Shown piece after piece: positions 1-64,000 of a DNA stretch of 64,000 nucleotides. This DNA comes from Erythrobacter mangrovi (GTDB taxonomy: Bacteria > Pseudomonadota > Alphaproteobacteria > Sphingomonadales > Sphingomonadaceae), in NCBI RefSeq assembly GCF_013260645.1, contig NZ_CP053921.1, positions 2,777,289 to 2,841,288 on the forward strand, written 5' to 3'. Numbering within the stretch: the stretch's first letter is position 1; each line of letters begins with the position of its first letter. A program made the position numbers and the translations under genes. The notes beneath the pieces were generated by a model. It saw only the letters and a program-made list of their open reading frames with translations. It did no database searches and was not told the DNA's origin.

Positions 1-1
1 T

Positions 2-784
2 GGCCATGAGGACATCGACATGATCAGCTTCACCGGTTCGACGCGTGCCGGTATCGCCATCGCTGCCAATGCCGCCAATACGGTCAAGCGTGTGGCGCAG
101 GAACTGGGCGGCAAGAGCCCCAACATCATCCTCGACGATAGCTCGTTCACCCGCTCGGTCGCGCGCGGTACCACCGCGATGATGGGCAATTCGGGCCAGA
201 CCTGCACCGCGCCCAGCCGCATGTTCGTGCCCAAGGCGCGGATGGAGGAAGCCAAGGCCGCCGCCAAGGAAGCCGCCGAAAGCGTCATTCCGGGCGATCC
301 CAAGGGCAATGCCACGATCGGCCCGGTCGTCTCCAAGGCGCAGTGGGACAAGATCCAGGGCCTGATCAACAAGGGTATCGAAGAAGGCGCGACGCTGGTC
401 GCGGGCGGACCCGGCAAGCCCGAGGGCCTCGAAGTGGGTCACTACGTCAAGCCGACCGTCTTCGCCGATGTCACCAACGACATGACCATCGCGCAGGAAG
501 AAATCTTCGGCCCCGTGCTCTGCATCCTTGGTTACGAGGATTACGACGACGCCGTGCGTATCGGCAACGATACCGAATACGGCCTGGCCGCGCATATCAT
601 GGGCGAGGATACCGAGGTGGCGAAGCAGCTTGCGCGGCGTATCCGCGCAGGCCGTGTCGCGATCAACGGTGGTTACGACATGAATGCCTCGTTCGGTGGC
701 TACAAGAAGTCGGGCAACGGCCGCGAATGGGGCGTCTTCGGCTTCCACGAGTTCCTCGAGGTCAAGTCGGTCATGGTCGCCTGA
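2..784 (+). CDS. Aldehyde dehydrogenase family protein (5' truncated by window edge)
   Basis: NAD(P)-dependent oxidation of an aldehyde to the acid. The open frame runs in from the window edge, so the N-terminal nucleotide-binding half is missing. Visible family marks are FTGST near the start, the ELGGKSPN segment with the general-base Glu, the catalytic Cys in NSGQTC (codon 203-205), the EEIFGPV motif, and a C-terminal [11 protein letters not shown] segment. The stop overlaps the start of a MaoC hydratase gene (TGATG), so the two are translationally coupled and probably work on the same substrate. The substrate cannot be told from this fragment. Confidence 0.93.
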
Positions 785-1236
785 TGGCAGGACGTTTCTT
801 CGACGAATGGCAGGTTGGCGACCGGATCACGCATGAGATCCGTCGCACGGTCACCGAGACCGACAACCTGCTGTTCACGACCATGACGCACAACCCGCAG
901 CCTTTGCACCTCGATATCGAGGCGGCAAAGGCCAGCGAGTTTGGGCAAATCCTGGTCAACGGTACCTTCACCTTTTCGCTGATGGTCGGGTTGAGCGTGG
1001 GCGACACCACGCTCGGCACGCTGGTGGCGAATCTCGGCTACGACAAGCTGGTGATGCCCAAGCCGGTGTTCATCGGCGACACGCTGCACGCCACCAGCGA
1101 GGTCGTGGGGCTCAAGGAAAGCAAGTCGCGGCCCGATGCCGGGATCGTCACCTTCCTGCACGAGGCGATCAACCAGCGCGATGAAGTGGTTTGCCGGTGC
1201 GAGCGGGCCGCGCTGCTGCATCGCAAACCCGGCTAG
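784..1236 (+). CDS. MaoC family (R)-specific enoyl-CoA hydratase/dehydratase
   Basis: A 150-residue hot-dog-fold protein. It has the hydratase motif region [12 protein letters not shown] (the Asn/Asp/His area where MaoC enzymes place the catalytic Asp and His) followed by the overhang [13 protein letters not shown]. It probably hydrates an enoyl-CoA or dehydrates a hydroxyacyl-CoA in the cytosol. The ATG overlaps the aldehyde dehydrogenase stop, so it is cotranscribed with that gene. Length is normal for single-domain MaoC proteins. The specific pathway (side-chain or acyl-CoA catabolism) lies upstream of the window and is not visible. Confidence 0.88.
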
Positions 1237-1280
1237 TCCCCCGCGACGATCGGTTGACGCTCGCCAGTCGCTGGCGCAAA

Positions 1281-1303
1281 CCCGGTTTCAAGGAGAAACC
1301 GGG
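1281..1303 (+). promoter_or_regulatory. Perfect hairpin overlapping the ribosome-binding region of the DUF3604 gene
   Basis: CCCGGTTTC (1281-1289), AAGGA loop, GAAACCGGG (1295-1303). The arms are 9 bp and perfect. The right arm runs into the GGGAGGGG Shine-Dalgarno stretch that ends about 5 nt before the ATG at 1313. No T-run follows, so it looks more like an RNA leader or operator controlling the downstream gene than an intrinsic terminator, though a weak terminator for the MaoC gene is possible. Confidence 0.5.
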
Positions 1304-1312
1304 AGGGGATAA

Positions 1313-3235
1313 ATGCGCAAGGCTTTGCTGGTTGCGTTCGCATGCACCACGCTGGCAGGCTGCGGTTCGGGAATCGGGCCGAGGGCTAGCGAGGCGCAAA
1401 AAGGCGATGGCGAGAACACGATAGAGCTCGCCGAGTTTCCCGACCGGCCTTATTGGGGCGATACCCACCTCCACACCGATATCTCGGTCGATGCTTTCGG
1501 GTTCGGCGTGCGACTGGGCCCTGAAGATGCCCTGAAGTTCGCGCGTGGTGAAAAGGTGGTGGCTACCACGGGCCTCGACGCCCAGCTCGACCGCCCGCTC
1601 GACTTCCTCGTCATCTCTGATCACTCGGATGCGATGGGCGCGACCCGTCGATTGCACGATGCCCCGCGCCTGCTGATCGGCGATCCGACTTTGCGCCGCT
1701 GGCACGACATGATGCGTGAGAGCCCCGAACAATCGCAGCGAGCGGTTGCCGAGCTGATTACTGCGGCGGCGAATGACCAGATACCCGAGGCAATGCGCGA
1801 TCCGGTGCAGCAGGCCAAGGCAACGCGCGACCTATGGACCAATCACGTTGCATTGCTCGATCGCTACAACGAGCCGGGCAAGTTCACCGCCTTCGCTGGC
1901 TTCGAATGGAGCCTGATGCCCGATGGAAACAACCTTCATCGCGTGATGATGTTCAGGGACGGCAGCGCGAAGACCGGTCAGGTGGTGCCTTTTCCCGGCC
2001 TCGACATGAAGGTCGAACAGCTGTGGGATTACATGGATGCCTATGAAAAGAACACGGGCGGCCACGTCCTGGCAATTCCACACAATTCGAACCTGTCGAA
2101 TGGGCTGATGTTCGAGATGACCGCACCTGGCGGTGTGCCGATGACAGCCGAGTTCGCCAGGCGCCGCGCCGGTCATGAACCCGTTGTCGAAGCGACGCAG
2201 ATCAAGGGAGACAGCGAGACCCACCCGCTGCTTTCGCCGAACGATGAATTCGCCGGCTTCGGCGTTGCTGGCTGGGAACTGGGCAACCTGCCACTTACGC
2301 GCAAGTCTACGCCCGATATGCTGCCGGGATCCTACGTCCGCTCGGCTCTGCTCCGGGGACTAACCTTGGAACAGCGGCTGGGCGTGAATCCCTATGCCTT
2401 CGGCCTGATCGGTTCGACCGACAGCCACACGGCACTCGCGACCGGCGACGAGGACAACTTTTTCGGCAAGCATACCGGGGTCGAGCCGCGACCGGGACGC
2501 GCGCTGGAGCCGCAGAATCTTGGCACGCGCGAGGGGCGCTACGGTTGGCATTACCTCGCGGGCGGCTACGCTGCTGCCTGGGCACGCGGCAACACGCGGG
2601 CAGAGATCTTCGACGCGTTCAAGCGACGCGAGACCTATGCCACCACCGGCCCGCGCATGGTCCTGCGCCTGTTTGCCGGATTCGACTTCACTGCCAGCGA
2701 CTGGGACGGTGACTGGGTGCGCACCGGCTACACTCGCGGGGTGCCGATGGGCGGTGACCTGGTAGATACCGGCAAGGCGCCGGTCTTCCTGATCTCCGCC
2801 CTCAAGGATCCCGACGGGGCCAATCTTGACCGCATGCAGGTGGTCAAGGGCTGGATCGATGCCAATGGCGAGGCTCAGGAGAAAGTCTACGACGTCGCCT
2901 GGTCGGACATGGACGGCAAGCGCGCGCCTGTCGCCGGGAGGATTCCGGCAGTCGGCGACACGGTCGACCGGGCCAATGCCAGCTACACCAACACGATCGG
3001 TTCTGCGCAGCTACGCGCGACCTGGACCGACCCCGATTATCGCGCTGGCCAGCGCGCATTCTACTACGTCCGCCTGATCGAAATCCCGACGCCGCGCTGG
3101 GTGCTGTTCGACGCCAAGCGGTTCGGCCTCAAACTGCCGAAGGAGGTTATCGAAGCGTCGGTCACGCAGGAACGCGCCTATAGTTCTCCGGTGTGGCTGC
3201 GGCCCGCCGCCAAGGCAGGTACGGGTAAGACGTGA
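1313..3235 (+). CDS. DUF3604 domain-containing lipoprotein
   Basis: A 640-residue protein opening with a lipoprotein signal peptide; lipobox LAGC places the modified Cys at about residue 17. The rest matches the DUF3604 family: DTHLHTDIS near residue 52 and VISDHSD near 101 resemble metal-binding His/Asp motifs of PHP-like phosphoesterases, with later IPHNSNLSNG and GSTDSHT segments. The enzymatic role is unknown; a metal-dependent hydrolase in the periplasm is an inference. A strong RBS (GGGAGGGG) precedes the ATG. Its stop overlaps the GTG start of the peptidylprolyl isomerase, and a HupE/UreJ gene follows the same way, making a coupled three-gene unit. Confidence 0.9.
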   Translation: MRKALLVAFACTTLAGCGSGIGPRASEAQKGDGENTIELAEFPDRPYWGDTHLHTDISVDAFGFGVRLGPEDALKFARGEKVVATTGLDAQLDRPLDFLVISDHSDAMGATRRLHDAPRLLIGDPTLRRWHDMMRESPEQSQRAVAELITAAANDQIPEAMRDPVQQAKATRDLWTNHVALLDRYNEPGKFTAFAGFEWSLMPDGNNLHRVMMFRDGSAKTGQVVPFPGLDMKVEQLWDYMDAYEKNTGGHVLAIPHNSNLSNGLMFEMTAPGGVPMTAEFARRRAGHEPVVEATQIKGDSETHPLLSPNDEFAGFGVAGWELGNLPLTRKSTPDMLPGSYVRSALLRGLTLEQRLGVNPYAFGLIGSTDSHTALATGDEDNFFGKHTGVEPRPGRALEPQNLGTREGRYGWHYLAGGYAAAWARGNTRAEIFDAFKRRETYATTGPRMVLRLFAGFDFTASDWDGDWVRTGYTRGVPMGGDLVDTGKAPVFLISALKDPDGANLDRMQVVKGWIDANGEAQEKVYDVAWSDMDGKRAPVAGRIPAVGDTVDRANASYTNTIGSAQLRATWTDPDYRAGQRAFYYVRLIEIPTPRWVLFDAKRFGLKLPKEVIEASVTQERAYSSPVWLRPAAKAGTGKT

Positions 3236-4017
3236 TCCGCAGCTGGCTGCGCGAACCGCTGGTCCACTTCCTCCTCGCAGGTGCGGCGATCTATGTGCTG
3301 GTCGGCTGGTTTGGAAATCCCTACGGCCCGACCGATCGCACGATCGTGCTTGGCGCAGATCGAAAGGCGGAGATTGCCGCCGGCTTCGAGCGGATGATCG
3401 GCCGCGCGCCGACCGATTCAGAGCTGGATGGGCTGATCGAACGCTGGTTGCGCGAGGAAATCCTCTATCGCGAGGGCCTACGGCTAGGTCTCGACGCAGA
3501 TGATCCGGTCGTCCGGCGACGGTTGGCGACCAAGATGGACGAACTTGCCGCCGCCAGCGCCGAAACTGCCGATGTGTCCGATGCCACGCTCGAAGAGTGG
3601 CTCAAGAGCCATCCCGAACGCTTTATCGACGGCGGAACGGTCAGCCTGGATCAAGTCTGGTACGCCAGCGAGGAAACCGCGCGTGCGGCGCTCGCTTCGG
3701 GGAGGGTGACCGGCAATCCGATCAGCTTGCCACGCAGTGTCGAGGCAATGCCGCGTGCGGAAATGCGCGAAGTCTTCGGCCTGCAATTTGCCCAGGAACT
3801 GGCGAAGCTCGCCCCCAAACCTGAATGGCAGGGCCCGATCCCTTCGGGCTTCGGCTGGCATCTCGTGCACCTGCGTGCTCGCGATTTGGGAAGTGTTCCG
3901 CCGCTGGCCGAGATCCGCCAACAGGTCGAAGCCGATTGGCGAAGCGAGACAATCGCCGAACGGCGCGAGCGTGCCTATCGCCTGTTGCGCGACGCCTATG
4001 TGGTGAAGAAGCGGTGA
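3232..4017 (+). CDS. Membrane-anchored peptidylprolyl isomerase (PpiC/SurA type)
   Basis: 261 residues with one N-terminal membrane anchor (about residues 9-25) and a helical segment rich in ERWLREEILYREG, typical of the chaperone part of SurA/PpiC proteins. A divergent parvulin-like domain follows from about residue 115. Parvulin signature residues are weak, so isomerase activity is uncertain. It begins with GTG inside the preceding stop (GTGA) and its own stop overlaps the next GTG, so all three proteins are made together. It likely acts on the periplasmic side, perhaps helping fold or insert its two partners. Confidence 0.78.
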   Translation: MIRSWLREPLVHFLLAGAAIYVLVGWFGNPYGPTDRTIVLGADRKAEIAAGFERMIGRAPTDSELDGLIERWLREEILYREGLRLGLDADDPVVRRRLATKMDELAAASAETADVSDATLEEWLKSHPERFIDGGTVSLDQVWYASEETARAALASGRVTGNPISLPRSVEAMPRAEMREVFGLQFAQELAKLAPKPEWQGPIPSGFGWHLVHLRARDLGSVPPLAEIRQQVEADWRSETIAERRERAYRLLRDAYVVKKR

Positions 4018-4988
4018 TCCGCTGGCTTGCCGTATTGCTACTTGCGCTGATGGGGGCCTCGCCGGCCTTGGCGGACGAGCTGCGTCCGGTGTCGATCCAG
4101 TTCGAGCAGCGCGATGCCAATGGCTGGCGAGTTGCCTGGAAGCAGCCCTTGAGCAGCCCGGCCGACGACCGCTTCGTTATGCCCACCCTACCGCGAGATT
4201 GCCGGATTACGAGCGAGCCCAAGCGTGAGATGGCCGCATTGGCGGTGCTTGGCAGTGCCGAGGTTGCCTGTGCCGGAGAAGTTGCTGGCCAACCGATCGG
4301 GTGGCCCAACCTCGTCGGGCAAGGCGACGCGATCCTGCGCATCGTCCCGCTCGACCGCCCCGAACAGGTCTACCGCCTCACGGCGGGACAACCGACTGCG
4401 GTGTTTGCGGCCCGGCCCGCCGCGGCGCAGGTCTGGCGAAGCTACTTCGTGATTGGGGTCGAACATATCCTGGCGGGCTGGGATCATCTGCTGTTCGTCA
4501 TTGCGCTGGTCCTGCTAGTCGAGAAGCCCGGGCCGGTGGTGAAGGCTGCGACTGCCTTCACCATCGCGCATTCGCTCACCCTGGCTGCAGTGACGCTGGG
4601 CTTCGCTGGCCTGCCGCAGCGCCCGGTCGAGGCGCTCATCGCGCTGAGCATCGTATTCCTCGCGGTCGAAGTGGCGAAGGACGGGCGCAGCACGCTGGCG
4701 CGTCGCCTGCCTTGGTTCGTGGCGTTTGTGTTCGGCTTGCTCCACGGCTTCGGTTTTGCCGGGGCACTGCATGAGATCGGCCTGCCCGAAGGCGAAGTGC
4801 CTGCCGCGCTGGTGAGCTTCAACCTCGGGGTCGAGGCCGGCCAGCTGCTCGTGATCCTGGGCGTGCTGTTACTGCGCGCGGCTCTGCGTCGCAGCGCACC
4901 GAGAGTTGAAACGCCGGCCCTCCGACTGGCAACCTATGCGATCGGCATTACCGGTAGCTTCTGGCTGATCGAACGGATCGCTGGCTGA
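4014..4988 (+). CDS. HupE/UreJ family membrane protein
   Basis: A 324-residue protein when started at the GTG that overlaps the previous stop. This gives a clean signal peptide (ends around SPALA) and a periplasmic N-terminal half. The C-terminal half carries HupE/UreJ marks: GVEHILAGWDHLLFVIAL, FTIAHSLTLA and LLHGFGFAG, with His and Asp residues in membrane helices, as in proposed nickel/cobalt permeases. A longer in-frame extension to 3825 would run through the isomerase gene and is not used. It is the third member of the DUF3604-isomerase-HupE unit. Metal transport is inferred from family only. Confidence 0.85.
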   Translation: MIRWLAVLLLALMGASPALADELRPVSIQFEQRDANGWRVAWKQPLSSPADDRFVMPTLPRDCRITSEPKREMAALAVLGSAEVACAGEVAGQPIGWPNLVGQGDAILRIVPLDRPEQVYRLTAGQPTAVFAARPAAAQVWRSYFVIGVEHILAGWDHLLFVIALVLLVEKPGPVVKAATAFTIAHSLTLAAVTLGFAGLPQRPVEALIALSIVFLAVEVAKDGRSTLARRLPWFVAFVFGLLHGFGFAGALHEIGLPEGEVPAALVSFNLGVEAGQLLVILGVLLLRAALRRSAPRVETPALRLATYAIGITGSFWLIERIAG

Positions 4989-5069
4989 AGCCGGAAATTC
5001 TGCACCTACGGTCAACTTGCCATTCACCCGGTCCATCCTACATAATCGGGAACGAAAGGACCCCTGCGC

Positions 5070-7025
<1,956 letters not shown>

Positions 7026-7047
7026 GGCCTGCCCATTGACGAGTGCG

Positions 7048-7074
7048 AAGGGCGCCCCCGCTGGGCGCCCTTTT
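7048..7074 (+). terminator. Rho-independent terminator of ftsH
   Basis: AAGGGCGCCC (7048-7057), 5-nt loop, GGGCGCCCTT (7063-7072), with a TTTT stretch at the end of the stem. It sits 22 bp after the ftsH stop and before the convergent DUF3667 gene, so it may serve both strands. Confidence 0.85.
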
Positions 7075-7086
7075 GCTATCTGCGGT

Positions 7087-8172
7087 CTAGAATGCCCCGA
7101 GCACCAGCAGCAGCTGGAGGAACAGGCTCAGGACAATGATGATAAACACGCTGAGCATGCAGAGCCGCCAAAGTGCGGAGAAGCGGGACAGGCCATAGGC
7201 ACCGCGCAACTGCTTGTAGATATGGATCGGCGGGACGAGGCAGAGCATGGAGACCCATACGGCTTCGCTCACCCCGAACTTCACTGCCACCGACACTGCG
7301 ATGAACAGCAGCGACATGAAGGCGATCGAGTAGGTCACGAAGATTGCGTGGTCATAGGCGCGGAAGCGGGGCTTCCAGAGGAACAGCAGCCACATGAAGG
7401 GGATGGAAAGCGGGATCAGCAGCCAGCTGAACTTGTAGCTGTTCGTTTGCAGCTTGTAGAGCATCAGCCCCGGGTTGCTCCGCCATTTTTCGATCGCCTG
7501 ATCGATGAAAGGGACGCCGATGCCTGTCTCGCCCAGCCGCTCTATGTCCTCCTCGTCCGCTACGAGCGTACGGGCTTGTTCGAGGCCTTTGAGGTTCTCT
7601 TCGTCGCGCGCCAACCGGGCCTTGGCGTCGGCAAGGTTCGGGCTGTCGGGCGACATCGCCGCAACGCGGGCTCGTTGGTCTTCGGTCTGCTTCTTCGCGT
7701 TGGCATAGACGTCCTGCATGTTCGACTTGAGCACGTCTGACGTGGTGATCTCGGTCGGAGCGCTAATGCCCACCGCCTGGAACACTGCGAACATCAGGAA
7801 GATCGAAAACAGGAAAAGTGCCATCGGGCTGACGAAGCGCGCGCGTTCACCCTCGATATAGCGGCGGGTCAGCTGGCCGGGTTTAAAGACCAGCAGCGGC
7901 AACGTCTTCCACGTCTTGCCGTCTAGGTGCAGCGCGCCGTGAAGCAGGTCGTGGCCGAAGGCACCAAGGGTTCGGTGCAAATGCGCCCTCTGGCCGCAGG
8001 CATGGCAGTGTTCGCCGATTAACTGCGTGCCGCAGTTGAGGCACGCCCCTTCGGCGAAATGGCCTTTCTCCAGCGCAGGCGTGTCGGGCAGCGCGTTCTT
8101 GCCGCGCCCCACTGCCTTAGCGAACAGCCCGCCTTCGACTGCTGTACCCAGCGCATCGCCTATATCGCTCAT
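7087..8172 (-). CDS. DUF3667 domain-containing membrane protein
   Basis: 361 residues from the ATG at 8172, chosen over an upstream in-frame start at 8226 because GGGAGGG lies just before it. An N-terminal zinc ribbon (CLNCG ... CHACG, about residues 44-62) precedes a segment RRYIEGERARFVSPMALFLFSIFLMF and several C-terminal membrane helices, the arrangement of DUF3667 proteins. A coiled-coil-like stretch rich in Glu, Ala and Lys lies between the first and later helices. Function is unknown; a membrane protein with a cytosolic zinc ribbon is all that can be said. Convergent with ftsH. Confidence 0.85.
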   Translation of the reverse strand: MSDIGDALGTAVEGGLFAKAVGRGKNALPDTPALEKGHFAEGACLNCGTQLIGEHCHACGQRAHLHRTLGAFGHDLLHGALHLDGKTWKTLPLLVFKPGQLTRRYIEGERARFVSPMALFLFSIFLMFAVFQAVGISAPTEITTSDVLKSNMQDVYANAKKQTEDQRARVAAMSPDSPNLADAKARLARDEENLKGLEQARTLVADEEDIERLGETGIGVPFIDQAIEKWRSNPGLMLYKLQTNSYKFSWLLIPLSIPFMWLLFLWKPRFRAYDHAIFVTYSIAFMSLLFIAVSVAVKFGVSEAVWVSMLCLVPPIHIYKQLRGAYGLSRFSALWRLCMLSVFIIIVLSLFLQLLLVLGAF

Positions 8173-8227
8173 GTGCCCTCCCGTTCCCGCAAGAATAGGG
8201 CGTGCGAGACCATTGCTGCAATGCAAA

Positions 8228-8250
8228 AAGGCCGCCCAACGGGCGGCCTT
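8228..8250 (-). terminator. Rho-independent terminator of rpoZ
   Basis: Inverted repeat AAGGCCGCCC / GGGCGGCCTT with a 3-nt loop. Read on the minus strand it is followed by TTTTTGC, 28 bp after the rpoZ stop, so it ends the rpoZ transcript and separates it from the DUF3667 gene. Confidence 0.9.
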
Positions 8251-8278
8251 TCCACGTTTGCGTATCTGTCAGAGCGGC

Positions 8279-8623
8279 TTAGCCGTCGTAATCGCCGCCG
8301 ATCGAGGTCGAGCGGGTCGGTGCCGAGGCGGTGATCCGCAGCGCTTCTGCCGACTGGCTGAGCGAGCCGACTTCATCCATTTCGTCGTCATCGTCCGGCA
8401 GGATCTTCTGCAGGTTGGTGACGGCCGCTTCGTGCAGGTCGCCCGGCTTAATCGTCTGCTCGGCGATTTCGCGCAGCGCCACGACCGGGTTCTTGTCGCG
8501 ATCGCGATCGATGGTCAGTTCGGCGCCGCCCGAAATCTCGCGAGCGCGCTGGGCAGCCAGCAGCACGAGATCGAAACGGTTGGGAACCTTATCTACGCAG
8601 TCTTCAACGGTAACGCGCGCCAT
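8279..8623 (-). CDS. rpoZ: DNA-directed RNA polymerase omega subunit
   Basis: 114 residues beginning [20 protein letters not shown], the conserved start of omega, followed by [12 protein letters not shown] and [10 protein letters not shown], which contact the beta' C-terminus. Omega helps assemble RNA polymerase and forms part of a ppGpp site. The acidic tail (DDDDEMDE) and the C-terminal extension are common in sphingomonads. It is a single gene with its own terminator. Confidence 0.97.
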
Positions 8624-8734
8624 TCGGGCACTCCGGTCATCTGAATGATTCTGGGAAAGCGCGCCAAATAGGGGGCGCGGCCGCCACAGTCAAGGATTTG
8701 CGCGGAGGCGCGGGAGCGGTAAGGCTGTCTGCCA

Positions 8735-9922
8735 ATGGGAGACGAGAACCTCTGCGACAGTCCGATCGACTATAGCGATCCGCCGCCCTTCGCGATGCAG
8801 GCGCAAGGCCAGTCGCTGACCTTCTACCCCTCCGGGGCAGATCGCCGCGTCGCCTTGCTCAAGCTGGTCGAGAACGCGCGCGAGTCCCTCGATATCTGTT
8901 TCTACATCTTCGCCGAGGATGCCGTGAGCACCGCACTGCGCGACGCGCTGGTCGAAGCGGCACGGCGCGGCGTGGCGGTGACGCTGATTGTCGATCGGTT
9001 CGGCGCCTCGGTAACCGATGCCTTCCTGGCGCCGCTGGTCGAAGCGGGCGGGCGAACCTTCTTCTTCAGCCCGCGCTGGGGTTTCCGCTACCTCATCCGC
9101 AACCACCAGAAGATGGTCATCGCCGACAATCGCCGGGCGCTGTTCGGTGGCTTCAATATTGCCGACGACTATTTCGCGCCTCCGGAAGAGAACGGCTGGA
9201 ACGACCTTGCGATCCAGATCGAGGGCGAGGCGGTCGCTGGCCTGACCCAATGGTTCGCGTTGCTGGTGGGCTGGACCGACCAGATGCATGCGCCGTTCCG
9301 CGCGATCAACCGGACTGTCCGGCAATGGGAGTGGCGTTCTGCCGACGGCAAGGTGCGCTGGCTGGTTGGTGGCCCGTCGCGCGGTCTGTCGAGCTGGGCG
9401 CGCTGTGTCACTCGCGACCTGTTCGAAGGTGACCGGCTGGACATCTTCATGGCCTATTTCTCCCCACCCTACTCGCTCCTGCGACGCATCGGACGGGTCG
9501 CGCAAAAGGGCGAAGCCAGGCTGCTGATGGCGGCGAAGAGCGATAATGGCGCGACCCTGGGCGCCACCCGGTCACTCTATCACTACCTGCTGAAGCGCGG
9601 GGCGCGGATCTGGGAATTCACCCCCTGCAAGCTGCACACCAAGCTGCTGGTGCTCGACGATGCGACCTATATGGGCAGCGCCAATTTCGACATGCGCAGC
9701 CTCTACCTAAATCTCGAGATCGTCTTCCGGGTCGAGGACCCGGCGCTGGCAGAGACGATGCGCGGCTACATCACACGGCATATTGCGGCGTCGGAAGAGA
9801 TTACGCCGAACGTCCATCAACAGCGCCGCACGCTGTTCAACCGCATGCGCTGGTGGCTGGGCTGGGTGCTGGTCTCGGTGATCGACTATACCGTGACGCG
9901 GCGGCTGAACCTGGGGATCTGA
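8735..9922 (+). CDS. Phospholipase D-like protein, probable cardiolipin synthase
   Basis: 395 residues with two HKD motifs: NHQKMVIADNRRALFGGFN near residue 124 and LHTKLLVLDDATYMGSANFD near 301. This pattern (HxKx4Dx6GxxN twice) is that of bacterial cardiolipin synthases of the ClsB/ClsC type, which transfer phosphatidyl groups at the inner membrane. There is no strong N-terminal membrane anchor, which fits ClsB rather than ClsA. A hydrophobic segment near the C-terminus (WWLGWVLVSVIDY) may touch the membrane. It converges on dnaB with a 1-bp gap. Confidence 0.87.
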   Translation: MGDENLCDSPIDYSDPPPFAMQAQGQSLTFYPSGADRRVALLKLVENARESLDICFYIFAEDAVSTALRDALVEAARRGVAVTLIVDRFGASVTDAFLAPLVEAGGRTFFFSPRWGFRYLIRNHQKMVIADNRRALFGGFNIADDYFAPPEENGWNDLAIQIEGEAVAGLTQWFALLVGWTDQMHAPFRAINRTVRQWEWRSADGKVRWLVGGPSRGLSSWARCVTRDLFEGDRLDIFMAYFSPPYSLLRRIGRVAQKGEARLLMAAKSDNGATLGATRSLYHYLLKRGARIWEFTPCKLHTKLLVLDDATYMGSANFDMRSLYLNLEIVFRVEDPALAETMRGYITRHIAASEEITPNVHQQRRTLFNRMRWWLGWVLVSVIDYTVTRRLNLGI

Positions 9923-9923
9923 G

Positions 9924-11444
9924 TTACTCGTAATCGTCGTAATGCCGCACGTCGGGGCTCGAGAACTTGGTGAACTCGCTGTGGAACAGCAGCGGGACGT
10001 TGCCGGTCGAACCATGGCGTTGCTTGGCGACGATCAGCGTGGCCTTGTTGACCAGTTCGAGGTGCCTCGCTTCCCACTCGGCATATTTCATCCGCACGTC
10101 TTCGGAACTGGTCTCGTCCGGCGTGTCGGGCTTGAGCGCGTTGTGATAATATTCGGCGCGGTAGATGAACCACACCATATCCGCGTCCTGCTCGATCGAG
10201 CCGGATTCCCTGAGGTCGGACAGTTGCGGACGCTTGTCTTCGCGTTGTTCGACCTGACGGCTGAGCTGCGACAGCGCGACCACCGGGACATGCAGCTCCT
10301 TGGCCAGCGTCTTCAGGCCGCGGCTGATCTCGGAAATCTCGTTGACGCGGTTGTCGCTTGCACGACCAGACCCTTGCAGCAGCTGCAGGTAGTCGACGAT
10401 GACGAGGCCGATATCGTGCCGCCGCTTGAGCCGTCGCGCGCGGGTGCGCAGCGCGCCGATCGTCAGCGCGGGGGTATCGTCGATGTAGAGCGGCAGGTCG
10501 GTCAGCTCCTGGCTGGCGAAGCTGAGACGCTGGAACTCGTCGCGGCTGAGGCGGCCCGAACGCAGCTTCTCGCTGGAGATTTCGGCCTGCTCGGCAAGGA
10601 TACGCGTGGCCAGCTGGTCGGCGCTCATTTCGAGACTGAAGAAGGCGACACCCGCGCCAGGCGATTTCTCGCGCTCGATTCCCGCCCGCAGGTCGTCCAT
10701 CAGCCGGCGCGCGGCATTGAAGGCGATATTGGTCGCCAGCGAGGTCTTGCCCATTGCCGGGCGGCCCGCGAGGATCACCAGGTCCGAATTGTGCAGGCCG
10801 GAGGTCTTTTCGTTGATCGTGTCGAGTCCGGTGGTCTTGCCCGAAAAGCGCCCGCCCGAATTCATAGCCGCCTGCACCACCTGCAGCGCGCCGAAGGCGG
10901 CGGTGCGGAAGGTCTGCGCTTCGCTCCCCGTGCTGGCACCTTCGGCCACGCGGTAGAGATCGGCTTCGGCCTGCTCGATCTTCTTTAGCGGTTCGACTTC
11001 GTCCGAAGTGTCGAGCGCGCCTTCGACCAGGTTGCGGCCCACGCTGACCAGTTCGCGCAGCAATGCGAGGCTGTAGATTTGCTCGGCCAGCTCGCGCGGG
11101 TGGAGCAGGCCCTGTCCATCGGCGGTAAGCTGCGCGAGATAGGTCGTCCCGCCCAACTGCTTCATCGCCTCGTCGCTCTCGAAATAGGGCTTGAGCGTGA
11201 CGGGGGTGGCTACCGAATTGCGGTCGAGCAGCTTGAGCACGCGTTCGAAGATACGCTGGTGTACCGGCTCGTGGAAATGCAGCGGGCTGAGCGGCGTCTG
11301 CAGCTCTTCGATTACCTTATTGTCGATCAGCACCGCACCGAGGAACGCCGCCTCCGCTTCGAGGTTGGCGGGCAGCTGCGGACCGGCGCTGCCGATAGCG
11401 GCGGCCGAATCGGCAGTGCGAAGAAGGAGATCGGTGTCGGCCAT
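9924..11444 (-). CDS. dnaB: Replicative DNA helicase DnaB
   Basis: 506 residues. The N-terminal DnaB domain (PANLEAEAAFLGAVLIDN) is followed by the RecA-like motor with Walker A GRPAMGKT (about 226-233), the SLEMSADQL motif and VIVDYLQLL Walker B. The C-terminal LSQLSRQVEQREDKRPQLSDLRESGSIEQD stretch is typical of the family. A hexameric 5'-3' helicase that unwinds DNA at the replication fork and is loaded by the DnaA pathway; dnaA is at 44.6-46.0 kb. No intein is visible. Confidence 0.98.
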   Translation of the reverse strand: MADTDLLLRTADSAAAIGSAGPQLPANLEAEAAFLGAVLIDNKVIEELQTPLSPLHFHEPVHQRIFERVLKLLDRNSVATPVTLKPYFESDEAMKQLGGTTYLAQLTADGQGLLHPRELAEQIYSLALLRELVSVGRNLVEGALDTSDEVEPLKKIEQAEADLYRVAEGASTGSEAQTFRTAAFGALQVVQAAMNSGGRFSGKTTGLDTINEKTSGLHNSDLVILAGRPAMGKTSLATNIAFNAARRLMDDLRAGIEREKSPGAGVAFFSLEMSADQLATRILAEQAEISSEKLRSGRLSRDEFQRLSFASQELTDLPLYIDDTPALTIGALRTRARRLKRRHDIGLVIVDYLQLLQGSGRASDNRVNEISEISRGLKTLAKELHVPVVALSQLSRQVEQREDKRPQLSDLRESGSIEQDADMVWFIYRAEYYHNALKPDTPDETSSEDVRMKYAEWEARHLELVNKATLIVAKQRHGSTGNVPLLFHSEFTKFSSPDVRHYDDYE

Positions 11445-11620
11445 AGCGGAACCATGCGGGAAGCGGATTCGGCTGTGAAGTCGGTTTCCAAACTCGCCGA
11501 GGATAGGTCTGTGGAAGCCTGAGGAATTTTTTCGCTTTCAGATTCCCGTCGCAGCCAGGTGAACAAAATTCCGTCCCACCTTGCCCCGCATCGCCGCAGT
11601 TGCGAAAGCGTTACATAGGC

Positions 11621-12124
11621 ATGACCGAATCCGCTTCCCCTCCTGGCGACCACCGCATCGCGCATATCGAGCTCGACGAGGCGACGATCATCTGGCGCAA
11701 CGCCGATATCGAACAGGAACGCCGCATTGCGATCTACGACCTGATCGAGGACAACGTGTTCAAGCCGTTGCGTGCGGCGGAGCGTGGAGCGACGGGCCCT
11801 TATAACCTGCGCTTGGCGGTGCAGGACGGGCGGCTGCTGATGACCATTGCCGACAAGGACGACCAGTTGCTCGAGGAGCTGTTGCTCGGTCTCGCCCGCT
11901 TCCGTCGCCCGATCCGCGAATATTTCGCCATCTGCGACAGCTATTACCAGGCGATCCGCAAGGCGACGCCGATGGAGATCGAAACGATCGATATGGCGCG
12001 CCGCGGGGTCCACAACAATGCTGCCGAACTGTTGCTCGAGCGCCTCGAAGGCAAGGTCGAAACCGATTTCGCCACGGCGCGACGATTGTTCACGCTGATC
12101 TGCGTGCTGCACATCAAGGGTTGA
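11621..12124 (+). CDS. UPF0262 family protein
   Basis: 167 residues from the ATG at 11621; an in-frame TTG at 11600 is the other option. The C-terminal block ETDFATARRLFTLICVLHIKG and the segments YNLRLAVQDGRL and REYFAICDSYYQAI identify UPF0262, an uncharacterised cytosolic family confined largely to alphaproteobacteria. The following gene starts 4 bp after the stop, suggesting an operon with the GH25 protein and cdd. No catalytic motif is recognised. Confidence 0.88.
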   Translation: MTESASPPGDHRIAHIELDEATIIWRNADIEQERRIAIYDLIEDNVFKPLRAAERGATGPYNLRLAVQDGRLLMTIADKDDQLLEELLLGLARFRRPIREYFAICDSYYQAIRKATPMEIETIDMARRGVHNNAAELLLERLEGKVETDFATARRLFTLICVLHIKG

Positions 12125-12128
12125 GGCG

Positions 12129-12851
12129 ATGGCGCGGCGCAAGCGAAGCCGGCGCAGGCCCTTTCGCCTGTCGCGCGGAATGAAGATGGGGTTGTTTCTG
12201 TTGCTGCTGATCGGGGTAGCGGCAGTCTATGCAGCATACGAGGGCCGCAGCTGGCGGCCCGATGAGTCAGTGTGGCCCGATCAGGGTGCGCTGGTTTCGG
12301 CAGCCGATGGCCCGGTGGCGTTCGATACGCTGCATGGGCTGGGCGGCAAGTTCGTCTATCTCGAAGCGAGCGAAGGCAGCACGGGCCATGATATTGGCTT
12401 TGCCCAGAACATGGTCCGCGCGCGGGCTGCCGGGCTGGAGGTCGGTGCCGTGCATCGCTTTGATCCGTGCCAGGCCGCAGACGGGCAATCGGCCAATTTC
12501 GTGACCATGGTTCCGCGCGATCGCGACCTGCTGCCGCCTGCAATCCTGCTCGAGGATACGACCGAGCACTGCGCTGAGCACGTCTCCAAGGCTGCCGTGC
12601 AGAGCGAGCTGATCACGCTGGTCAACCAGATCGAGGCGCATACCGGGAAGCCAGTGATCCTCGCGCCGATTGAGGAGTTCGAAGCGGCCTATGGTGTGTC
12701 GCAGCGGATCGATCGCCAGCTCTGGTTGACGCGGAGCTGGTTCGAGCCCGATTACGCGGCGCGGCCCTGGCTGATGTGGACCGCCAATCGCTGGTACAAA
12801 AGTGAGGCCGCTGGCCAGCCACTGCGTTGGGTGGTGGTACGGCCGTTGTGA
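12129..12851 (+). CDS. Glycoside hydrolase family 25 (lysozyme-like) membrane-anchored protein
   Basis: 240 residues. A very basic N-terminus (RRKRSRRRPFR) is followed by one membrane segment at about 18-38 and a GH25 domain: FDTLHGLGGKFVYLEASEG, the analogue of the FVYIKATEG strand with the catalytic acid, then VGAVHRFDPC and a C-terminal LWLTRSWFEPDYAARPWLMW. GH25 enzymes cleave the MurNAc-GlcNAc bond of peptidoglycan. The gene lies between UPF0262 and cytidine deaminase with short gaps. Activity in the periplasm is inferred. Confidence 0.82.
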   Translation: MARRKRSRRRPFRLSRGMKMGLFLLLLIGVAAVYAAYEGRSWRPDESVWPDQGALVSAADGPVAFDTLHGLGGKFVYLEASEGSTGHDIGFAQNMVRARAAGLEVGAVHRFDPCQAADGQSANFVTMVPRDRDLLPPAILLEDTTEHCAEHVSKAAVQSELITLVNQIEAHTGKPVILAPIEEFEAAYGVSQRIDRQLWLTRSWFEPDYAARPWLMWTANRWYKSEAAGQPLRWVVVRPL

Positions 12852-12861
12852 GGAAGTGCAC

Positions 12862-13266
12862 ATGACCGACCAAGAGCTGATCGCCGCCGCTCGAGACGCC
12901 GCTGCAAACTCCTATTCGCCCTATTCGAACTTCGGGGTCGGCGCCGCGTTGCTGTTCCAGGATGGCAGTGTGGTCACCGGCACCAATGTCGAAAACGCGA
13001 GCTACGGTCTCGCGCTATGCGCGGAAACGGTGGCGGTGGCCAAGGCGATGGCGGATGGCGTGCGTGGCGGGCTCGAAAAGGTCGCGGTGACCGGCCCCGG
13101 TGCTGAGCCGATCACGCCCTGCGGTCGATGTCGCCAGGTACTCAATGAACTTGCACAGCTTGGCGGGACCGATCCTGAGATCCTTTGCGTCGGGCCGGAT
13201 AGCGTAGCCCGTGTGCGCTTGTCGCAGCTGCTCCCCCACGCCTTCGGGCCCACCAGTCTCGCATGA
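12862..13266 (+). CDS. cdd: Cytidine deaminase
   Basis: 134 residues. Converts cytidine and deoxycytidine to uridine and deoxyuridine in pyrimidine salvage. The zinc site is complete: CAET (Cys and catalytic Glu, about 53-56) and PCGRCRQ (about 87-93). The N-terminal YSPYSNFGVGAAL loop is the substrate-binding signature. The ATG at 12862 was chosen because GAGGAAG lies about 8 nt upstream; longer frames run into the GH25 gene. Its stop overlaps the start of the LD-carboxypeptidase (ATGA). Confidence 0.95.
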   Translation: MTDQELIAAARDAAANSYSPYSNFGVGAALLFQDGSVVTGTNVENASYGLALCAETVAVAKAMADGVRGGLEKVAVTGPGAEPITPCGRCRQVLNELAQLGGTDPEILCVGPDSVARVRLSQLLPHAFGPTSLA

Positions 13267-14282
13267 TCGATCGTCGGGCGGCGCTTGGCGGGATTGGCGC
13301 CTTGGCCGCTTTCGTCGCGTTGCCTGCACCGGGATTGGCCGCCGCATCGCGCAAGCCGCCCCGGCTGCGGTTGGGTGACACGGTCGGGCTTGTCGCCCCG
13401 GCTAGCGCGGTCACCTTGCCCGACGAGCTCGATCGTGCGGTCTATTGGATCGAGGCGATGGGCCTCGTGCCCAAACTCGGCACTCATGTCACCGAACAGG
13501 ACGGCTATCTCGCTGGAAGCGATGCGGCTCGCGCGGCCGACCTCAACGCCATGTTCGCCGATCCGGAAGTGCGTGCGCTCTTCGCGGTGCGAGGCGGCTG
13601 GGGCGGGGCGCGTGTGCTGGAGCTGCTCGACTGGTCCTCGATCTGTGCCCATCCCAAGCTGTTGATCGGATACAGCGATACGACGGCGCTGCATCTCGCA
13701 ATCGCCGCGCGCGGTGGCTTCCCGACGATCCATGGTCCAAACGGCGCGAGCCGCTGGGAAAAGGCGAGCTGGGAGAGCCTGTGGCGTCTCGCTTTCACCG
13801 GCGAAGCGCCCGTACTAGGGGGCGAAGCGATGGAACAGGTGGTCGGTCGGCCGGGCCGCACAATCACCGGTGGGCGGGCTAGCGGACGGCTGCTCGGCGG
13901 CAATTTGACGATCATCTCGACGCTGATGGGTACACCCTGGTTGCCCGACTTTACCGGAGCGGTGCTGTTCCTCGAAGACGTCAATGAAGCCGAATACCGC
14001 GTCGACCGGATGCTCCTGCAGCTCAAGCTCGCGGGTGTGCTCGATGCGCTGGCAGGGGTGGTTTTCGGCCAATGCACGCGCTGTAGTGACAGCGAACCGG
14101 GTGCCGTCGGCTTTACGCTGGACCAGGTGGTCGATCACCACCTCGCGCCGCTCGGCATCCCGACCTTTGCCGGGGCGAACATCGGCCATATCACCAACCA
14201 GCTTTGTCTGCCCTCGGGCGTGCGGGTCGAACTCGATGCCGATGCGCGCACGCTGAGGGTGCTGGAGCCGATGGTCGACTAA
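13263..14282 (+). CDS. LD-carboxypeptidase, S66 family
   Basis: 339 residues with a signal peptide carrying DRRAALGGIGALAAF, which looks Tat-compatible. The S66 triad is recognisable: Ser in LIGYSDTT, Glu in FLEDVNEAEYRVDRML, His in GANIGHITNQLCLPSG; RGGWGGAR stands for the usual RGGYG loop. Such enzymes remove the terminal D-Ala from murein tetrapeptides during peptidoglycan recycling. Coupled to cdd by a 4-bp overlap. It converges on and slightly overlaps arsI (4 bp). A periplasmic rather than cytosolic site is inferred from the signal. Confidence 0.9.
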   Translation: MIDRRAALGGIGALAAFVALPAPGLAAASRKPPRLRLGDTVGLVAPASAVTLPDELDRAVYWIEAMGLVPKLGTHVTEQDGYLAGSDAARAADLNAMFADPEVRALFAVRGGWGGARVLELLDWSSICAHPKLLIGYSDTTALHLAIAARGGFPTIHGPNGASRWEKASWESLWRLAFTGEAPVLGGEAMEQVVGRPGRTITGGRASGRLLGGNLTIISTLMGTPWLPDFTGAVLFLEDVNEAEYRVDRMLLQLKLAGVLDALAGVVFGQCTRCSDSEPGAVGFTLDQVVDHHLAPLGIPTFAGANIGHITNQLCLPSGVRVELDADARTLRVLEPMVD

Positions 14283-14686
14283 GCTTCGTTGCGCAGCTCG
14301 GCGAAGGCTGGTCCGGCGCCGTAATCGACCGAGTCGCCGATGGTGAGGAATGTCTCCCACACCACGCCTTGCGGATCGGCGGCCCATTGCTTGCGCGAGC
14401 GTGCATAGCAGCAGGTGGTTTCCTTCTCCTCGATCACCGGCCGGTCGGCCTCCTGAAGTCGGGCGAAGACCTCGGCCAGTTCGGCCTCGTCCTCGACCTG
14501 GATGCCGAGGTGTTCGACCCCGTGCGCCGCGCGCTGCGAGATGGCGAAGTTGACCCGCGGATCGTCGAGCATCCACTTGGCGTAGTCGGGTTTCACGACA
14601 CTCGGTTCGGCAGCGAACAAGGTCGAATAGAAGCCGATCGAATGTTCGAGGTCGGCGACGCCGACGTGGACATGCAGGCGTTTCAT
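14279..14686 (-). CDS. arsI: ArsI/CadI family metalloenzyme, probable C-As lyase
   Basis: 135 residues of the vicinal-oxygen-chelate fold. The segment KETTCCYARSRKQWAADPQG carries the vicinal Cys pair that binds trivalent organoarsenicals in ArsI, and HVHVGV and VEHLGIQ supply the His ligands of the Fe(II) site. ArsI cleaves methyl- or aryl-As(III) to inorganic As(III). It starts inside the arsR stop (ATGA), so both are made from one message. No efflux pump or arsenate reductase gene is adjacent in this window. Confidence 0.88.
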   Translation of the reverse strand: MKRLHVHVGVADLEHSIGFYSTLFAAEPSVVKPDYAKWMLDDPRVNFAISQRAAHGVEHLGIQVEDEAELAEVFARLQEADRPVIEEKETTCCYARSRKQWAADPQGVVWETFLTIGDSVDYGAGPAFAELRNEA

Positions 14687-15006
14687 GCGGAAATCTCCTT
14701 GGTCGGGTCGGCGGTGCAGCCATCGGCCTCGCAGCAGTTTTCGAGAAGGTAGCCGACCAGTGTTTGGATCGCGGCGAAGTCGGCGCGGTAGATGATCGTG
14801 CGGTGTTGGCGTTCTTGGGTCACCAGCCCGGCCTGGCTCAGCTGGGCGAGGTGGAACGACAGCGAACTGGGGGCGAGGCCGATCGCTTCGGCAATCGCGC
14901 CCGCGGCCATGCCGGTCTTTCCCGCGCGGACCAGCTGCCGAAGGGTAGCCAGCCGGTGATCCTGTGCCAGGGCTCCGAAGGCGGCAATGGCGTCAACGTC
15001 GTTCAT
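14683..15006 (-). CDS. arsR: ArsR-type winged-helix repressor
   Basis: 107 residues from the ATG at 15006, which has AAGGA about 9 nt upstream; the longer frame to 15285 crosses the operator and is not used. The core LATLRQLVRAGKTGMAAGAIAEAI ... LSFHLAQLSQAGLVTQERQHRTIIYR is a typical ArsR helix-turn-helix and wing. The C-terminal LLENCCEADGC gives three clustered Cys residues that could bind As(III). It is expected to repress its own operon from the boxes at 15147-15182 and 15205-15220. The start overlaps the stop of a Cys-rich small ORF. Confidence 0.9.
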   Translation of the reverse strand: MNDVDAIAAFGALAQDHRLATLRQLVRAGKTGMAAGAIAEAIGLAPSSLSFHLAQLSQAGLVTQERQHRTIIYRADFAAIQTLVGYLLENCCEADGCTADPTKEISA

Positions 15007-15140
15007 GCGCAGCAGTCCTTCTTGGGTCTTGGGACGTCGAGCATGTGGGAGGGGATGTTGCCCACCGCATGATGGCAACACAGCTGGAGCTGTCGCGCTA
15101 TCGTGGCGAGCCACCTGTCGAGACGAGAGGGTTGGGTCAT
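15003..15140 (-). CDS. Small Cys-pair ORF leading the ars operon (45 aa)
   Basis: An unrecognised 45-codon frame. It starts at an ATG with AAGGA 9 nt upstream and ends in a TGA that overlaps the arsR ATG, the same 4-bp coupling as arsR-arsI. The translated peptide is basic and carries LCCHH at about 20-24 and ends KKDCCA, giving two vicinal Cys pairs, one beside two His. Such residues could bind arsenite or another soft metal. It may be a metal-binding peptide or a translated leader that sets arsR expression. No homologue is known to me, so function is open; RBS, stop overlap and residue content support it being real. Confidence 0.6.
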   Translation of the reverse strand: MTQPSRLDRWLATIARQLQLCCHHAVGNIPSHMLDVPRPKKDCCA

Positions 15141-15146
15141 TTCGAG

Positions 15147-15182
15147 AATCCTTCAATTCGATGATGATCGAAATGAAGGATT
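15147..15182. promoter_or_regulatory. ArsR operator, nearly perfect 36-bp inverted repeat
   Basis: AATCCTTC at 15147-15154 pairs with GAAGGATT at 15175-15182, and the core TTCGAT-GATG-ATCGAA (15157-15172) is a classical ArsR box. It lies directly before the Cys-rich ORF start at 15140, and its outer arm contains that ORF's Shine-Dalgarno (AAGGA on the minus strand), so bound repressor would cover the start region. Confidence 0.75.
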
Positions 15183-15204
15183 GCATTACGCCTGTCAATG
15201 ACGT

Positions 15205-15220
15205 TTTGATGAAAATCGAA
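15205..15220. promoter_or_regulatory. Second ArsR box
   Basis: TTTGAT-GAAA-ATCGAA repeats the core of the 15157-15172 box with one arm mismatch, at 48 bp centre to centre. It lies between the ars operon and the divergent small gene at 15284 and could control either side. Confidence 0.55.
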
Positions 15221-15283
15221 ATGAGAATGTCCGTGTGTCCCGGCGCGGGCGGTGCTAGACCGCCCCCGTCAGGAGAAACTCCC

Positions 15284-15457
15284 ATGAAATTCGTGTCGCT
15301 TAAGTCCCGCGGGGGCGACTATCTCGTCGTCGCCAGCAATGTCGCATGGTTGCGTACCGGCGAAAACGGCCAGACGCTGGTCGGTATCGTCGGCAGCAGC
15401 CCGCTGCTGGTTACCGGGAGTATCGAAGAGGTGGCCCGCCAGATCCAGGAGGACTGA
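15284..15457 (+). CDS. Small conserved-looking protein of unknown function (57 aa)
   Basis: A 57-codon gene starting MKFVSLKSRGGDYLVVASN, with AGGAG 8 nt before the ATG. The sequence alternates hydrophobic and polar residues (YLVVASNVAWLR, TLVGIVGSSPLLVTGS) as in a small beta-rich fold and ends in a helix EEVARQIQED. It reads divergently from the ars operon and convergently to the M14 carboxypeptidase gene. I do not recognise the family; a role in sensing or binding cannot be assigned. Confidence 0.7.
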   Translation: MKFVSLKSRGGDYLVVASNVAWLRTGENGQTLVGIVGSSPLLVTGSIEEVARQIQED

Positions 15458-15472
15458 CGGGCCGGCCGGGTT

Positions 15473-16612
15473 TCAGGCGTCCTTGCCGTCGAGCCATTCG
15501 AGTAGCGCGGCGAGGCAGTCGCGCGCCAGCATCTTACAGCGTTCGGGGCTCCAGCCCTGCTCAGGCTCAGGCTTGGCCGGATTGTCCTTGTAGGGCATTT
15601 CCAGCGTCATCGAGGTGGCGCCGAAACGTTCCGCGACCTGCGTGGTGCTCATGGTCATGTTGGCCCCACCACGCTTGGCCTTGGCATAACCCTGCTCGGT
15701 CTGGAAATCGGGGGTGCGGCGGTCGAGGATACGCTCGTAGCGATAGAACCGCTCGCCATGTTCCTCGGTCCAGCTGGGAATGCCCTCATAGCCGGCCAGG
15801 AACGCCACCGGGATCGCCTCGTCGCCGTGGACGTCCATCGCGAAGTCGACGCCCGTTTCATCCATGGCGTTGCGGATGGCGAGCACTTCGGGGCTCTTTT
15901 CGGGCGTCGGGGTTTCCCATTCGCGGTTGAGGTTCACGCCTACCGCGTTGGTGCGCAAGTGCCCGCGACGCGAACCGTCGGGATTTGCGTTAGGCACGAC
16001 ATGGATGCGGCAACGCTGGCGCAGCTCGCGGCCTACGCTGTCGGTGGGATCGGTGAGCACTTCGAGTGCGCCTTCCATCCACCATTCGGCTTGCGTTTCG
16101 CCCGGGTGCTGGCGGGCATAGAGCCATACCTGGAATTCGCCTTCACCCATCTCAAGACAGTCGATCGGCTGCCCGTCGAGCGTGGTGCCGAGATGGCGGT
16201 AGGTAACGCCTTCAGACGCGGCGGCTTCGGCCACGAGATCGTGGTGCCGCTCCATGGAATAGGGCGCGAAGTAGGCGAAGTAGGCGATGTCGCTGGCCGG
16301 GGCGTAGCGGATGGTCAGCGTGCCGTTGTCGGCGTCCTTGTCCCAGCTTGAGGCTGCTCGGCCCCAGTAGTCGCGGTCCTCGGAGGCGCATGCATCATAG
16401 CCGGGCCAACCGCCCGGGTAGGCGCTGCCATTGAGTCCGGTGATCTTCAGTTCCAGCTCGCGCCCGTCGGCACCACTGACGCGAAAGTGGAACCATTGCG
16501 CGAATTCGCTCATGTTGTCCTTGCGAACGGCCAGCTTTGCCGTCGCACCGTCCACCGACAGCACTTCGATGTTGCCGCTGTCGAACCCGCAATCGATCCT
16601 GATATCGCTCAC
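15473..16612 (-). CDS. M14 family carboxypeptidase, cytosolic carboxypeptidase-like
   Basis: 379 residues from a GTG that overlaps the stop of the DUF4136 gene (GTGA). An N-terminal beta-rich domain (residues 1-110) with [10 protein letters not shown], typical of the bacterial cytosolic carboxypeptidase (Nna1-like) branch, precedes the catalytic domain. Zinc ligands are in [13 protein letters not shown] and DVHGDE, substrate-binding Asn/Arg in NLNREW, and the catalytic Glu probably in TLEMPYK. These enzymes remove C-terminal residues; the bacterial substrate is unknown. No signal peptide, so it likely stays in the cytosol, unlike its lipoprotein neighbour. Confidence 0.88.
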
Positions 16613-17214
16613 TCGGAAACCTTCACTTCTATCGTTTCGCCATTGTTGCCGGGGAAGTCCCGGAACAGCGCGGAGGCGACCGTCTGAGCGTTCGCCGCCC
16701 CCTGTGCAAGGGGTGAATTCTCGGGTGGCCGGAAATCGGCGCGGCCCTCCCACAGGCTGGAATCGCCATCCTTTTCACCGATTCGCACCGTGAGTTCGGT
16801 GCCGATCCGATCCTTGGGGCCGCCGCCAAGATTGATGCCGATGCCAAGGCCTACGCCCGAACCATAGCTGCCGGTCGATCCGCCGACGCCGACATTGACC
16901 GGACCACGGCGCTTGCCCGCTTCGATCAGGCCGCGCTGGACACCGACATGCGCGATCAGCCGGGCCGATCCCCGATCGGCTTCGATGAAGCCAAGCCGCA
17001 CCAGTTCAGCCGCGACTGCCGCCTTATAGGGGGCCAGCTCGAGCGTACTGGAATCGGCACCTGGCATGGCTTCGACAAAGAAGGTTCCACGGCCAACTTC
17101 GCTCAGCCGTTCGGGCGCCACAAAGCGCGTGACCTCGACGGGCCCCGTTGGTGTGGCACAGGCTGACAAGGCAAGCGCTGCGGCAAGGCCGAATAGTGCG
17201 TGTGAGGCTTTCAT
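16609..17214 (-). CDS. DUF4136 domain-containing lipoprotein
   Basis: 201 residues with a lipoprotein signal; LSAC puts the lipidated Cys at about residue 19. The body matches DUF4136 proteins: an early [31 protein letters not shown] block, a Gly-rich middle ([26 protein letters not shown]) and a late SLWEGRADF strand. Function is unknown; it probably sits in the outer-membrane inner leaflet. Its stop overlaps the GTG start of the M14 carboxypeptidase, so the two are cotranslated. Confidence 0.85.
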
Positions 17215-17349
17215 CCTGCGATCCTTTCACGTCTCTTCGTGTGGTTGTGACACCGGGCAAGCTGCTGGCAACCACAATCCGCATGGGGACGCTTGCGGGG
17301 GCCCCTAGATTCCTTGCCGTTACCAAATCGTATGCTAGGGCCGCGGCTC

Positions 17350-18363
17350 ATGGTCGATAGCAGAAAAGTGCCCGTGCTCGTTACTGGCGGAGCTGGCTAT
17401 ATCGGCAGCCATGCCGTGCTTGCGTTGGTTGACGCCGGCTGGCCCGTCGCGGTCATCGACAATCTTTCGACCGGATTTGCCTTTGCGGTGCCCGACGGTG
17501 TGCCCCTCTATGAGGGGGATACCGCCGACGAGGCACTGCTCGCCAGGATCATCGCCGAACAGGGGATCGACGCAATCATGCATTTCGCCGGGTCGATCAT
17601 CGTTCCTGAATCGGTCGAGAATCCGCTCAAGTATTATGACAACAACACGGTGAAGAGCCGTGCGCTGATTGCCGCGGCCGTGGCCGGCGGGGTCGATCAC
17701 TTCATCTTCAGTTCGACCGCTGCAACCTATGGTATCCCTGCGGTCGAACGGGCGGCGGAGGATACGCCGAAAGAGCCGATCAACCCCTATGGTTGGTCGA
17801 AGTTGATGACCGAACGGATGCTGGCCGATGCCAGCGCTGCGCATGGCTTCAACTTCTGCGCGCTGCGCTATTTCAATGTCGCGGGGGCCGATCCGCAGGC
17901 ACGCACGGGTCAGTCGACCGCGGGGGCGACGCATTTGATCAAGGTCGCTTGCGAAGCGGCCACGGGCAAGCGCACGCATGTCGGCGTGTTCGGGACTGAC
18001 TTCGACACGCCCGACGGCACGGGCGTGCGCGATTATATCCATGTTAGTGACCTCGCCGCGGCGCATGTGCTCGCGCTCGAGGCGCTGATCGAGCAGCCGG
18101 ATCGCTCGTTGACCTTGAACTGCGGCTACGGGCGGGGGTTCTCGGTGCTCGAGGTACTCGATGCGGTCGACCGCGTCACCAATCGTACGATCGAACGGCG
18201 GATCGAGCCACGCCGGGCGGGGGAACCGGGACAGCTTATTTCCGATCCTTCGCGGATTCGTGCTACGCTGCCATGGCAGCCGCAATATGCCGACCTCGAC
18301 ACGATCGTGGCCCACGCACTACAATGGGAGCGCCGCCTCGCGGAAATCCGTGGAGACGGTTGA
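17350..18363 (+). CDS. galE: UDP-glucose 4-epimerase
   Basis: 337 residues of the extended short-chain dehydrogenase family. The NAD-binding VTGGAGYIGSHAV lies near the N-terminus, with IDNLSTG after it, the catalytic Ser/Thr in FSSTAATYG, and YGWSK giving the Tyr-x3-Lys pair. It interconverts UDP-glucose and UDP-galactose for polysaccharide synthesis. The ATG at 17350 gives normal length; in-frame starts at 17293 and 17335 add residues before the Rossmann strand. The final stretch LPWQPQYADLDTIVAHAL is typical of GalE. Confidence 0.93.
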   Translation: MVDSRKVPVLVTGGAGYIGSHAVLALVDAGWPVAVIDNLSTGFAFAVPDGVPLYEGDTADEALLARIIAEQGIDAIMHFAGSIIVPESVENPLKYYDNNTVKSRALIAAAVAGGVDHFIFSSTAATYGIPAVERAAEDTPKEPINPYGWSKLMTERMLADASAAHGFNFCALRYFNVAGADPQARTGQSTAGATHLIKVACEAATGKRTHVGVFGTDFDTPDGTGVRDYIHVSDLAAAHVLALEALIEQPDRSLTLNCGYGRGFSVLEVLDAVDRVTNRTIERRIEPRRAGEPGQLISDPSRIRATLPWQPQYADLDTIVAHALQWERRLAEIRGDG

Positions 18364-18452
18364 CGGGAATCGCTTCCCCCGTTAACGGGCGCGCTTGAAT
18401 TCGGCGCGTCGGGGGCCCAACTCCGGCGCGTATTTATTTGATGAGATAGACC

Positions 18453-18578
18453 ATGAAGATCCGCAACAGCCTCAAGTCGCTCAAGGACCGCCACCGGGAT
18501 TGCCGTGTGATCCGTCGTCGCGGGCGCACCTACGTCATCAACAAGACCAACCGCCGCTTCAAGGCCCGTCAGGGCTGA
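18453..18578 (+). CDS. rpmJ: 50S ribosomal protein L36 (C- type)
   Basis: 41 residues, [41 protein letters not shown] in two halves. It is the short alphaproteobacterial form with only one Cys, so it lacks the four-ligand zinc site of C+ L36. It binds 23S rRNA in the large subunit. The ATG follows GATGAGATAGACC with a weak RBS. Confidence 0.97.
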
Positions 18579-18619
18579 TTCGGGCGCGCCGCCCCTTGGC
18601 GGCGGCAGTCTTGCAGGCC

Positions 18620-18646
18620 GGCCCGGCTCCGAAAGGAGCGCGGGCC
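18620..18646 (+). terminator. Hairpin after rpmJ
   Basis: GGCCCGGCTCC (18620-18630), GAAA tetraloop, GGAGCGCGGGCC (18635-18646). A strong stem with a GNRA loop but only GTTCGCGTTT after it, so termination may be weak and the HAD gene at 18668 may be read through. Confidence 0.6.
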
Positions 18647-18667
18647 GTTCGCGTTTGAGGTGACGAA

Positions 18668-19282
18668 GTGACAGTCTCTGCCGTGGTCTTCGACGTGGGG
18701 CGGGTACTCTACCAATGGGAACTCGCCTATCTGTTCCGCCAGATCGTCGACGACCCCGTCCGGCTCGAGAAAGTGATCTCCGAAGTTGTCACCGAAGAGT
18801 GGCACTTTCAGCACGACGCGGGCCGTCCGCTGGCGGAGATGGTGCCCGAACGGATCGCGCTTTTCCCGGATTTCGAAGCGGAGATCCACGCCTACGCGAC
18901 GCGCTTCAACGATACCATTCCAGGGCCTGTGCCCGGCAGCCATGCATTGGTGGACAGGCTCGATGCCGCGGGCGTGCCTCTGTTCGCGATCACCAATTTC
19001 GGGGCCGACCTATGGGCGGGATTTCGGCCAACCGCGCCGCTGTTGGATGTCTTCCACGATATCGTGGTTTCGGGTGAGGAGCGGCTGGCGAAGCCCGACC
19101 CCGCGATCTTCGCCCTGGCCGAGCAGCGGTTTGGCCATCCTGCCGCAACCATGCTGTTCGTCGACGATAACGCCGCCAATATCGCAACTGCACGTGCCTG
19201 CGGTTGGCAGGTCCACCATTTCACCGAAGCCGCACGGCTCGAAACCGATCTCGTCGAGCGCGGTCTCATCACGCAGGCATAA
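18668..19282 (+). CDS. HAD superfamily hydrolase (subfamily IA)
   Basis: 204 residues from a GTG. Motif I is FDVGRVLYQWE, with Gly where phosphatases have the second Asp, the DxG form seen in YihX-like sugar phosphatases and some dehalogenases. Motif II is FAITNF, motif III is GEERLAKPDPAIF with the Lys, and motif IV is MLFVDDNAANI. The cap domain occupies about residues 17-85. It likely hydrolyses a small phosphorylated metabolite; the substrate is unknown. Start chosen because GAGGTGACGAA precedes it closely. Confidence 0.85.
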   Translation: MTVSAVVFDVGRVLYQWELAYLFRQIVDDPVRLEKVISEVVTEEWHFQHDAGRPLAEMVPERIALFPDFEAEIHAYATRFNDTIPGPVPGSHALVDRLDAAGVPLFAITNFGADLWAGFRPTAPLLDVFHDIVVSGEERLAKPDPAIFALAEQRFGHPAATMLFVDDNAANIATARACGWQVHHFTEAARLETDLVERGLITQA

Positions 19283-19285
19283 AAA

Positions 19286-19317
19286 GAGGGCTCCGGCGAA
19301 CTAACGCCGAAGCCCTC
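19286..19317. terminator. Bidirectional terminator between HAD and CC_3452 genes
   Basis: GAGGGCTCCGGCG / CGCCGAAGCCCTC with a 6-nt loop and one mismatch. On the minus strand it is followed by TTTTT, so it best serves the CC_3452-type gene; it begins 4 bp after the HAD stop and can end that transcript too. Confidence 0.8.
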
Positions 19318-19356
19318 GAGGAAACCCACCGATGGAGAGGGTGGGGGGAAGTCAGA

Positions 19357-19698
19357 TCAGCCGTTGCACTTGGCCAGGGCGTCTTCCGCTAGGGCTTCGC
19401 CACGGGCGGTGAAGCCGGTAATGTCGCCATGCTCCTTCTGAAGCTCGCGACACACGCGCAGCGGGCGCGAATTGCTCTTCGGGGCGACGCACTTGGTGCC
19501 CTTGCAGCTCCAGGCGACGCCACCGGCGATGACGGTGCCCTTCTCGGCCGGCTTGCTCAGCTCGACGGTGTAGAAGGGTTCGCTGGCGGCAGCAGCGGCT
19601 GGGGTAGGGGTGATCGCTGCGCCAAAGGTCAGCGAAGTCCAGGCAACGGCGCCAATGATTGCTCCAAGGCTGGTCGAGCGGGGGAGATTGAGGGTCAT
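19357..19698 (-). CDS. CC_3452-type secreted protein
   Basis: 113 residues from the ATG at 19698, preceded by AAGGA. A signal peptide ends around PTPAAAAA, and the mature part reads SEPFYTVELSKPAE ... GGVAWSCKGTKCVAPKSNSRPLRVCREL. This spacing of three Cys and the APKSxSRPLRVC block match small exported proteins annotated CC_3452 in alphaproteobacteria. Function is unknown. A final CNG supplies a fourth Cys, so two disulfides are possible. It is divergent from an HxlR regulator and shares its GTTGC-palindrome region. Confidence 0.75.
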   Translation of the reverse strand: MTLNLPRSTSLGAIIGAVAWTSLTFGAAITPTPAAAAASEPFYTVELSKPAEKGTVIAGGVAWSCKGTKCVAPKSNSRPLRVCRELQKEHGDITGFTARGEALAEDALAKCNG

Positions 19699-19767
19699 GG
19701 GGAGGGTCCTTCTCGCTTGCAATTTTCTCAACAGTGATTGCTATTTCTGCAATATAAGTTTCAATTA

Positions 19768-19867
19768 GCAACCCGTTGCGAATCGCTACCTAGTGGTTTA
19801 AGTTGCGCAAAGCAACCCGATTTTTTGAAAAATTTGGCTTCTGAGATTTTCACGCTAAGTAGGTTGC
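19768..19867. promoter_or_regulatory. GTTGC/GCAAC palindromes between CC_3452 gene and HxlR regulator
   Basis: In an AT-rich divergent intergenic region, GCAAC-CC-GTTGC (19768-19779) and GTTGC-GCAAA-GCAAC (19802-19816) are perfect palindromes of the same half site. A single GTTGC half site is at 19863-19867, just before the HxlR RBS. The pattern suggests operators for the HxlR-type regulator controlling itself and the divergent gene. Confidence 0.55.
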
Positions 19868-19885
19868 AGGAAGAGGACTGATCTT

Positions 19886-20440
19886 ATGGGCGATATCCGC
19901 GAACCGCTGCGTGAACTTACCGAGTGTGGCTTGCCGCAAGCGCTTGAAGTCATGGGAGAACGCTGGTCTTTCATGATCCTGCGCGCCAGCTTTAACGGCC
20001 TGCATCACTTCGAGGAATTCCTCAGCGAGCTCGGGATCGCGCGCAATATCCTTTCGAATCGACTAGCAAAGCTTGTCGAGCACGGCATTCTTAAGCGCGA
20101 TCCCTGCCCCGACGATCGGCGCAAGATCGAGTATCGCCTGACCGACAAGGGCTTCGACCTGCTGCCTGCGATGGTGGCCCTGCGCCAGTGGGGCCAGAAG
20201 TACGGCGCCGAGGTGAGCGAGAATCCCGTCCTTGTGGATGAACGCGACCGCCTTCCGATCGGCCCAACCTCGATTCTCAGCCACGATGGCCGCATCCTTG
20301 GTCCGTCCGATCTCTACCTGGTCGAACGCAAGAACCTTGGTGTTCGTGCCGACGGTACCCGCGCCGAACCGGTCGGGGCGCTGCAGGCCGGTTCGGTGGT
20401 TGCCATCGATGCCGCTCGCGCCGCGCGCGACGCCGCCTGA
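19886..20440 (+). CDS. HxlR family transcriptional regulator
   Basis: 184 residues. The N-terminal winged helix has the HxlR signature: ALEVMGERWSFMILRASFNGLHHFEEF, then ILSNRLAKLVEHGILKRDP and YRLTDKGFDLLPAMVALRQWG. The conserved Cys near residue 14 (ECGL) is where redox- or aldehyde-sensing HxlR proteins react. An extra C-terminal domain of about 70 residues (PIGPTSILSHDGRILGPSDL) follows, common in sphingomonad members. It probably binds the GTTGC palindromes upstream. AGGAAGAGG is 10 nt before the ATG. Confidence 0.92.
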   Translation: MGDIREPLRELTECGLPQALEVMGERWSFMILRASFNGLHHFEEFLSELGIARNILSNRLAKLVEHGILKRDPCPDDRRKIEYRLTDKGFDLLPAMVALRQWGQKYGAEVSENPVLVDERDRLPIGPTSILSHDGRILGPSDLYLVERKNLGVRADGTRAEPVGALQAGSVVAIDAARAARDAA

Positions 20441-20452
20441 GCGGATCTTGAC

Positions 20453-21271
20453 CTAGTAGCCGGGAGGCGGAGTGCGGCTGATCGTATAGTCGATCCTGAT
20501 TCGCACCCATTGGCCGACCTGAGGGCGCCCACCGATCTGCGGTGGGCGAACCTTGAACTGCCAAGCGGCCGCGAGCACCGCGCGGCCGATTCCCGACCCC
20601 TGCGGCGATTCACCCACCAGCACGCAGTTCTCCACCCGGAATTTCGGGGCGGTCTGGCAGTTGATCAATCCCCAGCCTGGCCCGGACGCCGTCGAGAGGT
20701 AACCAGCCAGCTCGTCGTGCGTCGGCTCGCGATACCAACGCGCTGCATAAAGCGGTTCGCCATTGGGGCCACTGCCTGCGATTCGCTGCGAGTCTCCCGA
20801 CCGGGCCGTGTCGGCCGGACCCACCGGCCCGGCTGCCTGCGCCGGCTTTGCTGGCGGGACGCGCGCGATGTCTAGCTGCCGCATGGTGTCGGGCGATACG
20901 GGAATCAGCGCAGGCGGCTGCTTCTCCGGAGTCGGGATTTGCGGGGTCTCGGGCGGTTCTCTCGGCGGTTCAGGCCGGGGTTGGGGCTGTGCCGCGGCAT
21001 CTTTCGGGGCCTTATCGGGCTCCTCCGCAGGCTCGGGCGCATCATTCACGTCACTCGCAGCGAAAGTCACCAGCGATTCGTTGTCGGGTTCGCCCTGCGG
21101 CTTTGCGGCGCCCAGCGACAGCAACAAGGCGATCAACAAGGCTTCGAACAGGACGGCAAGCGCGATCCCGATCACGCGCTGACGCGTTTCGGGCGGCAAT
21201 TCGGACCATGCGACGCGCGAGGGCGCACCACCGCTGGAACGAAACTCGGCAATGCGCTGCAGCAAGGACAT
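20453..21271 (-). CDS. TonB-like proline-rich membrane protein
   Basis: 272 residues from the ATG at 21271 (GAGG upstream). A cytosolic N-terminus is followed by one membrane segment (about 31-53, VIGIALAVLFEALLIALLLSL), a long Pro/Glu/Ala-rich spacer (about 60-130) and a C-terminal globular part with two Cys (INCQTA, VENCVLVGESPQG) ending AAWQFKVRPPQIGGRPQVGQWVRIRIDY. The layout and the final strand resemble TonB C-terminal domains, but no ExbB/ExbD genes are adjacent. It may energise an outer-membrane transporter or be a TonB-like scaffold. Confidence 0.7.
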   Translation of the reverse strand: MSLLQRIAEFRSSGGAPSRVAWSELPPETRQRVIGIALAVLFEALLIALLLSLGAAKPQGEPDNESLVTFAASDVNDAPEPAEEPDKAPKDAAAQPQPRPEPPREPPETPQIPTPEKQPPALIPVSPDTMRQLDIARVPPAKPAQAAGPVGPADTARSGDSQRIAGSGPNGEPLYAARWYREPTHDELAGYLSTASGPGWGLINCQTAPKFRVENCVLVGESPQGSGIGRAVLAAAWQFKVRPPQIGGRPQVGQWVRIRIDYTISRTPPPGY

Positions 21272-21357
21272 CGACCTCAAAATCGGCCCAAGGCCGCGCC
21301 CGTTTACCGGTCCCCCTCCGCGGCCATGGGCGGGATTGCGGGCGAATTCAAGGCCGC

Positions 21358-21405
21358 CGTGACGTCACCATAAACCGCAAAAGATAGTTTGGCTGCGTGA
21401 CGTCA
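21358..21405. promoter_or_regulatory. Paired TGACGTCA palindromes
   Basis: CGTGACGTCA occurs twice, at 21358-21367 and 21396-21405, 38 bp apart in the same orientation. Each holds the perfect 8-bp palindrome TGACGTCA. They lie between the divergent TonB-like gene and the 115-codon gene at 21480 and look like a two-site operator; the binding protein is unknown. Confidence 0.5.
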
Positions 21406-21479
21406 TCGTTAAAGTGATCTCAACACGTCGTGGCCATAGAGGACCCAATTCGCGAAGTTTTGAGTGAGCCGGATTCGCT

Positions 21480-21827
21480 GTGATCGATATCGAAATCCAA
21501 AATGAGACGCACCAGACGGTCTTCCAGATCAAGGTCGTGACCGTACCACGCATCGGTGAGGGCATTCGCCTGAAAGAGCCGAACGGTTCCTGGGCGTCAT
21601 ACGACATCCTCGATGTTTGGTACCAGAAGGCCGACTATGGAGACGTGTGGATGCCCTATATCCATGTCCGCATGACGCCGGATGAGCTGAGGGCAGTCGA
21701 GATGGCCAAGTCGAACCCCATGGTTGACCGTAGCCAGGCCATGCCGATCGAGCAGTTCCTCGCCAAGTTCGAGGGTGATCGGGAACATGAGACGGTGAGG
21801 CTTAACCTCGACCTGAGCGAGGATTGA
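21480..21827 (+). CDS. Hypothetical protein (115 aa)
   Basis: A 115-codon frame from a GTG, encoding MIDIEIQNETHQTVFQIKVV and a mixed alpha/beta protein with VPRIGEGIRLKE and a helical C-terminus rich in Glu and Asp. There are no Cys, membrane or signal segments. I do not recognise the family. No good RBS precedes the GTG and the first ATG is late, so the start is uncertain. It lies downstream of the paired TGACGTCA sites and converges on the split comM gene with a 1-bp gap. Confidence 0.6.
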   Translation: MIDIEIQNETHQTVFQIKVVTVPRIGEGIRLKEPNGSWASYDILDVWYQKADYGDVWMPYIHVRMTPDELRAVEMAKSNPMVDRSQAMPIEQFLAKFEGDREHETVRLNLDLSED

Positions 21828-21828
21828 G

Positions 21829-22428
21829 TCAGGCGCGCGGAGCCATCCGGCGGTAGCTGAGCGCTTCCGCCAGATGGATACGCCCGACCTCTTCCACTCC
21901 TGCGAGATCCGCGATCGTTCGTGCCACTCGCAGCATGCGGGTGTAGCCGCGCGCCGACAGGCGCATTGCGGTCGTTGCCTGCATCAGCAGGTGGCGGCCC
22001 TGTTCGTCAGGCGTGGCGAATCGCTCGAGCGCGTCCCCGTCGAGTTCGGCATTGGTGCGTACCCCGGTCTCTCCGGCGCGCGCCGTTTGGCGCTGCCTGG
22101 CGGCGAACACACGCGCAGCAACTTCCGCACTGCCTTCTGACGGTGGCGGCAACGCCAGATCGGCGGCGCTGACGGGGTCGACTTCGACATGCAGGTCGAT
22201 CCGATCGAGCATCGGCCCACTGACCTTGCCCTGGTAATCCGCGGCGCACCGTGGTGCACGACTGCAGGCGAGCGCGGCATCGCCCAGATGTCCGCAACGG
22301 CACGGGTTCATTGCCGCCACCAGTTGGACATTGGCGGGAAAGGTGACATGCGCGTTGGCGCGGGCAACGTCGACCTTGCCTGTTTCGAGCGGCTGGCGCA
22401 GCGAATCGAGCACAGCGCGCTGGAATTC
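21829..22428 (-). pseudogene. comM: comM/yifB 3' fragment (Mg-chelatase-like ATPase), split by transposon
   Basis: Encodes the last ~200 residues of a YifB/ComM protein, beginning PEFQRAVLDSLRQPLETG and including NAHVTFPANVQLVAAMNPCRCGHLGD and the arginine-finger and C-terminal Mg_chelatase_C regions (LSARGYTRMLRVARTIADLAG). The 5' part is at 25657-26586. The two halves join in frame across one copy of TGGAATTC when the element at 22429-25669 is removed. An open frame extends into the transposon to 22512 but has no likely start. ComM is a hexameric helicase that promotes branch migration during natural transformation. Confidence 0.92.
22421..22428. repeat. Target-site duplication, left copy
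   Basis: TGGAATTC, repeated at 25670-25677. One copy restores the comM reading frame (Glu-Phe-Gln at PEFQRAV). An 8-bp duplication is the usual length for IS1595-family insertion. Confidence 0.92.
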
Positions 22429-22454
22429 CGGCATTATGTAGCAAGCGCACCAAA
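22429..22454 (+). repeat. Terminal inverted repeat, left end
   Basis: 26 bp beginning CGGCATTATGTAGC and ending CACCAAA, the exact reverse complement of 25644-25669. The next inner base no longer matches. Confidence 0.95.
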
Positions 22455-22497
22455 TAAGAGGCGGACGCCTACGCCTACGATGTGATACGTATCGAAT

Positions 22498-22935
22498 ATG
22501 GGGACACAGCACGCAATCACTGCCCTACGCGACAAGCGCGGGGAACTCGCCGGGACCATCGACGCCTTGCAGGATCAACTTCGGCAAGCATTCATCGACA
22601 TGGACCACATAGACGCCACGCTGCGCATGTTCGTGCCGGATATCGAACTGGACGAGATAAAGCCCAAGCCGCTCCCACCACGTCACAGGGCCTTCAAGGG
22701 ACAGGTCACGCGCGCAATCCTCGCCATGCTGCGCAAGGAAGGGCCGATGGACGCGAAAGCTATCACGTTGCGCCTCATGGCCGAACGCGAGCTAAACGTG
22801 AACGACAGCGGCCTACAGAAGGCGATGCACAAGCGGATAGGGGCGGCACTACGGAACTTGCGGGAGCGAGTGCTGGTATGTTCGGAGAAAGGAAAAGGCG
22901 GGTTGCTGGTGTGGAGCCTAGCCAAAAACCCATAG
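22498..22935 (+). CDS. Transposon passenger: coiled-coil plus winged-helix-like protein
   Basis: 145 residues. The N-terminal third is a heptad-like helix (ALRDKRGELAGTIDALQDQLRQAFIDM). A linker with PKPLPPRHR leads to a C-terminal domain, VTRAILAMLRKEGPMDAKAITLRLM and AALRNLRERVLVCSEKGKGGLLVWSL, which reads as a winged helix with a wing hairpin. It could be a DNA-binding regulator of the element. A palindrome GATACGTATC sits 5 bp before the ATG and may be its operator. No family name is known to me, and no homologous chromosomal neighbour is present. Confidence 0.75.
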   Translation: MGTQHAITALRDKRGELAGTIDALQDQLRQAFIDMDHIDATLRMFVPDIELDEIKPKPLPPRHRAFKGQVTRAILAMLRKEGPMDAKAITLRLMAERELNVNDSGLQKAMHKRIGAALRNLRERVLVCSEKGKGGLLVWSLAKNP

Positions 22936-22992
22936 GGCAAAGCCAAGCAGTATCAGGCCGAGCAACAAGGCAAATTCTATCCGTTCTTTCAT
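22918..22992 (-). CDS. Possible 24-residue single-helix membrane peptide
   Basis: A very short frame encoding MKERIEFALLLGLILLGFAL plus four residues, almost entirely one hydrophobic helix after a charged start. AGGG lies 6 nt before the ATG. Its end overlaps the 3' end of the passenger gene on the other strand. It could be a small toxin-like or regulatory membrane peptide, or chance; there is no independent support. Confidence 0.3.
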   Translation of the reverse strand: MKERIEFALLLGLILLGFALWVFG

Positions 22993-23001
22993 TTTCGACC
23001 C

Positions 23002-23010
23002 TGTGGATAA
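23002..23010. promoter_or_regulatory. Consensus DnaA box inside the transposon
   Basis: TGTGGATAA, the exact complement of the TTATCCACA DnaA consensus, in the non-coding part before the tRNA. A single box could be chance. Confidence 0.35.
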
Positions 23011-23033
23011 CTTACGGACGCCTGAAAAGGTGA

Positions 23034-23063
23034 TTCGACTCAACACGCTAGGCGAAGTATTAA
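23034..23063 (+). promoter_or_regulatory. Candidate promoter of the transposon tRNA
   Basis: TTCGAC (23034-23039), an 18-bp spacer, and TATTAA (23058-23063) resemble sigma-70 -35 and -10 elements, placing a start site a few bases before the tRNA at 23078. Weak match to consensus. Confidence 0.35.
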
Positions 23064-23077
23064 CCATCCAGACCTTT

Positions 23078-23164
23078 GGCCGCGTGGCGGAATGGTAACG
23101 CACCCCTTTTGCAATGGGGAAGTCCTGTGTAGCGCAGGTGCAGGTTCGAGTCCTGTCGCGGTCT
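23078..23164 (+). tRNA. Class-II (long variable arm) tRNA with UGC anticodon, atypical
   Basis: A full cloverleaf can be drawn. The acceptor is GGCCGCG (23078-23084) with CGCGGTC (23157-23163), including a G2-U71 wobble. The D stem is GCG/CGC around GAATGGTAA. The anticodon stem is CCCC/GGGG (23103-23106, 23116-23119) with a U-U mismatch at 31-39, and the loop gives TGC at 23110-23112. The long variable arm is CCTGTG/CGCAGG (23124-23138 region), and the T arm is GCAGG-TTCGAGT-CCTGT. The body looks like Leu or Ser tRNA, but UGC reads Ala codon GCA. U73 follows and CCA is not encoded. It is passenger DNA of the IS1595 element; amino-acid identity is uncertain. Confidence 0.75.
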
Positions 23165-23181
23165 CGCAAAAAGGTTGGAAC

Positions 23182-23460
23182 GGTGAGCGCGCTACACGCT
23201 CACCAACCCCCTCATAAATCGAGTCAGTGAATCAGTCAGGCTGGATTCATCGACAAAATCCTATAGCAAAATTGTTGGAATTTTTACGCGCTGCGCGTAG
23301 TGCAGCACAGAACGCTCAATTTTCTGCATCGCTACCTGACGTTTGTCAGTGCATTAAATTGGGACGTTCGGCGGGCAGAAATGCCCGTCTCTGGAGAGAG
23401 ACCAGAGTGGAGACCGCTACAGGTCAAAGGTTGAGGGGGTCAGTCGTAAGGCTGGCCCCC
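23182..23460 (+). ncRNA. Hairpin-dense non-coding region downstream of the tRNA
   Basis: No protein frame fits here. Consecutive perfect or near-perfect stems are: GGTGAGCG/CGCTCACC (23182-23204), TGAATC/GATTCA (23228-23249), AAAATT/AATTTT (23268-23284), TACGCGC/GCGCGTA (23285-23299), TGCAG/CTGCA (23301-23328), CTGAC/GTCAG (23336-23349), CGGGCA-GAAA-TGCCCG (23372-23387), CTCTGG/CCAGAG (23389-23407), GACC/GGTC (23412-23425) and GGGGGTCAG/CTGGCCCCC (23435-23460). The GNRA tetraloop and the spacing point to a structured RNA, perhaps cotranscribed with the tRNA. The last stem may end transcription from either side. Strand and function are not established. Confidence 0.5.
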
Positions 23461-23468
23461 AAACTATT

Positions 23469-24422
23469 TTAGCGCTGCCAGTACCCCGCCCACTGGCGGC
23501 TCTGACGCGATGCCATAGCGGCTTCCAACACCATCGCAGCCTGCCCGCCATTCGAGACGCGGCGGTTATCCTCGCGGAACGAAGCCTCATGCGCATAGGC
23601 TTGCAGGTACGGACCTGCGATATGGTGGTGCGTACCAACTTCCATCCGGCGAAGGCGCGAGAAGAAGCTTTCCGCCTGATTGGTGCAAGCAATGCCATCC
23701 GAGTACGCAACCGTGTGGTTGATGCGGTACGTATCGAACTTGGCGTGTAGGTCATCCCAGTGCGAAGCTTCGTCGGCATGGACGGTCGACATGTGGTGGA
23801 TGCTCGCGGAAATCATTTCCCCGCCGCGCGCTTCGCTCTTGGCGACGATGGCAAGCGACTGACCACCGCGTTCGCGGCCCACGACCACCACCTGGCGCTT
23901 GCCAGTCTGATTGATTGCAAGGCGACGGTCACGGCGATTGTCCTTGCGATTTGCGGGGCGGACGTGACCGCCAAAATAGGCACCGTCCAATTCGACTTCG
24001 CCGGAAAGGGTGCGGCCAATATCTTCGCGCGCCATCGCTTCGCGCAGTTTGTGCGAGAGGACGAAGGCAGTCTTGTATTGCACGTCCAGATCACGGCTCA
24101 TTTGCAGGGCGCTGATACCCTTTGCGCCATTCACGAAGATGACAATCGCAGCGAGCAGGTCGGTGTACGACAGCTTGCGCGAGGCAAAGATCGTACCGCT
24201 GGTGACGCTGTACTGGTGGTAGCAGGCAACGCACTTGAACTTGCGGCGGGTCGAGATGTGATAGGCGTCCGTGCAGCCGCACTTGGGGCACACAGGCTCA
24301 CCGTCCGTGTCCGGCCAACGCAGGTCACAGAATACACCGTAAGCGGCATCCTCGCCCATGCGAAATACCTTCGCCAGCGAGAGAGTGCGGGCCTTTGCGG
24401 AGAGAAGAAAGTGTTGTGCCAT
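23469..24422 (-). CDS. IS1595-family (ISXO2-like) transposase
   Basis: 317 residues. An N-terminal zinc ribbon (CPKCGCTDAYHI ... FKCVACYHQYS, about residues 45-73) is followed by a DDE-type core: Asp in SGEVELDGAYFGG, Asp in STVHADEASHWDDL and the late NQAESFFSRLRRMEVGTHHH segment with the third acidic residue. This is the domain order of IS1595 transposases, which cut at the 26-bp ends and leave 8-bp duplications. The gene looks intact and lies in the middle of the element, reading towards the left end. It is divergent from the DUF6471 gene over an AT-rich promoter region. Confidence 0.95.
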   Translation of the reverse strand: MAQHFLLSAKARTLSLAKVFRMGEDAAYGVFCDLRWPDTDGEPVCPKCGCTDAYHISTRRKFKCVACYHQYSVTSGTIFASRKLSYTDLLAAIVIFVNGAKGISALQMSRDLDVQYKTAFVLSHKLREAMAREDIGRTLSGEVELDGAYFGGHVRPANRKDNRRDRRLAINQTGKRQVVVVGRERGGQSLAIVAKSEARGGEMISASIHHMSTVHADEASHWDDLHAKFDTYRINHTVAYSDGIACTNQAESFFSRLRRMEVGTHHHIAGPYLQAYAHEASFREDNRRVSNGGQAAMVLEAAMASRQSRQWAGYWQR

Positions 24423-24526
24423 GTCATCGTTTCCAGTGCTTATGCACTCTTTATGATGACATCATGTACTCTTGTCAATGGCAAATGCATCGCGTATAGT
24501 GATATTTAGCATCACAGGAGCGGCAT

Positions 24527-24751
24527 ATGCCCGTCAAGGAAAAGGAATGGGAGGACCGCGTTAAGGGCCTCCTGAAAGCCGAGTTAAAGCGAAAGAACGT
24601 GACCTATGCCGAGCTGGTCGGGAGACTGGCGGACATTGGGGTTCACGATACCGAGCCGAACATTCGCAACAAGATCAGTCGCGGTAAGTTTACTTCGGTG
24701 TTTCTTGTTCAATGTCTGACGGCAATCGGGGTGACTGAGTTGCGCCTATGA
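24527..24751 (+). CDS. DUF6471 domain-containing protein
   Basis: 74 residues, helical: KGLLKAELKRKNVTYAELVGRLADIGVHDTEPNIRNKISRGKFTSVFLVQCLTAIGV. The pattern is that of small lambda-Cro-like helix-turn-helix proteins annotated DUF6471, common in alphaproteobacterial mobile DNA. It probably binds DNA and could set transposase or cargo expression from the shared divergent region (24423-24526), where GTGATATTTAGCATCAC (24499-24515) forms a partial palindrome. AGGAG is 8 nt upstream of the ATG. Its stop overlaps the end of the opposing membrane-protein gene by 6 bp. Confidence 0.8.
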   Translation: MPVKEKEWEDRVKGLLKAELKRKNVTYAELVGRLADIGVHDTEPNIRNKISRGKFTSVFLVQCLTAIGVTELRL

Positions 24752-25552
24752 CTGATTGTCCTTCAATTTTCGGCGGAGGTCATCGCGCACTTCGCGATTA
24801 TAATATTCCCCGCCCAACTCTCGTATCTGCTCCTTGAGTTCGGCCAAAACGCCCTTCGACGCGAAATTGCATTCCCCATCTTCGTCCTCAATGACGATTG
24901 CCAACTCTACCAATGTGAGGTCGTCATTCACATGATCTTCCTTGTGCAGAAGCTTGAACACCAGCTTTCGGCGCTCCCACAAGGTATCGCGCCCATCCCT
25001 TTCCCCTGAGATCAGGTCGATGCAATAGTCTCTGAAATGCAGTGCGGCCACTCTCACCCGGTAGTCATAAGAGAGTTGATTGATGAGGGTGTCGATCTCA
25101 ACAACAAGCTTATTGATCTGATCGGCGCTATAACCAGCCTGCAACATCGGCTCTGTTTTGAGGTTGGCGATGGCTGACAGCTTCGCCAGCGCCACGCTCA
25201 GCGCCTTGCGGTTATCTAGGCTAAATTGGCGCAGGTCGGCCCTGAGAAGCCGCTCGGGCCTTTCGATCTCCCCGACCAGCGCCTCTTTTTCGTCCTGGTC
25301 CTCTTTCCAGACGAAATAAGAAGCCGCGACCAAGCGCAGGACAACCACAGCGAGGACTGTCATTGCAACGCCTAGGAAAAGGGTCTCTTGGACTGAGTCT
25401 GTCATCTCAGCACCCGCCATCCAAAGCGCGAGCGTGGCAAATGGCACAATTAATATTGTCAGCCTGTCGGTCAGAAGAACCGACTTCTGGGCGGCCCGAT
25501 TGAACAGCAAGCCAAGATACTTGAGAAAGTTCATAGTAGAGTCTTGCTCCAT
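24746..25552 (-). CDS. Transposon passenger: two-TM protein with helical cytosolic domain
   Basis: 268 residues. Two membrane segments (about 29-45 and 54-78: LTILIVPFATLALWMAG, LFLGVAMTVLAVVVLRLVAASYFVW) are followed by about 185 mainly helical, highly charged residues (EDQDEKEALVGEIERPERLLRADLRQF and a tail REVRDDLRRKLKDNQS). No enzymatic motif is visible. The layout resembles membrane effectors or sensors in small defence systems, but this is only an analogy. A second in-frame ATG at 25534 is possible. It is the cargo gene nearest the right end. Confidence 0.7.
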   Translation of the reverse strand: MEQDSTMNFLKYLGLLFNRAAQKSVLLTDRLTILIVPFATLALWMAGAEMTDSVQETLFLGVAMTVLAVVVLRLVAASYFVWKEDQDEKEALVGEIERPERLLRADLRQFSLDNRKALSVALAKLSAIANLKTEPMLQAGYSADQINKLVVEIDTLINQLSYDYRVRVAALHFRDYCIDLISGERDGRDTLWERRKLVFKLLHKEDHVNDDLTLVELAIVIEDEDGECNFASKGVLAELKEQIRELGGEYYNREVRDDLRRKLKDNQS

Positions 25553-25643
25553 TTCGCCGCCAAAATGGATTCGGTTCTAGGCGAGGGTCAATCGCATCGC
25601 CAGTGATTACAGCCGCCCTCATGCGCAGGGCTTCCGTAATCGG

Positions 25644-25669
25644 TTTGGTGCGCTTGCTACATAATGCCG
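25644..25669 (-). repeat. Terminal inverted repeat, right end
   Basis: 26 bp, exact reverse complement of 22429-22454, abutting the second TGGAATTC copy. Confidence 0.95.
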
Positions 25670-26586
25670 TGGAATTCGGGCAATTCGTCGAGGAACAGCA
25701 CGCCGAGATGGGCAAGGCTCACCTCTCCCGGCTTGACCTTGAGGCCGCCGCCGGTGAGCGCAGCCATGCTCGCCGAATGATGCGGCGCGCGGAACGGCCG
25801 GGCGCGGCTGATACGCCCATCCTCCAGCGTGCCCGCGACCGATTGGACCATGCTGACCTCCAGCGCCTCGGCTGGGGTCAGGGGGGGCAGGATCCCCGGA
25901 AGGCAGCTCGCCATCAGCGACTTGCCTGCGCCCGGCGGTCCAACCATCAACAGGTTGTGCCCACCTGCGGCAGCGATCTCCAGCGCTCGCTTGGCACCTT
26001 CCTGCCCTTTTACCTGCTTGAGATCCGGCCCGGCTCCCGGTTCTTCCACTTCCCCTGGCACGGGTTCGGGCAGGCGTTGCGTGCCCTTGAGGTGGTTGAG
26101 TAGGCTCGCCAGGTCGGGAGCAGCGCAGACCGGCACCTCGCTCGCCCAGCGTGCTTCGGAACCCTGCGCATACGGGCAGATCAGGCCCAGCTCCTGCTCG
26201 CTGGCATGCAGCGCGGCGAGCAGGACGCCGGGCGAGGGCACTACTCGCGCGTCGAGCGCCAGCTCGCCCACCGCAATCCAGTCGGTCAGCTGCTCGGCAT
26301 CGGTAACGCCCATCGCCGCGAGCAGCGCGAGCGCGATCGGCAGGTCGTAGTGGCTGCCTTCCTTGGGTAGGTCGGCTGGCGAGAGATTGATGGTGATGCG
26401 CTTGGGCGGCAGGGCCAGCCCCATGCTAGCGAGTGCGGCACGCACCCGCTCTTTGCTTTCGCCCACGGCCTTGTCGGCCAGTCCGACGATGTTGAACTTC
26501 GGCAAGCCCGGGGCGACCGAGCATTGCACCTCTACGCCGCGAGCCTCGAGCCCGAGATAGGCGACCGTTTTGACCAGCGCGACCAG
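25657..26586 (-). pseudogene. comM: comM/yifB 5' fragment, truncated by transposon
   Basis: About 305 residues of a YifB/ComM protein: the N-terminal ChlI-like domain (CSVAPGLPKFNIVGLADKAV, SPADLPKEGSHYDLPIALALL), then the AAA+ module with Walker A GPPGAGKS and Walker B VLFLDELPEF. Reading then enters the inverted repeat and stops at 25657. Homology to VALVKTVAYLGLEARG-type starts indicates initiation at a CTG codon (26584-26586) with AGGAG 6 nt upstream; the nearest in-frame GTG (26529) would lose 19 conserved residues. The sensor and C-terminal parts are at 21829-22428, so ComM function is expected to be lost. Confidence 0.9.
25670..25677. repeat. Target-site duplication, right copy
   Basis: TGGAATTC, matching 22421-22428. 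Confidence 0.92.
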
Positions 26587-26745
26587 CGTTAACTCCTACC
26601 TCGTGGCAGTCCCCAGTGGATGCGCGCAAGAAATTGATTTGTCGAGAGGAAACCGGACCGTTTCGGTAGTCAAGCGATGCCCTTGCCGGGGTGTTAAGCA
26701 TGAGCCTTGGGGAGCTGGCAAGCAGCCTGGCTGCATCGGTTCGGC

Positions 26746-27684
26746 ATGCTTCGACTCGCGGCCGCCCTGTTTTCGCTATTGGGTCTTGCCATTGCCGCAC
26801 CGGCCGCGGCTCAGTCGCTGAACCTCGTCGCCATGCCGATCGTCTATGTGTCGAAGCCAGTTGTGCAACAGGTCCATGCCGGTCGTGCGATTGCTCCCGC
26901 AGTGCAGTCCACCACCCGGGTCAAGCAGCAGGAACCCGCCGGCCTCGCGGCCGCACGCACGCAGTACCAGATGTCGGCGACCCCGCTGCCGCTGTGGAAG
27001 GCTTCGCCCGCCATCGACCGGCAGTATCGCAACTACAATCGCGGGATCGCGCAATAAGGCCCGTTCCTGGTGCTCGATTCGCGCCGGGTCGCGCTGGTGG
27101 GCGAAACCGACCACGGCTCGCCGGGCGCCTTTCGCGCCATGCTGCGCGATTTTCCCGGGCTCGAGCAACTCGACATGGTCGAATGCCCGGGCACGCGCGA
27201 TGATGTGGCCAACATGAAGCTGGGGCGGATGATCCGCACGGCGGGGATGGTGACGCATGTCCCCTCGATCGGCTCGGTCCGTTCGGGCGCTGTTGAACTG
27301 TTTCTTGCCGGGATCGAACGCGACATCGCGGATGGCGCCGAGTTCGCGGTGCATAGCTGGATCGACGACTATGGCCGCGAAGCTGCCGACTACGCCGCCG
27401 ACGCACCGGAGAATCGCAAGTACATCGACTATTATCGCGAGATGGGGATGAGCACCGAACAGGCACGAGCCTTCTACGATTTCACCAATTCGGTACCCCA
27501 TCGCTCGGCCCTGTGGTTGGGCGCGCGCGATATGCGTCGCTGGGTGCGCCCGGCATTCCCTGCGTTCGGTGAACGCCGCCCCGTTTCGCGCACGATCGCT
27601 CCATCACGAGCGGTCCGCGAAGAGGTGAAGCCGGCTGCGCAAGCCGCCCCTAAACTGGCCTATGCCGACATGACTTTCTCTTGA
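26746..27684 (+). pseudogene. COG3904-like secreted protein with in-frame TAA
   Basis: Two frames in the same phase are separated only by TAA at 27055-27057. The first gives a signal peptide (LFSLLGLAIAAPAAAQS) and a linker ending QYRNYNRGIAQ. The second continues GPFLVLDSRRVALVGETDHGS and includes LGRMIRTAGMVTHVPSIGSVRSGAVELFLAG and YYREMGMSTEQARAFYDFTNSVP, as in COG3904 predicted periplasmic proteins. Homologues typically have Tyr before GPF, so a TAT-to-TAA change is the likely lesion. A separately started second protein from an internal codon is less likely since it would lack a signal. Confidence 0.72.
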
Positions 27685-27802
27685 CGGCAAGCGCGCGCTT
27701 CCTTATGCGCGCGCCATTCAAGCGGTCACCCCGCCAGGGTGGCCCTTTTTGTTGGTGGCGCATTCCGCTACCGGAACCGGAAATTTTTGAAGGACACTTC
27801 CG

Positions 27803-27937
27803 ATGAAGCGGACTTTCCAGCCCTCGAACCTCGTGCGCGCCCGTCGCCACGGTTTCTTCGCGCGCAAGGCGACCCCAGGTGGCCGCAAGGTGCTTCGCGC
27901 TCGTCGCGCCCGCGGTCGCAAGAACCTCTGCGCGTGA
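27803..27937 (+). CDS. rpmH: 50S ribosomal protein L34
   Basis: 44 residues starting [19 protein letters not shown], the standard L34 sequence, ending NLCA. It heads the conserved rpmH-rnpA-yidD-yidC-yihA block. AAGGA is 10 nt before the ATG. L34 is a late-assembling basic protein of the large subunit. Confidence 0.98.
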
Positions 27938-27986
27938 TCTGATCCGCTGCGCCTCGGCGTAGCGAATCACATCGACGACAGCATGC

Positions 27987-28006
27987 GGGCTCCCCTCGGG
28001 GGGCCC
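27987..28006 (+). terminator. Hairpin between rpmH and rnpA
   Basis: GGGCTCCC-CTCG-GGGGGCCC, one G-T pair, followed by GTTCGCG rather than a T-run. Probably an attenuator that lets part of rpmH transcription continue into rnpA. Confidence 0.5.
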
Positions 28007-28025
28007 GTTCGCGTATGTAAGCCCG

Positions 28026-28409
28026 ATGAAGCGCGACCTCCAGGTGATCCGCAAGCGGAGCGATTTCCTCGCCGCGAATCGCGGGTTGAGGATCGCACGC
28101 CCGGGCTTCGTCCTACTCGCCCGCCCCAATGACGGGCACGGCAAGCGCTATGGCATCACGGTCACCAAGAAGATCGGCAACGCCGTGGTCCGCAACCGGA
28201 TGAAGCGCCGCTTTCGCGAACTGCTGTGGGACGCCCTGCCCGATCAAGGGATGCCCGATCACGATCACATATTGATCGGCCGCGAGGGCGGAGTGGAACG
28301 CGATTTCGCCCTTTTGCGCGACGAACTGGCCGCCGCGCTGGCCCGCGCTGCCGAGGGCAAGGGCGACCGGTCACGCCCACCACGCAAACCCCGGAGCCCG
28401 CGCGCATGA
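28026..28409 (+). CDS. rnpA: Ribonuclease P protein component
   Basis: 127 residues. The basic RNA-binding helix [21 protein letters not shown] (given here in pieces: [15 protein letters not shown]) is the RNR motif of the family. It binds the RNase P RNA and helps remove tRNA 5' leaders. The stop overlaps the yidD start (ATGA). The C-terminal tail [13 protein letters not shown] is basic and variable. Confidence 0.96.
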
Positions 28410-28615
28410 AATACATATTCATCTTCATCGCCCGTGCCTGGCAGTGGGGACCGAGCCGGATCCTGCCGCCATCCTGCCGCTATGCGCCCTCGTGCAGTCA
28501 GTATGCCATCGAGGCGCTTGGCAAATATGGTGCGATCAAGGGTGGATGGCTGGCGACTAAGCGTATAATGCGCTGCCACCCATGGGGCGGCCATGGCTAC
28601 GACCCGGTGCCATAA
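28406..28615 (+). CDS. yidD: Membrane protein insertion efficiency factor YidD
   Basis: 69 residues: [22 protein letters not shown] then [12 protein letters not shown] and [13 protein letters not shown]. The PxSCRYxPSCSxYAxEA motif and three Cys are diagnostic. It is a peripheral membrane protein that aids YidC-dependent insertion. Overlaps rnpA by 4 bp. Confidence 0.96.
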
Positions 28616-28685
28616 CAGCACTGTCTTGACTGGCTAAAACACCTCCCCACATTCTGAACTTCGACTGATTACGACAGGACCGACC

Positions 28686-30446
28686 TTGCAGAACCAGCGT
28701 AACCTGATCCTGGCCATCGCGCTTTCCTTCCTGCTGCTCATCGGCTGGGACTATGCGATGCAATATTTCTACCCACAGCCGGAATCGGCCACGGTGGAGA
28801 GCCAGCAGGACCCCACTCGCGCCGCCGAGGCCCAGGCACAGAAGACCCAACATTCGCGTACCGGCGGGCTGGTGGACCCGATGGCGCAGGCGCTGGAGAA
28901 GACCGAGCTTAAGGCCGCGCTCGCCTCGCCTGAGCGGGTGCAGATCGACGCCCCGCGCGTCGCCGGCTCGATCAACCTGAGGGGCGGCGTGGTCGACGAC
29001 GTGGTGCTCAAGGACCATCGCGAAACGGTCGACAAGGATAGCGGCCCGGTCCGCATCTTCTCGCCCAACGGTACCGAAGCCCAGTATTTCGCGCAGTTCG
29101 GCTGGGTCGGTTCGAACCTCAAGGTTCCCGGCCCGCAGACGCTGTGGCAGGCCGACCGCACGACCCTGACGCCGGCAAACCCGGTCACGCTGCGCTGGGA
29201 TAATGGCGAAGGCCTGACCTATTCGATCCGCTACAGCATCGACGACGACTACATGATCACCGCCGAGCAGGCGGTGGCGAACACGGGCCCCAACCCTGTG
29301 GTGGTGCAGCCCTTTGGCCTTATCAACCGCACCAGCAAGACCGCGAGCCAGGACCTATGGGCCGCACATTCCGGACCGATGGGTGTGTTTGGCGAGATCG
29401 CTGATTACGACATCGACTACTCGACGCTTGACGAAGACATGAAGGTTACACCTGAGGGTCGCACAGACTGGGCTGGTTTCGCAGACATATACTGGCTCTC
29501 TGCCTTGGTGCCCCAGGATGACAGCGCACCTGAGACTACCTTCCGCGCGATGGGCAACGAGATCTACCGTGTCGACATGATCTATGAACCCAAGACGGTG
29601 GAGGCGGGCCAGCGCTTGGCCAACACCTCACGCCTCTATGCGGGGGCCAAGGAAAGCGTGACGCTCGACCGGTATCAGGATGCGGGGATCGAGAAGTTCG
29701 GATTCGCCATCGAATGGGGCTGGTTCCGCTGGTTCGAGAAGCCAATGCTGTGGCTGCTGCGCCAGCTGTTCGATGCGGTTGGCAATTTCGGTATCGCCAT
29801 CATGCTGCTGACACTGATCGTGCGCGGGATCATGTTCCCGATCGCGCAAAAGGGCTTCGCCAGCATGGCCGCGATGAAAGCCATTCAGCCGAAGATGAAG
29901 GAAATCCAGGAGAAATACGCCGACGACAAGCCCAAGCAGCAGCAGGAGATCATGGAGCTCTACAAGCGCGAGAAGGTCAATCCGCTCGCCGGCTGCCTGC
30001 CCATGTTGCTGCAGATCCCGGTGTTCTTCGCACTCTACAAGGTGCTGATCCTGGCGATTGAGATGCGCCATCAGAAGTTCCTCTGGATCAGCGACCTTTC
30101 GGCCCCCGATCCGGCGAACCTTGCCGCGCTGCTCTCACTGGGCGGGATTACCGTGCCCACCTGGCTGATGTTCATCTTCGGCCTCGGCGTGCTTGGCGTG
30201 CTGCTTGGCGTGACGATGTGGCTGACCTTCAGGCTCAATCCCACCGCGATGGACCCGGTCCAGCAGCAGATCTTCAACATCATGCCCTGGGTGCTGATGT
30301 TCGCGATGGCACCCTTTGCCGCGGGCCTGCTGCTCTACTGGGTGACCTCCAACGTCCTGACGCTGGCGCAGCAGAAGTATCTCTACTCGAAGCACCCGCA
30401 ACTGACGGCCGCGGCGCAGGCCGATAAGGCCAAGGCAGCGGGATGA
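28686..30446 (+). CDS. yidC: Membrane protein insertase YidC
   Basis: 586 residues from a TTG (AGGA 8 nt upstream). An N-terminal membrane helix (about 5-25) is followed by a large periplasmic beta domain (about 60-340) and the conserved C-terminal five-helix core, with FGIAIMLLTLIVRGIMFPI, MKEIQEKYADDKPKQQQEIM and NPLAGCLPMLLQIPVFFALYKV. It inserts inner-membrane proteins alone or with SecYEG. Located after yidD and coupled to yihA by an ATGA overlap. Confidence 0.97.
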   Translation: MQNQRNLILAIALSFLLLIGWDYAMQYFYPQPESATVESQQDPTRAAEAQAQKTQHSRTGGLVDPMAQALEKTELKAALASPERVQIDAPRVAGSINLRGGVVDDVVLKDHRETVDKDSGPVRIFSPNGTEAQYFAQFGWVGSNLKVPGPQTLWQADRTTLTPANPVTLRWDNGEGLTYSIRYSIDDDYMITAEQAVANTGPNPVVVQPFGLINRTSKTASQDLWAAHSGPMGVFGEIADYDIDYSTLDEDMKVTPEGRTDWAGFADIYWLSALVPQDDSAPETTFRAMGNEIYRVDMIYEPKTVEAGQRLANTSRLYAGAKESVTLDRYQDAGIEKFGFAIEWGWFRWFEKPMLWLLRQLFDAVGNFGIAIMLLTLIVRGIMFPIAQKGFASMAAMKAIQPKMKEIQEKYADDKPKQQQEIMELYKREKVNPLAGCLPMLLQIPVFFALYKVLILAIEMRHQKFLWISDLSAPDPANLAALLSLGGITVPTWLMFIFGLGVLGVLLGVTMWLTFRLNPTAMDPVQQQIFNIMPWVLMFAMAPFAAGLLLYWVTSNVLTLAQQKYLYSKHPQLTAAAQADKAKAAG

Positions 30447-31087
30447 CCGAAGAGGAGCTCCTTACGCTCGAGCAGAGGGCGAACAAGCTGTTCTCGGGCC
30501 GGGTGGAATTCCTCCTTTCGGCGCCCCAGCTCAAGTTCCTGCCCGAACCCGACGTGCCCGAGATCGCTTTCTGCGGTCGCTCGAATGTCGGCAAGAGCAC
30601 GCTCCTGAACGCGCTCACCGGGCGCAAGGCGATCGCCCGCGCCTCGGTCACGCCAGGGCGCACGCAGGAACTGAACTTCTTCGAGGTGGGCGAGCCGACG
30701 CTGTTCCGCCTGGTCGATATGCCCGGCTATGGTTTTGCCAAGGCACCGGTGAAGGTCGTCGAGAAGTGGAAGCAGCTCGTGCGCACCTATCTGCGCGGCC
30801 GCCCGGTGCTGGCCCGCACGCTGGTGCTGGTCGATGCGCGCCATGGCCCCAAGGAGGTCGACCGCGAGATGATGAAAATGCTCGACGAGGCGGCGGTCGG
30901 CTATCGCGTGGTCCTGACCAAGGCCGACAAGATCAAGGCGAGCGAGCTCGAGAAGGTCGTGGCCGAAACCCAGACCGAGGCGAGGAAGCATATTGCCGCC
31001 TATCCGGACATCCACGTGACCAGCGCGGAAAAGGGCATGGGCATAGGCGCGCTTCGCGCAGCGGTGCTGGCCGACGCGGGGGTTTGA
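30443..31087 (+). CDS. yihA: YihA/EngB ribosome biogenesis GTP-binding protein
   Basis: 214 residues. G1 GRSNVGKS, G2/G3 region TPGRTQELNFF and DMPGYGFA, G4 TKADK and a G5-like TSAEKGMG. EngB GTPases assist late 50S assembly. The N-terminal extension EQRANKLFSGRVEFLLSAP is usual for alphaproteobacteria. It starts within the yidC stop (ATGA). Confidence 0.95.
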   Translation: MTEEELLTLEQRANKLFSGRVEFLLSAPQLKFLPEPDVPEIAFCGRSNVGKSTLLNALTGRKAIARASVTPGRTQELNFFEVGEPTLFRLVDMPGYGFAKAPVKVVEKWKQLVRTYLRGRPVLARTLVLVDARHGPKEVDREMMKMLDEAAVGYRVVLTKADKIKASELEKVVAETQTEARKHIAAYPDIHVTSAEKGMGIGALRAAVLADAGV

Positions 31088-31173
31088 CCGCTAGGCCACC
31101 AAGAACGCATCCTCGTTGGACAACTCCGCTGCGGCAGCGAAGTGGCCGATCATCGCCAACTCCCCACTGTGGG

Positions 31174-31917
31174 CTAGCCAAACGGCGTGAGGGCGACGGA
31201 CATCATGACCTGGCCGAACGGGCCGTTGCGATCGAGCAGAATGCCCGAGCCTAGGCCGATCCCGTTGGGCATCCATGTGGTGCGCGAGCGGATGCCGATA
31301 TCGGGACCTTGCGGGAAATGCGTGACGGCAATCTGGAGGTTCACGTTCGGATCCGCGAGCCTGGGCTGGGAGGGGCGTCCGATGCCGTGCGTCCAATCGG
31401 CGGGTCCAAGGATCCGCGCGAGCGGCCTCACGCCTTCGACGATATCCTCGGTGTAGCGGAACCACGCGATCCCGTCGTCGGACCTGCGCGTCTCGAAATT
31501 GTCCATCATCCATGGGCCTCCGTGGGGCGCTTTGCGCCTTGGAAGGACGGGCAGGGCGCCGGGATCCAAAGGCATTCGCGGTGCCGGTTCGATAGAACCG
31601 ATCTCTGTCGTCGCGATGAACACCACCGACGCGCGCGCCGATACATTGCCATTGTCGATGACAGTGCCTGAAAGCACGCTGACGCGGCGGCCTTTTCGGA
31701 TCACATCGCATGTGGTCAGCAGTGCCCCAGAGCCGGTCGGACGGAGAAACTCGACCGATACCGAGACGGGAAGGCCGAGTCCCTGTTTCTCAGCCTCGGT
31801 TTCCAACTCGTGCACCAGCAGCCCGGCGACGGCACCGCCCTGGAGCCCGGCAAAGGGCCCCATCGCCGATGGTGTGCTTTCCCATGAACCATCTTCACGT
31901 CTTACAAATGCGGGCAT
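31174..31917 (-). CDS. Thioesterase-superfamily acyl-CoA hydrolase-like protein
   Basis: 247 residues with two predicted hot-dog halves in the TesB/thioesterase-like pattern: GPFAGLQGGAVAGLLVHELE and VSVEFLRPTGSGALLTTCDVIRKGRRVSVLSGTV in the first, and LADPNVNLQIAVTHFPQG ... RSRTTWMPNGIGLGSGILLDRNGPFGQV in the second. Such proteins cleave acyl-CoA thioesters; substrate unknown. Divergent from a LysR regulator over 93 bp, which probably controls it. Confidence 0.82.
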   Translation of the reverse strand: MPAFVRREDGSWESTPSAMGPFAGLQGGAVAGLLVHELETEAEKQGLGLPVSVSVEFLRPTGSGALLTTCDVIRKGRRVSVLSGTVIDNGNVSARASVVFIATTEIGSIEPAPRMPLDPGALPVLPRRKAPHGGPWMMDNFETRRSDDGIAWFRYTEDIVEGVRPLARILGPADWTHGIGRPSQPRLADPNVNLQIAVTHFPQGPDIGIRSRTTWMPNGIGLGSGILLDRNGPFGQVMMSVALTPFG

Positions 31918-32010
31918 GTCGCCAGAACTCCTCTAAAGCAGTCCTTGGTAGGCATCCCAGATCGACGGGCCTAATGAGTTCGCTTCAAGATTAGTGAAAG
32001 AAGTTCATCG

Positions 32011-32913
32011 ATGGCGAAGAGGATCGATCTCCCTTCCATGCCCGCACTGCAAGCGTTCGAGCGAGCTGCGGCACGGTCCTCCTTTGCCGATGCGGCGCGC
32101 GATCTCGGTCGGACGCCCTCGGCGGTTTCACACGCGATCAAGGACATGGAGACCCGCCTTGGGGTCACATTATTTGAACGCGTGGGACGAACAGTCCGCG
32201 TCACCCAGGCCGGAGCAGCCTATCTTGAAGTGGTGGAGGCCGCGCTCTCGAGCCTCAGGGCGGCGACCCAGCGGATCGCCCGGAGCGAGGAGCGCAATGT
32301 GATCCGGATCAGCGCGCTGCCGTTCTTTACCAGCGCCGTATTGCTCCCCAACCTGCCGCGGTTCGAGGCGGCGCATCCGCACTATGACCTGCGCATCGAG
32401 ACCACCAACGCCTATGCCGATGTGTTGAATGGCGAGGTCGACATCGCGCTTCGTTTCGGTGAGGAGCGTAGCGAGAATCTGATCTGCAAACCGCTGATCT
32501 CGGTCTGCGGCCAGCCCGTTGCATCGCCCAGCTACCTGCGTTCCGCTCCGCCGATTAGAGAGCCCTCGGACTTGCAGCAGCACACCCTGATCCATGTCCG
32601 ATCCAATGTGCAGGCCTGGGATGAATGGTATCGCGCAATGGGTGGCGATCGGCTTGGCTCGACCAGGAATCTAAGCTTCGATTCGATCCTGGGAGCCCTG
32701 GACGCAGCGACGAAAGGGCTCGGTATCGCACTCGGCATGTACCCGCTGATCGGCGCTCACAGTGGATATGGCGAGGATCTGGTTCCTGTACTGGGGCCGG
32801 CCGTGGCGTGGTCCACACGATACAACTTCATCTGCCAGCGAACAGCTTTGGAGAGCCGCAAGATCCAGGCGACGCTGAAGTGGTTGGAGGATTCGCTCGC
32901 AGCCTTCGTCTAG
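32011..32913 (+). CDS. LysR family transcriptional regulator (GcvA-like)
   Basis: 300 residues. The N-terminal winged helix LPSMPALQAFERAAARSSFADAARDLGRTPSAVSHAIKDME resembles GcvA-type LysR proteins, followed by the effector domain (VIRISALPFFTSAVLLPNLPRF ... GEVDIALRFG). It likely regulates the divergent thioesterase gene from 31918-32010. A C-terminal TRYNFICQRTALESRKIQATLKWLED is typical. Effector unknown. Confidence 0.9.
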   Translation: MAKRIDLPSMPALQAFERAAARSSFADAARDLGRTPSAVSHAIKDMETRLGVTLFERVGRTVRVTQAGAAYLEVVEAALSSLRAATQRIARSEERNVIRISALPFFTSAVLLPNLPRFEAAHPHYDLRIETTNAYADVLNGEVDIALRFGEERSENLICKPLISVCGQPVASPSYLRSAPPIREPSDLQQHTLIHVRSNVQAWDEWYRAMGGDRLGSTRNLSFDSILGALDAATKGLGIALGMYPLIGAHSGYGEDLVPVLGPAVAWSTRYNFICQRTALESRKIQATLKWLEDSLAAFV

Positions 32914-33015
32914 CGGGGGCGCGAGGAATGTCCGCAGTCGGGCCCCTAGCAGAATTGCCGCCCTTGGTTTCCGGAGTTCACCGTCAAAGGTCTGATTATG
33001 GGCGGCTAGCTGACC

Positions 33016-33219
33016 TTAGGTTTCGAGCCAACCTGGTTCGCCGCCTGCCCTTATTCGTTCGATGCGGCGACGGAGCTTGCTTCGATAGGCTTCGGTGTAA
33101 TTCAAATTGAGTATTTCGCCTTGAAACAGGATGAAATTGGGACGCTCTGCGTCACGCAATTGTCGCATCTGTACCTCAATTGCTCTCCGCCAGATTTCTT
33201 CCGATGCCCATTTGCTCAT
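33016..33219 (-). CDS. Small hypothetical protein (67 aa)
   Basis: A 67-codon frame, helical and basic: WRRAIEVQMRQLRDAERP then FILFQGEILNLNYTEAYRSKLRRRIERIRAGG. No motif is recognised and the RBS is poor (AGG about 9 nt upstream). It fills part of an otherwise gene-free stretch, 32914-33304, in which I see nothing else. It could be real or chance. Confidence 0.4.
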   Translation of the reverse strand: MSKWASEEIWRRAIEVQMRQLRDAERPNFILFQGEILNLNYTEAYRSKLRRRIERIRAGGEPGWLET

Positions 33220-33304
33220 ACGAACAACCTATTGATTTTGACTACGTCCGCAATCGGGTCGTCAGCAGAATGTCTGCAAGTATTAGATGACGACCCCAAG
33301 CAGG

Positions 33305-33724
33305 CTATGTGGCAAACAGCATGTCGTCGCTGGCGAAGGCCTTCATCTCCAGCGCATTGCCGCTGGGATCGCGGAAGAACATCGTTGCCTGTTCGCCGGG
33401 CTGGCCCTTGAAGCGGATCGTCGGCTCGATTGCGAATTCCACCCCGGCAGCGCGCAGGCGATCCGCCAGCTCCTGCCAGTCCTCCATCCGCAGCACGATG
33501 CCGAAGTGGGGCACGGGGACACCGTGGCCATCGACATGGTTGTTCGCCCGGTCGCCCGCCTTGCCCGGGGCGAGATGCGCCACGATCTGGTGGCCGTAGA
33601 AATCGAAATCGATCCACTCGTCCGAACTGCGTCCTTCGGCACAGCCCATCGCCCCGCGATAGAAGGCGCGCGCGGCGGCGAGGTCGTCAACGGGAAAGGC
33701 GAGGTGGAACGGGCGCAGGCTCAT
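33305..33724 (-). CDS. VOC (glyoxalase/dioxygenase fold) family protein
   Basis: 139 residues: [23 protein letters not shown] and [21 protein letters not shown] and [15 protein letters not shown] carry the His/His/Glu metal positions of the vicinal oxygen chelate fold, and the segment QIVAHLAP supplies another His. Reaction unknown. Its ATG (AAGG upstream) overlaps the stop of an 8-codon frame that follows a conserved leader (33753-33867), suggesting translational coupling. Confidence 0.85.
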
Positions 33725-33867
33725 GCCCGCCTTCTATCGCCGCGCATGGCATTTTCCTACAGGCGATCCGGCGTGCCAGCCTGCCGGCATGCTGCCCCAA
33801 ATCACGCCAGAAAACGCTCGCGCCATCGTGGCGGAATACATTTCAGAACTGTGTTCCATGTGTTCCA
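33721..33867 (-). promoter_or_regulatory. Conserved 5' leader, copy A, upstream of the VOC gene
   Basis: Read on the minus strand: a tandem octamer TGGAACAC-A-TGGAACAC (33851-33867), then a 40-nt stem-loop block (33753-33792) ending in TGTAGGAAA, then 5 nt to an ATG (33747). This ATG opens an 8-codon frame (MRGDRRRA) whose TGA overlaps the VOC start. The same architecture occurs at 62471-62605 with 29 of 40 positions identical in the stem-loop block and the tandem octamer identical. Confidence 0.6.
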
Positions 33868-33932
33868 CCGTTCAGCGTCGACACCGCCGCGATGAACGCC
33901 TAACCCCCGACTCGCAGCAGGAAAGGCACCGC

Positions 33933-34592
33933 ATGAAGCTGATCATCGGCAACAAGAACTATTCGAGCTGGTCACTGCGCGGCTGGCTGGCGGCCAAGCA
34001 GTCGGGCCTCCACTTCGAGGAAATCGTGGTGCCGCTGTTCGGGGAGAATTGGGAAGCCGACAAGCAGAGCGGGCAGATCCGCCCCTCTTCGGGCAAGGTC
34101 CCGCTGCTGTGGGATGGCGATGCAGTGGTGTGGGACAGCCTCGCCATCCTTGACTATCTCGCCGACAAGGTCGGGCGGGACCGCTTCTGGCCCAAGGACG
34201 AGGCTGCGCGGGGCATGGCCCGATCGATGGTTGCCGAAATGCACTCATCCTTCCAGGCCCTGCGCGGCGAATGCCCGATGAACGTGCGCAAGCGCTTCGA
34301 CGGGTTCGAGCCGAGCGAGGCCTGCACCGCCGATATCCTGCGCATCCTTGGCCTATGGGCTGAAGCACGCAGCCGCTTCGGCAGTGGCGGGCCGTTCCTG
34401 TTCGGCACCTTCGGCGCGGCGGATGTGTTCTTTGCTCCGGTGGTCAGCCGCTTCATCAGCTACCAGATACCGGTCCCGGGATTTGCCGTGGCCTATATGC
34501 AGGCGCTGTGGGAGCACGAATGGATGCAGGCGTGGATCGCTGCCTCGGAGGACGAGGAATGGGTGATCGAGCAGTATGAGACCGTCGGCTGA
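33933..34592 (+). CDS. Glutathione S-transferase family protein
   Basis: 219 residues from the ATG at 33933 (GGAAAGG upstream). The N-terminal thioredoxin-like domain has NKNYSSWSLRGWLAAKQSG with the usual Ser-rich active-site loop, SGKVPLLWDGDAVVWDSLAILDYLAD for the glutathione-binding cis-Pro and Asp-Ser pair, and a helical C-terminal domain from about residue 90. It conjugates or reduces electrophiles with glutathione; substrate unknown. Confidence 0.92.
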   Translation: MKLIIGNKNYSSWSLRGWLAAKQSGLHFEEIVVPLFGENWEADKQSGQIRPSSGKVPLLWDGDAVVWDSLAILDYLADKVGRDRFWPKDEAARGMARSMVAEMHSSFQALRGECPMNVRKRFDGFEPSEACTADILRILGLWAEARSRFGSGGPFLFGTFGAADVFFAPVVSRFISYQIPVPGFAVAYMQALWEHEWMQAWIAASEDEEWVIEQYETVG

Positions 34593-34608
34593 CGGGCTCG
34601 CGGGCTCC

Positions 34609-35076
34609 TCATGGTATCCGGCTGGTTGGGTAGCGTGTGCCGTCCTTGTGGGCATAGCCATCGGGGTCGAAGACCATGTCGATATCGGGATATTCGCCTG
34701 AATCCCGATCCTTGTCGCCGGCGCTGATGGCGACGAAGACACACGGTTTGCTTGAGCGGTTGTGGAGGCGGTGACCGTTTTCGACACCAGCGGCCCAGGC
34801 CAGCACGTCACCCGGGCGGACCACGGTTTCACCTTCGTCCTCGATCAGTACGGCCTCGCCTTCGAGCATGACCAGCAGTTCATCCTCGAGCCGATGCCAG
34901 TGGCGCTGCGAAGAATAGGCACCGGGTTCGAGCAGGACGTGGCTCGCGCCCATCTGGGTGAGGCCTGCCACCGGGGCGAGTCGACGGTACCAGCGCCCCT
35001 GGACCTCGGCGTCGAAGGGGGCGGGGTAGCCGGTGGCATTGGTGCGGGGGATGGCGTCGAGATCGAGCTTGGGCAT
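34609..35076 (-). CDS. Cupin domain-containing protein
   Basis: 155 residues with one cupin barrel: QRHWHRLEDELLVMLEGEAVLIEDEGE gives the HxHx4E metal motif and VRPGDVLAWAAGVENGHRLHN the second His. Many such proteins are small dioxygenases or sugar isomerases; no specific role is evident. It converges on the GST gene and is divergent from dapE over 29 bp. Confidence 0.88.
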   Translation of the reverse strand: MPKLDLDAIPRTNATGYPAPFDAEVQGRWYRRLAPVAGLTQMGASHVLLEPGAYSSQRHWHRLEDELLVMLEGEAVLIEDEGETVVRPGDVLAWAAGVENGHRLHNRSSKPCVFVAISAGDKDRDSGEYPDIDMVFDPDGYAHKDGTRYPTSRIP

Positions 35077-35105
35077 GGGTGGGGTCTCCTGCTAGCGAGT
35101 GTCTC

Positions 35106-36242
35106 ATGACCGAAGTACTCGACCTCGCCAAGCGCCTGATTGCCGCGCCCAGCGTGACCCCTGCGACCGGCGAGGTGTTCGATGAACTCGAAGCGATGCT
35201 CGCGCCGCTGGGCTTTGCGGTCCACCGCTTTCGTGCCGGTCATGCACCCGAAGGACCGGTCGAAAACCTCTTCGCTATCCGGCCAGGCCCGGCTGGCTCG
35301 AAACATTTCGCCTTTGCTGGCCACCTCGATGTGGTGCCACCGGGTGAAGGCTGGACCAGCGGCGCCTTCGAGCCGAAGGTTCGGTCCGTGCCGGGGGGCG
35401 ACCTGCTCTACGGTCGTGGTGCGGTCGATATGAAGGGTTCGATCGCCTGCATGGTCGATGCGGTAGCCGGTATCGCGACCGATGCCGGTACGATCAGCTT
35501 CATCATCACCGGTGACGAGGAAGGGCCGGCGATCTTCGGCACCCGCGCGCTGATCGACCATATGCGCGAGACGGGGCATCAGCCCGACCTGTGTCTCGTC
35601 GGTGAACCGACCAGCGTTCATCGGTTGGGCGACATGATGAAGATCGGGCGTCGCGGTTCGCTCAATATCTGGCTCGAGGTCGAGGGGAAGGAAGGCCACG
35701 TCGCCTATCCGCACCTCGCCGACAATCCGATCCCGAAACTGGTCGCTATGCTCGCGGAGCTCGATGCGTTGGTGCTCGATGAAGGCAGTGACTGGTTCCA
35801 ACCCTCGAATCTCGAGATCACCGACATCGAGGTCGGCAATCCCGCGACGAACGTGATCCCGCACCGGGCAACCGCGCGGCTCTCGATCCGTTTCAACGAT
35901 CACCATACCGGGGCCGAACTCTCCGAGCGCGTGATCGAGATCGCGACCCGCCATGGCGGCGCGGCACGCCCGGTGATTTCGGGCGAGCCCTTCCTGACCC
36001 CGCCGGGACAGTTCAGCGACATCGTGGCTGCAGCAGTGGCTGCAGAGACCGGGCTCAATCCGGAACCCTCCACCACCGGCGGCACCTCGGATGCGCGCTT
36101 CCTGCGGGCAGTCTGCCCGGTGATCGAATTCGGCCTGTGCAACGCCACGATGCACAAGCGTGACGAAGCGGTGGCGGTGGAGGATCTTGCGGTCCTTACC
36201 CGGATATATCGCCGGATTGCGATGGCAGCCCTGGCATCTTGA
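35106..36242 (+). CDS. dapE: Succinyl-diaminopimelate desuccinylase
   Basis: 378 residues of the M20 di-zinc family. FAGHLDVVPPG, YGRGAVDMKGSIA, TGDEEGPA and the late TSDARFL segment hold the metal ligands and catalytic Asp/Glu. It removes succinate from N-succinyl-L,L-diaminopimelate in lysine and peptidoglycan synthesis; dapB is also in the window (39.2-39.9 kb). The ATG at 35106 gives MTEVLDLAKRLI, the standard start. Confidence 0.95.
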   Translation: MTEVLDLAKRLIAAPSVTPATGEVFDELEAMLAPLGFAVHRFRAGHAPEGPVENLFAIRPGPAGSKHFAFAGHLDVVPPGEGWTSGAFEPKVRSVPGGDLLYGRGAVDMKGSIACMVDAVAGIATDAGTISFIITGDEEGPAIFGTRALIDHMRETGHQPDLCLVGEPTSVHRLGDMMKIGRRGSLNIWLEVEGKEGHVAYPHLADNPIPKLVAMLAELDALVLDEGSDWFQPSNLEITDIEVGNPATNVIPHRATARLSIRFNDHHTGAELSERVIEIATRHGGAARPVISGEPFLTPPGQFSDIVAAAVAAETGLNPEPSTTGGTSDARFLRAVCPVIEFGLCNATMHKRDEAVAVEDLAVLTRIYRRIAMAALAS

Positions 36243-36253
36243 CCTATCGACCA

Positions 36254-36330
36254 GTCATTGCGAGCGTAGTGATGCAGCCCATGGACCCGCACCGTGAGTT
36301 GCCGCGTCGCCTGCGACTCCTCGCAATGAC
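36254..36330. repeat. Dispersed intergenic palindrome (GTCATTGCGAG type)
   Basis: GTCATTGCGAG (36254-36264) and CTCGCAATGAC (36320-36330) form 11-bp perfect ends of a 77-bp element in the gap between dapE and the symporter. Many bacterial genomes hold short repeats with this end sequence, so it is probably a member of a repeat family rather than a gene-specific signal. Confidence 0.65.
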
Positions 36331-36354
36331 GATCACCTTTGGGGGAGTACTGAC

Positions 36355-37593
36355 TTGCTGACGACCTGGTTCAAGATTCCGCTGTGGCGGCGCGTCGTCG
36401 CCGCTCTCGTCCTTGGCATCGCCACCGGATGGTTCTGGGGCCCCGAGGCGGAAAGCATCAAGTGGATCGGCGATTTCTTCATCAAGTCGATCAAGATGCT
36501 GGTGGTCCCGCTGATCTTCTTCAGCCTGGTTTCGGGCGTTGCTGCCATCGGTGATCTCAGGAAGCTTGGCGCGGTCGGCGGGCGCGCCATGCTGCTGTTC
36601 GTCGTCACCGGACAGATCGCCGTGTGGCTGGGCCTTGGGCTCGGCACGCTCTTCCAGCCGGGTAGCGGCGTCGACACCTCCGCCATCGCCAAGGGCGCAA
36701 CGCCCGAGCCCAATCCGACCACCGCGGTCGATATGATCCTCTCGATCATTCCCGAGAGCCCGGTCAGGGTAATGGCCGATGTTGCGGTGCTGCCGCTCAT
36801 CGTCTTCTCGCTGCTGGTCGGCATCGGCATCCTCATGGCCAAGGAAGAGGGGGAGCCGGTCCAGAAGGTTTTCGATAGCGGCGCGGTCATCATGCAGAAG
36901 GTCACCATGCTGGTCATGGAGCTGACCCCCTTCGGCGTCTTCGCGCTGATGGCCTGGGTGGCCGGGACGCTGGGGCTCGATGCACTATCTGCGCTCGCAC
37001 AGCTGGTCGCGCTTAACTATTTCGGCTGCCTGCTGATTATCTTCGTGATGTACTCGGCGATGATCAAATTCCTCGCCAAGCTGCCGGTCGGTGATTTCTT
37101 CCGCGGGATTATCGACGCGATGGCGGTGAGCTATTCGACCGCCAGCTCCAACGCGACATTGCCCGTCACGCTGCGCTGCGCCGAACGCAACCTTGGCGTG
37201 TCGAACTCGGTCGCGAGCTTTGTGATCAGCCTCGGCGCGACGATCAACATGAACGGGACCGCGATGTATCTCGGCCTCGCCACCCTGTTCGGGGCGCAGG
37301 TGTTCGGGGTGGACCTGTCGATGGGTGATTATTTCCTCATCTCGATCCTCGCCACGCTGGGTGCGGTCGGTGCGGCGGGCATCCCGGGCGCGGGCCTGAT
37401 CATGATGGCGCTGGTCTTCGGTGCGGTCGGCGTGCCGCTGGAAACCATCGCCTTCGTCGCCGGTGTCGATCGGATCATGGACATGATGCGCACCACCACC
37501 AACGTCAGCGGCGATGCTGCAGTGGCGACTACGGTGGCGGTGATGACCGGTGAGATCGACCGTGCCGCGATGGTGTCGGCGGACGATGTCTGA
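36355..37593 (+). CDS. Dicarboxylate/amino acid:cation symporter (DAACS family)
   Basis: 412 residues, eight membrane helices and two re-entrant loops. The TASSNATLPVTLRCAE segment and the GATINMNGTAMYLG helix are the substrate and sodium/proton-binding motifs of GltP/DctA carriers, with AGIPGAGLIMMALV later. It imports C4-dicarboxylates or acidic amino acids. It starts at TTG with GGGGGAG 7 nt upstream. Confidence 0.93.
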   Translation: MLTTWFKIPLWRRVVAALVLGIATGWFWGPEAESIKWIGDFFIKSIKMLVVPLIFFSLVSGVAAIGDLRKLGAVGGRAMLLFVVTGQIAVWLGLGLGTLFQPGSGVDTSAIAKGATPEPNPTTAVDMILSIIPESPVRVMADVAVLPLIVFSLLVGIGILMAKEEGEPVQKVFDSGAVIMQKVTMLVMELTPFGVFALMAWVAGTLGLDALSALAQLVALNYFGCLLIIFVMYSAMIKFLAKLPVGDFFRGIIDAMAVSYSTASSNATLPVTLRCAERNLGVSNSVASFVISLGATINMNGTAMYLGLATLFGAQVFGVDLSMGDYFLISILATLGAVGAAGIPGAGLIMMALVFGAVGVPLETIAFVAGVDRIMDMMRTTTNVSGDAAVATTVAVMTGEIDRAAMVSADDV

Positions 37594-37677
37594 AGCCGTC
37601 CTTTAGGGATTCTCGACGCTGGCAGGCGAAGGCGCGCTTTTTGGGTTGGCGATGTTCTGCCTCAAAGATGAACTCGC

Positions 37678-38328
37678 CTACCGCCCCTTCGGCTTTTCCA
37701 GCACCTTCTTCTTGTAGCTGCACAGGTCCGCGACTTTGCAGCGCCAGCATTCGGGTGTTCGCGCCTTGCAGACATAGCGACCGTGCAGGATCAACCAATG
37801 ATGCGCACCTAGCCGGAAGGGCTGGGGTACGCGCTTCTCGAGCTTCGCCTCGACCTGTTCTGGCGTCTTGCCCTTGGCGAGGCCGGTGCGGTTCCCAACG
37901 CGCAGGATATGGGTGTCGACCGCAAAGGTTTCCTGTCCGAACCAGCAATTGAGCACCACATTGGCGGTCTTGCGCCCCACGCCGGGCAGGCGGACGAGGT
38001 CTTCACGCGTATCCGGCACCTCGCCGTCATACTCGTCAATCAGCAATTGTGAGAGCGCGATGACGTTCTTTGCCTTGGAGTTGAACAGGCCAATCGTCTT
38101 GATGTGCTCCTTGAGCCCGTCTTCGCCCAGCTCGAGCATCTGCTGGGGAGTCTTGACCTCGCGAAACAGCGCGCGCGTTGCCTTGTTCACGCCGACGTCG
38201 GTCGCCTGCGCCGACAGGGCAACCGCTACAACCAACTGGTAGGCATTGCCATATTCCAGCTCGGTCTCGGGCGAAGGATTGTCCTCCGCCAGGCGGCGGA
38301 AGAACTCGAATATCTGGTCTCTGGTCAT
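37678..38328 (-). CDS. nth: Endonuclease III
   Basis: 216 residues. Helix-hairpin-helix LPGVGRKTANVVLN with the catalytic Lys, catalytic Asp in VDTHILRVGNR, and a [4Fe-4S] site C-x6-C-x2-C-x5-C near the C-terminus (CKARTPECWRCKVADLC). Base-excision glycosylase/lyase for oxidised pyrimidines. It starts within the stop of the ion-channel gene (ATGA). Confidence 0.97.
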   Translation of the reverse strand: MTRDQIFEFFRRLAEDNPSPETELEYGNAYQLVVAVALSAQATDVGVNKATRALFREVKTPQQMLELGEDGLKEHIKTIGLFNSKAKNVIALSQLLIDEYDGEVPDTREDLVRLPGVGRKTANVVLNCWFGQETFAVDTHILRVGNRTGLAKGKTPEQVEAKLEKRVPQPFRLGAHHWLILHGRYVCKARTPECWRCKVADLCSYKKKVLEKPKGR

Positions 38329-39185
38329 GGATGTGGTTTGTTCGCCCGTTCCAATGCCGCGATCTTGGCTTCGACTTCCTCGTCAACCTCGTCGAGGCGG
38401 GCAAGGTGCCTGCGCATATCTTCGATCTTCTGGTCGCGGCGACGCTGCATCGCTTCAGAGAAGGCAGCGGCAATGATACCGGTCGGCATGGCGACAAAGG
38501 CGACGCCCGCAAGCGCCATGATGCTGGCGAAGACCTTGCCCAGGCCGGTGACCGGGTAGACGTCACCATAGCCCACCGTGGTGAAGGTCATTACCGCCCA
38601 CCACAGCGAACGTGGAATCGAGCCGAAGGCCTCGGGATGGATGTGCCCTTCGGTCATATAGAGCGCGGTCGCGCCGAGCAGGATGAAGACGAAGGCCAAT
38701 GCAGCCGTGACGATCAGATCGTCGACGCGGTTCGCGACGGCCGCCCAGACTTCGGTAATCGCCCTGGAAAAACGCCCGAACTTCATCACCGCGACCACGC
38801 GCAGCAGTCGCACAGTACGCAGCATGGCCGCATCGGCGGTGACCAGCGGTACCAGGGTGGAAATCACCACGATCAAATCGATCAATCCGATCGGCGAGCG
38901 GATGAAACGCCAACGCTTTGACCAGGAGGATTCTTCGCCGGGCTCCTCCGCCGCGGCATAGATGCGGGCGATGTATTCGAGCAGGAAGATCACGCCGAAG
39001 ACCAATTCGCCGATCACGAGCACGTTGTGCCAGCCTTTCGGAATGGTCGGTTCAGTCGACAATGCGGCGGAAGCCACTGCAAGGATGATCGTAACGATCA
39101 GCAGGCGGTTGAGGACGGTGAGGTGGCCGTCGAGCTCCGCGCCGACGAACAGCTGGTGATGCAAGGTGCTGCGCAGTCCCGCCAT
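38325..39185 (-). CDS. Voltage-gated potassium channel-like ion transporter
   Basis: 286 residues, six membrane segments. S4 is RTVRLLRVVAVMKFGRFSRA with regularly spaced Arg/Lys, the pore filter is TTVGYGD, and the tail after about 230 is a coiled coil (EAMQRRRDQKIEDMRRHLARLDEVDEEV, shown only in part). Likely a tetrameric K+ channel of the inner membrane. Lies between dapB (18-bp gap) and nth (4-bp overlap) on one transcript. Confidence 0.92.
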   Translation of the reverse strand: MAGLRSTLHHQLFVGAELDGHLTVLNRLLIVTIILAVASAALSTEPTIPKGWHNVLVIGELVFGVIFLLEYIARIYAAAEEPGEESSWSKRWRFIRSPIGLIDLIVVISTLVPLVTADAAMLRTVRLLRVVAVMKFGRFSRAITEVWAAVANRVDDLIVTAALAFVFILLGATALYMTEGHIHPEAFGSIPRSLWWAVMTFTTVGYGDVYPVTGLGKVFASIMALAGVAFVAMPTGIIAAAFSEAMQRRRDQKIEDMRRHLARLDEVDEEVEAKIAALERANKPHP

Positions 39186-39203
39186 GGCCTCCCCCGTCTC
39201 GAG

Positions 39204-39932
39204 CTAAAGCTCGAGCACATCCTCCATCGTGTAGCGGCGCGCGGGCTTGCCGATCAACCACTCGGCGGCACGGATCGCCCCGCGCGCGAAAATACTGCGG
39301 TCCTCGGCGCTATGCGCAAGTACCAGCCGCTCCTGTTCGCCGGCGAGGATCACGCTGTGTTCGCCCGCAACCGTGCCGCCGCGCAGCGAAGCAAAGCCGA
39401 TCGTGCCCGGGCGGCGCGCGCCGGTGTGCCCGTCGCGCCCGCTCTCGCGGTTCGCGGCCAGTTCGATCCCGCGACCCTGCGCCGCTGCCTCGCCAAGCAG
39501 TAGCGCGGTCCCGCTAGGGGCATCGACCTTGCGGCGGTGGTGCATCTCGACGATCTCAATGTCCCAGTCCGGTCCCAGTCGGGCGGCAGCTTCGCGTACC
39601 AGGTGGGCAAGCAGGGTGACCCCCAGCGAGGTATTGCCGGTTTGCAGGATTGGCACCACGCGCGCTGCATTGTCGATCGCGGTGTGGTGCGTGGCGTCGA
39701 GACCCGTGGTGCCGATCACGAGCGGAATGCCCGCCCCGATTGCTGCGTGGAGGTTGGCTTCGAGCGCTTGCGGTGAAGAGAAATCGACCAGCACGTCGCT
39801 TTCATCGGCCAGGCCGGCAGGATCGCCGCCCTTGTCTACGCCGCCCGACAGTGCGTGGCCGCCCGCCGCGATTACGCTGGCGAGGGCATGGCCCATTGCC
39901 CCTTCGCTGCCGATTATTCCGATACGCGCCAT
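39204..39932 (-). CDS. dapB: 4-hydroxy-tetrahydrodipicolinate reductase
   Basis: 242 residues from the ATG at 39932, favoured over a GTG 6 nt upstream by GGGAG spacing. NAD(P)-binding RIGIIGSEGAMGHAL (the usual GxxGxxG is GSEGAMG), VDFSSPQA, GTTGLD, and the catalytic EMHHRRKVDAPSGTAL. Second committed step of diaminopimelate/lysine synthesis. First gene of dapB-channel-nth. Confidence 0.95.
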   Translation of the reverse strand: MARIGIIGSEGAMGHALASVIAAGGHALSGGVDKGGDPAGLADESDVLVDFSSPQALEANLHAAIGAGIPLVIGTTGLDATHHTAIDNAARVVPILQTGNTSLGVTLLAHLVREAAARLGPDWDIEIVEMHHRRKVDAPSGTALLLGEAAAQGRGIELAANRESGRDGHTGARRPGTIGFASLRGGTVAGEHSVILAGEQERLVLAHSAEDRSIFARGAIRAAEWLIGKPARRYTMEDVLEL

Positions 39933-39967
39933 TGCCACTCCCTGGGTGCCTGTGTTTCATGGAGGCG

Positions 39968-40678
39968 ATGACCGAATTGCGCAACATCGTGATCCTGACC
40001 GGGGCGGGGATATCGGCCGAAAGCGGGATCGATACGTTCCGAAGCGAAGGCGGCCTGTGGGAGCAGCATCGCGTGGAAGACGTCGCAACGCCTGAAGGCT
40101 TCGCCCGCGACCCGGACCTCGTGCTGCGTTTCTACGACATGCGGCGCGAGGCGATCCAGGCCAAACAGCCCAATCCTGCACATGAGGCGCTGGCGCGGCT
40201 GGACGAGGCGTGGGATGGAGAGCTGTTGATCGTCACCCAGAACGTCGACGACCTGCACGAGCGGGCAGGCGCACGCCGCGTACTGCACATGCACGGGACG
40301 CACCTCAATGCCTGGTGCACGGCGTGCGATGCGCGCTCGCCCTGGACCGGGCCACTCATAGACCGACCGCCATGCCCGGCTTGCGGGACGAGCGCCTTGC
40401 GCCCGGATGTCGTGTGGTTCGGTGAGATGCCATACGAAATGGAACGCATCTACGCGTCAATCCGCCGTGCCGACCTGTTTGTGAGCATCGGCACTTCGGG
40501 TGCGGTCTATCCGGCGGCGGGCTTCGTGCGCGATGCGCGTGAGCTGCGGGTGCGAACGCTCGAACTCAACCTGGAACGCAGCCAGGGTTCGCACTGGTTC
40601 CATGAAAGCCGGCAAGGCCCGGCGACGCAGCTCGTGCCGGCCTGGGTGGAAGAAACGCTCGCGCAGCGCCTTGGGTAA
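39968..40678 (+). CDS. cobB: NAD-dependent protein deacylase (sirtuin)
   Basis: 236 residues. ILTGAGISAESGIDTFR binds NAD, QNVDDLHERAG follows, MHGTH carries the catalytic His, and the zinc module is CTAC ... CPAC, with LRPDVVWFGE. Class III sirtuin of the CobB type, removing acyl groups from lysines. An ATG at 39959 is an equally possible start. Divergent from dapB. Confidence 0.93.
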   Translation: MTELRNIVILTGAGISAESGIDTFRSEGGLWEQHRVEDVATPEGFARDPDLVLRFYDMRREAIQAKQPNPAHEALARLDEAWDGELLIVTQNVDDLHERAGARRVLHMHGTHLNAWCTACDARSPWTGPLIDRPPCPACGTSALRPDVVWFGEMPYEMERIYASIRRADLFVSIGTSGAVYPAAGFVRDARELRVRTLELNLERSQGSHWFHESRQGPATQLVPAWVEETLAQRLG

Positions 40679-40690
40679 TGTTCAGGCAAA

Positions 40691-40721
40691 GGGCCTGCGC
40701 ACGAATGCCATGCGCAGGCCC
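40691..40721. terminator. Bidirectional hairpin between cobB and the TonB-dependent receptor
   Basis: GGGCCTGCGC / GCGCAGGCCC, 10-bp perfect arms around an 11-nt loop, between two convergent genes. Only short T stretches follow on either strand. Confidence 0.7.
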
Positions 40722-40749
40722 CTCACCATTACTTCGCCCGGATTCCCCG

Positions 40750-42972
40750 TCAGTTGCCGCCGAGCGACCAGCCGAACTTGAGGCCGAACTCGCTTGCATC
40801 ATTGGCAAGGATGTTAAGAACATAGGGGCCGACATCCAGTGCGCCCTGGGTATACCGTTCGTCAGTGATGTTCTTGCCATAGGCGGTAATCGACCAGTTG
40901 GCGCCGTCGGGTTCATAGGTGACGTTGAAGCCCAGCAACTCGCGGCTATCAATGAACGCGGTTGGCGAGTTGTTGGGCTGGCCTTCCAGGCTGCCGCGGT
41001 ACGAGTAGTCAGCGCGCGCGGTGATCCTGCCGCCACCCACGTCGAACTCGACCTGCGGGCCGACTGCCACGGTCCAGCGCGGAGTCAATGCCGCGCGGTT
41101 GCCATCGGCCAGGCTGCTGCCCGGTTCGACGTTGCGGAAGGTTGAGTCAATGTAGCCAACCGCTGTGTTGAGCGAGAACGCGCCCAGCCGGACATTGCCT
41201 TCCCATTCGACGCCGATCGAACGCAGGTCGCCGGCATCGTCGGTTACGGTGATGAACCCGTTCGGCCCGATCGTGCTGACCTGTGCGGGGAAGGAATTGT
41301 AGGTGGTGTGGAACACCGACAGAGCCATTTGCAGCCAGTCGGTCGGTTCGCCCTTGATCCCCGCTTCGTAGTTGATTGCCGTCACCGGATCGGTGGCGAA
41401 GAAGGTATCCGCCCCGCCGAATGGGCGTGCCGGGAATTGCCCAGACTGATAGCCGCGCGCGACCGTTCCGTAGATGTCTAGGCGATCGGCGAGCGCATAG
41501 GTCGCCGATGCTTCCCAGGTCACTTCGCTGAAGCTGGCCGAGCCGCCGAATTCGGGAGCGAAGCCCAGGTCGGCGGTCGCGTCCTTGCTGTCGTGGGTGA
41601 AGCGTAGACCGCCGGAGATGCGCAGTGCCTCCGTCACGCGAACGCCGAGATTGGCATAGGCCGCATAGCTTTCGGTCTGCTGGGTCTGCTCGAACAAGCC
41701 GTCGCCAAAACCGTTGAAGGTGGTCGGCTGCTGGAAATTGAAGCCGTCTTCGTTGAAGTAGTAGAGGCCGCCGACATAGTCGAAGATCCCCGATTGCCCA
41801 CCCAGCTGCAGTTCGAATGAATACTGCTCCGCCTCACCGACTTCGGGGAAGGAGAGGAAATCCAGCTCGGCTCCGTCATCGTCGAGCCCGCCTTCATAGT
41901 CCGAGAAACGGTAGCTGCCGATGAATTTGAGGTTGAGCGCATCGCTCAGCGCATAGTCGATGATCCCGCTGAAGCCATAGGCGGAGTTCGAGGTCCGCGC
42001 GAGGTCGGCCTGACCCGAATTGGTGTCGAACGGATTCTCGGACTGGCTGGTCACCGGATCAAGCCCGCCGGCGCAGGCGACCGCGTAGGGCCCGAACAGA
42101 TCGGCGATGTCAGCCGCGGTGCAGCCCCCCGGGGGTACCTTGATCGTGGTGGTGAACGGGTTCTGTCCGTTGGTGCCCTCGTTGCCGTCGGCGGTAAGCT
42201 GGATCGAAAGCCGATCGCTTGGCGTCCACTTCAACGCTATGCGGCCATGGATATCCTCCAACTCGCCCACGCGTGCTTCGGGGTTCGGGATGTTGAGGAA
42301 ATCGCCCAGCCCGTTGCGCCGGTCGATGCCGAAGCTGATCGACGCGGCTAACGTATCCGACAGTCGGGTATTGCCATAGAAGTCGGCGGCCAGCCGACCG
42401 CGCGTGCCCGCCTGCAGCTTGACCGAGGCGGTTTCCTCGTCGCCCGGCTGGCGGGTGACGATATTCACCGCGCCCCCGACCGAGTTGCGCCCGAACAGCG
42501 TACCCTGCGGGCCACGCAGCACTTCGAGCCGCTCGATGTTGTCGAGGTTGAGGTTCTGGCCGATCTGGCGCCCGAGATAGACGCCGTCGACATAGACGCC
42601 CACGGTGGGATCGATCACGATCAAGTGATCCTGGAAACCGATCCCGCGAATGCTGGGGAATTGCGAACTCGGATTGCCCGCACCGAAGTTCGTCACGGTC
42701 AGGTTGGGCACATATTTGCCGATATCGACGATGCTGTCGGCATTGCGGCTGTCGAGCGCTTCGGGGCTGAATACCGTCACAGCGACGGGCGCCTCGTAAA
42801 CGTCCTGCGCGGTGCCCTTCGAGGTCACGATGATGACGTTGAAATTGCTCGTGTCGTCGTCGCCGTCGGTGTCCGCGGCCTGCTGCGCCATCGCAACCTG
42901 GGGGAAGGCGCCAATCGCGAAGAGTGCGGTGGTTGCAGTCAGAAGATTTCGTAGTTCTCGTTTCATACCCAT
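40750..42972 (-). CDS. TonB-dependent receptor
   Basis: 740 residues. The signal peptide ends near AMAQQ; plug domain contains VDGVYLGRQIGQNLNLDNIERLEVLRGPQG (partly shown) and GTLFGRNSVGGAVNIVTRQP, then a 22-strand barrel ending with an aromatic-poor but typical C-terminus (EFGLKFGWSLGGN). The PSIRGIGFQDH and QNLNL features fit the large sphingomonad family often used for siderophores, carotenoid or steroid-like substrates; substrate here unknown. No regulator or transporter gene is adjacent. Gene-free 42973-43253 upstream holds its promoter; no clear Fur box seen. Confidence 0.93.
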   Translation of the reverse strand: MGMKRELRNLLTATTALFAIGAFPQVAMAQQAADTDGDDDTSNFNVIIVTSKGTAQDVYEAPVAVTVFSPEALDSRNADSIVDIGKYVPNLTVTNFGAGNPSSQFPSIRGIGFQDHLIVIDPTVGVYVDGVYLGRQIGQNLNLDNIERLEVLRGPQGTLFGRNSVGGAVNIVTRQPGDEETASVKLQAGTRGRLAADFYGNTRLSDTLAASISFGIDRRNGLGDFLNIPNPEARVGELEDIHGRIALKWTPSDRLSIQLTADGNEGTNGQNPFTTTIKVPPGGCTAADIADLFGPYAVACAGGLDPVTSQSENPFDTNSGQADLARTSNSAYGFSGIIDYALSDALNLKFIGSYRFSDYEGGLDDDGAELDFLSFPEVGEAEQYSFELQLGGQSGIFDYVGGLYYFNEDGFNFQQPTTFNGFGDGLFEQTQQTESYAAYANLGVRVTEALRISGGLRFTHDSKDATADLGFAPEFGGSASFSEVTWEASATYALADRLDIYGTVARGYQSGQFPARPFGGADTFFATDPVTAINYEAGIKGEPTDWLQMALSVFHTTYNSFPAQVSTIGPNGFITVTDDAGDLRSIGVEWEGNVRLGAFSLNTAVGYIDSTFRNVEPGSSLADGNRAALTPRWTVAVGPQVEFDVGGGRITARADYSYRGSLEGQPNNSPTAFIDSRELLGFNVTYEPDGANWSITAYGKNITDERYTQGALDVGPYVLNILANDASEFGLKFGWSLGGN

Positions 42973-43253
42973 GTCTCGATACCTCTTTGGGCCATGCTCA
43001 TCCGATCCGCGCTTACTGGTGAAGCAAGTTCGGAAGGGCGTTCAAATGTCGGCTGAGGGTCTGGCTAGAACCAGCCAGCGAGGAATTGCAAAACCAGCCC
43101 TTAGCCCGACTGCAAGTTACTGGGGAAAGGCGTAATATTGTTGCGAATTTGTCGCATTATCGTGCCCTTGGGCCTCACGACTCCAGATTTTGGACTTTGG
43201 CTGCGTCGCGAATTAGGCGCTGGGGTGGCGAATCGATTGTTCCCGTAGCGGGC

Positions 43254-44033
43254 TCAGTATCCTGGACCGAGGCCACAGGTCGTACAGGCTGGGTCCTTGG
43301 TGATCCTGAAGTTTCGCAGTTCGGGCCTGAGCCCATCAAGCAGGAATACTGTTCCCCATTGCGGCTCACCCAGCCCGCCGAGAGGGGCAAGCAACACGCG
43401 TATCGCCTGCAGTGCCGCGAAGGTGGCGGCCCATCCGGCCATCGCGCCCAGCATGCCGTCCTCGGCGCAGGTGTCGCAGTCTTCGGCATCGAAGGCATCG
43501 CCGACGAAGCAGCGGTAGCAGGCCTCGCCCGGCAGGTGTCCGGCGAAGGCCCCGACCTGTCCCTGGAAACGGCCCACCGCGGCTGACAGGAGCGGTACGC
43601 GTTCTGCCACGCATGCGTCGGAAACGGCCAGACGAGTGGCGAAATTGTCGGTCCCGTCGAGGACCAGGTCGGCGCCGGCAACCAAGTCGCCGACATTTGC
43701 GGCAGTGATCCGGCGGTCGGAAATGGCGACGTCGAGTGCGGGATCGAAGCCGGTCACCCAGCGCTTCGCTACCACGGCCTTGCCGTGACCGATGTCGCGC
43801 GTGTTGTAGAGCGTCTGGCGCTGGAGGTTGGAGACCTCGACCTTGTCATCGTCGACCAGGGTGAGCTTCCCGATGCCCGCCGCCGCAAGGTATTGCAGCG
43901 CAGGCGAACCGATCCCGCCGAGCCCGACCAGAACCAGATGCTTGCCCGCCAGTGCAACCTGGCCCGCGCCGCCGATCTCGGGCAGCACGATGTGGCGTGC
44001 AAAGCGATCGAGCCGCTCGGGACCGAGGGTCAC
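43254..44033 (-). CDS. MoeB/ThiF/HesA family adenylyltransferase (E1-like)
   Basis: 259 residues from a GTG overlapping the DUF983 stop (GTGA). Nucleotide-binding GLGGIGSPALQYLAAAGIG, SNLQRQTLYNT, DNFATR and two CxxC pairs (CDTC region and CTTCG) for zinc. These enzymes adenylate the C-terminus of a ubiquitin-like sulfur carrier (MoaD or ThiS) for molybdopterin or thiamin synthesis. No sulfur-carrier gene is adjacent. The longer upstream frame is another gene. Confidence 0.92.
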   Translation of the reverse strand: MTLGPERLDRFARHIVLPEIGGAGQVALAGKHLVLVGLGGIGSPALQYLAAAGIGKLTLVDDDKVEVSNLQRQTLYNTRDIGHGKAVVAKRWVTGFDPALDVAISDRRITAANVGDLVAGADLVLDGTDNFATRLAVSDACVAERVPLLSAAVGRFQGQVGAFAGHLPGEACYRCFVGDAFDAEDCDTCAEDGMLGAMAGWAATFAALQAIRVLLAPLGGLGEPQWGTVFLLDGLRPELRNFRITKDPACTTCGLGPGY

Positions 44034-44452
44034 GCCTGCGGGTCCTCGGGGCGACGCTCGCGCCGAAAGCCGTGCATGCCGTGCCACCATTGCAGGGCAA
44101 TCACGGCGCCCTTGGCGGGCTGGAGGAGGAGGAGCATGAGGACGATGGAGAGGGGGATAATCGTCGCGATCACCACCCAACTGGGAATCGCCCAGTCGAA
44201 CAGCATGAGGACAAGAATCGGCGCCAGCAGGTGCCCCGTCACGAACATCGCGATGTAGGCGGGAAAGTCGTCGGCGCGCTGTTCGGACAGGTCCAGCGCA
44301 CAGGCGGGGCAGTGTGCCAGCGGCTTGAGCCACTTTCCGAAGATCCGCGCCTCGCCGCAACGGGGGCATTGGCAGCGCAGTCCCCGCAGCAACATTTCGG
44401 TTGGCGAGGCGGGAAGGGTGACGTCCGGTCGGAGGGATGAGGGCTGAGTCAT
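44030..44452 (-). CDS. DUF983 domain-containing membrane protein
   Basis: 140 residues. A zinc ribbon (CPRCGEARIFGKWLKPLAHCPAC, CxxC twice) followed by two or three membrane helices (AMFVTGHLLAPILVLMLFDW, VVIATIIPLSIVLMLLLL) is the DUF983 pattern. Function unknown; family members often neighbour respiratory genes, here they precede a MoeB-like gene. Confidence 0.9.
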   Translation of the reverse strand: MTQPSSLRPDVTLPASPTEMLLRGLRCQCPRCGEARIFGKWLKPLAHCPACALDLSEQRADDFPAYIAMFVTGHLLAPILVLMLFDWAIPSWVVIATIIPLSIVLMLLLLQPAKGAVIALQWWHGMHGFRRERRPEDPQA

Positions 44453-44483
44453 GGCACGCCCTTTGGCCTTTCGCGCGCGCGCT

Positions 44484-44513
44484 GTCGACAGCCCTGTGGA
44501 GAGGGCTGTCGAC
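44484..44513. repeat. Perfect 12-bp inverted repeat between DUF983 and dnaA
   Basis: GTCGACAGCCCT (44484-44495), loop GTGGAG, AGGGCTGTCGAC (44502-44513). Downstream of dnaA on the minus strand, so a terminator-like role is possible, but no T-run follows on that strand. Confidence 0.55.
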
Positions 44514-44564
44514 TTGTTGTGCAGCGATGGTGAAGCGAACCGAAGGGCTGCGTGGGTTATCCCG

Positions 44565-46028
44565 TCAGCTTTCGAGCTGTCTCAACAGGCTACGCACATC
44601 GCCGTCCATGTCGGCATCGCGCTGGCGCAGGTCTTCGATCAGGCGAACGGCGTGGATTACCGTGGAGTGGTCGCGACCGCCGAACTTGCGCCCGATTTCG
44701 GGATAGCTGCGCGGGGTGAGGACCTTCGACAGGTACATCGCCACCTGGCGCGGGCGAACCACTGCCCGGGCACGCCGCTTTGACGACATTTCCGATCGGT
44801 CGATGCGGTAGAACTGGCACACGGTGCGCTGGATCTCGTCGATGGTAATTCGGCGCCGGTTGGCCGAAAGGATATCGGTCAGCTGCTCTTCCGCGAGCTG
44901 CAGCGACACTTCCTGTCCGGTGAGCTGGGCGTAGGCGATCAGCTTGTTGAGGCCGCCCACCAGTTCGCGAACGTTGCGGGTGATCGTGCGGGCGAGGAAT
45001 TCGAGCACATCTTCCGGCACCTGCAGCGGGGCGAACTTGGTCAGCTTCGAATGCAGGATCTTCTTGCGCAGCTCGATGTCGGCCGCCTGGATGTCGGCAA
45101 CGAGCCCCATCGACAGGCGGCTGAGCAGGCGCGGTTCGACCCCATCGAGCGCCTGCGGCGCGCGGTCGGCGGCGAAGACCAGCCGCTTGCCTTCGGCCAG
45201 CAGCGCATCGATCGTGTAGAGCAGTTCCTCCTGCGCACTCGCCTTGCCGATGATGAACTGGATATCGTCCACCAGCAACAGGTCGAAGCTGCGCAGGCGG
45301 GCCTTGAATTCCAGCATCTGGTTGGCCTTCAGCGCCTGGACGAATTCGACCATGAAGCGTTCGGCACTGCAGTAGAAGATGCGGCTGCGCGGGTGCGCCT
45401 GCAGGAAGGCATGACCGATTGCGTGGAGCAGGTGCGTCTTGCCCTGGCCGGTGGCGGCCTTGAGATAGAGCGGGCTGAACTGCGGCTTCTCGGTCGCCGA
45501 CATGCGCTGTGCGGCATTGAAGGCGAGTACGTTGGCTTCGCCGGTAATGAAGGCAGCGAAGGTCAGCAGCGGGTCGAGCCCGACCGACGAGGTGAAGCCC
45601 CCGTCGCCCAGCGTATCCGCGCTGATCGCCATCATCGAATGGTCGCCGTCATTAGCCGGGCGACGGCCATTGCCGTGCAGGCGCAGGTCGGTGACGTGGC
45701 GACGGCCCGGATGCACGCCAATGCGCACTGTGCGCACTTCGCTGCGCGCAATCTTCCATGCCAGGCTCAGCCGGTCGGCAAAGCGATCGTTGACCCAGTT
45801 GGCGCTGAATTCGGTCGGCAAGAAGAGATCGAGCGTGCCGGTTGCCTTGTCGATCCCCCCCACCTGGATTGGCTTGATCCATTGGCTGTGGAGCTGGTGA
45901 CCCAGGTCCTTGCGCAGGCCCTGGCTAATATCGGCCCAATCGGCGGCCAGGTTAACTGCTTCGAGATCTTCCATCGATTCGTCTTGTACTTTCCGCTTTG
46001 CCCCCACGAACTCGGATGTTTTATCCAT
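44565..46028 (-). CDS. dnaA: Chromosomal replication initiator DnaA
   Basis: 487 residues from the ATG at 46028. AAA+ core with Walker A ATGQGKTH (the first Gly is Ala), Walker B LLLVDDIQFI, and a C-terminal domain IV with the GRDHSTVIHAV signature that binds DnaA boxes. N-terminal domain I has LGHQLHSQWIKPIQ. The next gene rpsT is 452 bp away. A longer frame to 46121 lacks a start with RBS. Confidence 0.97.
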   Translation of the reverse strand: MDKTSEFVGAKRKVQDESMEDLEAVNLAADWADISQGLRKDLGHQLHSQWIKPIQVGGIDKATGTLDLFLPTEFSANWVNDRFADRLSLAWKIARSEVRTVRIGVHPGRRHVTDLRLHGNGRRPANDGDHSMMAISADTLGDGGFTSSVGLDPLLTFAAFITGEANVLAFNAAQRMSATEKPQFSPLYLKAATGQGKTHLLHAIGHAFLQAHPRSRIFYCSAERFMVEFVQALKANQMLEFKARLRSFDLLLVDDIQFIIGKASAQEELLYTIDALLAEGKRLVFAADRAPQALDGVEPRLLSRLSMGLVADIQAADIELRKKILHSKLTKFAPLQVPEDVLEFLARTITRNVRELVGGLNKLIAYAQLTGQEVSLQLAEEQLTDILSANRRRITIDEIQRTVCQFYRIDRSEMSSKRRARAVVRPRQVAMYLSKVLTPRSYPEIGRKFGGRDHSTVIHAVRLIEDLRQRDADMDGDVRSLLRQLES

Positions 46029-46480
46029 GTTGTGATCCGTTCCCCCAAGCCGACGCTTCGCAGCGCGGCGATCCCAGAATAATAGCGCGTGGGTGGCTGT
46101 GGGCAAAGCGCTGCCCTTCACCGGAATTGGGTCAATTCCGGTGTCCCCCCATGCAAATCGAATATGGAGCCTAGGCTGTCCCGTCCTTGGCTGATGAAGA
46201 CCTGTCTAAGTCCCGTGGCGAATGAGTCGCAAGGGGGATAACCGCAAAAAAACTGAAATAATCTGGTTGACTTGCCTCAACCCCGCAGGCTGCCGTTGAA
46301 GTACATGATTTATCTACATATTGCTCCCGCGAAGGTTGCGAATCGCGGGAAAAGCGAGGTTTTGGTTACGTTACGGTTACAGTGCTGCGGCGCAGCATGG
46401 CCCGGATACGACAAAGGGGCCGCGGCCCACGGGCCCGGCCCCTTGTAGATTTGCGACAGCAGCCCTCGCGGGCCAGCGAA
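46029..46480. promoter_or_regulatory. dnaA-rpsT intergenic region with several inverted repeats
   Basis: No gene seen in 452 bp. CACCGGAATT-GGGTC-AATTCCGGTG (46119-46143) is a perfect 10-bp-arm operator-like repeat about 90 bp before dnaA. CCCGCGA/TCGCGGG (46326-46349) is a second hairpin. A DnaA-box-like TTATCTACA (8 of 9 to TTATCCACA) lies at 46310-46318, and GGTTAC repeats at 46364-46380. It likely holds the dnaA promoter; an origin is possible but unproven. Confidence 0.5.
46411..46442 (-). terminator. rpsT terminator hairpin
   Basis: GGGGCCGCGGCCC / GGCCCGGCCCC around ACG (46416-46442), strong GC stem; on the minus strand TTTGTC follows. Sits about 40 bp after the rpsT stop. Confidence 0.75.
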
Positions 46481-46741
46481 TCAGAGCGCCGCGACTCGCT
46501 TGGTCAGGCGGCTCAGCTTGCGTGCGGCGGTGTTCTTGTGGAGCACACCGCGGGCGACACCGCGTGCCAGTTCCGGCTGTGCGCTCTTGAGAGCGGCCGC
46601 AGCGCCATCCTTGTCACCGCCTTCGATCGCGGTTTCGACCTTCTTGACGAAGCTGCGGATGCGGCTGATGCGCGCGCCGTTGATTTCGGCACGGGCGGCG
46701 TTGCGACGGATGCGCTTCTTGGCTTGCGGCGTATTGGCCAT
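46481..46741 (-). CDS. rpsT: 30S ribosomal protein S20
   Basis: 86 residues from ATG 46741: [20 protein letters not shown], with [11 protein letters not shown] and [19 protein letters not shown]. Primary 16S rRNA-binding protein. The longer ORF upstream is not used because [10 protein letters not shown] is the standard start. Confidence 0.97.
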
Positions 46742-46942
46742 GTCTGTCCTCGTCAGGCCGCACCGACTGGCGCGGCGGTAAATCTCGTCTGGGCGTTGCG
46801 AAAGGGCAGCCAGGGGCCGCCGGAAAGCGGCGCACTTAGCGGCGGGCCTGCGAATCGTCAAGCAATTGCTTGGTGTGCGTAACGGTGGACTAACGCCCAG
46901 CGAACCCTACATCGCACAGGCAAGCCGGAAAGGATACCGACC

Positions 46943-47353
46943 GTGACCGACAAGACGATCCGCAGCGATACAGAATGGCGCGCCGCGCTGACCCCCGAAC
47001 AGTACCACGTCCTTCGCGAAGCGGGAACCGAACGCGCGTTCACCGGAAAGTATGACAAGCATTTCGATGACGGTGAGTACACCTGCGCCGGGTGCGGGCA
47101 GAAGCTGTTCGACAGCGACAGCAAATTCAACAGCGGCTGCGGCTGGCCGGCCTTTACCGCTCCGGCGGATACCCAGTTGATCGATGAGCGGCGCGACACC
47201 TCCTATGGCATGATCCGTACCGAGGTCATGTGCTCGAACTGCGGCGGGCATCTGGGCCATGTCTTCCCCGACGGTCCGCGCGATCGTGGGGGGCTGCGCT
47301 ATTGCATCAACAGCGCGGCGCTCGACTTCGCGCCGGAGGCGGGCGAGGAATAG
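46943..47353 (+). CDS. msrB: Peptide-methionine (R)-S-oxide reductase
   Basis: 136 residues from a GTG. Two CxxC zinc pairs (CAGC and CSNC), the active-site region RYCINSAAL with the catalytic Cys, and GWPAF/GHLGHVF. Reduces R-methionine sulfoxide in proteins; the S-specific partner msrA is at 62.7-63.2 kb. Confidence 0.96.
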
Positions 47354-47441
47354 GCGGGCCGTTCAGCGAGCGTTAGACCTCGCCAATCCAGCGTGTGACC
47401 GATATAGCGCTGCCAGCAGCTAAGGGGATTTCCCGGGTCAC

Positions 47442-49604
47442 ATGGATAAGAGAGGGAGCCGCCGCAAGCGCGCGGCGCGTAACGAACGGGCCCGCCGGGC
47501 TGCGGCAGACAGGCCGCAATCACGCTTCAGGATGTGGATGCGCCGCGCCTTCATCTGGGGTGGGGCGCTGGCGCTGCTCGGTGCCCTGTTCCTGGGGCTT
47601 GCGGTGGCCTTCTCCGCGCGCTCGATGCCCAGTTACTACCAGCTCAAGGCGACCCAGAACGCGCAGACGATCATTGTGCGTGCGCGTGACGGCAGCGAAA
47701 TCGTCGCACTCGGGCCCAGCTACGGCAAGTGGCTGTCATCCAACGAAATCCCGCAGGTCATGAAGGATGCGATGATCTCGGTCGAGGATCGTCGCTATTA
47801 CTCTCACTTCGGGATCGACCCCTATGGCCTCGTTCGCGCAGTCTATGAGGCTGTGACCGGCGATGAGCGCATCTCGGCGACATCGACCATCACCCAGCAG
47901 CTGGCGCGCAACGTCTTCCTCAACTCCAACCGCTCGCTCGACCGCAAGCTGCGCGAGGCAGTCCTGGCGATGGCGCTGGAAGCCAGGTTCTCGAAGGAGC
48001 AGATCCTCGAGCTCTACCTCAACAAGGTCTATTTCGGCGGCGGCGCCTATGGCATCGATTCCGCCAGCCGGAAGTTCTTCAGCCATCCGGCGACCGAGCT
48101 ATCGACCGCCGAGGCGGCGATCATTGCCGGACTGGTCAAGGCACCGAGCCGCTACTCGCCGACCGCTGACGTCGATGCAGCGGTGGGCCGCGCCAGCGTG
48201 GTCTTGCGGTTGATGAAGGAACAGGGGCGAATTCCAGCCGATGTCACGGTCGATCCGTCGACGGTCAATCTCAAGGAAGAGAAAGGTCAGAATTCGGTTC
48301 GCTATTTCACCGACTGGGCTTTGCCCCAGCTCGAACTGCTGCTGCCCGAAACCTATGAACCGATCGAGGTCTGGACCACGCTCGATGTGGGGATGCAGCG
48401 CGCGGCCACTGCCGCGATCAAGTCCAACACCCCCGACGGCGCGCAAGGTGCCTTGGTCAGCCTCGATCGCGATGGTGCGGTGCTCGCCATGATCGGGGGG
48501 ACCGATTACGTCGAAACCAGTTACAACCGCGCCACCGATGCGATGCGCCAACCCGGATCGAGCTGGAAGCTTTTCGTCTATCTCGCGGCACTCGAAGCCG
48601 GCTACAAGCCAGACGACCGGGTGGTCGATACGCCGGTGACGATCGAAGGCTGGACTCCACGCAATTCCAACGGCCGCAATGTCGGCGAAATCGACCTGCG
48701 AACCGCCTTTGCCTATTCGATCAATACCGTCGCAGCACAGCTCGGCAACGAGGTCGGCTTCGGCACCGTCGCCTCGATGGCGCGGCGCTTTGGCATCACG
48801 ACCGAGATCAGCACCTATCCGTCGATGGTGCTGGGGTCGAACGAAGTGCGCCTGCTCGACATGACCCGGGCCTTCGCCGCGATCTCCGACAAGGGGCATT
48901 CGGTCGAACCCTATGGGATCATCAAGGTCACCACCGGTGAAGGCCGCGTGCTCTATGAACATGAGCGGCGACGCCAGTCGCAGCTGGTGCCCGATTACGT
49001 CGCGGCGGGCATAACCGACCTTCTCCAGACAGCGGTCAACACCGGGACCGGGCGCGCCGCGCAGATCGGCCGGCCGACGGCGGGCAAGACCGGTACCACC
49101 AGCTCGAACAAGGATGGCTATTTTGTCGGCTTCTCCAGCGGGGTCACCACCGGTGTATGGATGGGGCGTGACGACAATTCACGCGTTGGCGGATTGCAGG
49201 GCGGCACCGCCCCGGCGCGGGCCTTTGCCGCCTATATGCGTTATGCGGTGAAGAACCGTCCGGTCGAGGAATTCGATACCGACCTCCAGCTTCCCGAATG
49301 GCAGCTCGAGCCGGATGACGAATACATGTTGGGCGACCCTGACGACTATTACTTCATCGACGAGCAGGGGAACCTGATCGAACCCGGTCGCCCTACCGAT
49401 GAGCGGGGCGATCCCTTCGGCGAGGGGCCCGTGCGGCCCGAGGATGGCCAGCGTCCGCGCCAGCCTCCGGCGCTGCCGCAACGCGGAGCCGATGGCGGAC
49501 CCCAGGCGATCGGCGACGATTTCCTCGACGAGGCAACGGGGGCCGATCGGGACCGTCGTGCGCGGCCGGCCCCGCAGCAGACGCCCATTCCGCCGCGCCG
49601 CTAG
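47442..49604 (+). CDS. Class A penicillin-binding protein (PBP1A family)
   Basis: 720 residues. N-terminal membrane anchor (about 35-57) and GT51 glycosyltransferase with VEDRRYYSHFGIDPYGLVRA (EDxxFxxHxG) and ITQQLARNVFL. Transpeptidase with SxxK in GSSWKLF, SxN in AYSINTVA and KTG in GKTGTTSS. The C-terminal 100 residues are Pro/Asp/Arg-rich and disordered. It polymerises and crosslinks peptidoglycan in the periplasm. Preceded by a very basic tail KRGSRRKRAARNERARR. Confidence 0.96.
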   Translation: MDKRGSRRKRAARNERARRAAADRPQSRFRMWMRRAFIWGGALALLGALFLGLAVAFSARSMPSYYQLKATQNAQTIIVRARDGSEIVALGPSYGKWLSSNEIPQVMKDAMISVEDRRYYSHFGIDPYGLVRAVYEAVTGDERISATSTITQQLARNVFLNSNRSLDRKLREAVLAMALEARFSKEQILELYLNKVYFGGGAYGIDSASRKFFSHPATELSTAEAAIIAGLVKAPSRYSPTADVDAAVGRASVVLRLMKEQGRIPADVTVDPSTVNLKEEKGQNSVRYFTDWALPQLELLLPETYEPIEVWTTLDVGMQRAATAAIKSNTPDGAQGALVSLDRDGAVLAMIGGTDYVETSYNRATDAMRQPGSSWKLFVYLAALEAGYKPDDRVVDTPVTIEGWTPRNSNGRNVGEIDLRTAFAYSINTVAAQLGNEVGFGTVASMARRFGITTEISTYPSMVLGSNEVRLLDMTRAFAAISDKGHSVEPYGIIKVTTGEGRVLYEHERRRQSQLVPDYVAAGITDLLQTAVNTGTGRAAQIGRPTAGKTGTTSSNKDGYFVGFSSGVTTGVWMGRDDNSRVGGLQGGTAPARAFAAYMRYAVKNRPVEEFDTDLQLPEWQLEPDDEYMLGDPDDYYFIDEQGNLIEPGRPTDERGDPFGEGPVRPEDGQRPRQPPALPQRGADGGPQAIGDDFLDEATGADRDRRARPAPQQTPIPPRR

Positions 49605-49625
49605 CGATTGGAGCGGCCAAAGGAA

Positions 49626-49655
49626 AAGGCCCCCAGCCTTGCGGCAGGGGGCCTT
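49626..49655. terminator. Bidirectional terminator between PBP and degP
   Basis: AAGGCCCCC / GGGGGCCTT with a 12-nt loop. On the minus strand TTTTCC follows. It sits between the convergent ends of the PBP and degP genes. Confidence 0.8.
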
Positions 49656-49679
49656 CAGCATTTCCATTGCGCAACGCGA

Positions 49680-51215
49680 TCAGCGCAGTCGCACCGCCAC
49701 AAACTGGGCTGGCCGACCGCGACGCTGGACGCGCAGGAGCACCGCTTCGCGCTTGTCGGCCTGTGCCGAGCGAATTGTGCTCTCGAGATCCTCGAGGCTC
49801 GCCACCGTGCGATTATTGGCCGAAAGGATGATGTCTCCGCGCTGGAGACCCTTGCGTGCCGCATCCGCATTGGGATCAACGCCGGCGACGACAACGCCCT
49901 GCGTTTCGGCCCCTACGCCAAGCTGGCGCGCGATCTGCGGACTGAGTGGTAAGACCTGCAGCCCAAGGCTTTCCTGGATCGTCTCGCTATCATTCGACTC
50001 GATGTCGTCCTGCTGGTCCGCGTCGGGGTCGAACTGCTGTTGGCGCAGTTCCTCCTCTGAAGGACGCTTGCCCACCGTGGCATTGACACGCTTGCTGGCC
50101 CCGTCGCGGATCAACTCGATCGGAACCGTCGTGCCCGGACGGATATTGGCGACAAGATAGGACAGCGTCTGCTCGGGCGTGACCTCTTTGCCATCGACCT
50201 TGAGCACGATGTCGCCCGGCTGAATGCCGGCCTTGTCGGCGGCTTCGCCCGGCTGGACCGACTGGATGAACTCGCCGCGGTTGCGCTCGACACCGAGCGA
50301 GTCGGCGAGGTCCTCGGTTACCGGCTGGATGTTGACGCCCAGGTAGCCGCGCTCGATTTCCACGCCGGCGCGCAGCTTCTCGACGATCGGCGCGGCGATT
50401 TCAGCGGGGATGGCGAAGCCGATACCCACGCTGCCGCCCGAGGGTGAGAAGATCGCGTTGTTGATGCCGATGACCTGACCATGCATGTCGAACAGCGGGC
50501 CGCCCGAATTGCCGCGGTTGATGGCCGCGTCGGTCTGGATGTAGCGGTCATAGGCGCCGCCCTGGCCGGTGTTGCGATAGACCGCCGAGACGATCCCCGA
50601 GGTTACCGTGCCGCCAAGGCCGAAGGGGTTGCCGATCGCCACCACCCAGTCGCCCGGCCGCGCATGGGCGCTGTCGCCGAATTTGACGAAGGGGAAGGGT
50701 TCGCGGCGATTGATCTTGAGCACCGCGAGGTCCGATTGTGGGTCGGTCCCTACGAGTTCGGCCTGGTACTCCGTCCCGTCGGGCATGGTCACGGTAATCT
50801 CTTCCACCGTCCCGCGCCCGTTCGGGCTGACTACGTGGTTGTTGGTCACCACATAGCCGTCAGCCGAGATGATAAAGCCCGAACCGAGCGACTGGCCTTC
50901 CTGGAAACGCGGCTGTTGCTGTTGCTGGCCGCGATTGCCGAACAGTCCTTCGAACGGAGTCCCGGCGAAGGGGTTGCCTTGCTGCGGGATTTCGATCCGC
51001 TGGCGGGTGGAAATATTGACCACGGCTGGCTGCAGCTGTGCGGTTAGGTCAGCAAAGCTTTCCGGTGCGCCGGCGCGCGGAACCACGCGGGCCATGTGGG
51101 CATCGTCGTTCTGGGCGACCTGCGCCCCGGCGGGATAGCCGGTCGCGAGCGAAATGGCTGCGCCCCCCAGCAGGAGCGCACTTGTCACGGAGTATGCGTA
51201 TCGCACGGGCTTCAC
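49680..51215 (-). CDS. degP: Do/DegP family periplasmic serine protease
   Basis: 511 residues with a signal peptide (start GTG, AAGGAC upstream). Catalytic His in VVTNNHVV, Asp in SDLAVLKI, Ser in GNSGGPLFD, then two PDZ domains (about 290-380 and 420-510), the second with RKGLQRGDIILSANNR. Quality-control protease/chaperone of envelope proteins. Downstream of hflK-hflC in the same direction with a 134-bp gap, a common alphaproteobacterial order. Confidence 0.95.
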   Translation of the reverse strand: MKPVRYAYSVTSALLLGGAAISLATGYPAGAQVAQNDDAHMARVVPRAGAPESFADLTAQLQPAVVNISTRQRIEIPQQGNPFAGTPFEGLFGNRGQQQQQPRFQEGQSLGSGFIISADGYVVTNNHVVSPNGRGTVEEITVTMPDGTEYQAELVGTDPQSDLAVLKINRREPFPFVKFGDSAHARPGDWVVAIGNPFGLGGTVTSGIVSAVYRNTGQGGAYDRYIQTDAAINRGNSGGPLFDMHGQVIGINNAIFSPSGGSVGIGFAIPAEIAAPIVEKLRAGVEIERGYLGVNIQPVTEDLADSLGVERNRGEFIQSVQPGEAADKAGIQPGDIVLKVDGKEVTPEQTLSYLVANIRPGTTVPIELIRDGASKRVNATVGKRPSEEELRQQQFDPDADQQDDIESNDSETIQESLGLQVLPLSPQIARQLGVGAETQGVVVAGVDPNADAARKGLQRGDIILSANNRTVASLEDLESTIRSAQADKREAVLLRVQRRGRPAQFVAVRLR

Positions 51216-51349
51216 GTCCTTTTCGTCCTCTTCCTTGTCAACGCACCAACGGCGATTTTGTCACCGGGGCACGGAATGGGTACGGAGGCGACATCTCGCC
51301 TTTCCCGCTTAACCGCGTTTGAACGGCCAGTGGCCGGGTCGACGAACCG

Positions 51350-52186
51350 TCAACGCCGTCCGCGAAACTGCCGCAGGTACTCGTTGTCCGGCGACAGGAT
51401 GATGCTGCTGCTGGCGTTTCCGTTCTCCGGCGCAAAGGTCGCATCATAGCTCTGCATGGCGCGGTAGAAATCGTAGAACCCGGGATCCTTGCCGAAGCTG
51501 TCGGCATAGATCTTCGCCGCCTGGGCATCTGCTTCGGCGCGGATGATGCGGGCATCGCGAGCGCCTTGCGCGCGGATGGTGCGCGCTTCGCGTTCGCGAT
51601 CGGTCTCCATGCGCTGGAAGGCCGACTGCAGCGGCGCGCCATCGGGCAGGTCGGTGCGCTTGATCTGCACGTCGATCACTTCGGCCCCGTATTGCCGCGC
51701 CTGGCGGTTCAGGTTGTCGCGGACATTGGCGAGCGCGGTCCCTCGTTCGGCCGTGAGCATGGCCGAAAAGGTACGACGACCCAGCTCCTGCCGGAGCACC
51801 GAGTTGAGGATCGGTTCGAGCGCGATGCGCACACCTTCCGTGGTCCCGGCGCGTTCGACCATGCGGATCGGATCCGAAATGCGGAAGCGGGCATAGGCAT
51901 TGACCAGCAGGCGCTGCTGATCGTTCGACAGCACTTCCTCGTCCGTCATGTCGAGATCGAGCACGCGTTTCTCGATCCGCGCCACCCGTTCGTAGAACGG
52001 AATTCGCAGGTAGATCCCGGCCTCGGTCTTGCCGCCCGGAGTATTGACCGTGCGCACCGGTTCACCGGCAGCGATCACGACAACCTGTTCTTCCTCGGGC
52101 ACGATATAGGCGCTCAGCATAAAGCCGATCAGTGCCGCCCCGAGTGCGATCACCGATGCGCGGTGTTCCTCCCAAATGCGTCCCAT
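51350..52186 (-). CDS. hflC: HflC, FtsH protease regulator
   Basis: 278 residues of the SPFH/prohibitin family. N-terminal membrane helix (about 10-28: VIALGAALIGFMLSAYIVP), PVRTVNTPGGKTEAGIYLRIPF, and a coiled coil with EREARTIRAQGARDARIIRAEADAQAAKIYAD (partly shown). With HflK it forms a cage around FtsH. Starts 1 bp after the hflK stop. Ends with an EYLRQFRGRR tail. Confidence 0.95.
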   Translation of the reverse strand: MGRIWEEHRASVIALGAALIGFMLSAYIVPEEEQVVVIAAGEPVRTVNTPGGKTEAGIYLRIPFYERVARIEKRVLDLDMTDEEVLSNDQQRLLVNAYARFRISDPIRMVERAGTTEGVRIALEPILNSVLRQELGRRTFSAMLTAERGTALANVRDNLNRQARQYGAEVIDVQIKRTDLPDGAPLQSAFQRMETDREREARTIRAQGARDARIIRAEADAQAAKIYADSFGKDPGFYDFYRAMQSYDATFAPENGNASSSIILSPDNEYLRQFRGRR

Positions 52187-52187
52187 C

Positions 52188-53324
52188 TTACTGGCCCTCC
52201 TGCGGTGTCACGGTGGTGGTCGACTGGGCCTGCTGCGCCCTGCGGCGCAATTCGGGCAGCGCGAGGTAAGGTGTCACACCCGGAGTTTCGACGATGGTCT
52301 TGTCGGTCTTGCTCAGCACGCGTTCCATGGTCTCGTAATAAAGTCGCTGGCGGGTAACTTCGGGCGCCAGGCGGTATTGCTCATAGACCTGGTCGAAAGC
52401 CTCGGCCTCGCCCTGTGCCTGGGCGATCACCTGCTGTGCATAGCCGCTTGCCTGGTTGCGCGCGGCATCGGCGTTCTGTTCGGCGACCGAAACGTCACGG
52501 AAGGAATCGACCACGTCGGCCGGAGGGTCGGCCTTGGCGATTTCCACGCCGAGCACCTCGATGCCCGAACGATAGGCATCGAGCGTGCGTTGCATCCGCA
52601 GTCGGACCCTCTGCTCGATTTCCGCACGGCCCTGGCCGGAGAAAGTCTGGTCGAGCGTCTTTTCCGCGACCGACGCGCGCATCGCCGCTTCGGCCACTTC
52701 ATTGACCGTCTCGACCGGTTCGGCGAGCGAGAACTTGAAGTTCTCTAAGCTCTTGATGTTCCAGCGCACGATATAGCTGAGATCGACGAGATTCTGATCG
52801 CCGGTCAGGATCAGCTTGGCCTTCTGCCCCGTTTCCGGGATGCGCACCACGCGAACACCGGTGACGTCCTCGACATCGACTACCTCGATCGGGAAGGGTG
52901 CGGAAAAACGCATCCCCGAATCGAGCGTGCGGGTGTAATTGCCAAGCGTCTTGACGACCGCCTTTTCCTGCGGGTCGATCAGGTGGACGCTGGTTGTCAG
53001 CAGGCCGACACCGATGATGCCGGCCACAGCCACCGGGAACCAGCTTTTGCCGCCGGGGCGCGGGGGCAGGCGGAAACCGGGACCACCGGTGCCGCCGCCA
53101 CGGCGCGGGCCTTCGGGGCCGCGGCTCCTGAAGATATCTTCGATATTGGGCGCGCGTCGCCCGCCGTCTTCGGAACCGGGCGGCAGCCAGGGGTTGCGCG
53201 GGCCCTTGGCCTTGTCGGAACCCGGCTCGTCGTTGCCCGAGTCACCGTTTTCGCCAACCGGCCCGTCGCCATCATCCGGTCCCTTGCCGGAACCGCCACC
53301 CCAAGGGCTCTTTTTGCCCGCCAT
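52188..53324 (-). CDS. hflK: HflK, FtsH protease regulator
   Basis: 378 residues from ATG 53324 (a start at 53366 is possible). A Gly/Pro/Asp-rich N-terminus with PNIEDIFRSRGPEG is typical of HflK, one membrane helix (about 105-125), then SPFH domain ENFKFSLAEPVETVNEVAEAAMR, and helices rich in AEQNADAARNQASGYAQQVI. HflKC modulates FtsH substrate access at the inner membrane. First gene of hflK-hflC-degP. Confidence 0.94.
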   Translation of the reverse strand: MAGKKSPWGGGSGKGPDDGDGPVGENGDSGNDEPGSDKAKGPRNPWLPPGSEDGGRRAPNIEDIFRSRGPEGPRRGGGTGGPGFRLPPRPGGKSWFPVAVAGIIGVGLLTTSVHLIDPQEKAVVKTLGNYTRTLDSGMRFSAPFPIEVVDVEDVTGVRVVRIPETGQKAKLILTGDQNLVDLSYIVRWNIKSLENFKFSLAEPVETVNEVAEAAMRASVAEKTLDQTFSGQGRAEIEQRVRLRMQRTLDAYRSGIEVLGVEIAKADPPADVVDSFRDVSVAEQNADAARNQASGYAQQVIAQAQGEAEAFDQVYEQYRLAPEVTRQRLYYETMERVLSKTDKTIVETPGVTPYLALPELRRRAQQAQSTTTVTPQEGQ

Positions 53325-53411
53325 TCCTAGCCAGATCCTCTGCCGAAACCCGTCAATCACTCTCATGCCTTCCGTTATAGGTGTGGTTTGCAGGAAAAAC
53401 AGGGTTGAACG

Positions 53412-54404
53412 GTGCTTTTTGATGCTACAGCAGCCGGGCCCATGAGTTCGACGGACCCGAAAGCCTTCCTTCCCGCCGCGGTTGCGGAGCGCGTGACTTC
53501 CCTGACCATCGTCAATCGCCGCGCAATCGCCGTGGTCGACGTGGGCGGCCTGGACGAGCGTGAGCGGAGCGAACTGGAGCAGGCGATCACCGATATCCTT
53601 GCCGATCGCGAGGAGATCGACGAGGTCCGGGTGGCGATGACCGCCGAGCGCAAGGCGCGCAAGATTATCGCCGTCGGCAGCGGAAAGGGTGGAGTGGGCA
53701 AATCCACGCTGACCGCAAATCTCGCCATCGCCTTGGCGCGCAAGGGGCGCAAGGTCGGGCTGGTCGATGCCGATATCTACGGCCCGTCGCAGCCGGTCAT
53801 CTTTGGCAACCAGGGCCAAAAGCCGGTCGCTCATGATGAAAAGCTGGTGCCGGTAGCCAGCCGATTCGGCGTGCCCATGCTGTCGATGGGGCAATTGGTC
53901 GAACCGGGTCGCGCAATCGCCTGGCGTGGGCCCATGGCAGCGGGTGCGCTGACCCAGCTGCTCGATGCGCATTGGGGCGATGCCGAAATCCTGATGGTCG
54001 ACTTGCCGCCGGGGACCGGCGACGTCCAGCTGACCATGCTGCAGAAATTCAAGCCGGCGGGGGCGGTGATCGTCTCGACCCCGCAGGATCTCGCCCTGAT
54101 CGACGCCGCCCGTGCGGGCCAGCTGTTCGACCAGGCCGGCGTTCCGGTGATCGGTCTGGTCGAGAATATGGCGGGCTATGCCTGCCCGCACTGCGGCGAG
54201 GTTTCCGATCCCTTCGGCAAGGGCGGGGTCGAAACGACCGCCGCTCGCCTCGAACTGCCCTTCCTCGGGCGTATCCCGCTCGATCTGGCGATCCGCCAGG
54301 GCAGCGACCGGGGCGAACCTCCGGCCGCCACCGATGGACCGATAGCCGAACCGTTCCTCGCCATAGCCGATAAGCTCGACGCATGGATTGGCGCAAACAG
54401 CTGA
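53412..54404 (+). CDS. Mrp/ApbC family Fe-S cluster carrier ATPase
   Basis: 330 residues. Deviant Walker A GKGGVGKST, Walker B MVDLPPGTGD, and CPHC motif that holds a bridged Fe-S cluster at the dimer interface. N-terminal DUF59-like segment (about 10-80). Start at GTG 53412; ATG 53442 is equally possible. Delivers Fe-S clusters to apo-enzymes. Overlaps the following molybdopterin oxidoreductase by 22 bp, unusual for unrelated genes; that enzyme family uses Fe-S partners. Confidence 0.93.
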   Translation: MLFDATAAGPMSSTDPKAFLPAAVAERVTSLTIVNRRAIAVVDVGGLDERERSELEQAITDILADREEIDEVRVAMTAERKARKIIAVGSGKGGVGKSTLTANLAIALARKGRKVGLVDADIYGPSQPVIFGNQGQKPVAHDEKLVPVASRFGVPMLSMGQLVEPGRAIAWRGPMAAGALTQLLDAHWGDAEILMVDLPPGTGDVQLTMLQKFKPAGAVIVSTPQDLALIDAARAGQLFDQAGVPVIGLVENMAGYACPHCGEVSDPFGKGGVETTAARLELPFLGRIPLDLAIRQGSDRGEPPAATDGPIAEPFLAIADKLDAWIGANS

Positions 54405-56680
54405 GCGAACTTCCGGTAACCCGGCGCCAACTGGTCGCCGGCGCCGCGGTTGGCGGTGGCCTCATCGTCGCCTGGTCATTGTGGCCGCGCCACTACGCCA
54501 GCCCGCTGGCGCCCGGTGCGAACGAGCGTGATTTCGGCGGCTGGATCACCATCGGCCGCGATGGCGTGGTCACCGTTGCCGTGCCCCAGCTCGAGATGGG
54601 GCAGGGCGTAACCACCGTCCTCGCGCAGGTAGTGGCCGTGGAACTGGGAGCCGACTGGCGCCAGGTCGCGATCGAGCCGGCACCGCCGAGCGGCCTCTAC
54701 GCCAACGTCCCGTTGGCGGCGCGCTGGGCCGAACTGTGGTCGAGCCTGCCACGCTTCGCCAGCGACCCCGACAGCCGATTGGCGGAGAATTTCGCCCGAC
54801 GAAACCGCTTTGTTGCCACTGCCGATGGGCTCTCGCTCGACGCCTATGAGGCGCCGTTGCGCGAAGCGGCCGCATCAGCGCGTGCCATGCTGGCAATGGC
54901 CGCCGCGGATCGCTGGGGCGTGCCGTGGGAAGAGTGTTCGATCGACAACGGTCTTGTCCGCCATGGCGAGCAACAGCTTAGCTTCGGCGAGCTGGTGATC
55001 GACGCGGCGAGTTACGACCCACCCGATCCGCCGCCGCTCCGCGTCGAACCCGCCGCAGAGGTTCCGGTGGCGGGCGCAGCCGAAATCGAGCCGGTCTTTC
55101 CGCGCCTCGACCTGCCGTCCAAGGTCGATGGCAGCTTCCTGTTTGCGGCCGACATCCGCCTGCCGGGGCTCGTCTATGCCTCTGTTCGCCACGCGCCGCA
55201 CGGCGGCTCGTCGCTAACCCGCTTCGACGCCGACGCCGTATCGGGCATGCCCGGATTGGTCGGAGTGGTGAAGTCGAAGCGGTACCTTGCCGCAGTCGCG
55301 CAGAGCTGGTGGATTGCCGAACGGGCGGTAAAGGCGATGAGGCCGACTTTCAGCGGTGGCCGCCGCGTTGAAAGCGCTGCGGTCTTCGAAATTCTCGGCA
55401 CCGCTTTCGAGCGGATCGAGCCTGAATCCGTCTACGGTGTCGGTGATGCGAACGACCTGCTTGCGCGACCCGACCTGACCAAGCGCTATGCCGTTGCACC
55501 TGCCGTCCATGCGACGATCGAAACCGCCAGCGCCACCGCACGTTACGAGGACGGCAAGCTGGAATTGTGGATTGCGTCGCAGGCGCCTGAACTGGCGCGA
55601 CGTGCGGCAGCAAGGGCGGTGGGCCTCAAGGAAGCGGATGTGGTGCTCTATCCCACCGCGGCAGGGGGCAGCTTCGATGCCCGGTTGGAAAAGCTGCACG
55701 CCATCGAAGCGGCACAGATCGCCAAGGCGATCGGGCGCCCGGTCCAGCTGACCTGGCCCCGCGCGCAGGAATTCCAGTCGGTGCCGCCGCGCACCCCGGT
55801 CACGGCGGAACTCTCGGTGGCTTTCCATCCGGCGACAGGGGGGCGCATCGCTGCCTGGCGGACGCGGCTGGCCATGCCGGCGACGGCGCGCGAATTCGGC
55901 CATCGCCTGTTCGACAATCTCACCCCCGAAGCGGCCATCGAGAAGGCTTCCGGCCAGGCCGATGCGTTGGCCTGCGCGGGGTCCGTCCCGCCCTATGGCA
56001 TCGACAACGTGGCGGTAGAGCACCTCCCGGTCGAAATCCCGCTACCAACGGGGCGCATGCGCGGAAACGCGGTGGCCTATGGCACCTTCTTCACCGAATG
56101 CTTCGTCGATGAACTGGCGGAAAAGGCGGGGCGCGATCCCTTCCTCTATCGCATGGAGATGCTCGGCAAGATGCCGCGCATGGCAGAAGTGCTGCGCCAT
56201 GCCACGCGGCTCGGCAATTGGGATGGCGGGCGGCGCGGAACCGGGCAGGGACTTGCCATGGCCAGCATGGGCGCCACCGACGCCGGTGGGCGGATCGCCT
56301 GCGTGGCGCAGGCTTCGCTGGCAGAAGGCGGGCTCAAGGTTACGAAGCTCTTCGCCTCGGTCGATATCGGCCGCATCGTCAACCTCGATATCGCGCGCCA
56401 GCAGATCGAAAGTGGGCTGCTGTTCGGGGTCAGCCTCGCTGCTGGTTCGAGCATCGCCTACGAACAGGGCAAGCCAGTACCAAACCGCCTTTCCGCGCTA
56501 TCCCTGCCGACGCTGGCCGACAGCCCGGAAATCGTGGTCGAATTTATTGCCAGCGACGCGGAACCATTCGACCCCGGAGAACTTGGTGTGGCAGTCGCGC
56601 CCCCGGCGATCGCCAACGCGCTCTATTCTGCTACCGGCACGCGCTTCCGCCACCTGCCCTTGTCATTGGAGGACCTATGA
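54383..56680 (+). CDS. Xanthine dehydrogenase-family molybdopterin-binding subunit (isoquinoline 1-oxidoreductase beta-like)
   Basis: 765 residues with a Tat-type signal (TRRQLVAGAAVGGG). Features: LEMGQGVTTVLAQVVAVELG binding the cofactor, an internal PSKVDGSFLFAADI domain and the late EMLGKMPRMAEVLR/GTGQGLAMASMG region. This is the large subunit of periplasmic aldehyde/isoquinoline oxidoreductases. The usual small [2Fe-2S] subunit is not encoded next to it. Its start lies inside the Mrp gene and its stop overlaps hemH. Confidence 0.85.
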   Translation: MDWRKQLSELPVTRRQLVAGAAVGGGLIVAWSLWPRHYASPLAPGANERDFGGWITIGRDGVVTVAVPQLEMGQGVTTVLAQVVAVELGADWRQVAIEPAPPSGLYANVPLAARWAELWSSLPRFASDPDSRLAENFARRNRFVATADGLSLDAYEAPLREAAASARAMLAMAAADRWGVPWEECSIDNGLVRHGEQQLSFGELVIDAASYDPPDPPPLRVEPAAEVPVAGAAEIEPVFPRLDLPSKVDGSFLFAADIRLPGLVYASVRHAPHGGSSLTRFDADAVSGMPGLVGVVKSKRYLAAVAQSWWIAERAVKAMRPTFSGGRRVESAAVFEILGTAFERIEPESVYGVGDANDLLARPDLTKRYAVAPAVHATIETASATARYEDGKLELWIASQAPELARRAAARAVGLKEADVVLYPTAAGGSFDARLEKLHAIEAAQIAKAIGRPVQLTWPRAQEFQSVPPRTPVTAELSVAFHPATGGRIAAWRTRLAMPATAREFGHRLFDNLTPEAAIEKASGQADALACAGSVPPYGIDNVAVEHLPVEIPLPTGRMRGNAVAYGTFFTECFVDELAEKAGRDPFLYRMEMLGKMPRMAEVLRHATRLGNWDGGRRGTGQGLAMASMGATDAGGRIACVAQASLAEGGLKVTKLFASVDIGRIVNLDIARQQIESGLLFGVSLAAGSSIAYEQGKPVPNRLSALSLPTLADSPEIVVEFIASDAEPFDPGELGVAVAPPAIANALYSATGTRFRHLPLSLEDL

Positions 56681-57705
56681 CCTGGCGTGACCAACGCCTT
56701 CCGCCCGACCATCCGCCGGTGAGCGCGGGCAAGGCCGGGGTATTGCTGGTCAACCTGGGTACGCCCGACGCGCCCGATGCGGCATCGGTGAAACGCTACC
56801 TGGCCGAGTTCCTTTCGGACAAGCGCGTGGTCGAAATTCCCGACCTGGTCTGGCAGCCGATCCTGCGTGGCCTGATCCTGACGACGCGCCCCAAGCGCAG
56901 CGCTGCCGCCTATGCCAAGGTGTGGACGCCCGAGGGGTCGCCGCTCGCGGTGATTACCCGCCGGCAGGCCGAGGCGATGCAGGCGCGCCTTGGAGAGGGC
57001 GTGCGCGTCGACTGGGCGATGCGTTATGGCAAGCCGTCGATCGGCGAACGGTTGCAGGCGATGATGGAGGCTGGATGCGAGCGCATCCTGCTGGCTCCGC
57101 TCTACCCGCAATACAGCGCGGCGACGACCGCCACGGTTGTGGACAAGGCTGGGGATTGCCTGCGGGAAATGCGTTGGCAACCGGCGCTGCGCACGCTCCC
57201 CGCCTACCACGACGATCCGCTGCATGTCGATGCGCTCGCGGCCGACCTGTCGCGCCAGCTCGACGCGCTGGACTTCGAGCCCGAGGTCCTGCTGCTGAGC
57301 TTCCATGGCATGCCCGAGCGCACCCTGCATCTTGGCGATCCCTATCATTGCCAGTGCCTCAAGACCTCCCGTCTGCTGGAAGAGGCGTTGGGGCGGCCGG
57401 GCCTGCGTTTCCGCACGAGTTTCCAGTCACGGTTCGGGCGTGCGAAATGGCTCGAGCCGGCGACCGATGCCTCGCTGATCGAGGAGGTTGAAAGGGGGAC
57501 CAGGCGAATCGCGGTTGCCTGCCCCGGCTTTGCCGCCGACTGCCTCGAGACCCTGGAGGAAGTGGCGATGGAGGGGCGGGACGCGTTCCTCAAGGCCGGG
57601 GGCGAGCGTTTTGCCGCTCTATCTTGCCTCAATACGTCCGATGCGGGGGTCGCCATGCTGGAAAAAATGCTCCGCCGCGAACTGTCAGGGTGGATTAACG
57701 AATAG
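56677..57705 (+). CDS. hemH: Ferrochelatase
   Basis: 342 residues from ATG 56677 overlapping the preceding stop, GGAGG just before. LLLSFHGMPERTL has the catalytic His, YHCQCLKTS and VACPGFAADCLETLEE the Cys-bearing segments, and QAMMEAGCERILLAPLYPQYSAATT (partly shown) the substrate cleft. Inserts Fe2+ into protoporphyrin IX. Cys positions would allow a cluster as in some bacterial enzymes, an inference. A P450 gene follows. Confidence 0.96.
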   Translation: MTWRDQRLPPDHPPVSAGKAGVLLVNLGTPDAPDAASVKRYLAEFLSDKRVVEIPDLVWQPILRGLILTTRPKRSAAAYAKVWTPEGSPLAVITRRQAEAMQARLGEGVRVDWAMRYGKPSIGERLQAMMEAGCERILLAPLYPQYSAATTATVVDKAGDCLREMRWQPALRTLPAYHDDPLHVDALAADLSRQLDALDFEPEVLLLSFHGMPERTLHLGDPYHCQCLKTSRLLEEALGRPGLRFRTSFQSRFGRAKWLEPATDASLIEEVERGTRRIAVACPGFAADCLETLEEVAMEGRDAFLKAGGERFAALSCLNTSDAGVAMLEKMLRRELSGWINE

Positions 57706-57710
57706 CGATT

Positions 57711-57728
57711 ACTTACACTAGGGTAAGT
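57711..57728. promoter_or_regulatory. ACTTAC/GTAAGT inverted repeat before the P450 gene
   Basis: ACTTAC (57711-57716) and GTAAGT (57723-57728), 6-nt spacer, in the 38-bp gap between hemH and the P450 gene, directly before its AGGAG. Operator-like palindrome; binding protein unknown. Confidence 0.45.
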
Positions 57729-57743
57729 TGTCAGGAGAGACCT

Positions 57744-59147
57744 GTGGCCACCCTAGCCCCCCATCAGACCACCGAGGCTACCCCGCCGAAGCATTGGACC
57801 GAAGGCAATCCCAGCGACGCCGAGCTGGCCCATATCCCGGGTGAGGGCGGTTGGCCGGTGGTCGGCAATACCTTCAAGATGCTCGCCGACCCGCATGCCT
57901 TTGTGAGCGCGGCAGTGGCGAAGTACGGGCGGGTGTACAAGAACCGTGCCTTCGGCGGATGGAACATCGCGCTGATCGGCGCCGACGCCAACGAGCTGGT
58001 GCTGTTCGATCGCAACAAGATCTTCTCCAACGAGCAGGGCTGGGGCCCGATCCTCGACAAGGTCTTTCCGCGCGGGCTGATGCTGATGGATTTCGACCAT
58101 CATCGCGCCGACCGCCGGGCCCTGTCGATCGCCTTCAAGCCCGAACCGATGCGCCACTATGCGGGCGCGCTCAATCGCGGCATCGCCAAGCGGGTCGAGG
58201 AATGGGGTGCAGGCAACATGCGCTTCTATCCCGCGATCAAGGAGCTGACGCTCGACCTCGCGGCAGACAGTTTCATCGGCATTCCCTGGGGGCCCGAGGC
58301 CGACAAGATCAACCAGGCCTTCGTCGACATGGTCCAGGCCAGCGTCGCACCGATACGCGCGCCGCTGCCCTTCACCCAGATGAAGAAGGGTGTCGACGGG
58401 CGGAAATTCCTGGTCGAATACTTCACCGCCGAAACCCATCGTCGCCGCAAGGAAGGCGGCGGGCAGGACATGTTCAGCCAGTTCGCCACGGCCACCCATG
58501 AAGACGGCTCGCTGATGGCGGTCGACGAAGTGGTCGATCACATGAACTTCCTGATGATGGCGGCGCATGACACCATCACCTCCTCGGCAACTTCGCTGGT
58601 CTGGCTGCTCGCCAAGAACCCCGAGTGGCAGGAAAAGCTGCGGCAGGAAGTGCTGGCAGTGACCGGCGGTGTCGATGCCGACGGGCGCCCGCGCGACCTG
58701 GCCTATGACGATCTCGGCAAGCTCGATCTCGTTGAGATGGCGTTCAAGGAAGCGCTGCGGATGGTCCCGCCGGTGCCTTCGATGCCGCGTCGCGCGCTCA
58801 AAAGTTTCGAATTCGGCGGCTATCGCATCCCGGCCGGCGCGCATGTCGGGATCAACACCCATTACGTGCACCATGACTCCGAGATCTGGGACGATCCCTA
58901 CACCTTCGACCCGATGCGCTTCACGCCGGAGAAGGTGAAGGCACGGCACAAATACGCCTGGGTCCCCTTCGGTGGTGGCGCGCACATGTGCCTGGGCCTC
59001 CACTTCGCCTACATGCAGGTGAAGATCCTCATGGCCCAACTGCTCCCGCGCTACGAAATCGCGCTGGAGGACGGGGACCCTTCATGGCAGGCATGGCCGA
59101 TCCCCAAGCCGCGGGATGGCCTGAAGATCGTGTTGAAGCCGCTCTAG
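57744..59147 (+). CDS. Cytochrome P450
   Basis: 467 residues from a GTG (AGGAG upstream). I-helix MAAHDTITSSATS, ExxR in EALRMVPPVPSMPRR, and heme-binding FGGGAHMCLG with the axial Cys. Soluble bacterial P450; N-terminal region has PGEGGWPVVGNTFKMLADPHAF, as in CYP120/CYP51-like sequences. Substrate and redox partners not in the window. Directly follows hemH, so heme supply and P450 may be coordinated. Confidence 0.93.
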   Translation: MATLAPHQTTEATPPKHWTEGNPSDAELAHIPGEGGWPVVGNTFKMLADPHAFVSAAVAKYGRVYKNRAFGGWNIALIGADANELVLFDRNKIFSNEQGWGPILDKVFPRGLMLMDFDHHRADRRALSIAFKPEPMRHYAGALNRGIAKRVEEWGAGNMRFYPAIKELTLDLAADSFIGIPWGPEADKINQAFVDMVQASVAPIRAPLPFTQMKKGVDGRKFLVEYFTAETHRRRKEGGGQDMFSQFATATHEDGSLMAVDEVVDHMNFLMMAAHDTITSSATSLVWLLAKNPEWQEKLRQEVLAVTGGVDADGRPRDLAYDDLGKLDLVEMAFKEALRMVPPVPSMPRRALKSFEFGGYRIPAGAHVGINTHYVHHDSEIWDDPYTFDPMRFTPEKVKARHKYAWVPFGGGAHMCLGLHFAYMQVKILMAQLLPRYEIALEDGDPSWQAWPIPKPRDGLKIVLKPL

Positions 59148-59153
59148 GACTCC

Positions 59154-59173
59154 GCACCGACCTCCGTCGGTGC
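59154..59173 (+). terminator. Hairpin after the P450 gene
   Basis: GCACCGA-CCTCCG-TCGGTGC, a perfect 7-bp stem 6 bp after the stop, without a T-run. A further GCCGGGC/GCCCGGC hairpin follows at 59232-59253 before the SDHAF4 gene end. Confidence 0.5.
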
Positions 59174-59263
59174 GTCGTCGGTGCAATTCCTCCGCATCGC
59201 TACAGGCACCTGCGGGCGGGCGGTCGCCCTTGCCGGGCCTCCGTCGGCCCGGCATCCCGTCCC

Positions 59264-59422
59264 TTAGAAATCGACGGCGATGCCGTCCTTGACCCAATCG
59301 CCGTAACGGGTTGGGCTCAATTCCTCGTCGACCTTGGCCTCGGCAGGCTTGGGCGGCGGGTCGTTGGTCCAGTGGGCCGGCTTGGCGAAGCCCTCTGGCC
59401 GCTTGATTGCGCGCTTTTCCAT
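59264..59422 (-). CDS. DUF1674/SDHAF4-like succinate dehydrogenase assembly factor
   Basis: 52 residues: MEKRAIKRPEGFAKPAHWTN then DEELSPTRYGDWVKDGIAVDF, with the C-terminal PTRYGDW...DF signature of SDHAF4. The mitochondrial family binds flavinated SdhA and protects it before complex II assembly. The ATG at 59422 is chosen inside a much longer shadow frame. Convergent with the P450 gene and divergent from rsmB over 55 bp. Confidence 0.8.
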   Translation of the reverse strand: MEKRAIKRPEGFAKPAHWTNDPPPKPAEAKVDEELSPTRYGDWVKDGIAVDF

Positions 59423-59477
59423 CTCCGCAAGATGATGTCGCTGGCGGCATTGCGCAAGTGGGGGTAGGGGCGCGCGC

Positions 59478-60716
59478 ATGGCCCAGCCCACCGGTATCCA
59501 CGCGCGCCGCGCCGCGCTCCGCCTGCTCGACGCGGTATTGCGCCGGGGCGAGACCATGGACATTGCCTTCGCCGCCGCGACCAAGGACGTGCGCAAGTTC
59601 GAGGACAAGGCGCTCGTCCGGGCCATCGCGGGCGAAACGCTGCGCTGGCTGACCGACCTCGATGCGTTGATCGACAGCGCGACGAAGCAGAACCTGCCCG
59701 ACGATGCCAAGCCACGCATGGTGCTGCGGCTGATGCTGGCGCAGTGGCTGCGGCTGGACACCCCTCCGCATGCGGTTGTGGCCACCGGGTTGGACCTGCT
59801 TTCGGGCGGTCCGCGCAGGCTGGCGCACGGCGTGTTCTCCACGCTGACCAAGCGCGAGGCGCGGCTACCCGCTGTGCCGACGCTGCCTGCCGATGTCGCC
59901 GCCCGTTGGGGCGAGCGGGGGCCTGCTATCGCCGCCGGCCTTTCCACACCGCCCGCGCTCGATCTGACCCTGCGCGATCCGGCAGAGACTGCGCATTGGG
60001 CCAACCAGCTTTCGGCCGACAGCCTGATGCCCGGTCACCTGCGTCTGCCGCGCGGTGCCAATGTCGAAAAGCTGCCGGGCTTTGGCGAGGGTGCATGGTG
60101 GGTGCAGGACCTCGCCGCCTCGCTACCCGCGCATCTTCTGGGGCCAGGCGAGGGCCGCCACGCGCTCGACCTGTGTGCCGCGCCGGGCGGCAAGACGCTG
60201 CAACTCGCCGCGCAGGGCTGGAATGTCACGGCGCTCGACATCTCCAAGCGACGGCTCGAGCTCCTGCGTGAGAACCTCAAGCGCACCGGGCTGAAAGCCG
60301 GGATCGTCCGTGCCGACGCGCTAGACTGGGAGCCGAAGCACCGCTTCGATGCGATCCTGCTCGATGCGCCCTGCACCGCGACCGGTACCGCACGCCGCCA
60401 CCCTGACGTGCTGCACCGCATTGGTGCGCGACAGATTGAGGAGATGGCCGAACTGCAGGCCGCGCTCCTCGAACGGGCGCAGGGCTGGCTCAAACCCGGC
60501 GGGGTGCTGGTCTATGCCACCTGCTCGATCGAGCGCGAGGAGGGTGAAGACCAGGTGAAGGCGGTTGCACTGGAACCCACGCCGATTGCAGCCAGTGAGC
60601 TGCCGCAAGGCCTTGCCCCAACAGATGAGGGCTCGCTGCGCACCGACCCCGGCATGCTCGCCGATGCAGGTGGTCTCGATGGCTTCTTCGTCGCTCGGTG
60701 GCGATTGCCCGGTTGA
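59478..60716 (+). CDS. rsmB: 16S rRNA m5C methyltransferase, RsmB/NOL1-NOP2-sun family
   Basis: 412 residues. An N-terminal NusB-like RNA-binding domain (about 1-130) and a Rossmann methyltransferase: LDLCAAPGGKTLQLA, DAPCTATGTARRHPDVLHR with one catalytic Cys, YATCSIEREEGEDQ with the other. Methylates C967 of 16S rRNA in the E. coli numbering. Ends 1 bp before the convergent membrane gene. Symbol assigned by domain content. Confidence 0.92.
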   Translation: MAQPTGIHARRAALRLLDAVLRRGETMDIAFAAATKDVRKFEDKALVRAIAGETLRWLTDLDALIDSATKQNLPDDAKPRMVLRLMLAQWLRLDTPPHAVVATGLDLLSGGPRRLAHGVFSTLTKREARLPAVPTLPADVAARWGERGPAIAAGLSTPPALDLTLRDPAETAHWANQLSADSLMPGHLRLPRGANVEKLPGFGEGAWWVQDLAASLPAHLLGPGEGRHALDLCAAPGGKTLQLAAQGWNVTALDISKRRLELLRENLKRTGLKAGIVRADALDWEPKHRFDAILLDAPCTATGTARRHPDVLHRIGARQIEEMAELQAALLERAQGWLKPGGVLVYATCSIEREEGEDQVKAVALEPTPIAASELPQGLAPTDEGSLRTDPGMLADAGGLDGFFVARWRLPG

Positions 60717-61538
60717 TCAAGCTGGGCTCACAGCCACTTTCTCCTTCGGACGCGATCCTGCGGTCCATCCCAGATAGGTCACGACAACCCCGGCAAACGC
60801 GCCGGCCGCCATGGTGAGATTGCCGGGGATCTGCCCATAGGCGTCAAACATCGGGCCCAGGAATGCCATGTCCGGTGCGAACCACATGACCACTGCCTGC
60901 AACAGCACGAAACCGATCGCGACCAGCCACGGGGTGCCGTGCTTGCGATCGCGAAAGTAAAGGGCAAGGGCAAAGCAGGCGACCAGCACATCGCTGACCA
61001 CGATGGTATCGAGGACCGCCCTTGGCCCTTCGCTGCCGATCACGTTCAGCCACGGCAGGAACTGGTCGATGACCCGGCTGAACGGGGATTCGAACAGGAT
61101 CAGGGGCGTGGCCAGCATGTATCCGGCATGCAGCCGGACATTCCGGCGGTTCTTCAGCGCGTTATAAAAAAGCACGAGATAGGCCGCCAGGGCGATCACC
61201 ATCCCGATGCCGAAGGCCGGGCCCAGAATCATGATGAAGTCGCTCTCGGCTGCGACATAGCGTGCCGACGAGAGATTGATGATCGCGACAAAGCCCAGCA
61301 TCAGCAAAGGGAAAAGGACGAAGCTCGCCTGGCCCAGCGTCTTGTGGAACGCGTTCTTGCGACGGTGGATGGCCACGCTCTGGACGATCAGGAATGCCAG
61401 CCATGTCATGGCGGTGATGGCATGGACGTGGAAGGCCAGCGGCATCGGGGCAGTCGGCACGAAGTAGCTCGCCCAAAATCCGGCCACCGTTACTGCGAGA
61501 ACGAAGCCGACGAAATAATGCGCATAGCGGTACGGCAT
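60717..61538 (-). CDS. Polytopic membrane protein of unknown function
   Basis: 273 residues, about seven membrane helices. His residues sit near helix ends (FHVHAITAMTWLAFLI, HRRKNAFHKTLGQ, LHAGYMLATP), a pattern that could bind heme or a metal, as in cytochrome b561-like or DUF2306-like proteins; the match is not firm. Ends MAAGAFAGVVVTYLGWTAGSR. No operon partner. Confidence 0.7.
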   Translation of the reverse strand: MPYRYAHYFVGFVLAVTVAGFWASYFVPTAPMPLAFHVHAITAMTWLAFLIVQSVAIHRRKNAFHKTLGQASFVLFPLLMLGFVAIINLSSARYVAAESDFIMILGPAFGIGMVIALAAYLVLFYNALKNRRNVRLHAGYMLATPLILFESPFSRVIDQFLPWLNVIGSEGPRAVLDTIVVSDVLVACFALALYFRDRKHGTPWLVAIGFVLLQAVVMWFAPDMAFLGPMFDAYGQIPGNLTMAAGAFAGVVVTYLGWTAGSRPKEKVAVSPA

Positions 61539-61613
61539 GAGTATCCCCCCTCATTCACCGCGACCACATTTCCTAGCGTCACCGCACTTACCACAGGGTG
61601 ACAAGCAAGGGAA

Positions 61614-62465
61614 TTAGGCGCTGGGCACGTCCTGCAAGTGGAAGGTGATCCGGGTGCAGTCGCGTCCCGCCTGGCGCACCTGCATTGAAATTGCCTCGTC
61701 GCCAGTGGCGTCGACTCGCTCGACCTCGAATGGGCTGCCCAGCTCCACATAGTGATCGAAGCGCATCTCCGCGCCGGTGACGCGGAACGGCTTCCCGCCG
61801 CGCAACAGGCTGGCGAACTGTCGCGCAACTTCCGCCAAATGTGCCGAATTCACATGATCGCCCGATCCGTCGAGCCAGGGGTGGCCAGGGGGCATGCCAT
61901 TGGCCGCGTCGATCAGCGCGGCGGCGCTGTCCCCGTCCAGCGGTGAAAGGAACGGCCGTTCGCCCGGCGCCAGGCCAAGCATCGCGGCGCTGGCATAGGC
62001 GAAGCTGTCCGACAGCGCCTTGGGAACCGCCTGCTTGTCCGGCTTGCGCCACGTCTCGAAATCGCGCGTGCGAAACACCACGCCGCGGCCATCGAGGCGG
62101 CAGATATCCCTGCCTGCTGCGTCGCGCAGGAAGACCGAAAAGCTCTCTTTCCCGTCTATCGTGCTGCGGTGATAGGTGCCGCCGGCCAGTCGCCCCACGC
62201 CCGAATCGCCGCATTGCCAGCGCGTCCAGGTCAGGGCCGACCACTTGTCCGGGTCCCACTTGCCCAGCGCCATGGCGCTTTCGACGCTGACCCAATAGCT
62301 CAGCGCCTGGATCGCGCCGGGATGGTGCGGATCGAGCGCCGACCACGGCCACAGCCTGTCGTCCTGCGAACAGGCAAAGTCGACGCTGCCGTCGGGATGG
62401 ACGACATGGTTGCTGGTGAAGGCCTTGCTCGCGGGTCCCGGCATGGTCGCGAGTTTTGCAGGCAA
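61614..62465 (-). CDS. Uncharacterised protein with conserved leader (283 aa)
   Basis: 283 residues from a TTG at 62465 with AGGAAAG 6 nt upstream; an ATG 21 nt later is the other choice but lacks an RBS. Globular, no signal or membrane segment: FACSQDDRLWPWSALDPHHPG, WTRWQCGDSGVGRLAGGTYH, CRLDGRGVVFRTRDFETWRK. A fold or function is not recognised. Notable is its 5' leader (62471-62605), a second copy of the architecture before the VOC gene. Confidence 0.72.
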   Translation of the reverse strand: MPAKLATMPGPASKAFTSNHVVHPDGSVDFACSQDDRLWPWSALDPHHPGAIQALSYWVSVESAMALGKWDPDKWSALTWTRWQCGDSGVGRLAGGTYHRSTIDGKESFSVFLRDAAGRDICRLDGRGVVFRTRDFETWRKPDKQAVPKALSDSFAYASAAMLGLAPGERPFLSPLDGDSAAALIDAANGMPPGHPWLDGSGDHVNSAHLAEVARQFASLLRGGKPFRVTGAEMRFDHYVELGSPFEVERVDATGDEAISMQVRQAGRDCTRITFHLQDVPSA

Positions 62466-62470
62466 TCGGC

Positions 62471-62605
62471 TTTCCTACAATCCCGCCAGCGTGGCAGCCC
62501 GTTGCCATGCCCGAAACACTTGCCCGCCCGAACCGCGAGAGGCCTCACAGGACCGCTCGCCGGTCGGGACGATTTCTTTTCCAGGACCGTGTTCCATGTG
62601 TTCCA
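62471..62605 (-). promoter_or_regulatory. Conserved 5' leader, copy B, upstream of the 283-aa gene
   Basis: Tandem octamer TGGAACAC-A-TGGAACAC on the minus strand (62589-62605, identical to copy A), then a 40-nt stem-loop block at 62471-62510 ending TGTAGGAAA, then 5 nt to the TTG start. In the stem, positions 6 and 17 are C-G in copy A and G-C here, and 8-15 is G-U there and A-U here, as expected if the RNA pairing is conserved. Confidence 0.6.
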
Positions 62606-62671
62606 TCCAGACGGACAGCACAGCGAAGTTCCAACTCCGGCCCTACACGGCCCGTTCGGGCCGGTCGCGCC

Positions 62672-63208
62672 TCAGGCTTCGGGCTTGAGGTACTTCTGAA
62701 AGCTCTTGCGCAGCTTCATCAGCTTGGGCGGGATCACCGCGAGGCAATAGGGATTGCGTTGGCCTTCGCCCTCCCAATATTCCTGGTGGTAGTCTTCGGC
62801 CGGATACCATTCGCCGCCTTCGATGGTGGTGACGGCGCTCTGGCCGGGGTGTTCTTCGTTCCAGCGCGCAATGGCGGCTTCGGCTGCCTCGCGCTGCCCC
62901 TCGAGCGGGAAGATCGCGCTGCGATACTGCGTGCCGACGTCGTTGCCCTGGCGGTTGAGCTGGGTCGGATCATGGGTGCCCATGAACACGTCGAGGATTT
63001 CGGCGAGGCTGATGGTGTCGGCATCGAAGGTCACGCGCACGCCTTCGGCATGGCCGGTGGAGCCGCTGCACACTTCCTTATAGGTCGGGTGCGGCTTGCT
63101 CCCGCCGATATAGCCACTCTCGACCTCGGTCACGCCGATCACGTCCTTCATCACCGCCTCGGTGCACCAAAAGCACCCCCCAGCGACGATCGCCTGTTCC
63201 ATTGCCAT
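62672..63208 (-). CDS. msrA: Peptide-methionine (S)-S-oxide reductase
   Basis: 178 residues from ATG 63208 (AGGAG upstream). GGCFWCTEA active-site Cys, [19 protein letters not shown] substrate pocket. Reduces S-methionine sulfoxide; complements msrB at 46.9 kb. The fragment CGGCCCG-TT-CGGGCCG (62648-62663) downstream is a weak terminator-like hairpin. Confidence 0.96.
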
Positions 63209-63305
63209 GCTTGTCTCCTTTGCCTGCCAAATAGGAAGCGGGCTCCACCTTGTCATCCGTTGGAGTCGCGGGCAGGACACGCCACCCATTCGATGGAGAG
63301 AATCA

Positions 63306-64000
63306 ATGCGTTACCTGGTCGCTTCCTGTTTCGCCGCCGCTCTGCTCGCGTCTACGGCTCCCGCCGCTGCACAGGAGAGTCATCCAAACCACGGCCTATC
63401 CGACCAAATTCCCAATGTAATTCTGGGACCTAGCGAGGACGGGATAGGCTCGGCACAGGCTGCCAAGCGGATGGAAAGCGTGCTCGCCGCGCCGCGCCGC
63501 GACAAGGATCGTGTGCGCGATGTTTGGCGGCATCCGGCCGAAACGCTGGCCTTCTTCCAGGTCGAGCCGGGCATGACTGTGGTCGACTACATTCCGGGCG
63601 GTGGCTGGTATACGCGCATCCTGGCACCGTATCTCGGTCCGAAGGGGCTCTACATCGGGCTGACCCCGGACCCGCGCGTCGCCGACAGCGACGATCGGAG
63701 CGATTACTACACCAGGCTCCCGGGGCGGTTCCGCGAAGGCGTGCCCGGCTGGTCGCTGGCCGGTGCGCCGGTCGCGATTTACGGATCGCAGGAGCTGCCG
63801 GCTGCGCTCAAGGGCCAGGTCGATCGCGTGCTGATCTTCCGCGAGATGCACAACATGCTGCGGACCGGCGTACTCTATGCCGAGCTTGTCCGAATGCGCG
63901 AGCTGTTGGCCGAGGATGGCCTGCTCGGCATCGTGCAGCATCGCGCCAAGGCCGATGCGCCGAGCGACTACACGCTTGGCGGCAACGGATATATGCGCGA
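63306..64000 (+). CDS. Secreted SAM-dependent methyltransferase-like protein (3' truncated by window edge)
   Basis: About 231 residues visible. The signal peptide ([21 protein letters not shown], cleaved near AAAQ) is followed by [42 protein letters not shown], the SAM-binding motif I with VDYIPGGG in place of VLDxGxGxG. This is the periplasmic methyltransferase-like family found in alphaproteobacteria; true methyl transfer outside the cytosol is doubtful since SAM is cytosolic. The reading frame is open at the window end. Confidence 0.8.

What the first reader, a model, noticed from the sequence alone, without database searches (positions are those of the whole stretch)
22429..25669. Passenger-carrying IS1595-family transposon splitting comM
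Seen directly: perfect 26-bp inverted ends, an 8-bp TGGAATTC duplication, an intact zinc-ribbon DDE transposase, and comM halves that rejoin in frame when the element is removed. The cargo (tRNA, structured non-coding block, three or four small genes) is not what IS1595 elements usually carry. The perfect ends and intact transposase suggest a recent, possibly active insertion. This is the best candidate in the window for an undescribed system.
Basis: partly seen in the sequence, partly recalled or inferred. Interest (0 to 1): 0.87.

Follow-up and report, generated by a model that had tools for sequence, protein, structure and literature searches.

The report
Transposon with a swappable targeting protein
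A small bacterial jumping gene that cuts the DNA-uptake gene comM in two belongs to a widespread family whose members carry an exchangeable DNA-binding protein that appears to choose the exact insertion site, much as Tn7's targeting proteins do, but built from unrelated parts.

Summary
In detail: a 3,241-bp IS1595-family element (22429-25669) with perfect 26-bp ends and an 8-bp TGGAATTC duplication splits comM. The tRNA and RNA block are not the defining cargo; they vary between relatives.

The relatives reveal a targeted transposon. Of 87 distinct elements with ends and target duplication, 29 lie in comM, at only two positions, in both orientations. One position, in the Walker-B segment, is also a target of Tn6022 and Tsy (PMC10293859).

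All 87 have a small gene near one end (orfA, here 22498-22935) encoding a coiled coil plus winged helix. Among 52 elements whose target is used at least twice, the nearest OrfA relative shares the target in 52, the nearest transposase in 28, the nearest DUF6471 in 20. The OrfA tree needs the minimum of 9 target changes, the transposase tree 23. Two larger comM insertions with 44-45% identical transposases keep this OrfA type and carry defence genes.

OrfA is most likely an exchangeable target selector. Binding and transposition are untested, and several comM-type OrfA elements sit elsewhere although comM is intact.

The parts
22429..25669 (.). whole IS1595-family element
22429..22454 (+). left terminal inverted repeat, 26 bp
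25644..25669 (-). right terminal inverted repeat, 26 bp
22421..22428 (.). target duplication TGGAATTC, left copy
25670..25677 (.). target duplication TGGAATTC, right copy
22498..22935 (+). orfA, 145 aa, coiled coil plus winged helix; proposed target selector
   Evidence: found by HMM in 87 of 87 elements; target tracks it; model mean pLDDT 86.6; Foldseek's best matches are winged-helix domains, none at E 0.001 or better
23078..23165 (+). class II tRNA, anticodon UGC by ARAGORN, no encoded CCA; U at the discriminator position by my reading
23166..23468 (+). structured non-coding stretch downstream of the tRNA
   Evidence: fold z = -6.59 for 23075-23475
23408..23423 (+). stretch complementary at 15 of 16 positions to the 3' end of the tRNA with CCA added
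   Evidence: 0 of 3000 shuffles; coordinates; 10 of its 16 bases pair with 23158-23168 in the predicted fold
23435..23460 (+). terminator-like G+C hairpin between the tRNA unit and the transposase 3' end
   Evidence: sequence; coordinates
23469..24422 (-). IS1595-family DDE transposase with zinc ribbon, 317 aa
24527..24751 (+). DUF6471 protein, 74 aa, divergent from the transposase; core gene
   Evidence: PF20075 6.3e-31; found in 83 of 87 elements; upstream and divergent in 78 of 83
24746..25552 (-). variable cargo gene, 268 aa; membrane segments near the N-terminus by my reading
   Evidence: no Pfam or NCBIfam family over its cut-off, no PADLOC hit at 1e-5; no relative among cargo ORFs
21829..22428 (-). 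comM 3' part (codons from about 305 to 505)
25670..26595 (-). comM 5' part (codons 1 to about 309 of the open frame)

Best explanation
The element is a target-specific transposon of the IS1595 family. The zinc-ribbon DDE transposase cuts and joins the 26-bp ends and leaves 8-bp duplications. OrfA, a 145-aa coiled-coil winged-helix protein encoded just inside one end, most likely binds a conserved sequence of one chosen gene (here the comM segment encoding the Walker-B motif LDELPEF) and brings the transposase there. This fixes the insertion position but not its orientation. DUF6471, divergent from the transposase, is probably its regulator (inference). OrfA is exchanged between elements by recombination (inferred from discordant trees), so the target changes with OrfA and not with the transposase. 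Landing in comM would weaken recombination of heterologous DNA taken up by transformation and so protect the element from removal (inference from published work on ComM: PMC11472951, PMC4774983, passages). Cargo between the core genes is free to vary: here a tRNA, a structured RNA and a 268-aa protein; in two larger comM insertions, anti-phage systems. Shown here: fixed sites, both orientations, association with OrfA, predicted fold. Inferred: DNA binding, recruitment, regulation, effect on transformation.
For: 29 of 87 distinct elements lie in comM: 17 at codon 307/308, 12 at codon 243/244, orientations 9/8 and 7/5. Among 52 elements with all three genes and a target used at least twice, the nearest neighbour shares the target for OrfA 52/52, transposase 28/52, DUF6471 20/52. 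With neighbours only from another labelled family: 50/50, 15/50, 11/50. The OrfA tree needs 9 label changes (the minimum), transposase 23, DUF6471 24, shuffled about 32. Among the 29 comM elements OrfA separates site 1 from site 2 in 29/29, transposase in 21/29. Natural swaps: L045 (comM) and L046 (repeat-type site) have transposases 92% identical and OrfA 25%; the window's OrfA is 92-94% identical to L050/L042 (same comM site, opposite orientation) with transposases 68-73%. L164 has other ends, a 44% transposase and a 65% OrfA, and sits at the same GAATTC; L242 has a 45% transposase, a 61% OrfA and the same comM break. DNA beside the ends tracks the target poorly: distal 300 bp 15/52, OrfA-side subterminal 19/52, each TIR 19/52 (shuffle maxima 18-21). 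No guide-like excess of matches between element and target. Predicted fold: coiled coil plus winged helix.
Against: No binding or transposition experiment. Over all 87 elements, 6 with a comM-inserted nearest OrfA relative are elsewhere, and 5 comM elements have a nearest OrfA relative that is elsewhere. L047's OrfA is 97% identical to that of L021 (comM), yet L047 lies in another gene; comM is uninterrupted in the genomes of L014, L025, L047 and L120. In an OrfA search, 9 hits besides the window itself had at least 61% identity to its OrfA; 6 have comM in the flank, 3 do not. Target groups were defined from the same loci, and the 52-element test leaves out 33 elements with a once-seen target and 2 without DUF6471. 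Transposase and, barely, DUF6471 also beat the label shuffles.
Confidence: 0.85

Rival explanations
1. Target specificity lies in the transposase; OrfA only helps or regulates, and its association with the site is an accident of descent.
For: Transposase neighbours share the target more often than label shuffles (28/52 against a mean of 8.8, maximum 21), and one transposase clade of 6 rows is all comM site 1.
Against: 24 of 52 elements are placed correctly by OrfA and wrongly by the transposase, none the other way round. Transposases 92% identical go to different sites (L045/L046). Two elements with transposases only 44-45% identical to the window's go to the same site.
Confidence: 0.06
2. The comM elements descend from a few old insertions; internal genes were replaced by homologous recombination, and orfA stays with the site because it lies close to the flank.
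For: orfA lies a median 68 bp from the end. Subterminal DNA and TIRs reach the upper edge of the shuffles (19/52).
Against: Seven pairs with 85-94% OrfA identity sit in opposite orientation at the same comM site, so orfA faces different comM halves. The DNA between the end and orfA tracks the site far less than OrfA (19/52); that stretch is short, so this is weaker evidence. OrfA neighbours from other labelled families still share the target (50/50).
Confidence: 0.05
3. No targeting: the element has a loose local preference, and selection for comM loss enriches comM insertions.
For: A weak palindromic preference exists in the duplication; a matrix from 40 non-comM sites puts some site-1 junctions at rank 1-5 of their comM region (L151, L076, L105, L057). 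Loss of comM is thought to favour mobile elements (PMC4774983, PMC11472951, passages).
Against: Only two positions in comM are used, split by OrfA type 29/29. The same matrix ranks site 1 at a median fraction of 0.041 and site 2 at 0.168 of positions. Other OrfA types hit other genes or repeats at recurrent positions.
Confidence: 0.03
4. The tRNA and RNA block are the point of the element: a translation-altering tRNA (missense here, ochre suppressor in relatives) with an RNA that folds back on its 3' end.
For: The window tRNA has an Ala anticodon on a class II body and no encoded CCA, while all 47 other tRNA sequences taken from the genome encode CCA. L054 and L068 carry UUA-anticodon tRNAs in the same slot. 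A complement of the CCA-ended tRNA 3' end lies downstream at 15 of 16 positions in the window and in L054.
Against: 6 of 87 elements have a tRNA in the slot. The complement is absent in 6 other tRNA-bearing elements tested. Nothing ties the tRNA to transposition or target.
Confidence: 0.1

Closest known systems
IS1595-family insertion sequences with passenger genes
   Same: Zinc-ribbon plus DDE transposase domains, terminal inverted repeats, 8-bp duplication, passenger genes (passengers recalled from general knowledge)
   Different: Position-exact targeting that follows an exchangeable accessory protein; not seen in the paper listings
Tn7-like transposons with dedicated selectors, notably Tn6022 with TnsF in comM (PMC10293859, passages)
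   Same: A dedicated protein chooses a conserved gene site; selectors are modular; the comM Walker-B segment is a target
   Different: An IS1595 transposase and no Tns/Tni protein in the element; the proposed selector is a small coiled-coil winged-helix protein; 8-bp duplication; either orientation; median element length 3.5 kb
Tsy (tyrosine-recombinase element in comM; PMC10293859, passages)
   Same: Hits the same conserved comM segment
   Different: Tsy uses tyrosine recombinases and TnsF; none are encoded in this element
Mobile elements that inactivate comM in Acinetobacter and others (PMC4774983, PMC11472951, passages)
   Same: Mobile DNA, in part with defence systems, interrupts comM
   Different: Different hosts and a different transposition machine

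Membership tests
IS1595 family | DDE_Tnp_IS1595 domain with N-terminal zinc ribbon | tested here: met
   PF12762 2e-36 and PF12760 2.4e-13; NF033547 148.7 bits, cut-off 75
IS1595 family | Terminal inverted repeats and 8-bp target duplication (duplication length recalled) | tested here: met
   26-bp perfect ends, 8-bp duplication; 87 distinct relatives were selected for having both
IS1595 family | Assignment to a named ISfinder subgroup | not testable with these tools
   ISfinder not held
Tn7-like transposons | TnsB/TniA-type transposase with TnsC AAA+ regulator and TnsD/TniQ or TnsF selector | tested here: not met
   The four element proteins give no Tns/Tni family in Pfam or NCBIfam; the transposase is IS1595
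Tn7-like transposons | Dedicated selector protein determines a conserved insertion site | tested here: inconclusive
   Strong comparative support for OrfA; no functional test
Tsy elements | Tyrosine recombinase and TnsF-like protein | tested here: not met
   No such domain among the four element proteins
IS110-type RNA-guided elements (bridge RNA; recalled) | Element RNA with a segment matching the target | tested here: not met
   Longest exact match between own target and element interior is no longer than with other elements' targets: 9.18 against 9.27 for site 1, 9.08 against 9.36 for site 2; exact matches only

The most novel reading that the evidence does not exclude
A new class of protein-programmed transposon: one DDE transposase plus one exchangeable selector of about 145 residues, with no AAA+ regulator in the element, whose OrfA types direct insertion to at least ten different recurrent sites (two in comM, three site groups in glycosyltransferase genes, repeats and others), and which at least two different end types and diverged IS1595 transposase lineages share.
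Probability: 0.75. Interest if true: 0.92.

Novelty: new variant of a known kind. Interest (0 to 1): 0.85.

Why it matters
Insertion sequences are usually thought of as loosely targeted. Here an element of about 3 kb appears to be steered by a small swappable DNA-binding protein, so the protein-DNA code of target choice can be read from natural swaps and tested directly. It would also be a further independent machine, besides Tn6022 and Tsy, converging on the same comM segment, which bears on why mobile DNA so often disables natural transformation. A small selector with natural variants for about ten sites may also be useful for site-directed insertion.

Tried and rejected
Guide RNA: no excess of exact matches between target and element. 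Local sequence preference as the whole cause: too weak. Transposase, DUF6471, TIRs or subterminal DNA as the part that tracks the target: much poorer than OrfA. Occupied comM as the reason for four exceptions: rejected, comM is uninterrupted in those genomes. Rfam: BjrC68 (24.7 bits, gathering 39) and YrlA (19.9, gathering 69) are below threshold. A profile search of OrfA in the PDB gave weak matches, best E 0.0033 to a PI3-kinase regulatory chain, read as coiled-coil likeness. The first OrfA tree used gene calls; one search replaced four of these by HMM (L001, L047, L087, L088) and added five missing ones; the corrected tree is. A relaxed ARAGORN scan gave noise and was not used. Paper searches on this targeting: searches list no paper that I recognise as describing it (listings only); one search matched every word that starts with 'comm' and says nothing; others (allo-tRNA with transposase; DUF6471) found no paper.
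Full report
OBSERVATION. Its ends are perfect 26-bp inverted repeats flanked by TGGAATTC twice. The transposase is one open frame with both IS1595 Pfam domains. Taking the element and one duplication copy out gives one comM frame of 505 codons, named Mg_chelatase/ChlI by Pfam. There is one full copy in its genome. Of 31 same-genus genomes (own included) searched with comM, 16 have an uninterrupted match from codon 2-4 to 505; besides the own genome, G1241, G437, G384 and G1243 are split around codons 304-312, several others around codons 207-231, and one genome has no match.

RELATIVES. A DNA search hit 39 of 298 genomes of the family, own included, some by short matches; the longer matches cover the ends, orfA, transposase and DUF6471, not the middle. 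A transposase-profile scan of named genomes confirmed 390 relatives and kept the best 80. With loci from other searches I had 143 loci with a transposase, 125 distinct transposases, and 101 loci with matching ends and an exact 8-bp duplication. These are 87 distinct elements; loci without a detected duplication were dropped from the counts that follow. OrfA is found in 87 of 87 and DUF6471 in 83. In 84 of 87 orfA is convergent with and downstream of the transposase; DUF6471 is divergent upstream in 78 of 83. Element length is 2,341 to 6,623 bp, median 3,513.

FIXED SITES. Of the 87, 29 have comM at the junction: 17 at codon 307/308 (the LDELPEF segment, Walker B) and 12 at codon 243/244, in both orientations relative to comM (9/8 and 7/5). 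The junction sequences line up base for base. In a few of the 29, comM sequence was found on one side only. Other junctions cluster too: 174 pairs of 48-bp junctions match at 30 or more positions, against 67 pairs for sequence 100 bp away in the left flank; the control also holds comM sequence. The ten groups include glycosyltransferase family 2 genes, an HNH-like gene (my reading; no Pfam hit), an extragenic-repeat-like sequence and a Rhodobacterales intergenic motif (the last two named by me).

WHAT TRACKS THE TARGET. I tested which gene predicts the target. Of the 83 elements with all three genes, 52 have a target used at least twice; the other 31 cannot match and were left out (in all, 33 elements with once-seen targets and 2 grouped elements without DUF6471 are outside the test). 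The nearest neighbour shares the target in 52 of 52 by OrfA, 28 by transposase, 20 by DUF6471; label shuffles average about 8.8 to 8.9 with maxima of 19, 21 and 19, so the transposase and, barely, DUF6471 carry some signal too. Pair identity separates same-target from different-target pairs with AUC 0.92, 0.61 and 0.51. On trees of the same 52, OrfA needs 9 target changes, the minimum for 10 groups; the transposase needs 23 and DUF6471 24; shuffles need about 32. The OrfA groups comM site 1, c3 and c8 are not each a single clade there (2 changes each). Over all 87 elements, a comM-inserted nearest OrfA goes with comM in 24 and elsewhere in 6; a non-comM nearest OrfA goes with comM in 5 and elsewhere in 52.

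NATURAL SWAPS. L045 (comM) and L046 (repeat-type site) have 92% identical transposases and 25% identical OrfAs. The window's own OrfA is 94% and 92% identical to those of L042 and L050, inserted at the same position in the other orientation, while its transposase is 73% and 68% identical to theirs and closest to L036 (comM site 2) and L038 (repeat-type site), both 82%. L164, from the same genus, is a 17.8-kb element with other ends (CAGCATTTTAGCGCAGAGGGGACCAA, 26 of 26), a 44% transposase and a 65% OrfA, at the same GAATTC, with 7 of 8 duplication bases matching. L242 has a 45% transposase and a 61% OrfA between the same comM codons (309/305), about 13 kb apart; its ends were not resolved. This argues against targeting by the transposase. 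Opposite orientations and the poor tracking by end sequences (15-19 of 52, near the upper edge of the shuffles) argue against orfA merely hitch-hiking with the flank.

OrfA. The window's OrfA has no match over cut-off in Pfam or NCBIfam, none in PHROGs at E 1 and none in PADLOC at 1e-5. The model (32 sequences, mean pLDDT 86.6, pTM 0.53) has a helix at 2-45, then three helices and two strands at 69-141, a winged helix. Foldseek's best hits are winged-helix domains (Z-alpha, the MarR-type ZitR, Fur), none at E 0.001 or better, so the fold class is supported and no specific kinship is.

EXCEPTIONS. L014 (in a TrwC-relaxase gene), L025, L047 and L120 have comM-type OrfAs but lie elsewhere; comM is uninterrupted in their genomes. 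Two more, L073 and L106, have a comM-inserted nearest OrfA at only 41% and 38% identity. An OrfA search hit 28 of 397 family genomes, own included; besides the window itself 9 hits had at least 61% identity to its OrfA, of which 6 have comM in the flank and 3 (G258, G210, G039) do not. Most of these genomes had been met before, so this is only partly independent. Targeting is therefore strong but not absolute.

CARGO. Two larger comM insertions with the same OrfA type carry defence genes: type I restriction-modification genes in L242, the methylase matching in two separate pieces, and HmaB/HmaC/DUF499/DUF1156/PLD-helicase-like genes in L164. L243, with a 65% OrfA but no comM match in its 13.5 kb, has BrxC and PglX nearby; its boundaries were not found. 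In the compact elements 188 cargo ORFs of 90 aa or more were called mechanically: 117 are singletons, the two largest clusters have 26 and 10 members. The window's 268-aa protein is a singleton.

tRNA AND RNA BLOCK. The tRNA is a class II molecule with an Ala anticodon. The genome has 48 tRNA matches. The 47 other tRNA sequences, which I took out, all encode CCA and include three Ala tRNAs; those most like the element's tRNA are Leu and Cys tRNAs, at low scores. By my reading the element tRNA has U73 and no G3-U70 pair, so it should not be a normal Ala tRNA. Six of 87 elements have a tRNA in this slot: window UGC, L054 UUA, L079 CGC, L126 CGC, L075 GUC, L120 UGU; L068 (UUA) and L090 (UGC) lack a resolved duplication. 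Downstream of the tRNA in the window and in L054 lies a complement of the CCA-ended tRNA at 15 of 16 positions (0 of 3000 mononucleotide shuffles each), absent in 6 other tRNA-bearing elements. In predicted folds 10 of the 16 bases in the window, and all 15 bases looked at in L007 (the same element as L054), pair with the 3' end of the tRNA gene and the bases just after it; part of this pairing does not need the CCA. I do not know its function.

WHAT IS KNOWN. [quoted passage not shown] comM inactivation by mobile DNA is discussed as a way to limit transformation or removal (PMC4774983, PMC11472951, passages). The listings show no report of IS1595 targeting; one search was uninformative, and subscription papers are largely not held. 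PMC7609411 (passages) mentions one allo-tRNA pseudogene overlapping a transposon-related frame.

VERDICT. A new variant of a known kind: it works like a selector-guided transposon but is not a Tn7-like element.

Noticed in passing
window 23078-23165 and 23408-23423; L054 6129-6219: Odd tRNAs in transposons: Ala anticodon on a class II body here, UUA (ochre) anticodon in L054; both followed by a complement of the CCA-ended tRNA 3' end at 15 of 16 positions.
   Followed up: partly
L068 6082-6168; L034 1497-1582: Two further UUA-anticodon tRNAs, Leu-like by my reading, next to IS1595-type transposases.
   Followed up: partly
L079 6062-6135, L090 1909-1982, L126 2567-2639: Short tRNAs with Ala anticodons (CGC, UGC, CGC) 108-113 bp downstream of the transposase on the same strand; their likeness to Cys tRNAs is my reading.
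   Followed up: partly
same-genus genomes (L165, L166 among them): comM is also split around codons 207-231 in several same-genus genomes by other insertions; comM looks like a hotspot for more than one kind of element.
   Followed up: no
L164 1022-18863; L242 2166-15365: Large comM insertions with OrfA of the window's type carry Hma/DUF499/DUF1156-like or type I restriction-modification genes.
   Followed up: partly
L134 (own genome, outside the window): A second IS1595-type transposase in the same genome has an OrfA relative next to it (hmmsearch 2.2e-14).
   Followed up: no
elements of target groups c3, c5, c6 (L037, L081, L062): Other OrfA types hit glycosyltransferase family 2 genes at recurrent positions.
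   Followed up: partly
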